Source: a virus. Taken from it: a DNA stretch of 40,495 nucleotides. Made by a program: the position numbers and the translations under genes. The notes below the pieces were generated by a model. It made no database searches. It saw only the letters and a program-made list of their open reading frames with translations, and was not told the origin of the DNA. Shown one piece after another: positions 1-40,495 of this stretch (positions are counted from its first letter, which is position 1; every line of letters begins with the position of its first letter). Location: the IMG/VR virus record IMGVR_UViG_3300025012_000176, positions 1 to 40,495 of that record; one strand, written 5' to 3'.

Positions 1-198
1 AGGAATGAAATTTGAGCTAAACTTACCAGGGAAAGAGGGATACAAGCGTGAAGACTTATTTATATGTTAGACTAAGTTGGTTATGGCTTATTTGAGCTAC
101 TTCCCTTTGCTTCAGTGTCGCGAAAGCAAGATTGCAAGACAGCCCCTTAATCAATGTAGGCTAGTTAGCTGCAATATAGCATAATTGTACGACAATAA
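1..198. other. Left non-coding region
   Basis: I see no convincing gene in this stretch. TTTGAGCTA occurs twice (about 11-20 and 89-98). The 11-mer TGTCGCGAAAG near 118 also occurs in the right non-coding region near 40371. It could hold an untranslated leader, an origin or control sites, but no consensus promoter is visible. Confidence 0.4.
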
Positions 199-230
199 AA
201 AGAACCGATTACGAAAGTAGTCGGTTCTTT
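199..230 (+). terminator. Hairpin with GAAA tetraloop before the first gene
   Basis: A continuous stem (one T-G wobble) closes on a GAAA loop, has an A-rich 5' arm and a T-rich 3' arm, and lies 20 bases before the first start codon. The following TATCTAAAAA also follows the hairpin near 8100, so this is probably the same kind of leader terminator or attenuator. No consensus promoter is visible before it. Confidence 0.6.
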
Positions 231-250
231 AATTATCTAAAAACAATCTT

Positions 251-430
251 ATGCAATCATTCGTGATTAAATGTTCGGCCAATGAGCTGAACGCAAAAAT
301 CATTGAAGTCTGGGGCACACAAATGTTAGCCGAACAAACCTACGCAAAAATGAAGGTTGACAAACAGCTAAAGAAAACAATGGAATCGTCGGTTTTGGCA
401 AAGTACGCCTTACAACAAGTACTGGGGTAA
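251..430 (+). CDS. Small hypothetical protein, 59 aa
   Basis: A short open frame starts with ATG just downstream of the 199-230 hairpin and ends before a second strong hairpin, so it forms its own transcription block. The product is lysine-rich and soluble, with no motif I recognise. There is no Shine-Dalgarno; the leader is A-rich, as in most genes of this genome. It is probably an early accessory protein. The call rests on start context, codon quality and block structure only. Confidence 0.5.
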   Translation: MQSFVIKCSANELNAKIIEVWGTQMLAEQTYAKMKVDKQLKKTMESSVLAKYALQQVLG

Positions 431-450
431 AAAATAAAAGTTATGTGCAA

Positions 451-498
451 GGGAAGGAGAATAAGGTCTCGTAACTCGCCTTATTCTTCCCCCCTTTT
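451..498 (+). terminator. Strong hairpin between the first two genes
   Basis: Arms 451-456 and 460-466 pair with 479-485 and 486-491 (6 + 7 bp with a 3-nt bulge), followed by CCC and TTTT. It reads as an intrinsic terminator or an RNA-processing hairpin between the genes at 251 and 507. Confidence 0.65.
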
Positions 499-506
499 AA
501 AATCAA

Positions 507-854
507 ATGAAAACAAAAAGAACTTATGAAGACCTTAGGGGAGTAGAAAAGGAATGCTTTGACCTACTGCACTCCAACCAGGGGGTAGTGGATGAGAACA
601 CAGAATGGTGTCTATCATTTTGGGGATATAAGCAAGCTATCTGCGGAGGGCTGATGGGGGCTATTAGGAAATACAAGCCTGAATCACTTACCAAATATCG
701 CAGAAATTTAATCTTTGACGGCCTAATCTTTCCTAGCGAAAAAAGCAAAGAGCATAGCGCAAAAATGGAACAGCAAAATCACAAACCAGAATATCTGCAC
801 AATCAGGAAGCAGACTGGAAACAAACATTTCAACGAACTAACCAATTAAATTAA
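507..854 (+). CDS. Hypothetical protein, 115 aa
   Basis: The ATG lies just after the T-tract of the preceding hairpin, with an A-rich leader and no Shine-Dalgarno. The product is soluble and charged. Its N-terminal 80 residues look like a compact fold (aromatic and cysteine residues near 34-47), and the tail is glutamine/asparagine-rich and hydrophilic. I do not recognise the family. It leads the block that continues with the lytic transglycosylase. The antisense open frame opposite it is a shadow. Confidence 0.6.
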   Translation: MKTKRTYEDLRGVEKECFDLLHSNQGVVDENTEWCLSFWGYKQAICGGLMGAIRKYKPESLTKYRRNLIFDGLIFPSEKSKEHSAKMEQQNHKPEYLHNQEADWKQTFQRTNQLN

Positions 855-876
855 AAATATAAAAATCCAACGGGTG

Positions 877-1455
877 ATGGAGCAACTCATCATGAGATTC
901 TACATCAAATTAAAACATGAACAGTTCAGATTAAAAAGAGAAAAGTATTTGCCTTACGTCCTATCAATCGCTTTAGCAGTTTTGGCAATATTATTTTTCC
1001 TTGAAGCAGTTAACACAGCTTTGGAGCCTCGCATAATCACAATCATCAATGAAGTTGGAGCTAAAGGGCAAGAAATTGAAAAAAATGCCCCTATTCCAAC
1101 GACTAGGGCATTGGACGACTCTATCGAAGGAAAAATCAGAAGAGAGTTTGGAGTTGAAGGAGAAATCGCTCTAGCAGTTTTCAAAGCAGAAAGCCGATTG
1201 AAAAACGATGCAATAAATTACAACTGCGAAGGTTATCCGAACGGAATTTGCCCAAAAGGTTTGGAACATAAAGCATGGTCAGTAGATTGCGGCATTGCAC
1301 AAATTAATACGCTTGGAAAAACTTGCCCGAAAGAATTATTTGACCCAGAAGTGAACATTAAAAAGGCGAAAGAAATGCACTCTAAAAGAGGTTTTCAGCC
1401 TTGGTACACGTTCAAAGATGGAGTTTATAAGAAATATTTAACAACAAATTTATGA
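877..1455 (+). CDS. Membrane-anchored lytic transglycosylase-like protein
   Basis: A lysine-rich N-terminus precedes one transmembrane segment (about residues 25-44). The C-terminal half resembles the SLT/lysozyme-like fold: the likely catalytic glutamate is in AVFKAESRL (about E105), followed by DCGIAQIN and a RGFQPW-type end. Such enzymes cleave peptidoglycan glycan strands. With a membrane anchor it should act on the wall from the outer face of the membrane, for lysis or DNA entry. Four cysteines suggest disulfides and export. It sits in the early block, far from the amidase at 37949. The start may instead be GTG 874 or ATG 892; 892 has GGAG nine bases upstream. Its TGA overlaps the next ATG (ATGA). 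Confidence 0.7.
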   Translation: MEQLIMRFYIKLKHEQFRLKREKYLPYVLSIALAVLAILFFLEAVNTALEPRIITIINEVGAKGQEIEKNAPIPTTRALDDSIEGKIRREFGVEGEIALAVFKAESRLKNDAINYNCEGYPNGICPKGLEHKAWSVDCGIAQINTLGKTCPKELFDPEVNIKKAKEMHSKRGFQPWYTFKDGVYKKYLTTNL

Positions 1456-1610
1456 ACAGCAAAGTAAACAGTGTCTTCAATTTATGTGAAGACTGGAACT
1501 CAAAAGACCTTCGCAGATTAATTTCAGAGCTGGAAGACTTAGCTGACAGAGTGGAAGAAATCGAGGAGGCAGACGAAGAAATGACACTTAATTCACTAGA
1601 TAGATTTTAA
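1452..1610 (+). CDS. Small acidic helical protein, 52 aa
   Basis: The start codon overlaps the stop of the transglycosylase (ATGA), which implies translational coupling. The product is strongly acidic and predicted helical, with heptad-like leucine, isoleucine and valine spacing between residues 16 and 42, so a short coiled coil is likely. No family is recognised. Tight packing and the absence of another candidate gene in the gap support it. Confidence 0.55.
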   Translation: MNSKVNSVFNLCEDWNSKDLRRLISELEDLADRVEEIEEADEEMTLNSLDRF

Positions 1611-1614
1611 ACTT

Positions 1615-1740
1615 ATGGAAAAAGAACAAATAGTTTCAGCTGGATATACAGCTCGCTATAATCCAGAAGAATTTAACCGAATTGAAGATGAGCAGGCTAA
1701 AAACTTTGCGCCAGATGAAGATAATTATTATGAATTTTAA
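1615..1740 (+). CDS. Very small acidic hypothetical protein, 41 aa
   Basis: The ATG lies four bases after the previous stop and the frame closes five bases before the Gp157-like gene. The product is acidic and tyrosine-rich at its end, with no motif. Spacing is operon-like. This is a weak call based only on position and frame. Confidence 0.4.
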   Translation: MEKEQIVSAGYTARYNPEEFNRIEDEQAKNFAPDEDNYYEF

Positions 1741-1745
1741 AAGTT

Positions 1746-2228
1746 ATGAGTACTGAAAAACTTTACGTTATTGCTGACGCTTTCAGCAAATTAGAAGAAA
1801 TGGTTGAAGACGACGCCACGCTTACAGAATATCTTGAAAACGTGCAGATGCAGCTTCAGGAAAAAGCTCAAAACGTAGTCATGTTTCAACAAAGTATTTT
1901 GAGAAGTACCGAAGCCATAGACAACGAGATTAAACGCCTTAGCGAGCTTAAAAAGCACCGAATAAACGCTGCTAATAGATTGAAAGAATATATTAAATGG
2001 GCAATGGAAAAAAATGGCATTGAAAAAATTGAAACAGACTTGTTCAAGTTAACATTTTTGAAATCAGAAACAGTGGAAGTGGTCGATGAATCCATTGTTC
2101 CTGAGGAGTTTATAGCAGTTAAATTAATTAAACAAGTAGACAAGCTTGCGATTAAAAAAGCCTTAAAAACTGGAATATCTATTCCAGGAGTGGCGATAAG
2201 TTCGCACCAGAATCTACAAATAAAGTAA
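1746..2228 (+). CDS. Gp157-like siphovirus protein
   Basis: The length (160 aa) and architecture fit the phage Gp157 family (PF05565-like). A helical coiled-coil N-terminal two thirds carries a KHRINAANRLKEYIKWAM-type segment, followed by a short beta-rich C-terminal part with VPEEFI and a KALKTG-like end. Members are usually next to phage recombination and ssDNA-binding genes and have been linked to protection against host nucleases; the role here is inferred. Its TAA overlaps the next ATG (TAATG), so it is coupled to the ssDNA-binding-like gene, the usual neighbourhood for this family. Confidence 0.75.
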   Translation: MSTEKLYVIADAFSKLEEMVEDDATLTEYLENVQMQLQEKAQNVVMFQQSILRSTEAIDNEIKRLSELKKHRINAANRLKEYIKWAMEKNGIEKIETDLFKLTFLKSETVEVVDESIVPEEFIAVKLIKQVDKLAIKKALKTGISIPGVAISSHQNLQIK

Positions 2229-2848
2229 TGATTACACAAGAATTGAAAGTTGAGAAAAAAGAAGCTAAGGGATTTGACCCATTGCCGGAAAATGTTTACC
2301 AGGTTGAAATTTTCGACATAAACCTCGAAAGCAAACCGACTTATGACACGCGCGGAAAGTCAGATGCAGAAAAGATTTACGAAAATGTTCTTAATTTCCA
2401 GTTTGTACTTTTGGGAGGGTTTGACAAAAAAGGAGAATCCTTGAGGGGACGCAGTGTTTTCCAAAATTTTGTTCCAACTTATCTATATATTAGCTCAAAG
2501 AAAGGAAAAAACCTGCTATATCAAATTATTGAAACAGTAATCAGACGAGAAATGACAGTGCAAGAAGAGGCTGAATGCGACGCAAGTTTCATTAATTCTT
2601 TAGTTGGACAGCAGGTGAGAGTTGTCGTTAAAAACACCACCAAGGATGACAAGACTTTTTCAAACATTGAATCATTCCTAACAATTGAGGAAGAAAAAAC
2701 TTCGTTGACCCATGAGGAAAGAGAAAAGGCAGTTATCAAAAAAGGAGTTGTTGAAGAAATGAATGAAATTGCAAAGGAAGAAGAAATTCCAACAATCAAT
2801 CTCTACGAAGAACAGGACGAGGTCAGAATTGAAAGCGTTCCTTTCTAG
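2228..2848 (+). CDS. DUF669-like ssDNA-binding protein (putative)
   Basis: The order is LPENVYQVEI near the N-terminus, a central beta-rich region, a VGQQVRVVVKNT strand, then a long acidic tail. This resembles phage single-stranded-DNA-binding proteins of the DUF669 type, which have an OB-like body and an acidic C-terminus. The last residues are acidic and end in PF, as in many SSB tails that recruit partner proteins. It would coat ssDNA during replication or recombination. It starts on the stop of the Gp157-like gene. Family assignment is from overall pattern, not a decisive motif. Confidence 0.5.
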   Translation: MITQELKVEKKEAKGFDPLPENVYQVEIFDINLESKPTYDTRGKSDAEKIYENVLNFQFVLLGGFDKKGESLRGRSVFQNFVPTYLYISSKKGKNLLYQIIETVIRREMTVQEEAECDASFINSLVGQQVRVVVKNTTKDDKTFSNIESFLTIEEEKTSLTHEEREKAVIKKGVVEEMNEIAKEEEIPTINLYEEQDEVRIESVPF

Positions 2849-2856
2849 TTTATTCC

Positions 2857-2876
2857 CTCAGCCCTTCTGGGTTGAG
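2857..2876 (+). other. Intergenic hairpin
   Basis: An 8-bp stem with one G-T wobble and a TTCT loop follows the SSB-like gene. There is no T-tract, so it is more likely an mRNA-processing or stability hairpin than a terminator. Confidence 0.45.
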
Positions 2877-2904
2877 ATGAGTAAATTATTAAAAAACAAA
2901 AACT

Positions 2905-3249
2905 ATGCAATCAATCGAAAGCCAAGCGGTGATTTCAGGAATTAGAGCCAAGGTCGATGGTTCTCTAGGACTATCTATCAGCACTCCTGAACTTAGTCCA
3001 GATGAAAAAGTGATGTTCATGTCCCTTCAAAATTTAAACGTCAAGATGACCATTGAGCCAATTGACACGCCGAGCAAGGGCAAGAAAAAAGTAGAGAAAG
3101 GTATGGAAGGTAAAACACAAAGCGAAAGGCTCTACAACGTAATTTTTGTCTACTACAAGCAAGTTAATTCAGCCGAAGAGTGGGAAACTTTTTACAAAAG
3201 ACATACTGAAGCATTAATAGACCAATACAAAGCTAAATTAGAAAGATAA
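2905..3249 (+). CDS. Conserved phage replication-region protein, 114 aa
   Basis: The ATG follows an A-rich leader after the 2857 hairpin. The layout is a beta-rich N-terminal half (ISGIRAKVDGSLGLSIST), a basic linker, then a helical C-terminal half with SERLYNVIFVYYKQV and a terminal helix. I recall similar small proteins beside ssDNA-binding and replication genes in other phages, but no function is established. Its position between the SSB-like and initiator-like genes suggests replication or recombination. An alternative frame starting at 2763 is a shadow. Confidence 0.6.
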   Translation: MQSIESQAVISGIRAKVDGSLGLSISTPELSPDEKVMFMSLQNLNVKMTIEPIDTPSKGKKKVEKGMEGKTQSERLYNVIFVYYKQVNSAEEWETFYKRHTEALIDQYKAKLER

Positions 3250-3265
3250 AAACTAAATAGAAAAG

Positions 3266-3298
3266 AACGTGTGAAAAGTTAAAAGATAGTCATACGTT
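3266..3298 (+). other. Hairpin before the replication gene
   Basis: Eight base pairs (3266-3273 with 3291-3298, one wobble) enclose a 17-nt A-rich loop, shortly before the GTG start of the next gene. It could affect translation initiation. No T-tract. Confidence 0.4.
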
Positions 3299-3314
3299 TG
3301 ATTCAAAAATAAAT

Positions 3315-4034
3315 GTGAAAAGAAACACTAATGGCGCTACTGTTTGGGCTAGAAAAACAGTCGAGAGTGATGTGTTTTTCTCTAAGCCAGACAAGTGGTT
3401 CAAAGTATGGTTTTACATAATTTCTCATGTCAATTACGCCGACTGTAAAGAATTAAAAAAGGGTGAGAATTTCATGACCTATTCCGAAATAATGCTTTAT
3501 ACAAAGGCTACAAAAGATCAAATTGATAAGTTCATGCGTTGGGCGAAAGCAGACGACATGATAGCGACACGTAAGACGACACGCGGAATGGTCATTACAG
3601 TGCTTAACTACGCCAAATATCAGACAATGGATAATTACAAAAGCGATATGGAAAGCGTAAAGGAGACGACAGCAAGACGACAGCAAGACGACACTATAAA
3701 AGAAGAAATAAAGAAATTAAGAATTAAAGAATCTATTATAAGTCGCTTCGCTCCACCCACACTTGAAGAAGTAAAAAAATACTGCACGGAAAGAAACAAT
3801 GGAGTTAATTCTGATAAGTGGCATAACTTTTATTCCGCTAAGGGTTGGATGGTTGGAAAAAACAAAATGAAAGACTGGAAAGCCGCAGTTAGGACTTGGG
3901 AGGAAAAGAAAGAAAAATCCTATACCGAGAAGGAACTACCAAAAATAGAGGAGTTTTCCGAAGAGCAGCGCAAAAATAATCTTGAGGCATTAGCAAAAAT
4001 TAAACTTAATTTCCAAAAAAATGAACTTAATTAA
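3315..4034 (+). CDS. Replication initiator-like protein (winged helix)
   Basis: The N-terminal 110 residues have the look of a phage replisome-organiser winged helix: GATVWARKTVESDVF, KPDKWFKVWFYIISHVNY, a TYSEI helix and a TTRGMVITVLNYAKYQ wing. A charged linker leads to a C-terminal domain with WHNFYSAKGWMVGKNKMKDW, a motif common at the end of phage replication initiators and helicase-loader-like proteins. It would bind the phage origin and recruit the replicative helicase. No helicase or polymerase gene is visible, so replication must rely on the host. GTG start; the nearby out-of-frame ATG overlaps TGA. Confidence 0.65.
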   Translation: MKRNTNGATVWARKTVESDVFFSKPDKWFKVWFYIISHVNYADCKELKKGENFMTYSEIMLYTKATKDQIDKFMRWAKADDMIATRKTTRGMVITVLNYAKYQTMDNYKSDMESVKETTARRQQDDTIKEEIKKLRIKESIISRFAPPTLEEVKKYCTERNNGVNSDKWHNFYSAKGWMVGKNKMKDWKAAVRTWEEKKEKSYTEKELPKIEEFSEEQRKNNLEALAKIKLNFQKNELN

Positions 4035-4052
4035 ATTATTTAAAAAAACAAG

Positions 4053-4370
4053 ATGAAAAAACAACAAGCATTCCGACACGGAGAAATCTTATTTCTCAAA
4101 GTTAGCAAAATTCCGAAAGGACTAAAAGAAACTAAGACTAATATGTTGATGTCAGGTTCTCATGGCAACGCTCATACTTTTGATACCGGTAAAATATATC
4201 TAGTAAAAGAAAGTGATTTTGTGTTTGGATATTTTAAAGCTAAAAACACAAATCTTTTGCACCCAGAACATAGTCCTAAAATTGGTGATGCTAAATTGCC
4301 TAATGGAAATTACCAATTAATTAAACAGCAAGAATTCACGCCGCAGGGACTTATACCCGTAGTTGACTAA
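4053..4370 (+). CDS. Small HAH/HPEH protein, partner of the repeat protein
   Basis: A compact 105-aa protein in this order: FRHGEILFLKV, IPKGLKE, a GNAHTFD loop, LLHPEHSP, and LPNGNYQLIKQQEFTP. I recognise this pattern from short phage and bacterial proteins that lie beside DUF6745-type genes; their function is unknown to me. Conserved histidines and a glutamate (HAH, HPEH) could bind metal or form an active site. It lies 20 bases upstream of the repeat protein with the same A-rich leader, so the two are probably co-transcribed and act together. Confidence 0.55.
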   Translation: MKKQQAFRHGEILFLKVSKIPKGLKETKTNMLMSGSHGNAHTFDTGKIYLVKESDFVFGYFKAKNTNLLHPEHSPKIGDAKLPNGNYQLIKQQEFTPQGLIPVVD

Positions 4371-4390
4371 TAAAAATAAATTAAAAAAAT

Positions 4391-5779
4391 ATGCAACGAA
4401 TAGAAAAACTTACAAAAAAACAAGAAGTAGCAATGATGTCATATCGAGATATGTGGATTGAAAAAGGACTTCAAACAGGAGAAACAGATTGGGACACTTT
4501 TGATAAATATATGCCTATTTGTTATGAAAAAGCTGGCTTAACTTATCCTAAAAATATTATTAGGGTTAATTCTCCGTTAGTTGGGGGGTTGGCAGCATCT
4601 GTAGCGGAAGCAATTCTAAGAAAAAAACGCGATGCTGTTGACGATGCTGTTGACGATGCTGTTGACGATGCTGTTGACGATGCTGTTGGCGATGCTGTTC
4701 GCGATGCTGTTGGCGGTGCTGTTCGCGGTGCTGTTGGCGATGCTGTTCGCGGTGCTGTTGGCGATGCTGTTGGCGATGCTGTTGGCGATGCTGTTCGCGA
4801 TGCTATTGACGATGCTGTTGGCGGTGCTGTTCGCGGTGCTGTTGGCGATGCTGTTCGCGGTGCTGTTCGCGGTGCTGTTGACGGTGCTGTTCGCGATGCT
4901 ATTGACGATGCTGTTGGCGGTGCTGTTGGCGGTGCTGTTCGCGATGCTATTGACGATGCTGTTGGCGGTGCTGTTGACGATGCTGTTCGCGGTGCTGTTC
5001 GCGGTGCTGTTGACGATGCTGTTCGCGATGCTATTGACGATGCTGTTGGCGGTGCTGTTGACGGTGCTGTTGGCGGTGCTGTTACAACAGCAATTAACAT
5101 TGCAAAAAAAGCAGGAGTTAATTTTAGTTGGCATTATTGGCTGGGCGGTCAATTTTGGGTCGGTGGGTGGTATTGGGGGGTTGCATTTTCTAATTTCTTC
5201 TTCGATATTTGCAAATTGAAATTATCAAAAGACATTATGGACAGAGCACTAGCGTACCGCAAAGTATGCGAATCAGTAAATTATATCTGGCCTAATAGGG
5301 ATTTTGTGATGGTATGTGCTAGACCCACAAAAATAAATCGCGATGAACAAGGGAGACTTCATTCAGAAACAGAAAAATCAATCGAATATCCTGATGGATG
5401 GGGGTTATATCATTTGCATGGGGTAAGATTTGAAAAAGAATGGCTTGATAAGATCGTGAATGACGAAATGACACCCGATGAAATTTTTGCGATTGATAAT
5501 ATCGAACACCGAAGAATTGCTTACGAATACATGGATAAATCAAAAATGCTTCAACTAAAAGATTATAAGATCTTAGACGAACAGCTTGATAGCAAAGGAA
5601 ATATGATGAAAGTGATCTCTTTTACAGTTCAAAACATGGACGAGCCGCTTAAATTCTATAATTGTTTTTGTCCTTCGACAGGCAGGGAATATTTTATAGG
5701 TACGGATAAAAATACTTGCGTAAAAGCAAAGGCGCAATCTTTTGGCTTGGAAGATGTGGAGTTTATTAATGAGTGGTAA
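4391..5779 (+). CDS. DUF6745-like protein with a tetrapeptide repeat region
   Basis: There are three parts. Residues 1-80 are a helical head ending in SPLVGGLAASVAEAIL. Residues 81-231 are about 38 copies of a four-residue unit, (D/G)-A-(V/I)-(D/G/R), encoded by a 12-bp DNA repeat. Residues 232-462 are a C-terminal domain with aromatic WHYWLGGQFWVGGWYW, then YPDGWGLYHLHGVRF and a DEPLKFYNCFCPSTGREYF-type end, resembling DUF6745. I recall xSVx-like repeats in this family, so the repeat is probably a natural spacer or stalk of variable length. Unit changes keep frame, so length can vary by slippage. Function is unknown; its partner is probably the gene at 4053. Long open frames in other frames and on the other strand arise from the repeat. 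Confidence 0.65.
   Translation: MQRIEKLTKKQEVAMMSYRDMWIEKGLQTGETDWDTFDKYMPICYEKAGLTYPKNIIRVNSPLVGGLAASVAEAILRKKRDAVDDAVDDAVDDAVDDAVGDAVRDAVGGAVRGAVGDAVRGAVGDAVGDAVGDAVRDAIDDAVGGAVRGAVGDAVRGAVRGAVDGAVRDAIDDAVGGAVGGAVRDAIDDAVGGAVDDAVRGAVRGAVDDAVRDAIDDAVGGAVDGAVGGAVTTAINIAKKAGVNFSWHYWLGGQFWVGGWYWGVAFSNFFFDICKLKLSKDIMDRALAYRKVCESVNYIWPNRDFVMVCARPTKINRDEQGRLHSETEKSIEYPDGWGLYHLHGVRFEKEWLDKIVNDEMTPDEIFAIDNIEHRRIAYEYMDKSKMLQLKDYKILDEQLDSKGNMMKVISFTVQNMDEPLKFYNCFCPSTGREYFIGTDKNTCVKAKAQSFGLEDVEFINEW
4631..5083 (+). repeat. 12-bp tandem repeat array (about 38 units)
   Basis: Units are variants of GATGCTGTTGAC: 37 full units plus 9 bases. Codons 1 and 4 vary (GAT/GGT; GAC/GGC/CGC), while GCT and GTT are nearly fixed. 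A longer block, with ATT replacing GTT, recurs four times at unequal spacing, so the array grew by duplication of multi-unit segments. The bias for GCT and GTT codons is far stronger than in flanking DNA. Confidence 0.95.
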
Positions 5780-5801
5780 TTGTTAAAAAATAACAAGCAA
5801 A

Positions 5802-5838
5802 AACTCCCTGTGGATTGTCGAGGAAACCATAGGGAGTT
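5802..5838 (+). other. Intergenic hairpin after the repeat-protein gene
   Basis: Arms 5802-5813 and 5827-5838 pair over eight contiguous bases plus an inner TGG/CCA. It lies between the repeat protein and the next ATG at 5852, with no T-tract directly after it. It supports the ATG start over an upstream TTG, because the longer frame would run through the hairpin. Confidence 0.55.
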
Positions 5839-5851
5839 CACAAAAACTTTT

Positions 5852-6115
5852 ATGAAATTACCTTCAGAAGAAATTCGTTTAATTTGGCAGGAGATGAAAG
5901 AAAAAGAAAGATTATTCAAAAGTGAGAATGATTGGAATTCGAAAAGATATAATGAACTTGCTGAAAAATTTGAAGATGTAGATATTCTTTTCGGTCACGA
6001 ATCAACTCTAGACAAAGCAATAATATATTTCCTAGACCAGCGTTTTTTAAATCAACAAAAACTAATAACAAAATCAAATGAGCCATCTAACCTTCGCAGT
6101 ACCGAAAGTGCTTAG
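5852..6115 (+). CDS. Hypothetical protein, 87 aa
   Basis: I prefer ATG 5852, after the hairpin, to the in-frame TTG at 5780. The product begins MKLPSEEIRLIWQEM and is helical and highly charged (KEKERL, ERYNE-like patterns). It probably forms a small helical bundle. No family recognised. Its last 38 bases overlap the start of the NinG/HNH-like gene, so the two are probably coupled. Confidence 0.5.
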   Translation: MKLPSEEIRLIWQEMKEKERLFKSENDWNSKRYNELAEKFEDVDILFGHESTLDKAIIYFLDQRFLNQQKLITKSNEPSNLRSTESA

Positions 6116-6578
6116 CGTCAAGAAACCTCCGAAGCAACTTAAAAGGACTGCATTCAAAAGCAAACCGACCAAGCTAAAAAAAAGAAGGACTAAAGCGGAC
6201 TGGACGAATGAAGACTGGCGACACGAAGCAGTAGAGTGGGCGAAAAAGATTGCTAAACACCTTGCAGGGTATGTTTGTTGCAAATGCGGAAACTCAGCCG
6301 AAATGGAAAAGCAGCAGCATGGCTCTCACATCTTGCCCGAAGGAAAATTTCACCGCATGAGCGTCATAGTCGAGAACATCATGGATCAATGCGCCAGATG
6401 CCACTTTGATTGGCACGAAAATCCGCTGGCTCAAAAAAAATGGTTTGAAGAAAAGTTCCCTGGGAAATACGAACAGTTAAAAGCCATGGACGCGGAATTT
6501 AAAAAAGATCACATCAAACCGAACTACAAGCAAATCCACGACGACCTCAAAGCAGAATATGACTCGCTCATAAATTGA
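6078..6578 (+). CDS. NinG/HNH-like recombination nuclease (putative)
   Basis: A very basic N-terminus (KKPPKQLKRTAFKSK and KKRRTK) precedes a helix and a zinc-site core: CCKCG, a GSHILPEGKFHRM stretch, then DQCARCHFDWHENP. Paired CxxC motifs around a histidine with a terminal H..WH resemble HNH nucleases and the lambda NinG/Rap group, which process recombination junctions. In the replication/recombination block such a job is plausible. Motif order supports an HNH-type zinc fold more firmly than NinG itself. It overlaps the upstream gene in another frame. Confidence 0.6.
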   Translation: MSHLTFAVPKVLSVKKPPKQLKRTAFKSKPTKLKKRRTKADWTNEDWRHEAVEWAKKIAKHLAGYVCCKCGNSAEMEKQQHGSHILPEGKFHRMSVIVENIMDQCARCHFDWHENPLAQKKWFEEKFPGKYEQLKAMDAEFKKDHIKPNYKQIHDDLKAEYDSLIN

Positions 6579-6705
6579 CCTAGGGTGATGAACTGACACG
6601 AGATGATATCAGTACTCCACTATCACATACAACAGGCAACCTTGGCGAGCAGGTGAAGCCACAGAAGAAGTGAGATGTTAAATCTAATCAACTAAAAACA
6701 AAAAC

Positions 6706-6999
6706 ATGTACCTAGAATTAAAAGACCCATACAAAACTCTTCCAAGGTATGGTTATCAGATGATTGGGACAAGTAACCAATTTAGAAGACACACCAGTTT
6801 CAATGTTTGGTTTCACGCAATAGTCCAGCACGACAATCAAGGCATAAAAATTCATCAAGATTATTCCAAAGCAGAACGGGATTTCTATAAAAACCATAAA
6901 ACAAATCAGAAAAGCGAATATCTCGCATGGGAAACGGAAAGACTGAAAGAATTTGAGGAATTTGAACCTAAATGGTGGGAGTTCTGGAAGAATAATTAA
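6706..6999 (+). CDS. Hypothetical protein, 97 aa
   Basis: The ATG follows an A-rich leader after a 127-bp gene-free gap in which I see nothing convincing. The product is rich in aromatics, lysine and glutamate (YKTLPRYGYQMIG, DYSKAERDFYKNHK) and ends in WWEFWKNN. Probably a soluble alpha/beta protein. No family recognised; it opens a run of small accessory genes with similar leaders. Confidence 0.55.
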   Translation: MYLELKDPYKTLPRYGYQMIGTSNQFRRHTSFNVWFHAIVQHDNQGIKIHQDYSKAERDFYKNHKTNQKSEYLAWETERLKEFEEFEPKWWEFWKNN

Positions 7000-7015
7000 C
7001 AAAATTAATAAAAAT

Positions 7016-7204
7016 ATGAAAGTACGCAAACATGGAATTTTTACAGAAAACTATTCGGTATCATGGGGAATAGGTGGGTCAACACTTAATGGGAATGGAA
7101 CAGGATATGCGTGGATAAGAGTAAATTTGCCATTTATAGATAAATATTTCACATCTACAGCATGGAAAATAGGAAATGGAGATAACGGAGACAGGACATA
7201 CTAA
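7016..7204 (+). CDS. Small hypothetical protein, 62 aa
   Basis: The internal ATG at 7016 fits better than an upstream in-frame ATG at 6953, which would overlap the previous gene by 47 bases. The sequence is glycine-, asparagine- and threonine-rich (WGIGGSTLNGNGTGYAW), suggesting a small beta-rich fold. No motif identified. Leader ATAAAAAT, no Shine-Dalgarno. Confidence 0.45.
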   Translation: MKVRKHGIFTENYSVSWGIGGSTLNGNGTGYAWIRVNLPFIDKYFTSTAWKIGNGDNGDRTY

Positions 7205-7226
7205 TTAACCAAACAAGTAAAATAAT

Positions 7227-7406
7227 ATGGACAATGAAGTTTTTTATATAGTAGTAGGTAGGGGATATGATGTCACAGTTGCTTGTGCCCAATGGTTTGA
7301 TTTACCAGACTACGACTTGGTAGTTGATAAGCACTTTGAAACAGAAGCAGATGCTAGAGGCCTACAATTAGAATATCTATTAGAGCAGGGATTATTAAAA
7401 ATATAA
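7227..7406 (+). CDS. Small hypothetical protein, 59 aa
   Basis: It starts with ATG after an A-rich leader and stops four bases before the next gene. The product is acidic and looks alpha/beta: VFYIVVGRGYDVTVA strands, then a helix EADARGLQLEYLLEQ. No family recognised. Tight spacing with the following zinc-binding gene supports it. Confidence 0.5.
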   Translation: MDNEVFYIVVGRGYDVTVACAQWFDLPDYDLVVDKHFETEADARGLQLEYLLEQGLLKI

Positions 7407-7410
7407 AACT

Positions 7411-7869
7411 ATGAATAAGACAATAAATCCAGATACATGTTGCGTTGAATGCAAAAGATACGCCGCTGGAGGTATTAATTTTCCTATCTGGTGTTCAGAC
7501 AATAATTGCTCTTGCCACAAAGAAAATCCCAAACCTCTCAATGATACCAAAGACTGTCGACACGTCTGGGACAGTGAAGAATTTAATCCTACCTGTCATC
7601 AATGTAAAAAACTTATGCGAGATGATACCAAAGACGAGCCTAAAGGGTGGGAAATAGAATTTGACGAAAGGTTTATTACAAAAAAATATTCAAGATTTGG
7701 AGAAAATAAATATTATGACTCCATTAGCACAAAAAAAGGAATACCAGCGGAAATAAAGCAACTTTTCAGAGAAACCCTACAAAAGGAAAGAGAGGAAGCT
7801 TATCGGAAAGGCAGGGAGGATGAAGATTTGAGAAGATTTGGATTATTTACTGTTGATGGCGTAGAGTGA
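7411..7869 (+). CDS. Zinc-finger-like protein with an early stop
   Basis: The N-terminal 70 residues hold many cysteines and histidines (CCVEC, WCSDNNCSCH, CRHVW, CHQCKKLM), suggesting two zinc sites. The C-terminal half is charged and helical. The frame ends at TGA 7867-7869, but the same frame then continues without interruption to TAA 7996-7998 with protein-like sequence (SLIKGIEEWAEDETLQG and KYISKESLKQFL). The original protein was therefore probably 195 aa, cut to 152 by one base change. TGA is a true stop elsewhere here. Alternatives are a sequencing error or readthrough. Function unknown. Confidence 0.6.
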   Translation: MNKTINPDTCCVECKRYAAGGINFPIWCSDNNCSCHKENPKPLNDTKDCRHVWDSEEFNPTCHQCKKLMRDDTKDEPKGWEIEFDERFITKKYSRFGENKYYDSISTKKGIPAEIKQLFRETLQKEREEAYRKGREDEDLRRFGLFTVDGVE

Positions 7870-8012
7870 CAAGCCAAAGACTCTCTTATCAAGGGAATAG
7901 AGGAATGGGCAGAAGATGAAACATTACAAGGCAGCACCTTTAGACCAAAGTATATTTCAAAAGAAAGCCTTAAACAATTCCTTAACAAGCCAAAATAATG
8001 AATCAATAGCCC

Positions 8013-8041
8013 TTGACAAAGTCCTCTAAATATGATAAGCT
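8013..8041 (+). promoter_or_regulatory. Promoter of leader unit A
   Basis: TTGACA at 8013-8018, a 17-bp spacer ending TGA, then TAAGCT at 8036-8041: a consensus -35 with a weak -10 preceded by an extended TG. It fires into the hairpin at 8066-8102. Confidence 0.7.
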
Positions 8042-8065
8042 GAGTGTAAGAGAATACAATCAAAT

Positions 8066-8102
8066 AAAAAAGTTACGACCTATTTAATCGTGACTTTTTT
8101 TT
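8066..8102 (+). terminator. Leader terminator/attenuator A
   Basis: A 13-bp stem with one wobble, a 9-nt loop, and T-tracts on the 3' side. It ends about 55 bases downstream of the likely transcription start and 30 bases before the next gene. The leader before it is nearly the same as the one at 35874-35930. Confidence 0.75.
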
Positions 8103-8130
8103 ATATCTAAAAATTAAAAATAAAAACACT

Positions 8131-8415
8131 ATGATCGGAATAGAAGAATTTCAAGAGAGAGCAGAACAAGGCGAAATTAAGACCTTTGATGAAAGTATGG
8201 ATAAGTTGCGACTTGCAATTAAAGAAATTGCACACGACGTGAATAGCGAAAAAGCACGCCTAATGCGAAACACTTTAGTAGAAAAAGAATGTATTGCTAA
8301 TATTATTTTGGCATATCGTCATCTTGAAGACGCTTCAATGCGAATTGGAAAAGTAAAGCAGCATTTAAATGGCGGAGAAAGTATTTATGATAAAAACGTG
8401 GTAGGCAGCAAATAA
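8131..8415 (+). CDS. Hypothetical helical protein, 94 aa
   Basis: The first gene after leader unit A. The product is charged and almost entirely helical (FQERAEQGEIKTFDES, MDKLRLAIKEIAHDV, LAYRHLEDASMRIGKVKQHL) and ends in a short glycine-containing tail. It resembles small phage helical-bundle proteins of unknown role. Its position behind a hairpin suggests it is expressed only when transcription passes the attenuator. Confidence 0.6.
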   Translation: MIGIEEFQERAEQGEIKTFDESMDKLRLAIKEIAHDVNSEKARLMRNTLVEKECIANIILAYRHLEDASMRIGKVKQHLNGGESIYDKNVVGSK

Positions 8416-8433
8416 ATATTAAAAATAAAACAA

Positions 8434-8742
8434 ATGTTCGGAATCAAAACATTAGAGCGAAAATTAAGAAGAGAATTTAACGAAGATTTAAAAAGAGGAA
8501 GCGAAATAATGACCCTGCACTCAAAAACCTTGGCGGAGTTCAAGCAATATTGCGAATGTAGCGTCTGCGGAGCTTTGGTCAATAAGGAGAAAGCAGAAAT
8601 GAAGCAAGAAATGAGGGATAAGGTAAGGGAGATTGTAGACACATTTTATAGTCTTATAGTGGACATAGAAACGGGAGAAAAAGAAATAGTTAAGGTCTAC
8701 ACCTGCAAGAACTGTCAAAAAGCTAAGAAATCTAAAAAATAA
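8434..8742 (+). CDS. Zinc-ribbon-like protein, 102 aa
   Basis: Two CxxC pairs, CSVCG near residue 38 and CKNCQ near residue 93, are separated by a charged helical and beta segment. They could form one split zinc ribbon. The N-terminus is a basic helix. Such proteins often bind nucleic acid or host enzymes; the role is unknown. A-rich leader ATAAAACAA, no Shine-Dalgarno. It lies 18 bases after the previous gene. Confidence 0.55.
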   Translation: MFGIKTLERKLRREFNEDLKRGSEIMTLHSKTLAEFKQYCECSVCGALVNKEKAEMKQEMRDKVREIVDTFYSLIVDIETGEKEIVKVYTCKNCQKAKKSKK

Positions 8743-8746
8743 AAAT

Positions 8747-8908
8747 ATGAAAACACCACAAATAATAACTTTAGTATTAATGGGTATAGGTTTATTAGTA
8801 GCAGCAAATCAACATGGAAAACCTAGAGAGGATGTAAATTTCTGGTCTGCATTGTTATCGACAGCTATGACATTTGGATTGCTTTATTGGGGTGGATTCT
8901 TTATCTAA
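8747..8908 (+). CDS. Small two-segment membrane protein, 53 aa
   Basis: The ATG lies five bases after the previous stop. Two hydrophobic segments (IITLVLMGIGLLVAA and SALLSTAMTFGLLYWGGFF) flank a charged loop, giving a small hairpin membrane protein. Possible roles are membrane modification or superinfection exclusion, but nothing specific is visible. It is followed by another small membrane protein. Confidence 0.5.
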   Translation: MKTPQIITLVLMGIGLLVAANQHGKPREDVNFWSALLSTAMTFGLLYWGGFFI

Positions 8909-8932
8909 AAGATAAGGGTAAAAAGAAATAAT

Positions 8933-9157
8933 ATGATCAAAATAATTTTACCGTATTTTTTATCAGCTATCACAATCTACACAATGGTTCTCGCTGGAAA
9001 TAAAAAACAAGGAGCATGGGCCGTAGGTTTACTTAATCAGTTTCTATGGCTTATATGGATATTTTCAATGTCAGCATGGGGACTATTGCCAATGAATATA
9101 GCTCTATGGGTTGTTTATGGCAGGAATCATTTTAAGTGGAATAAAAGACTTATCTAA
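8933..9157 (+). CDS. Small phage membrane protein, 74 aa
   Basis: Three hydrophobic stretches, in order: LPYFLSAITIYTMVLAG, a segment with GLLNQFLWLIWIF, and WGLLPMNIALWVVYGRNHFKW. The N-x-x-LW, LLPMN and RNH-W pattern matches a widespread family of small phage membrane proteins that I recall in many marine and metagenomic phages. Function is not established. The previous gene is of the same type, so the pair may act together at the inner membrane. Confidence 0.65.
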   Translation: MIKIILPYFLSAITIYTMVLAGNKKQGAWAVGLLNQFLWLIWIFSMSAWGLLPMNIALWVVYGRNHFKWNKRLI

Positions 9158-9164
9158 TACAAAT

Positions 9165-9308
9165 ATGAAAAAGCTAAAAAACTTAAAACCAACACAAGAA
9201 ACACTAATCAGGGCCATGATGAAAGAAGCTGAAAGAGTAGGTAACGCAAAAATGAAGTTTAAAGTACGAGGAAAAACTATAACTTATACCTTAATTACAG
9301 CAGAATAA
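9165..9308 (+). CDS. Small basic protein, 47 aa
   Basis: I chose ATG 9165, after the previous stop and with leader ACAAAT, over an upstream ATG inside the membrane gene. The product is basic: a helix (TQETLIRAMMKEAERVG) followed by two strands (MKFKVRGKTITYTLI). It may be a small nucleic-acid- or protein-binding fold. No family recognised. Confidence 0.45.
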   Translation: MKKLKNLKPTQETLIRAMMKEAERVGNAKMKFKVRGKTITYTLITAE

Positions 9309-9310
9309 TT

Positions 9311-9472
9311 ATGGAAACACAAAAAGAAATACAACTATTGGCAGAAATCCAACAAGGGATAAGAAATGTAAAGGATAAATTCGGGGAAGGGAAAGTGGTT
9401 ATTTTTATAAAAGAGAGCGAGGTAAACGGCTATCAGCTTATAATGGACAAGAAAAGGCTTAACTGTGCATAA
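9311..9472 (+). CDS. Small hypothetical protein, 53 aa
   Basis: It begins two bases after the preceding stop. An N-terminal helix (KEIQLLAEIQQGIRNVKDKF) is followed by beta-like KVVIFIKESEVNGYQLIM. It ends six bases before a promoter, so it closes the block that began at 8131. No family recognised. Confidence 0.45.
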   Translation: METQKEIQLLAEIQQGIRNVKDKFGEGKVVIFIKESEVNGYQLIMDKKRLNCA

Positions 9473-9477
9473 CAAAT

Positions 9478-9506
9478 TTGACAAATATTAATTTTCATGC
9501 TAGAGT
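9478..9506 (+). promoter_or_regulatory. Promoter of leader unit B
   Basis: TTGACA at 9478-9483, a 17-bp spacer ending TGC, then TAGAGT at 9501-9506. Same class as the promoters at 8013 and 35845. Confidence 0.7.
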
Positions 9507-9556
9507 TTGAGGAGAGATACAATTCTCTAGCAATACAAACGTCCCAAACTATATAA

Positions 9557-9605
9557 GGAGACTATAGAAAATCGTTAAATCGGTTTTTTGTAGTCTCCTT
9601 TTTTT
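9557..9605 (+). terminator. Leader terminator/attenuator B
   Basis: Outer 8-bp stem GGAGACTA/TAGTCTCC with an inner A/T-rich stem, then seven or more Ts. A small hairpin (9513-9528) precedes it. A transcript from the 9478 promoter ending here would be about 95 nt. Confidence 0.8.
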
Positions 9606-9622
9606 GTTGGTCAAAAACAAAT

Positions 9623-9775
9623 ATGGCTAGAACATGGATTTGTCTCGAATGCGGCTCACCTCTCCCAAAAGGAGAGAAATGTGACTGCTGCAGTTATCTC
9701 GAAATACCAGAAGAGTATTTAACTCCCTCGCAGATATCCGACAGAAATTACGAAGGCACTTACGATCAGGAATAG
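9623..9775 (+). CDS. Zinc-ribbon mini-protein, 50 aa
   Basis: The order is WICLECGSPLP then CDCCSYLEIPEEYL: two closely spaced cysteine pairs in a rubredoxin-like knuckle, with an acidic tail. It is the first gene behind leader unit B. Such mini zinc ribbons in phages can bind RNA polymerase, ribosome or DNA, but nothing here identifies a partner. It is the last gene before the packaging module. Confidence 0.55.
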   Translation: MARTWICLECGSPLPKGEKCDCCSYLEIPEEYLTPSQISDRNYEGTYDQE

Positions 9776-9785
9776 TTTTTTTTCT

Positions 9786-9974
9786 CCCATACCCCAGCTA
9801 TTAGGTTTCTAGAGCCGATGTCCGTAGGGCGAAAATAGTGGAGATGGGCGCAAGCAAATTATTATTTCTCACCTGCTTTTATCTTAAAGGTAAAAAGTAC
9901 GTCTGAAAGCTTAAAGCTTATAAACGCAGACGAGAGACAATAAAAACTGGTGCGTTCTATCTTTTAGCATCAGT
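9786..9974 (+). ncRNA. Structured non-coding region before the packaging genes
   Basis: No gene fits between 9776 and 10006, but three helices do. (1) Nested CCCAT/ATGGG (9786-9790 with 9844-9848) and CCA-G-CTATT/AATAGTGG, enclosing GCC/GGC. (2) CGTCTG/CAGACG (9900-9905 with 9927-9932). (3) An 8-bp stem 9946-9953 with 9967-9974. This could be a long leader of the packaging operon, a small RNA, or a DNA packaging site. I recognise no known RNA family. Confidence 0.45.
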
Positions 9975-10006
9975 CAAGAATATTAGAAGAATTTAAATAA
10001 AAAACC

Positions 10007-10105
10007 ATGAAAAAACCAAAAAAACCAGTAGCAAAACCAACATCCAAACCAATGAAGCCAATGCCTAAAAAAGGTATGCCGATGAAACCAAAAAAAGGTT
10101 GCTAA
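10007..10105 (+). CDS. Lys/Pro/Met-rich basic peptide, 32 aa
   Basis: Leader ATAAAAAACC then ATG. Nearly the whole product is lysine, proline and methionine, in repeats such as KPMKPMPKK and GMPMKPKKGC. It is disordered and highly cationic. Similar short K/P/M-rich peptides occur in uncultured phages, as far as I recall. It could bind DNA or RNA or neutralise charge in the head. It lies four bases before the next gene, at the head of the packaging operon. Confidence 0.45.
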   Translation: MKKPKKPVAKPTSKPMKPMPKKGMPMKPKKGC

Positions 10106-10109
10106 TCAT

Positions 10110-10298
10110 ATGGCTAATTTTACACTCTGGTATCAAAAGAGAATAAACGCCAAAGACCTTTCAGAAGCGATAAGGAAAGCGAAGAATATCAAAGCGGAAT
10201 TTCATTCGCTGGAAAGCAATAAGGATGATGAAAGAGAGCTAACCCCACTAATAGGATTTCAAACTGATACTGAATCTGATTTTGAAGACGAAGATTAA
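10110..10298 (+). CDS. Small hypothetical protein, 62 aa
   Basis: It starts five bases after the basic peptide. An N-terminal alpha/beta part (FTLWYQKRINAKDLSEAIRKAKNI) is followed by an acidic tail ending FEDED. No family recognised. The basic peptide upstream and the acidic tail here suggest opposite charges within the same operon. It ends seven bases before the tRNA-like element. Confidence 0.5.
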   Translation: MANFTLWYQKRINAKDLSEAIRKAKNIKAEFHSLESNKDDERELTPLIGFQTDTESDFEDED

Positions 10299-10304
10299 AT
10301 AATT

Positions 10305-10431
10305 GATTAGTTGGCTAAATGGTACAGCATCCCCCAACAAGTAGGAAATTGGTTTAAAGACCTTACGCTTTTGAAAGAAAAAGATTCACGAACGGCGAGG
10401 GAAGACGAGAGTCCGAATCTCTCACTAATCA
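10305..10431 (+). ncRNA. tRNA-like element without a usable anticodon arm
   Basis: The 7-bp acceptor-like stem GATTAGT (10305-10311) pairs perfectly with ACTAATC (10424-10430). Next come a TG linker, a D-arm GCT-AAATGGTAC-AGC with the usual GG, and a T-arm GAGAG-TCCGAAT-CTCTC at 10407-10423. Between the D and T arms are 78 nt instead of about 23. TCCC (10330-10333) could pair with GGGA (10399-10402), leaving a 4-nt variable loop and a large insert, but no U-turn anticodon loop is evident. It fills almost exactly the gap between two genes. It could be a degenerate tRNA, a tRNA with an insert, or a regulatory mimic. An in-frame TTG at 10311 would make this region coding. Confidence 0.5.
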
Positions 10432-10439
10432 TAAACATT

Positions 10440-10832
10440 ATGGCAGAAAAAAGCTGGATAGAAGAAATGATTGAGTTTGAAGCAACTCCGACAGATTTAA
10501 GAGAAGAAACTGTTACGGCTTTTTGTGAAAACAGGGGAATAAATAGAAGGACATATTACTGGGAGGTGTGTAAGCCTGATATTCAAAAAAGAATATTTGA
10601 ATTATCGCTTAGAGTAGCCAAGAAAGAAACTCCAACAATTCTTCACAACCTTGCGCAAAGAGCGAAAGAATCAGATAGAGCGGCCGAGATTTATTTAGAC
10701 CATGTCCAGCAGTTAGGAAAGAATTTAGATATAAAAACAGATGGAGAATCAATCTCAAACATTAGCCCAGAACAAGCAGAACGAATACTCCGAAGAAGAG
10801 CTGGAATCGCTGAAGGTAGCGGCACAAAATAA
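10440..10832 (+). CDS. terS: Terminase small subunit (putative)
   Basis: A 130-aa helical protein directly upstream of the large terminase. It begins MAEKSWIEEMIEF and has a helix-turn-helix-like stretch (VTAFCENRGINRRTYYWE), then AKKETPTILHNLAQRAKESDRAAEIYLDHV, typical of small terminases that recognise phage DNA and guide it to the motor. I prefer ATG 10440 to an in-frame TTG at 10311, because the extra region is the tRNA-like element. Its last 92 bases overlap the large subunit in another frame. Confidence 0.65.
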   Translation: MAEKSWIEEMIEFEATPTDLREETVTAFCENRGINRRTYYWEVCKPDIQKRIFELSLRVAKKETPTILHNLAQRAKESDRAAEIYLDHVQQLGKNLDIKTDGESISNISPEQAERILRRRAGIAEGSGTK

Positions 10833-12225
10833 CATCATTGATTTTTCCATTTACACGGACGAAAGATACAACCCTAGCTGGCTACATGAAGAAATAGGAA
10901 AGGTTTTGGAATCGGCATACCAAGAGACATTAAAAGGAGAAAAAGTAAGAATCATTTTGGAAGTTCCGCCTAGGCACGGCAAAAGCGAAACCTGTTCAAT
11001 CAAATTCCCGGCTTACGTTTTAGGCAGAAGCCCAGAGTTTCCGATAATGGTTTCGAGTTATTCATCGGACTTAGCCGAAGATTTTGGTTCAAAGACGAGG
11101 GATTTGATGAATAGCGAAGCTTATCAGGCGGTTTTCAAAACTAGACTCAAGCAAGACACGAAAGCCAAGGGGAAATGGATGACTGAATCGAAAGGCGGAT
11201 ATACCTCAACAGGAGTTGGAGGATCAATCACTGGTAAAGGTTTCAAGATTGGGATAATAGACGACCCATTTAAAAACAGAAAAGAAGCTGATAGTAAGCT
11301 GATTAGGGATAACGTGTACGACTGGTATAAATCAACATTTTATACCCGACAAGAGGGCTACGGAGCAATTATCGTGATTATGACGCGCTGGCACAAAGAT
11401 GATTTAGTCGGGAGGTTGCTTAAAAAACAAGAAGCTGATGAGCAAAATCCAGATATTACTGAGTTTGACGCGTGGGAGGTGATTAAATTTCCAGCAATAG
11501 CGATAAACGACGAGCAACACCGCAAAGCAGGAGAGGCGCTATGGAAAGAAAAGTTTAGCTTGCCGATGCTTATGAACACTAAAAATTCCATTGGAAGTTA
11601 CGAATGGTCTGCGCTTTATCAGCAAGAACCGATAGCAAGTGAAAATCAAGAATTTAAAGAAGAGTTTTTCCAATACAGAACCATCGAAGAAGTTTTAGCT
11701 CTGCAAACTTACCGATCGTTGACGATTGACACAGCCATGTCAAAGAATGCCGAAAACGATAACACGGGCTTTTGCATCAATTTTAATGACAGAGAAAACA
11801 AATGGAACATCAAGGCTTGGAAAGAAAGAATCAGTCCGAAAGAACTTATCGACAGGTTATTTTATTTACAGGAAACATGGAATTTGGACGCGATAGGGGT
11901 TGAAGAAACAATATATTTACAGGTTGTGCAACCATTTTTGGAGGATGAAATGAGAAGAAGAAATAAGTTTCTTACCATTACGCCCTTAAAGCACAATGGA
12001 ACGCAAAAAGAATTAAGGATTAGAAGCATTCTGCCAAGATACGAAAGTAAATCGGTTTATCACATCAAAGGACATTGCACTGACCTCGAAGAAGAACAAT
12101 TGGAATTCCCTCAATCTACGCACGACGACGTCTTAGACGCAGAAGCATATCAGACACAAATATCAAAATCATTCCAACCGCAAGAAAGACCAACATACAA
12201 TTTACAACGACCTTCATTTAGATAA
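10741..12225 (+). CDS. terL: Terminase large subunit
   Basis: The ATPase-nuclease that pumps and cuts phage DNA. Walker A is PPRHGKS at about residues 76-82, Walker B IIDDPF near 172-177, and the coupling motif IVIMTRWH near 211-218. The C-terminal RNase H-like nuclease has LTIDTAM (D330), GVEET (E388/389) and HDDVLDA (D462-D466). 494 aa is a normal length. The ATG lies inside the small-subunit gene; there is no later methionine before conserved sequence, so the 92-bp overlap appears real. Confidence 0.95.
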   Translation: MENQSQTLAQNKQNEYSEEELESLKVAAQNNIIDFSIYTDERYNPSWLHEEIGKVLESAYQETLKGEKVRIILEVPPRHGKSETCSIKFPAYVLGRSPEFPIMVSSYSSDLAEDFGSKTRDLMNSEAYQAVFKTRLKQDTKAKGKWMTESKGGYTSTGVGGSITGKGFKIGIIDDPFKNRKEADSKLIRDNVYDWYKSTFYTRQEGYGAIIVIMTRWHKDDLVGRLLKKQEADEQNPDITEFDAWEVIKFPAIAINDEQHRKAGEALWKEKFSLPMLMNTKNSIGSYEWSALYQQEPIASENQEFKEEFFQYRTIEEVLALQTYRSLTIDTAMSKNAENDNTGFCINFNDRENKWNIKAWKERISPKELIDRLFYLQETWNLDAIGVEETIYLQVVQPFLEDEMRRRNKFLTITPLKHNGTQKELRIRSILPRYESKSVYHIKGHCTDLEEEQLEFPQSTHDDVLDAEAYQTQISKSFQPQERPTYNLQRPSFR

Positions 12226-12233
12226 AAAAACAA

Positions 12234-14045
12234 ATGGAAAACAAAAACGAACTGCAATCTTTCATAACAGACTTCGAGCAGGGAACTGTGGAAGTTAGTC
12301 CTGGCGTTTCGTACAACATGCGCGACGTTAACAATGAATCGGCACGTCTTTTTAATGCCAAATTTAAAGACGGAAGTAAAGAAGAAAACGGATTTGAACG
12401 CGTCTTTCTCCGCAAGATGTGGGTAGTTTACCGAACTTTGATTCAAGGCTCTGATTTGGACATGAAACATTTTAATATCCGCTCTCTTAACGGCGCGCGG
12501 ATTAAATTGGTGGCGCTGCTTCGCATGGCCTTCACTTCGCATCTTTCGAGAACTTTCTTTGGAGAATTCATCGACACTGTTATGTCTGAGATGTGCTGGT
12601 ACGGAAGCTCGATTGTGAAGCGGGTGGACGGCTCACTGGCGACTGTTGACCTAAGAAACTACATTACAGAGCCTAACGTACAAAACCCGCAAGAGAGAAG
12701 GCACGCAGAGCTTTGCCATTATACCTACGACCAGATGCTTTCATATAAAAAAGATTGGTCCGAACACTGGGAGGAAATAGAAGAACTCTGGGAGAAAATG
12801 CAAAAGCAAGGGGAGAGCAAATTCAAAGTAGTTGAGTTTTGGACATGGGGCATTGTGGGAAAAGACAAAAAGATTCACAAGATTTGCGTCAAATATCTCG
12901 ACAACACGATCACCGAAGCCGATACGCTTCATAAGCCTAGTGAGTGGCAGCCGTACATCGAACTGGACAGGTTCGCTACTCCTTACAAGAAAAAACGAAC
13001 CTCGAAAAGAATGATCGAAAAGTTGGGCGAATACGAGGAAATGTTTCCGTATGAACAGTTCGACCTTTTCAAAGTGCCGGGCAGACAGCAGGGATTAGGC
13101 TGCGGAGAACTCTTGGCCGCGCCTGAAATGATGTACAACGAGCTTTACAACAACAAACGTAAGCTCGACCTCAAAGGACTGATGGGAATCAACGTGCATA
13201 CTGCCATTCAAGGCGTGAATGGACTGACGCAACTATCGCAGGAATCTGTCGCTAACCTTGAAACTGGTTCTATCATCACACTTGCGCCTGGGGAAACTTT
13301 CAATCAATTGCCAGTTGATATGAAGACATTCGATTTCTCGACTATGGAAGAAAAGATTTACGAACTGATGCGCCAGATTATCGGGATCACCGCTCAAGGA
13401 ACAGGCGAAGAAACACCAGCTTCAACTTCTGCTACCCAGGCTTCAATCAACCAGCAAGTAGCTAATACGGTGTTTGATTACACCCGAGAGAGAATGCAAC
13501 ACGGCATGAAACGTCTCTTTAACAACGGTTACGCGCAAGACATCGTGGACGAACTGGACGAGCAGGAAGTGGTGGCAATTTTAGGAGATCCGACCCAACT
13601 GGAAGAAATGGACAACTTCTTGATTGAAAATGCGGTGAATGGTTGGGCGTTAGAAGTCAAGAATTCAACAGGCATGTACCCAAGCGAAGAAGAGTTTGTT
13701 CAAGCCAGAGAACAGCTCAAGCAAGAACTGCTAGACCAGGGCGACATGCGCTTTCCTCAGATTAAAAAGACGCTGCTGAAAGAAATGCAGACCATGGTGG
13801 ACTTTGATATCAGCCAAGAAGCATTCGATTACAAGGGGCGCTTTGACGCTTTGACTGCCATGAAAAATGACGAGACATCAACCAAGAGCAAGGGAAAGAT
13901 TGAAGACGAAATTTTGAGTCTCCAAGGATTAAATCCCCGCGCTTATGACCCTTCTAAGGAAGAAATAGCCGCCAGGGAACAAGAAAAGATGATGCAACTG
14001 CAAGCTGAAAATGGAACGATGACACCGCCGCCAGCCGCTTTATAA
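12234..14045 (+). CDS. Portal protein
   Basis: 603 aa, directly after the large terminase. A mixed alpha/beta N-terminal half leads to ELMRQIIGITAQGTGEETPASTSATQASINQQ, the long-helix and loop region typical of podovirus-like portals, followed by FDYTRERMQHGMKRLFNNG. The C-terminus is helical and acidic/glutamine-rich. It forms the ring through which DNA enters and leaves the head and binds the terminase. Family membership rests on size, position and the QASINQQ-type helix. It is followed by a small gene and the scaffold. Confidence 0.85.
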   Translation: MENKNELQSFITDFEQGTVEVSPGVSYNMRDVNNESARLFNAKFKDGSKEENGFERVFLRKMWVVYRTLIQGSDLDMKHFNIRSLNGARIKLVALLRMAFTSHLSRTFFGEFIDTVMSEMCWYGSSIVKRVDGSLATVDLRNYITEPNVQNPQERRHAELCHYTYDQMLSYKKDWSEHWEEIEELWEKMQKQGESKFKVVEFWTWGIVGKDKKIHKICVKYLDNTITEADTLHKPSEWQPYIELDRFATPYKKKRTSKRMIEKLGEYEEMFPYEQFDLFKVPGRQQGLGCGELLAAPEMMYNELYNNKRKLDLKGLMGINVHTAIQGVNGLTQLSQESVANLETGSIITLAPGETFNQLPVDMKTFDFSTMEEKIYELMRQIIGITAQGTGEETPASTSATQASINQQVANTVFDYTRERMQHGMKRLFNNGYAQDIVDELDEQEVVAILGDPTQLEEMDNFLIENAVNGWALEVKNSTGMYPSEEEFVQAREQLKQELLDQGDMRFPQIKKTLLKEMQTMVDFDISQEAFDYKGRFDALTAMKNDETSTKSKGKIEDEILSLQGLNPRAYDPSKEEIAAREQEKMMQLQAENGTMTPPPAAL

Positions 14046-14059
14046 ATTAAATACACCTT

Positions 14060-14353
14060 ATGAGCAAATCAGCTTTTTATAACCCAGAACGTGCCAAGCA
14101 GGAAGAAGAGATAAAGAAAGTTCTTAAGGGTGAAGATGAGAAGCGAAATCTTTATTTCGAACGCCTGAAAAAAGACAAGAATTTTCAAAAGTACGTTGTG
14201 GAAGAATTGATTAAAAAAAATATTGAATCGTTGACCGACACTAGACTGTTGATTGACGCGCTAGGAAAACCTAAAGAACAACTAGCCGACCTCGTGATGA
14301 CTAACATCAAAGCCTCGCAGACCCTATCCAACATCCTTAACAACTTATTGTAA
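14060..14353 (+). CDS. Hypothetical head-region protein, 97 aa
   Basis: Helical and highly charged, with NPERAKQEEEIKKVLKGEDEKRNLYFERL and a C-terminal leucine-rich helix (SQTLSNILNNLL). Genes at this position often encode small head-assembly or accessory proteins. No family recognised. The stop lies inside a hairpin that separates it from the scaffold gene. Confidence 0.6.
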   Translation: MSKSAFYNPERAKQEEEIKKVLKGEDEKRNLYFERLKKDKNFQKYVVEELIKKNIESLTDTRLLIDALGKPKEQLADLVMTNIKASQTLSNILNNLL

Positions 14354-14411
14354 CCTTTGAGGTTACAAATATACTCATTTTGTCAGCTCACTTTAAGAGC
14401 TGGTGGGTATA
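14349..14411 (+). promoter_or_regulatory. Two hairpins in the scaffold leader
   Basis: The first is a perfect 8-bp stem with a TTG loop (14349-14367). The second pairs 14370-14377 with 14404-14411 (one wobble) and, inside it, AGCTC with GAGCT (14385-14389 with 14397-14401). Both precede the scaffold ATG by about 20-60 bases. They could stabilise the scaffold-capsid mRNA or control its translation. No T-tract. Confidence 0.6.
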
Positions 14412-14429
14412 AAGTAAACCTCAAAACAA

Positions 14430-15017
14430 ATGGAAACCAAAGAAGACCAACACTTCGAGGAGAATGACGAAAAGTCTACACTCGGCGAAGAACGCGAATC
14501 AGAGGAAGCATCGGAGTTCGATGACCTTTTTGAATCTGAGCAGTCAGATGAAGCTCCAACACGGGAAGAATACAATCGTCTTTTAAAAGGAGTTAAGAAA
14601 TTAGCTTCACAAGTAGGACGAGAGAAAAAAGAAGTGAAGGAGATTAAGGAAGTCGAAAAGATTGAGCCGACAGAACAGGCATCAAGCCCAGTTCTAAAGA
14701 GCCTTTATTTTAAGGCCAACCCAGAAGCTCAAGAAATCTGGACGGAAGTTGAAAAGGAAGCCAAATTACTTGGCAAAGACCCTTTCACACTTTATGAAAG
14801 CTCATCCTATTTTAAAGGAGAAGCCAAGGCCAGAGCCGAAGCTAAAGCTGAAGACGAGGTGAACAAAACAAAAATAGGCAGACCCAGTCCGGGGATGTCT
14901 AGTAATGGAAGAAGCTTTGCGCACATAGACCTTTCTAACAAAGAAGATATCGCTTGGCTTAACGCCAAATCTGGCAGACGACAAGAATATTCGGCCTGGT
15001 ACGCAACGCATAAATAG
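14430..15017 (+). CDS. Scaffolding protein (putative)
   Basis: 195 aa. A highly acidic, disordered N-terminus, then lysine/glutamate-rich coiled-coil sequence (KLASQVGREKKEVKEIKEVEK), then KSLYFKANPEAQEIWTEVEKEAKLLGKDPFTLYESS-like helices and a short basic C-terminus ending SAWYATHK. Location just before the capsid gene, low complexity and charge pattern fit a scaffold that drives head assembly and is then removed. The ATG follows the double hairpin leader. Confidence 0.7.
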   Translation: METKEDQHFEENDEKSTLGEERESEEASEFDDLFESEQSDEAPTREEYNRLLKGVKKLASQVGREKKEVKEIKEVEKIEPTEQASSPVLKSLYFKANPEAQEIWTEVEKEAKLLGKDPFTLYESSSYFKGEAKARAEAKAEDEVNKTKIGRPSPGMSSNGRSFAHIDLSNKEDIAWLNAKSGRRQEYSAWYATHK

Positions 15018-15020
15018 AAT

Positions 15021-15923
15021 ATGGCTAATGATTTACAGCATTTTATCAGAGAAATTTGGGCTCCTGAAGTTCAGGAAAACGCCACAAAAAATCTAGTAGC
15101 AATGCAAATTTGTGAAGTTATTGAACTAGCAGACGGAGACACTTATAACAACCCTTATGCTTCTGACCCAACAGTTGGAACATACACAAGGAATCCAGCT
15201 TCTGCTGGTGTGTCTACATCTGACATCACTTCTACAAATGAACAATTGGTAATTGGTACAGCTCAATACGCAGCTTTCAAAGTTGATCGTTTGGATGAGA
15301 AACAAATGAAATATCGTCTAAATGGACGCATGAAAGACCGAGCAACTTACAAACTTCGCGATACTATCGATACAGCTATTCTTGCAGAACATGCAAATGC
15401 TGGTTCAGAAGTTGACGGTGGAGATGTAGGGCAGACAGATGGACAAGGAATTAACTTGGCAACATCTACTGGCGCAGTTATGGACGCAATTTTGGCTGGT
15501 GAAGCTAAGCTTGCAGCTCAGTCAGTGGAAAATAACGGAGACTTGTTCCTCGTTATGCATCCAAGTGACTATATCCTTTATGGTAAGAAATATCTTATCG
15601 CTAATGGATTCCAATTGGCTGACAGCGTGATGAAAAATGGTTACAAAGGTGATTTGAACGGAATTTCTGTTTTCACATCCTTGAACGTTGGAACTTCAGT
15701 TGTTTCTAACCATAATGTTCGTCACTGGTTGATGGGTAAGAAAGGCGCTATTTCTTTCGGAAAGAACGCAGGAAGTCTTATCAATCTTGAAGTAATCGAA
15801 AATCCTAAATTGTCAGATGGTACAACGTTCCTTGGAACTGAATACATCTTGTGGGATTTGTATGGAAAGAAAGTTTTCACAGAAGGTGCACGAGAATTAG
15901 TGGATATTGTTATCAGATTCTAA
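15021..15923 (+). CDS. Major capsid protein
   Basis: 300 aa, four bases after the scaffold gene. The sequence has features of HK97-fold coats: an N-terminal helix and long extended arm, a central alpha/beta domain with AVMDAILAGEAKLAAQSV and LFLVMHPSDYILY, and a C-terminal beta region with GTEYILWDLYGKKVFTEGARELV. It has no early cleavage site that I can see. Codon use is biased towards A/T-ending codons, as expected of a highly expressed gene. A strong hairpin follows. Confidence 0.85.
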   Translation: MANDLQHFIREIWAPEVQENATKNLVAMQICEVIELADGDTYNNPYASDPTVGTYTRNPASAGVSTSDITSTNEQLVIGTAQYAAFKVDRLDEKQMKYRLNGRMKDRATYKLRDTIDTAILAEHANAGSEVDGGDVGQTDGQGINLATSTGAVMDAILAGEAKLAAQSVENNGDLFLVMHPSDYILYGKKYLIANGFQLADSVMKNGYKGDLNGISVFTSLNVGTSVVSNHNVRHWLMGKKGAISFGKNAGSLINLEVIENPKLSDGTTFLGTEYILWDLYGKKVFTEGARELVDIVIRF

Positions 15924-15925
15924 TC

Positions 15926-15975
15926 TAGTGTCTTCATTCTTCTCCTTTCTAGAGGGAGAAGTCTTGAGGACACTA
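15926..15975 (+). other. Long hairpin after the capsid gene
   Basis: An outer 11-bp stem (15926-15936 with 15965-15975, one wobble) and an inner 7-bp stem (15939-15945 with 15955-15961) are separated by a small internal loop. No T-tract follows, so it is more likely to protect the capsid mRNA 3' end or reduce readthrough into the glycan genes than to act as a full terminator. It also argues that the next gene starts at ATG 15982. Confidence 0.7.
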
Positions 15976-15981
15976 CAAACC

Positions 15982-17373
15982 ATGCTAATAAGAAATTTTT
16001 CGGGAAGAATAGTTGAAGTGTCGGCGGAAAGAGCCAAGGAAATGATAGAACAGGACGGAGCAACATTGATTAATGAAACCCCAAAAAGAAAAGGGTTGGC
16101 AAAAAATGAATGTCCTTATTGTTTTGAAGATTGCGGTCATGTTGAGAAGTGTAAGGAAAATGCTCCGTTGATTTCAATCATCATTCCTAGTCGCTCCAAT
16201 GAAAAAATAGACTCAATGGAATCTCTCAAAAATCAGAGTTACCAAAACATTGAAATTATTGTTGAGATAGATGAGAAAAAAGAGGGTGCGCCAGTTTGCA
16301 GGAATAGGGGATTTGAAAAGTCTAAAGGGGAATTTGTTCTTTTTTCCGACAATGACCTTGAATGGGACAAAGACGCAATCGCAATTTTATATGGAACGCT
16401 CATTAAAAATTTTAAAGCTGCTTATTCCTACGGAAGTTATTCCTTGGATGGGAAACTAATAGGAAACAAGGAATTCAGTTCGCATGATTTATGGAAATGG
16501 AACTATATTTCAACCATGAGTCTAATCCGCAAAGAAGATTTCCCTGGATTCGATGAGAGCCTAAAGAAATTTCAAGACTGGGATTTGTGGCTGACGCTTT
16601 TGGATAAGGGAAGAGAGGGGAAATATTGCGGAGAATGCGTTTTTTCAACCAAAGTACGCGAAAACGGCATAACTTTTGGCAAAGATACGCCCGACAGCAC
16701 AACGGCGCGAGCAATTTTGATGAAAAAGCACAGTATCAAAGACACTAAACTAGCAGACATTATTATCCCACATCAAAACCGCCATGACATGCTACACAAA
16801 TGTTTAGACCGTCTTTCTCACGACAATTTCAATATCCTAGTCATCGGAGGGGGAACGTTCAGCGAAAATTGCAACAAAGGAGCGAGAATCGCTACTACTG
16901 ACAATCTTATTTTCATGAACGATGACATTGAACCAGAAGATGAGGTTATCCGACAGATGATTAGTAGTGAAGCGGACATTGTAGGCGCCGCGCAAATCAC
17001 TCCGAACTGGCACAAAGATAAAATTTGGTACGGCATAAGTTATAAATGGAAAAACGGATTTATTGCCGAGGAAATAACTGATAATTTTGAGCAAGCCACT
17101 ATTCCTACCGGATTTCTATTCAGAGTTAAAAAGAAAGTTTGGGAAGAATTAGGCGGACTAGATGAAGCTTACAAAAACGGCGGGGAAGATCAAGAAATAT
17201 TTCTCACCGCGCTAGAAAAAGGTTATTCGATTGAAATAATCCAAACCCCAACCGTTCATCATCATTCCAGTTCAAGAGATAGATTTAAACATACTAGCGA
17301 CAACAGAACACTTTTAAACAGTCGCTGGACAAAAGAACGTATCGGTAAAATTTTAAATAAACAAAATGGCTAA
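15982..17373 (+). CDS. Tandem family-2 glycosyltransferase with Cys motif
   Basis: 463 aa. Residues 1-40 resemble a small head-region domain (NFSGRIVEVSAERAKEMI). Residues 44-58 hold CPYCFEDCGHVEKC. From 63 there is a GT-A domain (LISIIIPSRSNEK, VCRNRGFEKSKGEFVLFSDND, a DxD-like site near 122-125). A second GT-A domain starts near 258 (ADIIIPHQNRHDML, FMNDDIEPED) and ends with the GGEDQEIFLTALEKG and HHHSS pattern. It should transfer sugars from nucleotide-sugars, either to the virion or to host surface glycan. An upstream in-frame start would run through the hairpin. It is fused and in a virion operon, both notable. Confidence 0.8.
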   Translation: MLIRNFSGRIVEVSAERAKEMIEQDGATLINETPKRKGLAKNECPYCFEDCGHVEKCKENAPLISIIIPSRSNEKIDSMESLKNQSYQNIEIIVEIDEKKEGAPVCRNRGFEKSKGEFVLFSDNDLEWDKDAIAILYGTLIKNFKAAYSYGSYSLDGKLIGNKEFSSHDLWKWNYISTMSLIRKEDFPGFDESLKKFQDWDLWLTLLDKGREGKYCGECVFSTKVRENGITFGKDTPDSTTARAILMKKHSIKDTKLADIIIPHQNRHDMLHKCLDRLSHDNFNILVIGGGTFSENCNKGARIATTDNLIFMNDDIEPEDEVIRQMISSEADIVGAAQITPNWHKDKIWYGISYKWKNGFIAEEITDNFEQATIPTGFLFRVKKKVWEELGGLDEAYKNGGEDQEIFLTALEKGYSIEIIQTPTVHHHSSSRDRFKHTSDNRTLLNSRWTKERIGKILNKQNG

Positions 17374-17620
17374 ATCAAAACTACCAAAACCAATTGCAGG
17401 ACACGTTATTGTAGAAAATGTTTTAAGAAAAGGATTCAGAATGCAGAAAGATTCAAAAGTTATTCCGCCAAGTGATTATTTCATTGTTGATGGTGGTGAT
17501 ACTACTTTTAAGAAAGGACAGCAGATTCTTTTCGGGGATGCTATCAGACTAACACCTCTTTTCAAGGAAAAAGGCATGTATGTAGCTAATTCACTCGGAA
17601 TCATAGCTTTTTATGAATAA
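17366..17620 (+). CDS. GroES/Cpn10-like small protein (putative)
   Basis: 84 aa. KPIAGHVIVENV at the N-terminus, then DYFIVDGGDTTFKKGQQILFG and YVANSLGIIAFYE at the end. The order of strands and the spacing of a V-G-x-I-like turn and a final SLGIIA strand resemble GroES, with a mobile-loop-like segment about 18-35. T4-like phages carry such co-chaperonins to fold their capsid protein. The assignment is from pattern only; another small beta-barrel is possible. It overlaps both neighbours by 8 bases, so it is coupled to the two glycosyltransferase genes. Confidence 0.4.
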   Translation: MAKSKLPKPIAGHVIVENVLRKGFRMQKDSKVIPPSDYFIVDGGDTTFKKGQQILFGDAIRLTPLFKEKGMYVANSLGIIAFYE

Positions 17621-18281
17621 AATAGCCATTTATACCCTCACCAGGGACAGATTGGAGTTCACAAAACACTGTTTTCAGACTCTTTGGGATAAAGCAGGTG
17701 TTGAATTCGACTGGTACATCATTGATAACGGAAGCCAAGACGGAACGGTTGAATGGCTAAAGGAAAATGAAAGCCAATTCAAAAAAGTTATTTACAATCC
17801 TGAAAATGTTGGGATAAGCAAGGCTAGCAATCAAGCTCTTGAAGAAATATTCAGGGAGCGCTACGACCTGATTATCAAATTTGATAATGATTGCGAAGTT
17901 GTTTCTGAAAATATTCTTGAAAAGATAATTGAAATTTTCAAGGACAGAAAAAAATTAATTCTGTCCCCAAATGTTGAAGGGATAGACAATCAACCGAAAA
18001 GAGGCAGATACGAGGAAATAGCTGGACATAGTATAGGAATGACTGCGGTAGTTGGTGGATTATTCCACATCGTACCAGCAGAAATCTATCAACAATATCG
18101 CTATCCTGAAAATCTCCCCAAAGCTAAGGGACAAGATGAACTTTTCTGTTCTTGGGTAAAAGCAACTGGTTATAAAGTTGGATACATAGAAGATTTGACA
18201 GTGAATCATTACATGACCACAGGCGGGCAATATAAACATAATCCAGGCTATTTTGAGCGAAAATGGCAAGAAGAAAAATGA
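17613..18281 (+). CDS. Family-2 glycosyltransferase
   Basis: 222 aa, a single GT-A domain: IAIYTLTRDRLEFTKHC, WYIIDNGSQDGTVEWL, PENVGISKASNQAL, and the metal-binding DxD as FDNDCE (residues 90-95). A C-terminal region has the PKAKGQDELFCSWVKATGYKVGY helix that follows the acceptor site in this family. Soluble, no membrane segment. It overlaps the upstream small gene and the downstream methyltransferase (ATGA), so the cassette is a tight operon. Confidence 0.88.
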   Translation: MNKIAIYTLTRDRLEFTKHCFQTLWDKAGVEFDWYIIDNGSQDGTVEWLKENESQFKKVIYNPENVGISKASNQALEEIFRERYDLIIKFDNDCEVVSENILEKIIEIFKDRKKLILSPNVEGIDNQPKRGRYEEIAGHSIGMTAVVGGLFHIVPAEIYQQYRYPENLPKAKGQDELFCSWVKATGYKVGYIEDLTVNHYMTTGGQYKHNPGYFERKWQEEK

Positions 18282-18856
18282 AACGATTAACTGAAAAAAA
18301 TATAAATACGGGGGAACATTTTGACGAAGTTTTCACTGAGGGGAAAGATTTTGACGTAGAAAGGCAGGTTGAATTTTACAAATTAATCCAACAAGGAATG
18401 AAAGTTCTTGATTTAGGAGCGGGAATAAAGGGATTTGTTGAGCTTTTCAGAGAATCAGGTGGAAAGGATAATGTCGCGGAACTTCATGCCTTAGATTTTT
18501 CAGAATATGCCAAGCGGGAAGTCGTAAACAAATATCCTGACATCCAATATGCTATTGGAAACGTTCTTGAAACTCCTTACGAAGATGGATATTTTGACCT
18601 GGTAGGAGCAGGGGAACTAATAGAACACATGGAAAAACCCGAATATTTAGTTAAAGAAATGGCGAGGATAACCAAGCAAGGAGGAATGATGATAATTTCT
18701 ACAGTTGACCCGGATTGCGAAGACAGCAAAGGGAAAGAATATCCTGAACATATTTGGCAATTTACTCCTGAAGATTTAATAAACCTATTCAAGCCATATG
18801 GAGAACCGCAATATAGGAGAGTCAGAAACTATGACTGCATATTTTGTAGACGCTGA
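18278..18856 (+). CDS. Class I SAM-dependent methyltransferase
   Basis: The start is probably the ATG that overlaps the previous TGA; an in-frame ATG five codons earlier is possible. Motif I is VLDLGAG (about 43-49), an acidic motif II lies in HALDFSEYAK, then DLVGAGELIEHM and GGMMIISTVDP, the layout of Methyltransf_11-type enzymes. It lies between a glycosyltransferase and a deacetylase, so its substrate is probably a sugar rather than DNA. It is 192 aa, a complete Rossmann core. Confidence 0.82.
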   Translation: MKRLTEKNINTGEHFDEVFTEGKDFDVERQVEFYKLIQQGMKVLDLGAGIKGFVELFRESGGKDNVAELHALDFSEYAKREVVNKYPDIQYAIGNVLETPYEDGYFDLVGAGELIEHMEKPEYLVKEMARITKQGGMMIISTVDPDCEDSKGKEYPEHIWQFTPEDLINLFKPYGEPQYRRVRNYDCIFCRR

Positions 18857-19346
18857 CGACTACTGCCAAGGGAATGACGGCATGGAAGTTTTGAAAAGAA
18901 TTAAAGCTAAAAATCCTGATTTCAAAATAAATCTGTTCACGATAGTTGGAAGATGTTCCAAGGAATGGATAGAGGAAATGAAAAAGATTGATTGGATTAA
19001 AATGATTCCTCACGGCTGGCTGCACGAAACATCAAGGGAATGTGAGAATTGGACTTACGAACAATCAAAGGAATACCTGGATAAGATAGAGCAATTTGGA
19101 TTAGAAAAAGGTTTTAAGGCCCCAGGTTGGCAGATATCAGACGGAATGTATCAAGTTCTGCTGGAAAAAGGATATTGGGTGGCAGACCAGCACTATAACG
19201 ACCAAAGGAGACCAAAGGAATTGGAAGTTAAATATCCCACGGTAGAACATTATCACATTGGTAATTTAGGAGGGCATAACATCAATGAAATAGGTTATTT
19301 TGAGGAACATTTAGCAAATTTAAGAGGTAATTACAAATTTTTATGA
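18831..19346 (+). CDS. Polysaccharide deacetylase-like protein
   Basis: 171 aa. YFVDADDYC near the start gives the Asp-Asp pair, PHGWLHE (about 60-66) the metal-binding histidines, and FKAPGW (95-100) a family motif. These match the NodB-type deacetylase fold, usually removing acetyl groups from amino sugars. ATG 18831 has AGGAGA about ten bases upstream and overlaps the methyltransferase; ATG 18798 is the alternative. A terminal histidine expected of the full domain may be HYHIG. It closes the cassette and overlaps the adaptor gene by 4 bases. Confidence 0.65.
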   Translation: MTAYFVDADDYCQGNDGMEVLKRIKAKNPDFKINLFTIVGRCSKEWIEEMKKIDWIKMIPHGWLHETSRECENWTYEQSKEYLDKIEQFGLEKGFKAPGWQISDGMYQVLLEKGYWVADQHYNDQRRPKELEVKYPTVEHYHIGNLGGHNINEIGYFEEHLANLRGNYKFL

Positions 19347-20065
19347 TCGGAAGCGATTTACTCTCATTTTCATACGGACTCGTCAATAAGGCGGAAGCTA
19401 CTTTCTTAGACGGAAGCACTACCACGTTTTATAAACGTCTTAACACTCTCTACGGCCACCGCGTCTTAGATATTTTAAGGGTGCGCGTGGACAAGAACGC
19501 CACGATTAACGAAGCCACGACTGATTTGATTTCCACGGTGGGGCTGGTAGCTGGCGATAACGGATTTGGAGGAGAATTTGCATTCCCAGCCGACCTTTTA
19601 AAACCCGTGCGCTTTGAAGTTTCCTATGACGGCATTACATGGATTAAGTGCAATGTTTACGATAACGCTTTAAACGAAAGAAGTGAATACAACGACGTGC
19701 AACTTGCAAGTGATTTTTCACAGAGCGATCCGCGCGTGGATTTTACTCGCAATTCTTACAAAATCCGACCTCCTAAAACTACGGCCGGAAACATCACCAA
19801 GGGAATCTATATTGAATATGAACAAAGACAAGTTGATTTCACATCTACTACCGCGCCAGTTCAAATTGAAGCGAACTTGCAGGATATTCTTGCATGGGAT
19901 CTGGCTAAGCTTGAGATTATCATGCATTCCAAAAATTACACCTCACAGGAAATAACAGTTTTCAACCAAGAACATCAGAAAGCAGAGGATAGATTCCTAG
20001 AATTTTACAAAAACAATCTGCCGACGCGCAAGAAAATGACACTTAAATATCAAAATTACCGCTAA
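19343..20065 (+). CDS. Head-tail adaptor-like protein
   Basis: 240 aa, mixed beta and helical: FLDGSTTTFYKRLNTLYGHRVLDILRVRV, a central beta part (GGEFAFPADLLKPVRFEVSYDGITWIKCNV), then IYIEYEQRQVDF and a C-terminal helical region with AWDLAKLEIIMHSKNY. Position after the head genes and before fibres suits a portal adaptor or neck protein of a podovirus-like phage. No defining motif; assignment is by position and style. The start codon overlaps the preceding TGA. Confidence 0.5.
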   Translation: MIGSDLLSFSYGLVNKAEATFLDGSTTTFYKRLNTLYGHRVLDILRVRVDKNATINEATTDLISTVGLVAGDNGFGGEFAFPADLLKPVRFEVSYDGITWIKCNVYDNALNERSEYNDVQLASDFSQSDPRVDFTRNSYKIRPPKTTAGNITKGIYIEYEQRQVDFTSTTAPVQIEANLQDILAWDLAKLEIIMHSKNYTSQEITVFNQEHQKAEDRFLEFYKNNLPTRKKMTLKYQNYR

Positions 20066-20265
20066 TGCCTACATACGAAACAATTGAAAAGCCAACCACA
20101 AGTTATGGAGAGATAGCAAAGCCATCATTTTTGGGATATCTGCAACAAGAAAATAGGTTTTACATTCTGCTCGAAAATGGTTTTAAGATAATTATCAATG
20201 ACCAAGTTCCAACAACAATAGCTAAGCCTACCACTTCATATAATTCAATACCAAAACCAGCTTAA
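20065..20265 (+). CDS. Small structural protein with internal repeat, 66 aa
   Basis: Starts on the last base of the previous stop (TAATG). KPTTSYGEIAKPS near the start and KPTTSYNSIPKPA at the end form an internal repeat around a beta-rich middle (RFYILLENGFKIIIND). Such short KPTTSY repeat proteins lie next to tail fibres in related uncultured phages, as I recall. Likely a virion minor protein. Four bases separate it from the collagen-like fibre gene. Confidence 0.5.
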   Translation: MPTYETIEKPTTSYGEIAKPSFLGYLQQENRFYILLENGFKIIINDQVPTTIAKPTTSYNSIPKPA

Positions 20266-20269
20266 TAAT

Positions 20270-22498
20270 ATGGGAGACAAAAAAATATCAGAATTAGAAA
20301 TATTAGAAACAGTGGCAGACACTGATTTTACGGTGGTTTACGATGTTTCCGAAACTGACCCAGACCTAGCCACCAAAAGAGCTTTGAAGTCTGAGTTTAA
20401 AGGTGACACAGGAGAGCAAGGAATTCAGGGTATTCAAGGGATTCAAGGCATCCAGGGAGAAACTGGATTGACTGGCGAACAGGGAATCCAGGGCGAACAA
20501 GGTATCCAAGGTGAGCAGGGTATTCAGGGCATCCAGGGCGAACAAGGGTTGAATTGGCGAGGTATTTATAGCAGCGGCACTGCATACGAGGTAGACGATG
20601 CAGTGGTTTATGATGGTTCCTCATGGATTTGTATTCAAGCAGGGACAGGTCACACTCCAACAGGTGCGACTTGGTGGAATTATTTAGCTCAAAAAGGAAC
20701 AGATGGAACTGATGGAACAATGAGCGGACCAGGACTATCAGTAGTTGACAATATAGTAACCTTTTCCGATACGACAGGAGATGTTGTTAAAGATTCAGGA
20801 CTTTCTTTAGACACTGACGGAACTATGGCAGCCAATTCAGACTCAAAAATACCTTCTCAAAAAGCGGTGAAAACTTACGTTGATGCCAACGCAGGGGGCG
20901 GAATGAACAACCTCCTAAAAAATGGAAACTTCATCAATAATTCTACCAATGGTTACGGAGCTACTCCCGATGATTGGACTTCTTCTTCTGCTAATCCAGT
21001 TCAAGGAGGATTTCCGTCAATGACCAAACAGCAACTGATTGACCTTTTGGGAATTACAGATGGAGATATTGAGGGGCTTTGGAATTTGAACGAAGCGAGT
21101 GGAAATGCAGTTGACCTTTCGTCCAATGCCTATCATTTGACTGATACGAATACTGTCGGAGCTTCTGACGACGGATTGATGGGTAAGGCGAGGGATTTTG
21201 AAGCTGGAAACACTGAATATTTTAACATCACTCACAACAGCTGTCCTAATCTTGATGCACTTGGAAATAAAACATTGATTTGGTTTATGAAGCCCGAATC
21301 ATTGCATAATGGTTGGTCTTTTGGTATGAGCGACGCTGGATTAGCAAATTATTACGGATTAGGTTTAAATCTTGATGGAACGATTAGATTTTGGAATAAA
21401 TCAGGAGAATATATTGATAGTGATGTAAAATATGAAGCTGGTAAATGGTATATGGTTGTTGGAGTTGGTGATGTTTCAGGAAATGTTAAAAAAATATGGG
21501 TAAATGGAATTAAGAAACAATCTGCAACATGTTCAACTACTGGTGATATTACAGGAGGATTTTCCATCGGAAGGCTAGGAGATTTTAATAATGCTGGATA
21601 TTTTCTTGACGGACTTGTTCAATTAGCCAGCGTTCTTTCAGTCGCCCTCACTGATTCACAAGTCAAAAAACTTTTCGCTGCAACTCTTTACCGAGGACAA
21701 AAAATCAGACGAGCTACAACTAACGCTTATCTTTCGCAAGCACTTCCCGAAGATTTAGTAGAAAGATTGCGAGGAAAAGAAGTTTCAATCGTTGCAAAGG
21801 CTTATCAAGAAGTCGCCTCAACTGCTCAAGTTTCTATTGATGACGGAACAGAAACAGCATCCGCCACACAAGCCACAACTGGAAGCTGGTTGGAGCTTGG
21901 CGCGACCAAAACTATTTCGGCAACCGCCACCGCAATTACTGCAAAACTAAAACATTCAACTTCTGACGGTAATTCTTGGTTCAAAGAAGTCGCTTTTTAT
22001 GAAGGCGGAACTTTAATTTATATTTGGTATCCGTCCTATGATGATATTTCAAGATTTCCAAGACTTTTAAGGATGGATATTCCGGCCGTATTGAACGGAT
22101 ATCAGTTTGAAGAAAAACGTTGGTTCGATTACGTTCCAACCGTATACGGAAGTGCAGGAAGCGCAGGTAGTTATGCTCAAGATGTTGTTGATGGAAAGTT
22201 TTTAATGAATGGGAAAAATGTTTCACTCAGGTCATCTGTCAGAATAACTAACGTTGGTTCTTGGTCTGGAAATTTACATTTTTCTATTCCTGTTTTGGTT
22301 AGTGCAAATATAACTGGGAATGACTGTCCAGTAAATGGAATGATAATTGCATCTGGAGCCGTAGCGATAAAAGCCATTTCGCTAGGCACAGATGATTACA
22401 AAGGATGGCTATTCACAGCTGGTTTATATACTTCTTATTATACTACATTTACAGCAAACGACTGTGTATTAGCAAATGGTAATTACGAAATAGACTAA
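20270..22498 (+). CDS. Collagen-like tail fibre with LamG-like domain
   Basis: 742 aa. Residues 1-44 form a head with DFTVVYDVSETDPDLATKR. About 45-93 are roughly 16 Gly-X-Y triplets (GIQ, GEQ types), a collagen-like trimeric stalk. Then a chitin-binding-like motif, RGIYSSGTAYEVDDAVVYDG. Next is a fibre segment (SDSKIPSQKAVKTYVDAN), a LamG/concanavalin-like sandwich near 265-470, and beta-rich C-terminal domains. It should bind host surface sugar. The collagen repeat makes this part of the DNA repetitive. Confidence 0.85.
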   Translation: MGDKKISELEILETVADTDFTVVYDVSETDPDLATKRALKSEFKGDTGEQGIQGIQGIQGIQGETGLTGEQGIQGEQGIQGEQGIQGIQGEQGLNWRGIYSSGTAYEVDDAVVYDGSSWICIQAGTGHTPTGATWWNYLAQKGTDGTDGTMSGPGLSVVDNIVTFSDTTGDVVKDSGLSLDTDGTMAANSDSKIPSQKAVKTYVDANAGGGMNNLLKNGNFINNSTNGYGATPDDWTSSSANPVQGGFPSMTKQQLIDLLGITDGDIEGLWNLNEASGNAVDLSSNAYHLTDTNTVGASDDGLMGKARDFEAGNTEYFNITHNSCPNLDALGNKTLIWFMKPESLHNGWSFGMSDAGLANYYGLGLNLDGTIRFWNKSGEYIDSDVKYEAGKWYMVVGVGDVSGNVKKIWVNGIKKQSATCSTTGDITGGFSIGRLGDFNNAGYFLDGLVQLASVLSVALTDSQVKKLFAATLYRGQKIRRATTNAYLSQALPEDLVERLRGKEVSIVAKAYQEVASTAQVSIDDGTETASATQATTGSWLELGATKTISATATAITAKLKHSTSDGNSWFKEVAFYEGGTLIYIWYPSYDDISRFPRLLRMDIPAVLNGYQFEEKRWFDYVPTVYGSAGSAGSYAQDVVDGKFLMNGKNVSLRSSVRITNVGSWSGNLHFSIPVLVSANITGNDCPVNGMIIASGAVAIKAISLGTDDYKGWLFTAGLYTSYYTTFTANDCVLANGNYEID

Positions 22499-22510
22499 TA
22501 ATATAAACAT

Positions 22511-23767
22511 ATGCTGAAAGAACCCATACAAATAGGCTCATTCCAAAACGGACTAGGTTCGCTCGGAAAATTGCAACAAAATAAGTTTGTTACTCTGGAT
22601 AACTGTGATATCCATAGCGAAACTGGTATTTGCCAGCCTCAATTAGCTATGGAAAGTGAATCAACTACGCCCAATGAAGCTTGCCTCGAAGCAATTGATA
22701 ATACTGGAAATATCTTTGCTGTTTCGACTACTTCGGGCAAGATTTGGAAACGTACGACTGCTGCAAGTTGGTCACTAATTCATACCAACGCCAATGGAGC
22801 GCACAGAGGAGCAAGATATTTTAATGGATTCTTATGGTATTGGACTGCTACTAAACTCGGCACCTATGACCTTGCAAGCACCTATAATGATTCTTTTGCA
22901 ACTGGCAGCGATTTCAGGGAGGGAATCGAAGCAAATAATACACTTTTGATCGCTAACGGTCGCTATACTTCACGAGTTGATTCAACTAATACTTTTTCGG
23001 CTAATGAGTTCGTTGTCCCGGCTCAATATAAGCAAACTTGTCTTAAGAATGTAGGGGATGATGTTTTAGTCGGCACTTATGTGTCGAATGACGTGGCTTA
23101 CTGCAAGGCTTTCTTATGGGACACCGTTTCGACAGCCTGGAGCTATGAGGCAGAGGTTTTTGAAATAGGAATTAACTGCTTTGTGACGCTTGGTGAAATT
23201 ATCTTAGCTCAATGTGGCACGCAAGGACGCTTTTATTACTGGACAGGCTCTAAATTAAAGAGATTCGGCAAAATTAGAGGGATTACCACGGCGCTGGGAG
23301 AGCAAAAATCAGTTGTTTACAACGGCAGGGCATTGTTTGCCAACGGAACTAAGATTTATTCAATCCACAGCGAAGAAGAAGGGTTAAGTATCGCTTTTTG
23401 CGGCGAATACACTTGCACAGGCACGATTAACTCCTTGATTGTCCAAGGTCAAACATTACTTGCGAGCGTAGGGACTGGATTTGACAAGCGAGGAAATAAC
23501 TACGCAACTGCCACGATTGAAACAGCTGAAATTCAAGCAAAAATTTCAGATATCAAAGTAAGATATGACGTTTACCCAACAGGTATTGGAATCTCGACCA
23601 GCATTAATTCTGCCGATTACGTGGCTCAAACCGAAACAGTCAACGCAACTGAAAAGGAGGTTTCATTTAATGGTGGAGTTATTGACGGAGCTACATCGCA
23701 AGTAAAAATTATTTTAACTCCTAGCGGCTCAAATGTTCCTAAAATTAAATCAATAATTTTACAATAA
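22511..23767 (+). CDS. Beta-propeller-like tail protein
   Basis: 418 aa, beta-rich throughout, with blade-like repeats ending W or Y: GKIWKRTTAASWSLIHT, NGFLWYWTATKLGTYDL, AFLWDTVSTAWSYE, RFYYWTGSKLKRFG. It starts PIQIGSFQNGLGSLGKL, a style common in podovirus tail or nozzle proteins. Possible role is the tail hub or nozzle to which fibres attach. Assignment is from repeats and position. It overlaps the next ATG by one base. Confidence 0.55.
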   Translation: MLKEPIQIGSFQNGLGSLGKLQQNKFVTLDNCDIHSETGICQPQLAMESESTTPNEACLEAIDNTGNIFAVSTTSGKIWKRTTAASWSLIHTNANGAHRGARYFNGFLWYWTATKLGTYDLASTYNDSFATGSDFREGIEANNTLLIANGRYTSRVDSTNTFSANEFVVPAQYKQTCLKNVGDDVLVGTYVSNDVAYCKAFLWDTVSTAWSYEAEVFEIGINCFVTLGEIILAQCGTQGRFYYWTGSKLKRFGKIRGITTALGEQKSVVYNGRALFANGTKIYSIHSEEEGLSIAFCGEYTCTGTINSLIVQGQTLLASVGTGFDKRGNNYATATIETAEIQAKISDIKVRYDVYPTGIGISTSINSADYVAQTETVNATEKEVSFNGGVIDGATSQVKIILTPSGSNVPKIKSIILQ

Positions 23768-23949
23768 TGCGAAAAGTAATTTGGAAATTCAAACCTCAAC
23801 AGTCAAAAAACGCTAAATACTCTCCTGACGTGGCCAAAGAAGATGGACTAAGATATATCGAGCAATTAAAACTAGAAGATGATGTCGCGGAAGTTATCGA
23901 AGAAAGCGACAAATTCGTAATTTATTTAAAAGACGAGCAAGACAAATAA
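23767..23949 (+). CDS. Small hypothetical protein, 60 aa
   Basis: Starts on the last base of the previous stop (TAATG). Basic N-terminus (RKVIWKFKPQQSKNAKYS), then an acidic helix and strand (QLKLEDDVAEVIEESDKFVIYL). Small alpha/beta fold, perhaps a chaperone or cap for the adjacent tail proteins. It ends two bases before the adhesin gene, so it is in the same mRNA. Confidence 0.5.
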   Translation: MRKVIWKFKPQQSKNAKYSPDVAKEDGLRYIEQLKLEDDVAEVIEESDKFVIYLKDEQDK

Positions 23950-23950
23950 C

Positions 23951-25177
23951 ATGTCAGAATTTATATTACCACCAACGCAGCCGTTAAAAATGGACGAGAA
24001 TACGGGCCAGCGTTTTAAGAATCTCAAAGAGTTGAAAATAGGTGCAGGTTCGACCCAGTTTAAAGCTGATGGCAATGGAATACATCTCGGAGCGGAAAAG
24101 TTTGAAGATGCGACTTTTTCGGTAGATATGCAAGGCAGTGGAAAGTTTACTGGTCAAGTTACAATCACTGGTGGTAGCGGTATCGCTAATCTTACCGACG
24201 CTGGTTACTTGGCTGCTTTAGATCAAGTAGGAACAGGTCAGCTCGATAGCACAGTTATTTCAGGAGGTAAAGTGGTGACTGGGCTTTTGACGGCTGACAA
24301 TATTCAGACAGGAACGCTTAGCGCTGATAGGATTGCAACCAGCTCTATTTCTGGGGTCAAGCTCACTGATGGAACAGTATCTGCAGTAAAGATTTCTTCT
24401 ATCAATGCCGATACGATTACGGCGGGGACTATCACGGGACGGACGCTCAGAACGGCAGCTCCAGCTGGCGGTGTCGGAAATTCGGTAGTTATTACGGGCG
24501 GGAATAACCAAAACGTTAATTTTTATTACAACGCAGATTTAAGAGGATATATCGGAGGATATACAACAGAAGGTTCGGAGATTACTTATATCAGGATAGA
24601 AGCTGCATCTGGTAGAAATCTTAGATTTAAAAATAGCAAGATAGAATGCGATGGTGATTTTGTCCCAACTAGTGATGAAGCATACAATTGCGGAAGACCA
24701 AATGAAAAGTGGAATAATATGTACGCTCAAACATTATGGCAACAGACAAATACTAACGGATCACGTCAGGTTTATGATTTCGCTTATGTAGAAATGAACT
24801 TATTGCCAAAGAGATTGATAAATAAAAGATTAAAAGGAAAGGACGGTTGCGTGATGACAAATGGGTATGTTCCAGGACTCGAGCTTCCATTTAAAAAAGG
24901 AACTGTGCTCAAATGGACTGCAAAAGGATTGAAAGAAAGTGAAAAGGAAACTGACTTTGTTATCGCAATAGCAGATGAAAAAGGACTGCCGATAGTTTTA
25001 GGGGCAGAACCAGTAAGAGTTATTGGAAAAGCTAAAATAGGAGATTATATTGTACCTTCTGGAATTAAAGGGTGTGCTAAAGCAACACGCAAACCAATTG
25101 GGGATGTTATAGGTCGCTGCCTAAAAAGTAAAAAAACAGAAAAAGAGGGAGAGGTATTAGTAATGATTAAATTTTAG
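23951..25177 (+). CDS. Tail adhesin with C-terminal chaperone-like domain
   Basis: 408 aa. The N-terminal half is beta-helix-like with repeats of LTADNIQTGTLSADRIA and NADTITAGTITGRT type, common in fibres. The last 100 residues have VIGKAKIGDYIVPSGIKG and GDVIGRCLKSKK with a closing EVLVMIKF, resembling peptidase-G2/intramolecular chaperone ends that trim themselves after trimerisation. If so, the mature fibre would lack the C-terminus. I see no proven catalytic dyad. Receptor binding is the likely function. Confidence 0.6.
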   Translation: MSEFILPPTQPLKMDENTGQRFKNLKELKIGAGSTQFKADGNGIHLGAEKFEDATFSVDMQGSGKFTGQVTITGGSGIANLTDAGYLAALDQVGTGQLDSTVISGGKVVTGLLTADNIQTGTLSADRIATSSISGVKLTDGTVSAVKISSINADTITAGTITGRTLRTAAPAGGVGNSVVITGGNNQNVNFYYNADLRGYIGGYTTEGSEITYIRIEAASGRNLRFKNSKIECDGDFVPTSDEAYNCGRPNEKWNNMYAQTLWQQTNTNGSRQVYDFAYVEMNLLPKRLINKRLKGKDGCVMTNGYVPGLELPFKKGTVLKWTAKGLKESEKETDFVIAIADEKGLPIVLGAEPVRVIGKAKIGDYIVPSGIKGCAKATRKPIGDVIGRCLKSKKTEKEGEVLVMIKF

Positions 25178-25179
25178 AT

Positions 25180-25392
25180 ATGAAAAAAATAAAAGAAGAA
25201 TTTATAAAAAAAAGCACAAAAGATAATATAATTATCCGTCGTGCCATACATGAGGAAGAATTTGAACTAAATTTAGAAATAATTGAAAGAATGGAAAAAA
25301 ATGCAAATGTTCAAATATCCAATGCTCAACAATTAATTAAAGAGATGCAGCAAAAGCTAGAAGAATGCCAAAAACTAAGAGAATTGCTTTAG
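25180..25392 (+). CDS. Small coiled-coil protein, 70 aa
   Basis: A short basic start is followed by a long helix with heptad pattern (LNLEIIERMEKNANVQISNAQ and LIKEMQQKLEECQKL). It follows the adhesin by two bases and may be its chaperone or a short linker. Its stop overlaps the end of the convergent moron gene on the other strand by four bases. Confidence 0.5.
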   Translation: MKKIKEEFIKKSTKDNIIIRRAIHEEEFELNLEIIERMEKNANVQISNAQQLIKEMQQKLEECQKLRELL

Positions 25393-25862
25393 TTACAATT
25401 TAAAGCTTCCTGACAGCTATTAAATTCTTTTGTAAATTTGTCTCTATATTCAGAATAATTGTCAAATTTTTCGTAAGATTTCAAGAATGCTTTAAATTCT
25501 TCTGGATCTTTGAATGAGGAAGTATAACAATATTTTGTTACATCAGCGCTACAATCTTTTAACTTAGTAATAGAAATTTTTGTTTCAGTAATTGAAGTTT
25601 CTTGTGAAGCAATGGAAGCATTCTGTTCATCAACTAATTTCTGCTGCTCCGCGAGCTTAGCATTTTGAGAATCAACCGTAGTTTGTAATTGTGCAATTTT
25701 AGTTTCGCTTTCAACCTTAGAATTATCTATGCGGTCAGCTAAAGCTAAGATTTGCTCGTCAGGCGCAAGACCTAAAATAGCCTCTCGAGTATCAGTGATA
25801 CCAAACGCCAAAACAGGCAGAAATAAGCCAGCAATAACACCTCCGATGATTGATTTGTTCAT
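25389..25862 (-). CDS. Leftward moron gene: exported coiled-coil protein
   Basis: 157 aa, on the opposite strand to every neighbour. A signal peptide (NKSIIGGVIAGLFLPVLAFG) is followed by a coiled coil (IAQLQTTVDSQNAKLAEQQK) and a C-terminal domain with four cysteines (DCSADVTKYCY, SCQEALNC), suggesting two disulfides in the periplasm or cell surface. It has its own TTGACT-17-TATTAA promoter, so it can be expressed apart from the structural operon, for example in a lysogen. Lysogenic conversion or superinfection defence are candidates; nothing identifies one. Its stop overlaps the end of the upstream rightward gene. Confidence 0.75.
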   Translation of the reverse strand: MNKSIIGGVIAGLFLPVLAFGITDTREAILGLAPDEQILALADRIDNSKVESETKIAQLQTTVDSQNAKLAEQQKLVDEQNASIASQETSITETKISITKLKDCSADVTKYCYTSSFKDPEEFKAFLKSYEKFDNYSEYRDKFTKEFNSCQEALNCN

Positions 25863-25889
25863 AGTTTCAATAAAATAAATTACACCTAA

Positions 25890-25918
25890 TTAATAGCATA
25901 AACCAGTATAAAAGTCAA
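25890..25918 (-). promoter_or_regulatory. Promoter of the leftward moron gene
   Basis: Read on the minus strand: TTGACT (25918-25913), a 17-bp spacer ending TGC, then TATTAA (25895-25890). Extended -10 class as elsewhere. The start codon is about 28 bases downstream of the -10. Confidence 0.75.
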
Positions 25919-25966
25919 GACATATTGAGATAATATCCTTAAACAAAATAAATATAAATAATAATT

Positions 25967-26929
25967 ATGGCAATCGACGCACAAGGAAATCCAATCTACC
26001 AAGCTCCAACGGTAGTGGAAACATCAGTACCAAGGCCAACAGCGCAAACTGTTTATAGCGCGGCTAATATCGACCAAGCAACCAGCGCGCCAGTAGCAGC
26101 GCCTAACTTAAGCGATCCCTATGGCATTTATGATCAGTTTATGAACTCGGCAGACATTAAAGCTGCGCGGGCTAAAGTAGCAGAGGGACAAGGACTTATT
26201 AATAACTCCAATCATGCGCTTAGAACTACCACCAGGGCGCTAGAAAACCAAAACGAAAATGCAATGGGAGGCACAGGGGCATCGGTGAATCTTATTGGCA
26301 GACAAGTTGGAAGAGCGCGGCAGCTTACCGCTGACGAACTAGCAGGACTTGGCGAAACGCAAAACGCTAACCTTTCATATCTCAATTCTTTGCAGGCAGA
26401 TGCACAAAATCGCTATGGTATTGCCCAGCAAGAAAGAAGTCAATTGCAAGACCTTATTAGGCAAACAGGAGGAAAAGCTGGAATTTCTTTTACCGATAGT
26501 TTCGAATCGGCTCTCCAAAAGGCTGATAAATATAGTACTGAGAAAGCGAAAGAAGATAAAAAAGACGCATACAAAGATGCTCTTAAAACAAAACTTGTCG
26601 AACTTGGACTCAAAACCAAAGGAAACACAAAAGAACTTGAAAAGCGACTAAGAAAATCCGTTTCCAGTACTAAGGAGTATGATAAAAAAATAAAGGACAT
26701 CGAGCTTAAAATAAAGCAAAAGGAATTAAACAAGCCTTATTACGCACCAGACAAGGAGGATAAAACTCCTACCACATATAACGAAGTAGCTCAAAGGCAA
26801 CTTATCAACGAAGCTTTGGCAGGTGGTGAAAACTGGCAATCTATTTATGAAACTTTTGACGCTCTCGGAATAGATACAGGCGAAGATTCAACAATGGACA
26901 AATATCTTAAACAAAAATTTGGATACTAA
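25967..26929 (+). CDS. Internal virion protein with SAP-like motif (putative)
   Basis: 320 aa. Alanine/proline-rich N-terminus, then long helices (RALENQNENAMGGTGASVNL, LSYLNSLQADAQNRYGIAQQ). Residues about 204-231 (DALKTKLVELGLKTKGNTKE plus LEKRLRK) match the SAP motif (two short helices that bind DNA). A lysine-rich helix and an acidic C-terminus follow. As the first of three large proteins in this position it may be an ejection protein that travels with the DNA. The SAP reading is from sequence pattern. Confidence 0.55.
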   Translation: MAIDAQGNPIYQAPTVVETSVPRPTAQTVYSAANIDQATSAPVAAPNLSDPYGIYDQFMNSADIKAARAKVAEGQGLINNSNHALRTTTRALENQNENAMGGTGASVNLIGRQVGRARQLTADELAGLGETQNANLSYLNSLQADAQNRYGIAQQERSQLQDLIRQTGGKAGISFTDSFESALQKADKYSTEKAKEDKKDAYKDALKTKLVELGLKTKGNTKELEKRLRKSVSSTKEYDKKIKDIELKIKQKELNKPYYAPDKEDKTPTTYNEVAQRQLINEALAGGENWQSIYETFDALGIDTGEDSTMDKYLKQKFGY

Positions 26930-26931
26930 AT

Positions 26932-28686
26932 ATGGCTTCATACTTTGAACTTAAACAAAAAATAGCAACCAAGACGGAAACAAAAAGTTCTTCAAAGGGA
27001 ACTAGCTATTTCGATTTGAAAGCAAAGGCATCAAAGACGATAGAAGTTAGTAACTCCTTAAGACAACGTCAGCAGGAAGAACTAGCTAGAAAACAAGAAG
27101 AAGAACGTGCTGCGCTGGAAGCTGAACAAAATAAGCCTACCTTCATGCAAAAGGCTGGCGAGTTAGCAAAGGAAGCAGGCAAAGGTATAGCTAAAGGCTT
27201 GATACGCCCATTCGTTTCTTTGGCAGAAGTTCCGCTCAATGTAGCCAGTGGTGGAGAAAAGACCTTCGGAGATTTTAATGTTCCAGGGCTAGGAAAGATT
27301 AATAGTTACCAGGAAGCTACTAGACAAGCGCAAGACAAAGTTATTTCAGGAGAAAAACCATTGCTATCAGTTCTTGCCCCCGCAGCCGAAGGAGTTTTAG
27401 ATGTGGCTGGAATGGGAGTAGGTAGCAGCGTAATCAAGCAGGGAGCAAAGCAAGGAGTTAAGCAGGCATTCAAGCAAGGAGCAAAAGAGGGTGCTGCTTA
27501 TGGAGCTGGCTATGGTGGAGTACAAGCAGCCGAAGAAGGCAAGGGATTAAAGGAATCTGCTAAAACAGTAGCTATGTCTACAGTTTTCGGAGGACTTTTG
27601 GCAGGAGGATTAGGCGCGGGAACATCAAAAATATCTTCTAAATTCAGACCGCAAGATGCTGCTGATTCAATTGGAGAAATTGAAAAGATATTCAATGAAA
27701 AACCGACCTTTCAGGAAACTAAACAAATAATAGAATCATTGAAGAAGGGAACTAGCAAGGAGGAAATAATCGGAGCGGTAAAACAAGCAGCCAAGGATCA
27801 AGGCATTGAGGTTTTAGAGCCTCGCATATTAAAAGCCGGAGAACTTGCCCCAGCTGTCAAAAGAATCGAAGAAAAGACTAAGAAACTTTCTCCTTCCGAA
27901 GCATTGAGCATCAAAACCGAGCTAGAAAGAGGAGTAAGCGAGGAAGCTATTGTCAAAAACATGATAGACACTGGCGAGGTCAAATTAAAAGTCATGGCTA
28001 ATCCTATGGACGTTCCAACGGCGATTAAATACGACCAGCCAGCAATAGTTAGGCAAGTTGAGCAAATACCTGAGATAAAAGTACCAAAAGTTGAAGTGGC
28101 ACAAAAAGCCCCGAAAATTGAAGAGCTTACATATGAATCATTAGAGGGTACGAGCGGACTTGCTAAAAGCGTTAAGGCTAAGGCTATCAAAGATAAAATG
28201 ATTTATGGTTTTGACAGAGATTTTAGAGAATTACCTACCTATGAAAAAAGAATCAAGTCGGATGACATGTCGAAGGCTACGGATTTTGTTTTAAGTGATT
28301 ACAAAAGCGCTGAGAAAGTTATCTTTGAAGGAGCAAAGCCTCCAAAGGATATGCTGCCTGAAGACGTTTTCGTAGCCATGAACGCCCACGCTACAGCGAC
28401 TAAAGATGTAGAGATGATAAGGCGACTAGCTAACGAATCAGGTTTGACAGGCGAAGCTACGCTAATGGGTCAAAGGATTCAAGCGCTGTCGCAACTTAAC
28501 CCAGACTCGGCTTTATCAAACATGCAAAAAGTCGCTAAAGAAAGAATATCTAAAGTCGAAAAGAAAGCAGGGAAGAAAATAGACAAAGTCAAGGCTGAGG
28601 TGGCTGACGAGATCAAAAAGGAAACTCGCCAATCACTGCCAACAAAACAAGACTGGTCATCATTTATTGAATCAATAAAGTGCTAA
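26932..28686 (+). CDS. Large internal virion or ejection protein 1 (putative)
   Basis: 584 aa, two bases after the previous gene. SYFDLKAKASKTI repeats at the N-terminus, then a coiled coil (RQRQQEELARKQEEERAALE). A glycine/alanine-rich stretch follows (GAAYGAGYGGVQAAEEG) and another hydrophobic part, TVFGGLLAGGLGAGTS, which could cross a membrane. The second half is long helices. Such proteins form channels across the envelope during DNA injection. It ends SSFIESIKC, four bases before the next gene in another frame, so the pair may derive from one longer protein; I see no proof of a frameshift. Confidence 0.55.
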   Translation: MASYFELKQKIATKTETKSSSKGTSYFDLKAKASKTIEVSNSLRQRQQEELARKQEEERAALEAEQNKPTFMQKAGELAKEAGKGIAKGLIRPFVSLAEVPLNVASGGEKTFGDFNVPGLGKINSYQEATRQAQDKVISGEKPLLSVLAPAAEGVLDVAGMGVGSSVIKQGAKQGVKQAFKQGAKEGAAYGAGYGGVQAAEEGKGLKESAKTVAMSTVFGGLLAGGLGAGTSKISSKFRPQDAADSIGEIEKIFNEKPTFQETKQIIESLKKGTSKEEIIGAVKQAAKDQGIEVLEPRILKAGELAPAVKRIEEKTKKLSPSEALSIKTELERGVSEEAIVKNMIDTGEVKLKVMANPMDVPTAIKYDQPAIVRQVEQIPEIKVPKVEVAQKAPKIEELTYESLEGTSGLAKSVKAKAIKDKMIYGFDRDFRELPTYEKRIKSDDMSKATDFVLSDYKSAEKVIFEGAKPPKDMLPEDVFVAMNAHATATKDVEMIRRLANESGLTGEATLMGQRIQALSQLNPDSALSNMQKVAKERISKVEKKAGKKIDKVKAEVADEIKKETRQSLPTKQDWSSFIESIKC

Positions 28687-28690
28687 AACT

Positions 28691-30622
28691 ATGGGAAAAT
28701 ATTGTTTAATCGGAAAATTAGCGGAAGATTTTAAGAAAAAGCTCAAAAGCGGAGAAATTAACCCTGAAAAGCTTGCTAAAATGTCTTCCAAAGAAAGAAA
28801 CGAATACTTTTCGTCCTTTTTAGGAGAGGAAAATGCTAAAAACGTTAACGCTTTGTTTGAAAGAAAGATTTTAGCCAAGAGACAAGTTGAAGCCATGATT
28901 AAATGGGCGAAAGAAACCACTGGAATAAAGAAAGAAGTTCGCAATGATTTAATTGCCAAGATTGAAAAAATGACCAAGGACAGAAACGGAAATCTTTTGA
29001 AGCCCAACGAAGAAAAAGCATTTTTACAAGATTTAGCATCTACTAAGATAGGGGTTGATGTGTCAGCTAGCGAAGCAAGAAAAATATCAGATATTTCAGA
29101 AGCCATCGAGCAAAAGAAAAGCAAACTTGAAAGCGACCCATCCAATGAAAAGAATCGTATAGAATACGGAAACTCGCTTTTGGACATGTACGACTATGTC
29201 GCTTCGCTGAAGCCAAGCAAGAGCGTCGGGGAGCAAATTGTTAACGTCGCTAATCTTCCGAGGGCTGCTATGTCAACATTGGATTTCTCCGCACCATTTA
29301 GACAAGGTTTTGGTATGGTAACAAGGAAGAATTTCTGGACTAATTTAGCACCTATGTTTAAAGCCGCTTTCAGCGAGAAAGCTTATCGCAATATACAAGC
29401 CGATATTATTTCTAGGCCGACCTATAGCACTATGAAAAAATCAGGGCTTAGGGTAACTGGCTTGGGAGATAAATTATCAGAAAGAGAGGAAGCCTTCATG
29501 ACTACACTTTTGGATAAAGTTCCAGGCGTTAGAGGTTCAGAGCGTGCGTATACAGCATTCCTGACTAAATTAAGAGCTGATTCTTTCGATGATATGCTTC
29601 AAAAAGCAGCGCTAGCTGGGGAAGATATTAAAGCCGGAGGACAAGTTTCTAGAGATTTGGCGAATGTGGTTAATAACTTTACAGGAGCAGGAAAGCTTAT
29701 TAATAACGCAGTGGATACAGCTTCCCCAATAGCTAACGCCTTCTTCTTTTCTCCTCGAAAAATTGCGGCAACTATCCAAAAATTTAATCCTAATAATTAT
29801 CTCAACCCTAATATAAGCCCAACAGCTAGAAAGGAAGCTTTTAGAAATTTAATCGGAATGGCAGGAACATCGGCATCAATTTTAACGCTGGCTCAAATGT
29901 CAGGAGCAGAAGTTGAAGTCGACCCTCGCAGTTCAGACTTCGGAAAAGTCAAAATCGGGAATACTAGAATTGATGTAACTGGTGGAGACGGAAATTTTGC
30001 TGTATTGCTAGCTAGATTGATTTCTGGACAAACAAAAAGCACCACAAGCGATGTAGTGCGAAATTTAGGCGAGGACTTCGGAGCGCCAAGCAGGGGAGAC
30101 ACACTTGTTAAATATTTCAGGAATAAGTTATCCCCAACAGCCTCTTTTGCTGCTGATTGGCTTTATGGGTCGGATGCAATTGGGGACCCTTTTGAGATAA
30201 AAGAAGCGATGAAAAGTAGGCTTACTCCCATGATTATTGGAACAGCTTTTGAAGCATATGAAGATAAAGAAGGAATGGTGCTCTTAAATGTAACTGCTGA
30301 TATGTTTGGCTTTGGAACAAATACCTATAATAACGATGTGGATTGGAACGCCTCAAAAGGTAAAGAATTGCAACAATTTAAAGCAAAAGTATCTCCTGAA
30401 AAATTTAAGGAAGCGAACGAACTATATAACACTAAGGTTAATGAAAAGGTGGTTAAATTACTGGAAGATGATAGATATAAAAAACTTTCGGACGATGATA
30501 AATTAAAAACCTTAACAAAATTAAAAAATTCAGTTAAGGCCGAAACATACAAGAAATATAATTTTGTTTATAAGGCAGAAAAAGCAAAGGGTAATCCCGT
30601 CGTTGACACTTTAGCTAAGTAG
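28691..30622 (+). CDS. Large internal virion or polyvalent-like protein 2
   Basis: 643 aa. N-terminal helical region, then the conserved-looking core: DDMLQKAALAG, DLANVVNNFTGAGKL, ANAFFFSPRKIAATIQKFNP, DPRSSDFGKVKIGNTRIDVT, TSDVVRNLGEDFGAPSRGD, LSPTASFAADWLYGSDAIG. This resembles large phage polyvalent proteins (LPD38-like) seen in virion operons of uncultured phages. The function is unproven, probably DNA ejection. The C-terminus is lysine-rich. Its last 8 bases overlap the convergent gene on the other strand. Confidence 0.6.
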   Translation: MGKYCLIGKLAEDFKKKLKSGEINPEKLAKMSSKERNEYFSSFLGEENAKNVNALFERKILAKRQVEAMIKWAKETTGIKKEVRNDLIAKIEKMTKDRNGNLLKPNEEKAFLQDLASTKIGVDVSASEARKISDISEAIEQKKSKLESDPSNEKNRIEYGNSLLDMYDYVASLKPSKSVGEQIVNVANLPRAAMSTLDFSAPFRQGFGMVTRKNFWTNLAPMFKAAFSEKAYRNIQADIISRPTYSTMKKSGLRVTGLGDKLSEREEAFMTTLLDKVPGVRGSERAYTAFLTKLRADSFDDMLQKAALAGEDIKAGGQVSRDLANVVNNFTGAGKLINNAVDTASPIANAFFFSPRKIAATIQKFNPNNYLNPNISPTARKEAFRNLIGMAGTSASILTLAQMSGAEVEVDPRSSDFGKVKIGNTRIDVTGGDGNFAVLLARLISGQTKSTTSDVVRNLGEDFGAPSRGDTLVKYFRNKLSPTASFAADWLYGSDAIGDPFEIKEAMKSRLTPMIIGTAFEAYEDKEGMVLLNVTADMFGFGTNTYNNDVDWNASKGKELQQFKAKVSPEKFKEANELYNTKVNEKVVKLLEDDRYKKLSDDDKLKTLTKLKNSVKAETYKKYNFVYKAEKAKGNPVVDTLAK

Positions 30623-30812
30623 GGTATTCATCTTTGTATTCCCAAACTATGCTCGCTAAAAGAGAAATATATACGATTAAGCTTATTGAATTATAATTTT
30701 TAGCCCAATCTGGCGTATTTACCCATACTGTGTGATTAACATAATAAGTTAATGCAGCAGTTAATATAAGCGCAAGCCAAATAGACAACCTCCAATAGTT
30801 AATATTTTTCAT
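30615..30812 (-). CDS. Second leftward moron: small membrane protein, 65 aa
   Basis: Opposite strand to neighbours. Two hydrophobic segments (LSIWLALILTAALTYYV and ISLIVYISLLASIVW) flank a polar, tryptophan-containing loop, giving a hairpin membrane protein. It has its own TTGACA promoter (30866-30838). Membrane-based superinfection exclusion is a reasonable guess, as for other phage morons. Its stop overlaps the end of the rightward gene by 8 bases. Confidence 0.65.
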   Translation of the reverse strand: MKNINYWRLSIWLALILTAALTYYVNHTVWVNTPDWAKNYNSISLIVYISLLASIVWEYKDEYPT

Positions 30813-30837
30813 ACCCTATAATTTATTAATTGCCCTC

Positions 30838-30866
30838 AATCTACCACATACTACAATCAATGTCAA
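30838..30866 (-). promoter_or_regulatory. Promoter of the second leftward moron
   Basis: Read on the minus strand: TTGACA (30866-30861), a 17-bp spacer ending TGG, then TAGATT (30843-30838). Same class as the rightward units. Confidence 0.75.
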
Positions 30867-30899
30867 TAAATATTAACAATTAAAAACAAACACAAAAAA

Positions 30900-30944
30900 A
30901 ACCGCCCAAGTTTTCTCTCCTTCAAAAAAGAAACTCGAACGGTT
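30900..30944 (+). other. Hairpin between divergent genes
   Basis: An outer 5-bp stem, AACCG/CGGTT, and an inner stem with one bulge (AGTTT-CT with AG-AAACT) separate the minus-strand promoter from the rightward gene at 30954. The A-tract 5' of it would be a T-tract for leftward RNA, so it may end leftward transcription. Confidence 0.5.
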
Positions 30945-30953
30945 CAAAACTAC

Positions 30954-31103
30954 ATGAATACAGAAAATTTTATGAAAGACATTAACAGCGATACGGAAAA
31001 AGTAAAACAGCTAACTTTTACAGATTTATTCAAGCTATTTCTGCTTACATCTATAAAAGTATCATTCGGATTGTTTATCTACTGGTTCATAAAACAGTTC
31101 TAG
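30954..31103 (+). CDS. Small membrane protein, 49 aa
   Basis: Starts after the hairpin. Acidic/polar N-terminus (NTENFMKDINSDTEKVK) then a hydrophobic segment (KLFLLTSIKVSFGLFIYWF) and a short basic end. Single-pass, N-out or N-in unclear. It could be a small holin-like or virion membrane peptide. The evidence is the start context and hydrophobic pattern only. Confidence 0.45.
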   Translation: MNTENFMKDINSDTEKVKQLTFTDLFKLFLLTSIKVSFGLFIYWFIKQF

Positions 31104-31136
31104 TTAGACAATAGCATAAATTTAAAAAAAAAGCAA

Positions 31137-32084
31137 ATGGAAAACAAAATCATAATTTTTCTAAAGAACATGTGGACGACTTCTGTTGTCCCCACGATTC
31201 AGGCGCTCAACCGCCACAATAAGGAAAACGCCGACAGAATCGAAAAAGCGATCAGGGAAAAAAAGAATGCCACCGACCTATCCGTTAACAATACGGCTGA
31301 CATTTCTGACCCTATCGTAGAGGCTCAAAAAGCCACCACCGAGGCGATTAAAGCTATACAGCCGACAGTTATCCCCGAAGTGGATTTGTCTTCTTTAGAG
31401 GCCAAAATGGAAGCTTTTCTAAAGGCACTAGAAAAGAAAGACATGACCGTCAATATCGGCAAGACTAATGTCGAAGTTGATACTAAAGCAGTCGTCAAAG
31501 CGATTGAGAAAATGCACTCCGAAATGAAGTCCATGAAGCCGGAAGAAGCGACCGACTACACCCTGATGCTCGATGAAATGATGAAAATCATGGAGCGGCC
31601 GAAAGACGACAAGCACGAGAAAATGATGTGCGAGTTAATGGAAAAGATGGCCAAGACGGAGGATATCTCGGTAATTGCTGAATGGCTAAAAGTTATAGCA
31701 GAAAAAGAAGCTGAGCAAGTGCCTTTCAAGTTTGATAAAGAGGGAAGACTGGAAGTTAAAGTTGATCGCGCAGGAGGCGGCGGTGGCGGAGGAGGATTGA
31801 CTAGGATTGAAACTGACGCTCTGGTAAATCTTGAAAGTAAAGCTGCCACCGAAGAAACCCAACAATCAGTATTAGCAGCAGTTCAAGGTTTAGGAGGTTC
31901 TACTTACAATTTCATTCAATCAGACGAAGGAGCAACTTATGAATACTATGGTTTTGCTTCCTCAACGGGTTGGAGAATTAAAAGAATGACTGTAGCTACC
32001 GAAGTATGGAAGATAGCCGAAGGAGAGGGAGATTATGACACTGCTTTTGCAGATAAAGCTAATAAAACTTACAACTATGTATAA
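31137..32084 (+). CDS. Coiled-coil virion protein, 315 aa
   Basis: A long helical N-terminal two thirds with lysine/glutamate/methionine heptads (EKMHSEMKSMKPEEA, MLDEMMKIMERPKDDKHEKM), a run of eight glycines, then TRIETDALVNLESKAATEE and a beta C-terminus that ends DKANKTYNYV. The C-terminal part, STYNFIQSDEGATYEYYGFA, is a common tail-fibre end in uncultured phages. A trimeric fibre shaft or tail component is likely. It overlaps the next gene by 8 bases. Confidence 0.6.
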   Translation: MENKIIIFLKNMWTTSVVPTIQALNRHNKENADRIEKAIREKKNATDLSVNNTADISDPIVEAQKATTEAIKAIQPTVIPEVDLSSLEAKMEAFLKALEKKDMTVNIGKTNVEVDTKAVVKAIEKMHSEMKSMKPEEATDYTLMLDEMMKIMERPKDDKHEKMMCELMEKMAKTEDISVIAEWLKVIAEKEAEQVPFKFDKEGRLEVKVDRAGGGGGGGGLTRIETDALVNLESKAATEETQQSVLAAVQGLGGSTYNFIQSDEGATYEYYGFASSTGWRIKRMTVATEVWKIAEGEGDYDTAFADKANKTYNYV

Positions 32085-32220
32085 ATTTACCTACAAAAAC
32101 AAAGAGATTCGCTCAGATGACATCACTAGAGAAGATGATTTTGTCTACATTAAATTCGGGAAATACGAACTGATGATATCCAAGGAAGAGTTTGATAATT
32201 TGATAATTGAAGAAGAATAA
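32077..32220 (+). CDS. Small hypothetical protein, 47 aa
   Basis: ATG 32077 overlaps the end of the previous gene. Beta-rich: YKFTYKNKEIRSDDI, FVYIKFGKYELMI, then an acidic helix. A longer in-frame start at 32035 would overlap far more and is less likely. Perhaps a small fibre chaperone. It ends one base before the next gene. Confidence 0.5.
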   Translation: MYKFTYKNKEIRSDDITREDDFVYIKFGKYELMISKEEFDNLIIEEE

Positions 32221-32221
32221 T

Positions 32222-33643
32222 ATGGCTAATAAATATGTTGATATCGGTGCTACTTATAATGGCGACGGGACTACATCTGCTCAGGCAGCTTCTGCAGGAG
32301 CAGCAGGGGCATGGAATAATTTAAGAAATGTCTGTCTCGGAACTCCAGGATATGGGACTTTAGCCGCAGGAGACAAGGTTTATGTCAGAACGGCCGCTGC
32401 TGGCACTGGCAAAATTGAAACGTGGGCTGCTACAACTGTTGCAACTGGTGCGACATCGGCATCCCCTATTGACCTTATTTTTGATAACGGGACGGTTTGG
32501 AATGATGGAAACAGTAGTGGGGTTTTTACAGTGACCCATACTGGGGCAATTATTTGGGATGATTATGTGAACGTAATAGGGACAAACTTTAATATTAAAT
32601 TTTATTATAACCAAGCAAACTCCGCTTCGATAATGACGTTTGCCAACGCTAGATATGATAAAGTTAGTTTTGCAACATATGTAAGTAACACTGCCTATGG
32701 GCAATTTTATTCACTACATTCAGCTCAGCAAGGGCATAATTTGTTTAATGATTGTAAATGGGATGTTGGTTGTGCTTTTCAAAATACCGCTTACCCAATT
32801 TTAAAACCAGGGTCAAATTATGGTCCAATGTCAACATTTAATGGATGTATATTCAATCTAGCAAATGCAACTGCTACTGCTGGTTTTTATTGGATAGGAG
32901 AATGTGTTTATGGAGGAAACATTAATTTTAATGGATGCAAATGGACAAACACCAGAGTTTCTTCTGATTATTTGTTAGGTGCTATTACGGGTGCAGGAGG
33001 AGGAAACACCATGAACTTTAATCAATGCGACACTGGAAATCTTTATTTGACACCAGGAGGTGGGTATACAAATCTAGGCGTGCAAAAAACTATTATCACG
33101 CAAAAAAACGCCACTCATGACTTCATACAAATCTTAGGAGTAGGCTCAGTTGAATGGAAAGGTGGACAAAACTATCCGACACTTAATGCGACACTTCCAA
33201 ATGGTTCCAGCACTTACTGGTCATGGAAAATTTATCCTGCTTACAACATATTGACAGCTGGCTATCCACTTCCGCTTCCAATATTCAATAAATATTTTAC
33301 GCAGACTTCTGCCACTAAAACTGCCACGCTGGAATTCCTGGTGAACAATGCTTTCGGAACTCCTACTAAAAGACAAGTGTGGGCTGAAATATCATACATT
33401 GATACGGATGGAAATATCCAAAACGTTTCAACTTTTGATATTGAAGCTGCAAACTGCGATACCTCGACTGCGGGCTGGTCTTCCACAACTTATGGGGCGT
33501 TGAGTTATAGCAAATTCGAGCTTTCGGTTACTCTTACAAATCTTAAGCAATATTCAAACATTGTCGTTAATATTTATGTGGCGATTCCGTCGACATCGGC
33601 CAATGACTTCTTTTTCTTTGACCCCGAACTAACACTTTCATGA
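32222..33643 (+). CDS. Beta-helix-like tail fibre or spike
   Basis: 473 aa, starting MANKYVDIGATYNGDGTT, a beginning shared with many phage beta-helix fibres. The repetitive beta-strand pattern (NGCIFNLANATATAGFYWIG, NFNGCKWTNT, NFNQCDTGNLY) suggests a right-handed parallel beta-helix, followed by a jelly-roll-like end. It likely binds or degrades host polysaccharide; no catalytic residues are evident. I prefer ATG 32222 to an in-frame start at 32207. TGA overlaps the next ATG. Confidence 0.65.
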   Translation: MANKYVDIGATYNGDGTTSAQAASAGAAGAWNNLRNVCLGTPGYGTLAAGDKVYVRTAAAGTGKIETWAATTVATGATSASPIDLIFDNGTVWNDGNSSGVFTVTHTGAIIWDDYVNVIGTNFNIKFYYNQANSASIMTFANARYDKVSFATYVSNTAYGQFYSLHSAQQGHNLFNDCKWDVGCAFQNTAYPILKPGSNYGPMSTFNGCIFNLANATATAGFYWIGECVYGGNINFNGCKWTNTRVSSDYLLGAITGAGGGNTMNFNQCDTGNLYLTPGGGYTNLGVQKTIITQKNATHDFIQILGVGSVEWKGGQNYPTLNATLPNGSSTYWSWKIYPAYNILTAGYPLPLPIFNKYFTQTSATKTATLEFLVNNAFGTPTKRQVWAEISYIDTDGNIQNVSTFDIEAANCDTSTAGWSSTTYGALSYSKFELSVTLTNLKQYSNIVVNIYVAIPSTSANDFFFFDPELTLS

Positions 33644-34020
33644 GTACAATATTTTTAGGAACTAGCGCATTTTCCATTCTACCAACAGCCAAGTCGATGC
33701 CACTTGGAACTGGGATTATCGGGACTCAACGCTCGCCAGAGGACGCGCTGTTTTATGCAAACCTGACAATACAGAATGCCATAGCGGACTCTCTTTATTG
33801 GATAGCTAGGTCGTCTGACCTTACAAGCGTACTAGCTTCTGGAACAATTGCGGAAGGAGATAACGTGATTGAGAATATTCCAGGATATGAAAGCCCTATG
33901 CTGGTTACCGTAAGAATCCGCAAAGCTGGGTATGACCCATTTGAAACGCAAGCTAATTTAATTAGTTCTGGGGTTGGAGTGTACGTCATCCAACAACAAG
34001 ACACTGTTTATCAAGCATAA
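33640..34020 (+). CDS. Virion protein with a C-terminal module shared with the next large gene
   Basis: 126 aa. The N-terminal part is beta-rich (IFLGTSAFSILPTAKS). The last ~40 residues (VTVRIRKAGYDPFETQ, ISSGVGVYVIQQQDTVYQA) closely match the end of the protein at 34182 (RTRKAGYKPFE, SINEADTIYQA). The repeated module may attach to a shared partner in the tail. No named family. Starts on the TGA of the fibre gene. Confidence 0.55.
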   Translation: MSTIFLGTSAFSILPTAKSMPLGTGIIGTQRSPEDALFYANLTIQNAIADSLYWIARSSDLTSVLASGTIAEGDNVIENIPGYESPMLVTVRIRKAGYDPFETQANLISSGVGVYVIQQQDTVYQA

Positions 34021-34021
34021 T

Positions 34022-34195
34022 ATGAATACAACAACCTATCTTGCTCTCAAAGATTACGGGGAGCACTGGAAAAAGGGAGAAATCGTAGGCATGAGCAAAA
34101 AATATGCCGATGAATTGGTCAAAAAGAAGATGATAAAAAACTTAACTAAGGAAGAATATAACCAATTAATTAAAAAACAAAATGATAAGCTATAA
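34022..34195 (+). CDS. Small basic protein, 57 aa
   Basis: The ATG lies one base after the previous stop; an upstream frame start would overlap the previous gene. The product is lysine-rich (GEHWKKGEIVGMSKKYADEL and KKKMIKNLTKEEYNQLIKK). It lies between two related virion proteins, and its end overlaps the next start by 14 bases. Possibly a small chaperone or accessory; unknown. Confidence 0.45.
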   Translation: MNTTTYLALKDYGEHWKKGEIVGMSKKYADELVKKKMIKNLTKEEYNQLIKKQNDKL

Positions 34196-35330
34196 TTACA
34201 CCACCAAAGTCATCACGGTAGACGCTACAGCAACTCTGCGAAGCGTTTATTCAGACGCGATGGCAGTTTTCGCTTCAGCAGCTCAGATGGACGACCTCAT
34301 ACCCCTACGAGCTGATACCCCTACCTTGTTCACCTTGATTAATGGTTGGTTATTTTCCGCTGGTTCAATTCAATATTTGACCAGTGCCGCCCTTCAAGAC
34401 GCCGCAGTGGATAACACCTGGACCAACATTCAAACCCTGGGTTCAATTGTTTCAGGTACCACCATTTACATTGAGCAAGATGGGGCGGTGGTTTACACCC
34501 ATGGGACGACAGGACACATCAACATGCTTTTCAAGACCAAAGATGCAGGCACAGAAATCGACTCCCAGAATTTCACAGTCTATGCTCGTAAATTCCAACA
34601 GACTTATTCCTCTTTCTCTACAACTGGAGGGGCGATTGTGTCAAACGTACCGCTGGCTACCGCAGCAGACCCTCAACTAGATATCGACCAAGCAACCATT
34701 GACGCCTACACAGGACTGACTATCACTTGGGGAAGCGTGACTAAGGACGCAGGAGACGGAGCAGGAGTGCAGCCTTATGGAGTAGTTGTGGACGGGGGAG
34801 GTCTTTCTCTAAAACAAGTGTACAACTGGGTACAAAGCGAACTGCTCAAGGCAGGCGACATTGATGACGGGGCAGGAACCCATGTTGGGAAACTTACCAC
34901 ACCTCTTATCACTTATACAGGTACAGGCATCACCGCCCAAGGAATTTGGTTTGAAAACTTCGATGGGGCAGATGCTAACGACATTAAATACACCGATTCC
35001 AACGGAGTTTTGCACACTCCACCATCAACAGTTGCTATTTCAGTCGACGCTTCCAGCGCAATGAGTGGAGGCAGGGTTGTGGTTTACAAACTTTCAGCTC
35101 CTTATAATGTTGCTACTTATACCCCAGCGGACATCGCTGACACACTCCTAGAAGCTGCCCTTGATGCTAACGGAAACGCTTCTACAACCTTAACCTATGT
35201 TGCCGATTGGGACGTGGTCGTGAGAACGCGTAAAGCAGGTTACAAACCTTTTGAGGTTGGGACAACCCTTACAAGTGCAGGACTTTCAGTTTCAAGTATC
35301 AACGAAGCAGACACCATTTATCAAGCGTAA
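34182..35330 (+). CDS. Virion protein with modular ends, 382 aa
   Basis: N-terminal part MISYNYTTKVITVDATATLR...LFTLINGWLF resembles the start of the protein at 35341. The middle is beta-rich (IYIEQDGAVVYTHGTTGHIN, TYTGTGITAQGIWFENFDGA). The last 40 residues match the end of the protein at 33640. So three neighbouring genes share end modules, consistent with duplication. A baseplate- or fibre-associated role is likely. No family named. Confidence 0.6.
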   Translation: MISYNYTTKVITVDATATLRSVYSDAMAVFASAAQMDDLIPLRADTPTLFTLINGWLFSAGSIQYLTSAALQDAAVDNTWTNIQTLGSIVSGTTIYIEQDGAVVYTHGTTGHINMLFKTKDAGTEIDSQNFTVYARKFQQTYSSFSTTGGAIVSNVPLATAADPQLDIDQATIDAYTGLTITWGSVTKDAGDGAGVQPYGVVVDGGGLSLKQVYNWVQSELLKAGDIDDGAGTHVGKLTTPLITYTGTGITAQGIWFENFDGADANDIKYTDSNGVLHTPPSTVAISVDASSAMSGGRVVVYKLSAPYNVATYTPADIADTLLEAALDANGNASTTLTYVADWDVVVRTRKAGYKPFEVGTTLTSAGLSVSSINEADTIYQA

Positions 35331-35340
35331 TTAAAACAAC

Positions 35341-35796
35341 ATGATAACATTTGACGGAGACAACAAAATAATTGAAGTTTCTACCGCCACGTCATTCAAT
35401 GCACTTGATTTCTATAATGCCGCAAAAGAATGGGAGGATGATATTGACACCATGCAGTATCTTTCTCCAATGGATGCAATTGGAAAAGCTGACCTTGGAA
35501 ATAGCGTCTACACTGACCAAATTTTCAAGCTGCTAAATGGATGGAAGGTAAGACCAAGCGGATACTCGCCCAATATTGTGGTGACCATTTCAGGGACTTT
35601 TGTTTCAGGTGACGGTAGCTCACAAGTAGTTCCTCCTATTAGTGGTGAAGCTGTAACCTGGCTTATTCAAGCTACTACAGCGGCAACTATTATTGCAACT
35701 GGCAGCGGAGTGACATCCCAAGACAAACTGGATATTGCAGATGAGGTAATGACAAGGGGTTTATTAAAAAAGAAAGAATTTCTTGCACTGAAGTAG
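35341..35796 (+). CDS. Virion protein related to the 34182 N-terminus, 151 aa
   Basis: N-terminal 70 residues (MITFDGDNKIIEVSTATSFN, FKLLNGWKVRPSG) align by pattern with the N-terminus of the 34182 protein; the second half is beta-rich and ends in a short helix, KLDIADEVMTRGLLKKK. I have seen the FxLLNGW pattern in other phage structural genes. The last gene before a terminator hairpin and promoter C, so it closes the structural operon. Confidence 0.55.
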   Translation: MITFDGDNKIIEVSTATSFNALDFYNAAKEWEDDIDTMQYLSPMDAIGKADLGNSVYTDQIFKLLNGWKVRPSGYSPNIVVTISGTFVSGDGSSQVVPPISGEAVTWLIQATTAATIIATGSGVTSQDKLDIADEVMTRGLLKKKEFLALK

Positions 35797-35803
35797 TTTT
35801 CTA

Positions 35804-35827
35804 CACCCTCTCAACTCTGGGAGGGTG
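35804..35827 (+). terminator. Terminator-like hairpin at the end of the structural operon
   Basis: A 7-bp GC-rich stem, CACCCTC/GAGGGTG, with a 10-nt loop, directly after the last virion gene. No strong T-tract, so termination efficiency is uncertain. Confidence 0.6.
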
Positions 35828-35844
35828 AATGAAGATTATCAAAT

Positions 35845-35873
35845 TTGACAAAATCAATTAATTATGATATGTT
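35845..35873 (+). promoter_or_regulatory. Promoter of leader unit C
   Basis: TTGACA at 35845-35850, a 17-bp spacer ending TGA, then TATGTT at 35868-35873. It precedes the holin-like genes. A TATAAT at 35875 lies too far from the -35. Confidence 0.75.
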
Positions 35874-35892
35874 CTATAATATACAACCAAAT

Positions 35893-35930
35893 AAAAGAGT
35901 TACGAGTTTTTTAACCGTGGCTCTTTTTTT
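35893..35930 (+). terminator. Leader terminator/attenuator C
   Basis: A 12-bp stem (AAAAGAGTTACG pairs with 35916-35927, two wobbles), then a T-run. The leader from CAAATAAAA to the stem is nearly identical to the one at 8061-8078. The holin-like gene begins 10 bases after it. Confidence 0.8.
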
Positions 35931-35940
35931 CGTAAAAAAA

Positions 35941-36141
35941 ATGAAAAAATTTTTACAAACACAAACAGGCAGACACATCTATTCGTTCGCAAAAACTTTC
36001 GTAGTGGCTTTTTTGGCTATCGGACTTTTTGCAGATTCCCAAGGGCAAGACATTTTTGAGCTTGCTTTTATTGTTGGAGCTTTAAAAGCTTCTTCAATCG
36101 TTGTTTTCAGAAACATCTACAAAATTCTGACTGAAAAATAA
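35941..36141 (+). CDS. Holin-like protein 1 (putative)
   Basis: 66 aa. A short basic start (MKKFLQTQTGRHIYSFAK) and two hydrophobic segments (FVVAFLAIGLFADSQ and FELAFIVGALKASSIVVF) with a short polar turn, and a basic end. Two segments, size and position near endolysin genes suit a holin that opens the membrane for the lytic enzymes. ATG 35941 is downstream of the attenuator; an in-frame TTG at 35845 lies in the promoter and is unlikely. Confidence 0.55.
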   Translation: MKKFLQTQTGRHIYSFAKTFVVAFLAIGLFADSQGQDIFELAFIVGALKASSIVVFRNIYKILTEK

Positions 36142-36160
36142 AAATTAAACGTGGAATAAA

Positions 36161-36415
36161 ATGAGCAAGGCACTAGAAAAACATGCGAGCGATTGCTTCG
36201 CCAACCACATTTCTCCAATGATGAAACAAATTGAAGAAGTAAAAAAAGAAGTTACAGATATTAAAGTTTCAATAGCTGGGCTTCCTAAAGATTTAGCTGA
36301 TGAATTCGACCGAAGATATGCAAGTAAGGAAACGGAAGAAAGCCTAAAAAGAATAATGTGGATAGTTATAGTAGCGGTCATTACCGCAGTTTTGGCGCTA
36401 GTAGTTAGAAAATAG
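36161..36415 (+). CDS. XhlA-like holin-associated protein
   Basis: 84 aa. A long N-terminal amphipathic coiled coil (PMMKQIEEVKKEVTDIKVS) and one C-terminal membrane segment (IMWIVIVAVITAVLALVV) with a basic end. This is the layout of hemolysin XhlA-type proteins that help holins and endolysins. It follows the holin-like gene by 19 bases, consistent with a lysis operon. Confidence 0.65.
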   Translation: MSKALEKHASDCFANHISPMMKQIEEVKKEVTDIKVSIAGLPKDLADEFDRRYASKETEESLKRIMWIVIVAVITAVLALVVRK

Positions 36416-36431
36416 TTCTTTACTTACAATC

Positions 36432-36584
36432 GTTATGGACTGGCTGAGAGAGAGAACACCCAGGGTCGAAGGCGCATATACATGCCGTTGGGGAAGTAAC
36501 GCTGTAACTTATATGGGGACAGCACCAATTAACCTCGTGACTTGTAACGAGATGGATATATGCCTCTCTCAGCCAGTCCATAAC
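36432..36584 (+). ncRNA. 153-nt element closed by a perfect 21-bp stem
   Basis: Positions 36432-36452 are the exact reverse complement of 36564-36584. Next to the right arm, TATATGC (36557-36563) can pair with GCATATA (36474-36480), so the right side of the helix is continuous. Inside are hairpins CTCGT/ACGAG, GCTGT/ACAGC and GG-CAT/ATGCC, and CCCA/TGGG could form a pseudoknot with the GCATATA helix. No target-site duplication flanks it, so I favour a folded RNA over a transposon. It directly precedes a strong Shine-Dalgarno sequence. Not a family I recognise. Confidence 0.7.
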
Positions 36585-36599
36585 AAAAGGAGGTACAAA

Positions 36600-36773
36600 A
36601 TGTTAGTTGCTTATTGCGATAACAAACATTGTCGAAGAACAGAAAAACGTTGTCGTGTGGGGTGCGTCCAAGAAGGGATGGCCTCTCACTGCGCTGTTTG
36701 TGATTTCAACTTTTGTCCGCTGAATTGCGACATCATTTTCATCCCAGTCTTTCTTTGCAGGAGGATATCATGA
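36600..36773 (+). CDS. Cys-rich small protein with strong RBS, 57 aa
   Basis: AAAAGGAGG ends six bases before ATG, a strong Shine-Dalgarno unlike nearly all other genes here. The product is cysteine-rich: YCDNKHCRR, EKRCRVGC, SHCAVCDFNFCPLNC, with a hydrophobic end (IIFIPVFLC). It may bind zinc or be disulfide-linked. Its frame extends into the structured element upstream, but the RBS fixes the start. The stop overlaps the next ATG. Confidence 0.55.
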   Translation: MLVAYCDNKHCRRTEKRCRVGCVQEGMASHCAVCDFNFCPLNCDIIFIPVFLCRRIS

Positions 36774-36829
36774 GACTTTTAGAGGCGTTATACAAACGGT
36801 TTAAAAAGTTCCAGAGGAGGAGAAATTGA
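36770..36829 (+). CDS. Basic 19-aa peptide with strong RBS
   Basis: The order is AGGAGG, a 5-nt spacer, then ATG overlapping the previous stop (ATGA). The peptide, MRLLEALYKRFKKFQRRRN, is cationic and could be an amphipathic helix. The strong RBS supports real translation. It may be a leader peptide coupling translation to the next gene, or a membrane-active peptide. No homologue known to me. Confidence 0.4.
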   Translation: MRLLEALYKRFKKFQRRRN

Positions 36830-36882
36830 GCTATGGCACTTTACGTTCACGCAGGTTAAAACGAACCTTAAAGGAGGAAGAC

Positions 36883-37059
36883 ATGAGCTTGTTCATTAAA
36901 AAATGCAAGCACTGCGAAAAGGTAAAACATTTCCAAGAATGGAAACCCATGCCTGTTGAATTGCAATACGCAATCAACGCTGGCGACATTGCAGTTTCAG
37001 ACGTAGTTTGTGAGCAGTGCTCAAACGGAGCTTCCAATAAGCTCCTACCAGTAGGGTAA
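36883..37059 (+). CDS. Zinc-ribbon-like protein with strong RBS, 58 aa
   Basis: AAAGGAGG lies five bases before ATG 36883. The sequence has CKHCEKV near the start and VCEQCSNG later, a treble-clef or ribbon-like pair, with FQEWKPMPVELQ between. A second site, GGAGG five bases before TTG 36826, would give a 77-aa form, and a 9-codon ATG frame (36833-36859) followed by a small hairpin (36853-36868) lies in the leader. So expression may be regulated by upstream translation. Function unknown. Confidence 0.55.
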   Translation: MSLFIKKCKHCEKVKHFQEWKPMPVELQYAINAGDIAVSDVVCEQCSNGASNKLLPVG

Positions 37060-37072
37060 AACATACCGCTCA

Positions 37073-37099
37073 GGGGTCGAAGCCACAAGCCTAGACCCC
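37073..37099 (+). terminator. GC-rich hairpin after the small-gene island
   Basis: A 6-bp stem GGGGTC/GACCCC with a 15-nt loop, 14 bases after the zinc-ribbon gene. It begins with GGGTCGAAG, which also occurs inside the 36432 element. No T-tract. Confidence 0.5.
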
Positions 37100-37124
37100 G
37101 AAATAATTTTAAAACTACAATTAT

Positions 37125-37229
37125 TTGTACAAAGATAAAATTCAAAATTTGGGAATTGTCTTTTTGGGCTACGGTCTTGCTGGTAGTTTTTGGACTTTTA
37201 TATGGATTGTCCTGTTTGGGAAAAGTTGA
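37125..37229 (+). CDS. Possible small membrane peptide, 34 aa
   Basis: A TTG-initiated frame gives YKDKIQNLGIVFLGYGLAGS then FWTFIWIVLFGKS, one hydrophobic segment with a charged start. There is no Shine-Dalgarno and no ATG. It is in a gap of about 280 bases with no other gene. This is a weak call; the gap may be purely untranslated. Confidence 0.2.
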   Translation: MYKDKIQNLGIVFLGYGLAGSFWTFIWIVLFGKS

Positions 37230-37276
37230 AAAAAGAAAAACTCCGTTGGAGCAGAGGAGTGACAGTTTTAAAAAAT

Positions 37277-37324
37277 AACTTGCATATCTTGTCTATACCC
37301 TTTCTTGCAAGTTGGGGTATAGAC
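37277..37324 (+). promoter_or_regulatory. Two competing hairpins before the HNH gene
   Basis: AACTTGCA (37277-37284) can pair with TGCAAGTT (37306-37313), and GTCTATACCC (37291-37300) with GGGTATAGAC (37315-37324). The two stems interleave. With a 1-nt third loop both probably cannot form at once, so they look like a switch in the leader of the endonuclease gene, 15 bases before its ATG. Confidence 0.6.
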
Positions 37325-37338
37325 TGGATAAAAATAAA

Positions 37339-37986
37339 ATGATAATAAAAAAATGTGTTTTCTGCAAAAAAGAATTTACATCTGAAAACTGGGAAGGTCA
37401 TGAGGCTAAATATTGTTCTCAAGAATGTTACTTTAATTATAAGAAGACAAGGTTCATTAAAGTGACCTGCGTTATTTGTAAAAAAGAGTTTGAAACCTTT
37501 GCATATAGAAAAGATACTGTGAAATGTTGCTCACGAAGCTGCTTAGGTAGACATGCGGGAAATATAAAATTAGGGAATGTTAAACCAAGAATAAGTTCTC
37601 ACTACTGGTTTATAAAAAAACCAGATTATCACAGAGCAAATAAGCAAGGATACGCAAAGATAGCGGACTTAATCCTTGAAGAAAAACTTGGAAGAAAACT
37701 TGAAAAGAATGAACTGGCCCACCACATTGATGAAAATAAACTTAATGACTCTCCTGAAAATTTAGAAGTAATGACGAACCACGACCATTGTATTCACACC
37801 TCTACTGAGTTTTGGAAAAAACAACGACTCTTTGACTGGAGTTGCAAATATGAAAAATGTATAGATTGTGGAACAACTACAATAAGGCACTGGGCGAATG
37901 GTCGATGCAAAAAGTGTCATGGCAAATTTTATAAATTAAAGAAAAAATATGAAAATAATAGACATAACGCACTTGCTTCCCTTTGA
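37339..37986 (+). CDS. HNH homing endonuclease
   Basis: 215 aa. N-terminal zinc-finger-like repeats (CVFCKKEFTS, CSQECY, CVICKKEFET, CSRSCLG), then the HNH core with AHHIDENKLNDSPENLEVM and a histidine near HDHCIHT. A final pair of cysteine knuckles, CIDCGTTTIRHW and CKKCH, follows. This is the layout of free-standing phage homing endonucleases, which cut DNA and spread between phages. It lies between holin and amidase genes, a common insertion place. Its end overlaps the amidase gene by 38 bases. Confidence 0.85.
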   Translation: MIIKKCVFCKKEFTSENWEGHEAKYCSQECYFNYKKTRFIKVTCVICKKEFETFAYRKDTVKCCSRSCLGRHAGNIKLGNVKPRISSHYWFIKKPDYHRANKQGYAKIADLILEEKLGRKLEKNELAHHIDENKLNDSPENLEVMTNHDHCIHTSTEFWKKQRLFDWSCKYEKCIDCGTTTIRHWANGRCKKCHGKFYKLKKKYENNRHNALASL

Positions 37987-38440
37987 AAAAAGCAATGGGA
38001 CCATGAAAAAAGCTGACATTGTTAATGTTATTGTACATCACGATGGTTCTACTAGACCGCTTTTTTATGATTCCATCAAGCGTTATCAGGCGGAGGCTAG
38101 GTATCATATCTCGAAAGGTTGGTCTCACATCTCGTACACCTATATTTTGGACAACGCAGGCGATATTTTTAAATGTCTGCCAGAAACCGAAGTCGGCTAT
38201 CACTGTGGAAATCTAGTTATTAACCGCAAAAGTATTGCTATCAAATTTGACGGCAATATGCAAACTCAAAAGCTCACCAGCGCGCAAATTAAAGCCTACA
38301 AGGAGCTAATGATTTATCTTACTACCAGAAGACCAGACCTGCCGAAACTGGTCAAGGGAAGCGAATGTGGTCACCGAACTATCAAAGCCACTGCTTGCCC
38401 TGGAAAAAACATTACCGATCAATTTATCCATTCTTTTTAA
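37949..38440 (+). CDS. N-acetylmuramoyl-L-alanine amidase (endolysin)
   Basis: 163 aa, the Amidase_2 (peptidoglycan-recognition-like) fold: IVHHDGS (zinc histidine near 30-31), SYTYILDNAGDIF, YHCGN, SIAIKFDGN, and ECGHRTIKATACPGKN (histidine 142 and cysteine 150, the other zinc ligands). It would cut the amide bond between glycan and peptide at lysis. There is no signal peptide, so it needs the holin-like proteins. Starts inside the HNH gene; the overlap suggests the endonuclease inserted upstream. Confidence 0.88.
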   Translation: MKIIDITHLLPFEKSNGTMKKADIVNVIVHHDGSTRPLFYDSIKRYQAEARYHISKGWSHISYTYILDNAGDIFKCLPETEVGYHCGNLVINRKSIAIKFDGNMQTQKLTSAQIKAYKELMIYLTTRRPDLPKLVKGSECGHRTIKATACPGKNITDQFIHSF

Positions 38441-38487
38441 AACAAACACTAATACAAAAAGGCATGGCGGTGAGTCCGCCCCCATTT

Positions 38488-38559
38488 GCCGCCTTAGCTC
38501 AACGGTTGAGCAACTGTTTTGTAAACAGTAGGTTCTCAGTTCAAATCTGAGAGGTGGCT
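38488..38559 (+). tRNA. tRNA-Thr (TGT)
   Basis: Acceptor GCCGCCT/AGGTGGC (one G-T wobble), D-arm GCTC-AACGGTT-GAGC, anticodon arm ACTGT-TTTGTAA-ACAGT with anticodon TGT, T-arm CTCAG-TTCAAAT-CTGAG. 72 nt plus discriminator T. No CCA encoded. It reads ACA codons, common in the AT-rich genome. Confidence 0.95.
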
Positions 38560-38640
38560 CAATTCTTTGAGTGTTTTAGGTACATTATAAAGAATCGTCC
38601 ACTACTTATCTATACTAAGGAATGGATTAAAGTTTTGAAC

Positions 38641-38715
38641 GCAGCGTAATTTGCATAAGGCGTTCCTGTATAGCCAGTGGGAATAAAGGCAACCTAAGGC
38701 CTCCCACTGCGCTGC
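38641..38715 (+). ncRNA. Structured element between the two tRNA genes
   Basis: On the right, TCCCACTG (38702-38709) and CGCTGC (38710-38715) are contiguous. They pair with CAGTGGGA (38675-38682) and GCAGCG (38641-38646). The 28-nt left bulge holds AGG-CGTT-CCT, and the inner loop has AGGC/GCCT. It begins 81 bases after tRNA-Thr and ends 4 bases before tRNA-Tyr, so it is probably transcribed with them. Not a tRNA and not a family I recognise. Confidence 0.6.
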
Positions 38716-38719
38716 TAAT

Positions 38720-38802
38720 GCATCGGTAAATCTCTAAAGACGGGAGGCAGACTGTAAATCTGTTGTCGCAAGGCTGGGTAGGTGCAATTCCTACACGATG
38801 CA
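38720..38802 (+). tRNA. tRNA-Tyr (GTA)
   Basis: Acceptor GCATCG/CGATGC plus a G-A mismatch. Anticodon arm GCAGA-CTGTAAA-TCTGT with anticodon GTA; T-arm GTAGG-TGCAATT-CCTAC; long variable arm as in bacterial Tyr tRNAs. 83 nt. Confidence 0.88.
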
Positions 38803-38842
38803 CAAAATGGTCTTCGGACTCCGAGGCTTTAATCAGCCGTAG

Positions 38843-38871
38843 AAAAGCAGTCTGAAATATGGCTGCTTTTT
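38843..38871 (+). terminator. Terminator of the tRNA cluster
   Basis: AAAAGCAG pairs with CTGCTTTT (38863-38870), followed by T-rich sequence. It ends the tRNA transcript 40 bases after tRNA-Tyr. Confidence 0.8.
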
Positions 38872-38873
38872 GT

Positions 38874-38902
38874 TTGACAAGATATCAATATAAATGTACT
38901 GT
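38874..38902 (+). promoter_or_regulatory. Possible promoter upstream of the integrase leader
   Basis: TTGACA (38874-38879), a 17-bp spacer ending TG, then TACTGT (38897-38902). The -10 is poor, so confidence is limited. Confidence 0.4.
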
Positions 38903-38956
38903 CAAATGTCAATCAATTTAATATCTATTTCCTTTGTACTAGAAAGGAGATTTCTG

Positions 38957-38965
38957 TGGTATACT
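38957..38965 (+). promoter_or_regulatory. Extended -10 promoter of the integrase
   Basis: TGGTATACT, extended -10 with no good -35 at 17 bp (TTGTAC lies 20 bp away). A TATAAT overlaps it at 38966. Just downstream is a large hairpin. Confidence 0.55.
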
Positions 38966-38970
38966 TATAA

Positions 38971-39062
38971 TATGCTTTTCTTTGTGAAAACAAACACAAA
39001 AGCATACGAGAAATTGCGCATAGAAACCTACTAGTACTAGGGAGTATACGCGCAATTTTTTT
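38971..39062 (+). promoter_or_regulatory. Tandem hairpin leader of the integrase
   Basis: Hairpin 1 (38971-39006): TATGCTTT/AAAGCATA with an inner TGTG/CACA. Hairpin 2 (39011-39058): AAATTGCGC/GCGCAATTT with an inner CCTA/TAGG and a run of seven Ts that ends at the ATG. It looks like an intrinsic terminator abutting the start codon, leaving no room for a Shine-Dalgarno site. So integrase expression is probably attenuated or leaderless-like. Confidence 0.7.
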
Positions 39063-39914
39063 ATGGAAAAAATCGCAACATATCTTGAATGGAAAGCTAG
39101 TTATACCACAAGAGCCAGTGTCAATTACGGTATTTGGCTAGGGAAGTATAAACTAATCACGGGAAAAGGAATTGATGACACAACAGTTCACGATGTGCTT
39201 AAATTCCGCAAATGGCTGGACGAACATTACCAGCCCAAATCAATCGAATTTGCCATGATTGTGCTTTCTAATTTTTTCAAATTTTATCGTATGCAAGGAG
39301 TGAAGTGCCTTGACCCATACCTTATCAAAGTCCCGAAAACTAAAGCTAACTCCTACCAAGCAGTATCATCAGAAGAATACGTTTCCATGTTATCATTCAT
39401 TAAGCCTACAACCTTCGTAGAATTTGAAAAGCTTATTGTTCTACGGTTATTGTGGGAAACAGGGATAAGAGTATCGGAACTTTGCTCTATCAACCTCTCC
39501 ATGTTTGACCCTGAAAAAATGAACATGGTCATCAGCACCAAAAAATCGCGGAATGTTAGACAAATATTTTGGTCAGTGGAAACCCACATTTTTTTGAAGG
39601 AATTTATGCGTCTTAGAAGGGAAGTGGACGAAAAACCTCCAATGCTGATAGGCCTTAAAAACGGAAGGCCGCCCAGCAGGATAACCCCAAGAACGGTGCA
39701 AAGGTGGATTCAGGAGCTCGCCAAGAAGGCAAAAATCGAAAAAAAGATAAGTCCACATTCATTCAGGCATGGAAAGGCGCATAAAATTCTTGACCAAGGC
39801 GGAAACCCGAAAGACGTGCAGGCGATTCTCGGACATTCAAACCCAGCTTCAAGTTTTACTTACTTGCAGTGGAACGACAAAGAATTTGAAAGAAGGGCTA
39901 TGATGTTTGTGTAG
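39063..39914 (+). CDS. int: Tyrosine recombinase / integrase
   Basis: 283 aa. An N-terminal core-binding domain (about 1-95, with SVNYGIWLGKYK and VLKFRKWLDEHY) and a catalytic domain: R136 in WETGIRVSEL, K near 160, PHSFRHGKAH (H232, R235), LGHSNP (H258), and nucleophile Y267 in FTYLQW. The set is complete. It would catalyse phage integration, or resolve multimers as XerC/D-like enzymes do. Nearby tRNA genes are phage-encoded; no attP core is evident without the host sequence. Preceded by a hairpin leader. Confidence 0.9.
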   Translation: MEKIATYLEWKASYTTRASVNYGIWLGKYKLITGKGIDDTTVHDVLKFRKWLDEHYQPKSIEFAMIVLSNFFKFYRMQGVKCLDPYLIKVPKTKANSYQAVSSEEYVSMLSFIKPTTFVEFEKLIVLRLLWETGIRVSELCSINLSMFDPEKMNMVISTKKSRNVRQIFWSVETHIFLKEFMRLRREVDEKPPMLIGLKNGRPPSRITPRTVQRWIQELAKKAKIEKKISPHSFRHGKAHKILDQGGNPKDVQAILGHSNPASSFTYLQWNDKEFERRAMMFV

Positions 39915-39930
39915 TATACAGTATAAGTAC

Positions 39931-39958
39931 TTGACGACTTGACATAGTATGCTATAAT
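39931..39958 (+). promoter_or_regulatory. Promoter of the small HTH gene
   Basis: TTGACG (39931-39936), a 16-bp spacer ending TGC, then a consensus TATAAT (39953-39958). Strong extended promoter, about 37 bases before the ATG. Confidence 0.8.
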
Positions 39959-39994
39959 GAATGTGTCGAATAATCAATTAACAGTACTCCAAAT

Positions 39995-40171
39995 ATGAGA
40001 GACTATCAGCTGACTCCAGAAAAGCGGAACAAAAAGATGTTCGAGCTTCATACTAAAGGAGTAAACATGAGCGAGCTTGCCAAGCTTAATGGATTATCAA
40101 GAGAACGTGTACGCCAGATTATAGAAAAGATGACAGAAGAGGCTAAAAAGAAAGTACTTGACAAGGATTGA
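39995..40171 (+). CDS. Small sigma-region-4-like HTH protein, 58 aa
   Basis: The product is basic and helical: LTPEKRNKKMFELHTKGVNM then SELAKLNGLSRERVRQIIEK, which matches the helix-turn-helix of sigma-70 region 4 (LSRERVRQI). It may regulate phage promoters, such as those in the leader units, or the integrase. Its own promoter is consensus, and a second one begins at its stop codon. Too short for a full sigma factor; a small DNA-binding regulator is likely. Confidence 0.7.
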   Translation: MRDYQLTPEKRNKKMFELHTKGVNMSELAKLNGLSRERVRQIIEKMTEEAKKKVLDKD

Positions 40172-40186
40172 CATAGGGTGTATACT
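40158..40186 (+). promoter_or_regulatory. Strong promoter at the right end
   Basis: TTGACA (40158-40163), a 17-bp spacer, and TATACT (40181-40186). It overlaps the end of the HTH gene and points into a region without a gene, so it may drive an untranslated RNA or genes beyond the window. Confidence 0.8.
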
Positions 40187-40473
40187 GGAATCATAAAGCG
40201 GTAAGGAATAAGCACTTTGACAACTAAATTAGGAAGAGAAATACATCTTTCATAATCGGTTCTAAAGCAAGGCCTAAAATGAAGCTCTAAGCTCTAATAA
40301 TTGCACGACATACATATACATATCGTCGACATGCAAAAAGCGCTGTGGGCTTAAAATTAAACCTTCTAATGTCGCGAAAGATATAATGTGCGACACTGAA
40401 TATAACCAATACCCTATAGAAATTTAAGCTAATAATATATGTGTACGATATAGTACGCTATTTAAAGATAATC
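40187..40473 (+). other. Right non-coding region
   Basis: No gene is visible on either strand. Downstream of the promoter are a hairpin at about 40302-40335 with TGCA-CGAC-ATA pairing to TAT-C-GTCG and TGCA, TGTCGC/GCGACA near 40371-40396, and the tandem AGCTCTAAGCTCT. TGTCGCGAAAG also occurs at 118. An untranslated RNA is possible. Confidence 0.4.
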
Positions 40474-40495
40474 AAAAAAAGCATCCTGAGGATGC
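40474..40495 (-). terminator. Terminator for leftward transcription
   Basis: Read leftward: GCATCC-TCA-GGATGC followed by seven Ts. It would end RNA coming from the right, outside the window, so a leftward gene or the other end of the genome probably lies there. Confidence 0.75.

Follow-up and report, generated by a model that had tools for sequence, protein, structure and literature searches.

What is a perfect 21-bp inverted repeat doing in the gap between two late genes of an uncultured phage? The locus lies in the virus record IMGVR_UViG_3300025012_000176, of which we analyzed positions 1 to 40,495 (the window, 40,495 nt). The window derives from a tailed phage, with a terminase large subunit at 10741-12225 and, in its late part, an amidase at 37949-38440. 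A repeat search of the window returned a left arm, GTTATGGACTGGCTGAGAGAG, at 36432-36452 (+) and a right arm, CTCTCTCAGCCAGTCCATAAC, at 36564-36584 (+), which together bound an element of 153 nt. The first-pass annotation had described these arms as exact reverse complements, and this holds: the 21 nt of each are joined by Watson-Crick pairs throughout, and the pairing stops at 21 bp with zero outward extension. The window contains no second perfect inverted repeat of at least 12 bp whose arms lie within 400 nt, and the runner-up measures 10 bp (span limit 200 nt). By simple arithmetic, the chance expectation for a 21-bp pair is about 40,495 x 1000 / 4^21 = 1e-5. The repeat is real and far beyond chance. 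Comparison DNA totalling 2.3 Mb, drawn from loci of related phages and prophages, has most of its perfect pairs (at least 20 bp, span up to about 600 nt) in repeat arrays, with two single pairs outside such arrays.

The element fits closely into its intergenic gap. Upstream is a gene of 84 aa (36161-36415, +) with a weak match to phrog_6324, of unknown function, whose product appears by inspection to combine a coiled coil with a C-terminal membrane helix. Downstream is a small Cys-rich ORF of 57 aa (36600-36773, +) for which no relatives were found, followed by a second small Cys-rich ORF of 58 aa with a strong Shine-Dalgarno (SD) sequence (36883-37059, +). The stop codon at 36413-36415 and the ATG at 36600 are separated by 184 nt, and the element takes up 153 of these; without it the flanking genes would be 31 nt apart. 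Just 3 nt separate the right arm from the AGGAGG of the downstream ORF (36588-36593, +), in agreement with the earlier claim that the element stands directly 5' of a gene with a strong ribosome-binding site (SD region AAAAGGAGGTACAAAATG, 36585-36602).

Folded as RNA, the whole element reaches -64.8 kcal/mol versus -38.4 +/- 3.9 for shuffled sequences (z -6.8). This value comes from the closing stem alone, because the 111-nt interior (36453-36563, +) folds no better than its shuffles: its z is -0.01 on the + strand, where 47% of shuffles fold equally well, and -0.42 on the - strand. The first-pass annotation had filled the interior with hairpins, a feature for which folding shows no excess over shuffles on either strand. 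Three weak hairpins are predicted (36459-36492, 36501-36523, and 36534-36551), the best of them with 5-bp stems. A further helix of 7 bp proposed to adjoin the right arm, GCATATA at 36474-36480 with TATATGC at 36557-36563 (+), is indeed present in the sequence but is not significant, as chance alone would give about 0.4 such 7-mers over 111 nt; forcing it yields a fold 1.8 kcal/mol worse than the optimum. A pseudoknot can also be drawn, between the loop of a GGC/GCC hairpin (36474-36483) and 36557-36563, without support of its own. The stem does not have the U-tract immediately behind it that defines an intrinsic terminator, the next bases being AAAAGGAGG on the + strand and GATTGTAAG on the - strand. 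Frame 0 runs stop-free across the interior on both strands, and its coding score of 0.16 is low but within the range of real genes (5th to 25th percentile of true genes, 0.08-0.23). In 10% of cases a shuffled interior has some frame that reaches this score, and there are zero protein relatives; we rejected a coding reading of the interior.

As the folding signal resides wholly in the duplex, it is simplest to suppose that the duplex itself acts. We therefore favor, with a probability of roughly one in three, a cis-acting stem-loop in the polycistronic late (lysis-region) mRNA of the phage, which would serve in RNase III-type processing or in protection of a 5' end. We infer transcription of the element, its cleavage or protective action, and any effect on translation. 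In this scheme, the 21 base pairs, which make up roughly two turns of A-form helix, would set a border between two genes that lie close together, either for processing of the message or for its stability. The stem might be cut by a nuclease specific for double strands, for instance the RNase III of the host, or it might block an exonuclease and so protect the message downstream. The stem could also keep the pyrimidine-rich right arm (GCCUCUCUC) off the SD. The exact fit of the element between the stop codon and the SD, on the coding strand, counts for such a role, as do the strong stem-loops in other intergenic gaps, both here and in a relative, G004, whose late region carries paired hairpins.

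An RNase III site requires a duplex of about two helical turns, and 21 exact pairs supply that length. The element resembles the RNase III hairpins of T7 and lambda mRNAs in being a long duplex in an intergenic stretch of a polycistronic phage message, just before an SD. It differs from them in placing 21 exact pairs around 111 nt, while in the known phage sites the hairpins are shorter, pair imperfectly, and have small loops, and by its sequence it is a candidate site. RNase III targets are established in the RNAs of lambda, T7, and T3, as is the exposure of a ribosome-binding site through RNase III cleavage in adhE and lambda cIII (PMC5371410).

The predicted consequences for the SD are small and vary with the context folded, which counts against this reading, as does the failure to find any homologue in which the stem is conserved. 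With the left arm present in a context of 361 nt, the SD bases are mostly unpaired in folding (0.66-0.97). When the 5' end is instead moved into 36453-36564, the SD becomes largely paired (unpaired values mostly 0.07-0.2) at an opening cost of about 2-2.7 kcal/mol; in the absence of the left arm, the partner that can cover it is GCCUCUC of the right arm. Across the contexts folded, opening the SD costs from 0.3 to 2.8 kcal/mol. Masking of the SD by the left flank was also considered as a special property and was set aside, as shuffled upstream flanks mask it equally in 78% of cases.

The element is an orphan, and nothing newer is established than an unusually exact intergenic inverted repeat. 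The 153 bases are probably a stem-loop of a transcript and do not prove a new class of RNA. Should the element act as a signal for processing or stability, it would mark the way in which a little-known group of tailed phages divides up its late message, a useful but ordinary result.

An orphan structured RNA, whether riboswitch, ribozyme-like element, or small RNA, is the first alternative, and we consider it unlikely. The first-pass annotation had put forward a new structured regulatory RNA or a ribozyme-like element. Here, the 111-nt core would be held by tertiary contacts or a pseudoknot and closed by the stem. The long terminal stem, the three possible hairpins, and the possible loop-to-strand pseudoknot are what such an RNA could look like, the intergenic site ahead of an SD is suitable, and pseudoknotted RNAs are often missed by single-sequence energies. 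Against this stand an interior z of 0.0, a 7-bp helix at chance level, zero Rfam matches, and zero homologues by BLAST, covariance model, or pattern. The Infernal/Rfam search that had been suggested as a check gave, at the Rfam 15 gathering cut-off, only a tRNA in the whole window, and a relaxed scan of 36380-36640 gave mir-4677 alone (E 3.8). Comparison by eye with hairpin, hammerhead, and TPP motifs found nothing convincing in the element.

The search for relatives was negative at every level covered, in a searched set that excludes the records nearest the window, so that close relatives may exist. BLASTN of the element and of its interior against phages and plasmids gave short chance matches only, and local blastn and nhmmer over the related loci found no homologue. 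A single-sequence covariance model, which reaches moderately diverged homologues only, matched nothing in 50 records related through the terminase (TerL), in 4 genomes, or in 380 genomes of one phylum, that of the host of one related prophage. The neighboring proteins (amidase, Cys-rich ORF, and membrane ORF) used as baits drew zero relatives. An exact scan for the right arm across 2.9 million viral contigs gave zero matches. A two-arm scan of these 2.9 million contigs with a variable spacer gave a single match, which lies in a duplicated coding gene, has no covariance-model match, and was dismissed as chance.

Several known RNAs share the outline of the element. Retron ncRNAs (msr-msd, with a1/a2) likewise have terminal inverted repeats, which pair into a long stem that closes off about 100 nt, but the element lacks a strong inner msd hairpin, and none of the 63 ORFs of the window matched a reverse transcriptase (Pfam, PADLOC), which excludes a retron within the window. 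In bacterial Y RNAs and the phi29 pRNA, the two ends also form a long stem with hairpins inside; the element differs from these in having no Rfam match and no matched Ro60-type or other partner gene.

A conserved RNA stem has no need to be as tidy as these 21 bp, which include neither a G-U pair nor a mismatch, and such exactness also suits an origin at the DNA level or a very recent one. Readings of this kind fit the exactness of the arms better than an mRNA stem-loop does. Two of them share the same low standing, somewhat below that of a structured RNA. One is a MITE-like element, small, mobile, and non-autonomous, whose terminal inverted repeats would be the 21-bp arms; the first-pass annotation had also envisaged a mobile element of this non-autonomous kind. 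MITEs and other TIR elements are similarly short units with exact terminal repeats and no gene inside, and a discrete 153-bp unit with an unstructured interior, set in what would otherwise be a 31-nt gap, is in keeping with them. The copies that such an element should leave were not found: there is one copy in the genome, the exact arm is absent from the 2.9 million viral contigs, the lone two-arm match is a chance one in coding DNA, and the 380 genomes of the one phylum that hosts a related prophage have zero covariance-model matches. The window contains no match to a transposase or serine invertase. Nor is a target duplication seen in the sequence adjoining the arms, where there is no direct repeat; a TA duplication could hide within the arms (GT[TA]TGG ... 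CCA[TA]AC), in the style of IS630/mariner-type elements, with none adjacent.

The other, which we judge just as improbable, is a recent and functionless inverted duplication of 21 bp produced by template switching during replication. It would account for the exact identity of the arms, the unstructured interior, and the absent homologues. It would also make the stop-codon-to-SD fit a coincidence, and comparable perfect pairs are rare in the 2.3 Mb of comparison DNA, with the two outside repeat arrays.

Less probable than either is a bolder reading, in which the element would be a small phage RNA of a new class, its core of about 111 nt folded as a pseudoknot and its 21-bp stem the place where a nuclease would cut it from the late mRNA. 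In a stranger variant, the element would be an in-frame invertible segment that offers two alternative N-terminal parts for the Cys-rich protein; this variant is the less likely of the two. Were the element either a folded RNA or a coding segment that inverts, the locus would hold a new regulatory device.

Lower still we place an inverton proper, in which a site-specific recombinase would flip the 111-bp interior between the repeats. The anatomy of invertons is defined by repeats of 10-40 nt flanking a segment (PMC11892184), and the element, with 21-bp exact arms, 111 bp between them, and a gene immediately 3', shares this arrangement. A tyrosine integrase (39063-39914) is encoded 2.5 kb away. 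A frame of 112 aa (36435-36773) crosses the element, continues into the Cys-rich ORF, and is open too if the element is flipped. Because this ORF, in frame 0, is open in both orientations, a flip would swap 37 codons; shuffling gives P 0.025 for a frame open both ways, a test chosen post hoc. Against an inverton, the ORF starting at 36435 has no SD, the arms lack an internal dyad of the kind bound by many recombinases, the best promoter-like pair in the element scores 7 of 12, and no relative was found in the other orientation. The dyad and the internal promoter, neither of which is seen here, are common and not universal among invertons.

An assembly artefact, in which metagenome assembly joined sequence via a shared 21-mer in inverted orientation, is very improbable: at 21 nt the arms have the length of a k-mer that assemblers commonly use, and the record is from an uncultured virus, but the flanks and interior read smoothly into the SD and the contig has no other such repeat.

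The nearest relatives of the terminase are uncultured viral contigs (42-59% identity), together with contigs in MAGs that include Ignavibacteriae, Paceibacterota, and Shapirobacteria; a Patescibacteria host is possible. A complete tRNA-Thr(TGT) at 38488-38560 (+) lies beside the tyrosine integrase (39063-39914, +) and is a candidate attachment site or a phage-borne tRNA.

Other parts of the window carry structured features of their own. At 37277-37324 (+), 5' of an HNH gene at 37339, interleaved inverted repeats (AACTTGCA / TGCAAGTT and GTCTATACCC / GGGTATAGAC) could form alternative hairpins or an H-type pseudoknot, and the 10-bp hairpin alone has a z of -6.2. A relaxed Rfam match to rli49 on the opposite strand of this region (31 of 40 bits) looks compositional. 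Ahead of the lysis genes, the stretch 35845-35930 (+) holds a promoter-like TTGACA-17-TATGTT with TG (10 of 12), and within about 20 nt behind it a hairpin that resembles a terminator and has a T7 tract, which makes an antitermination-controlled late promoter possible. A long terminator-like stem-loop, AAGGAGACTA...TAGTCTCCTT followed by a T-tract, occupies 9555-9607 (+) in a gap of 150 nt. Finally, the ORF at 4391-5779 (+) encodes long tandem four-residue repeats of the form D-A-V-(G/D/R) (DAVDDAVGDAVR...) in its N-terminal half.
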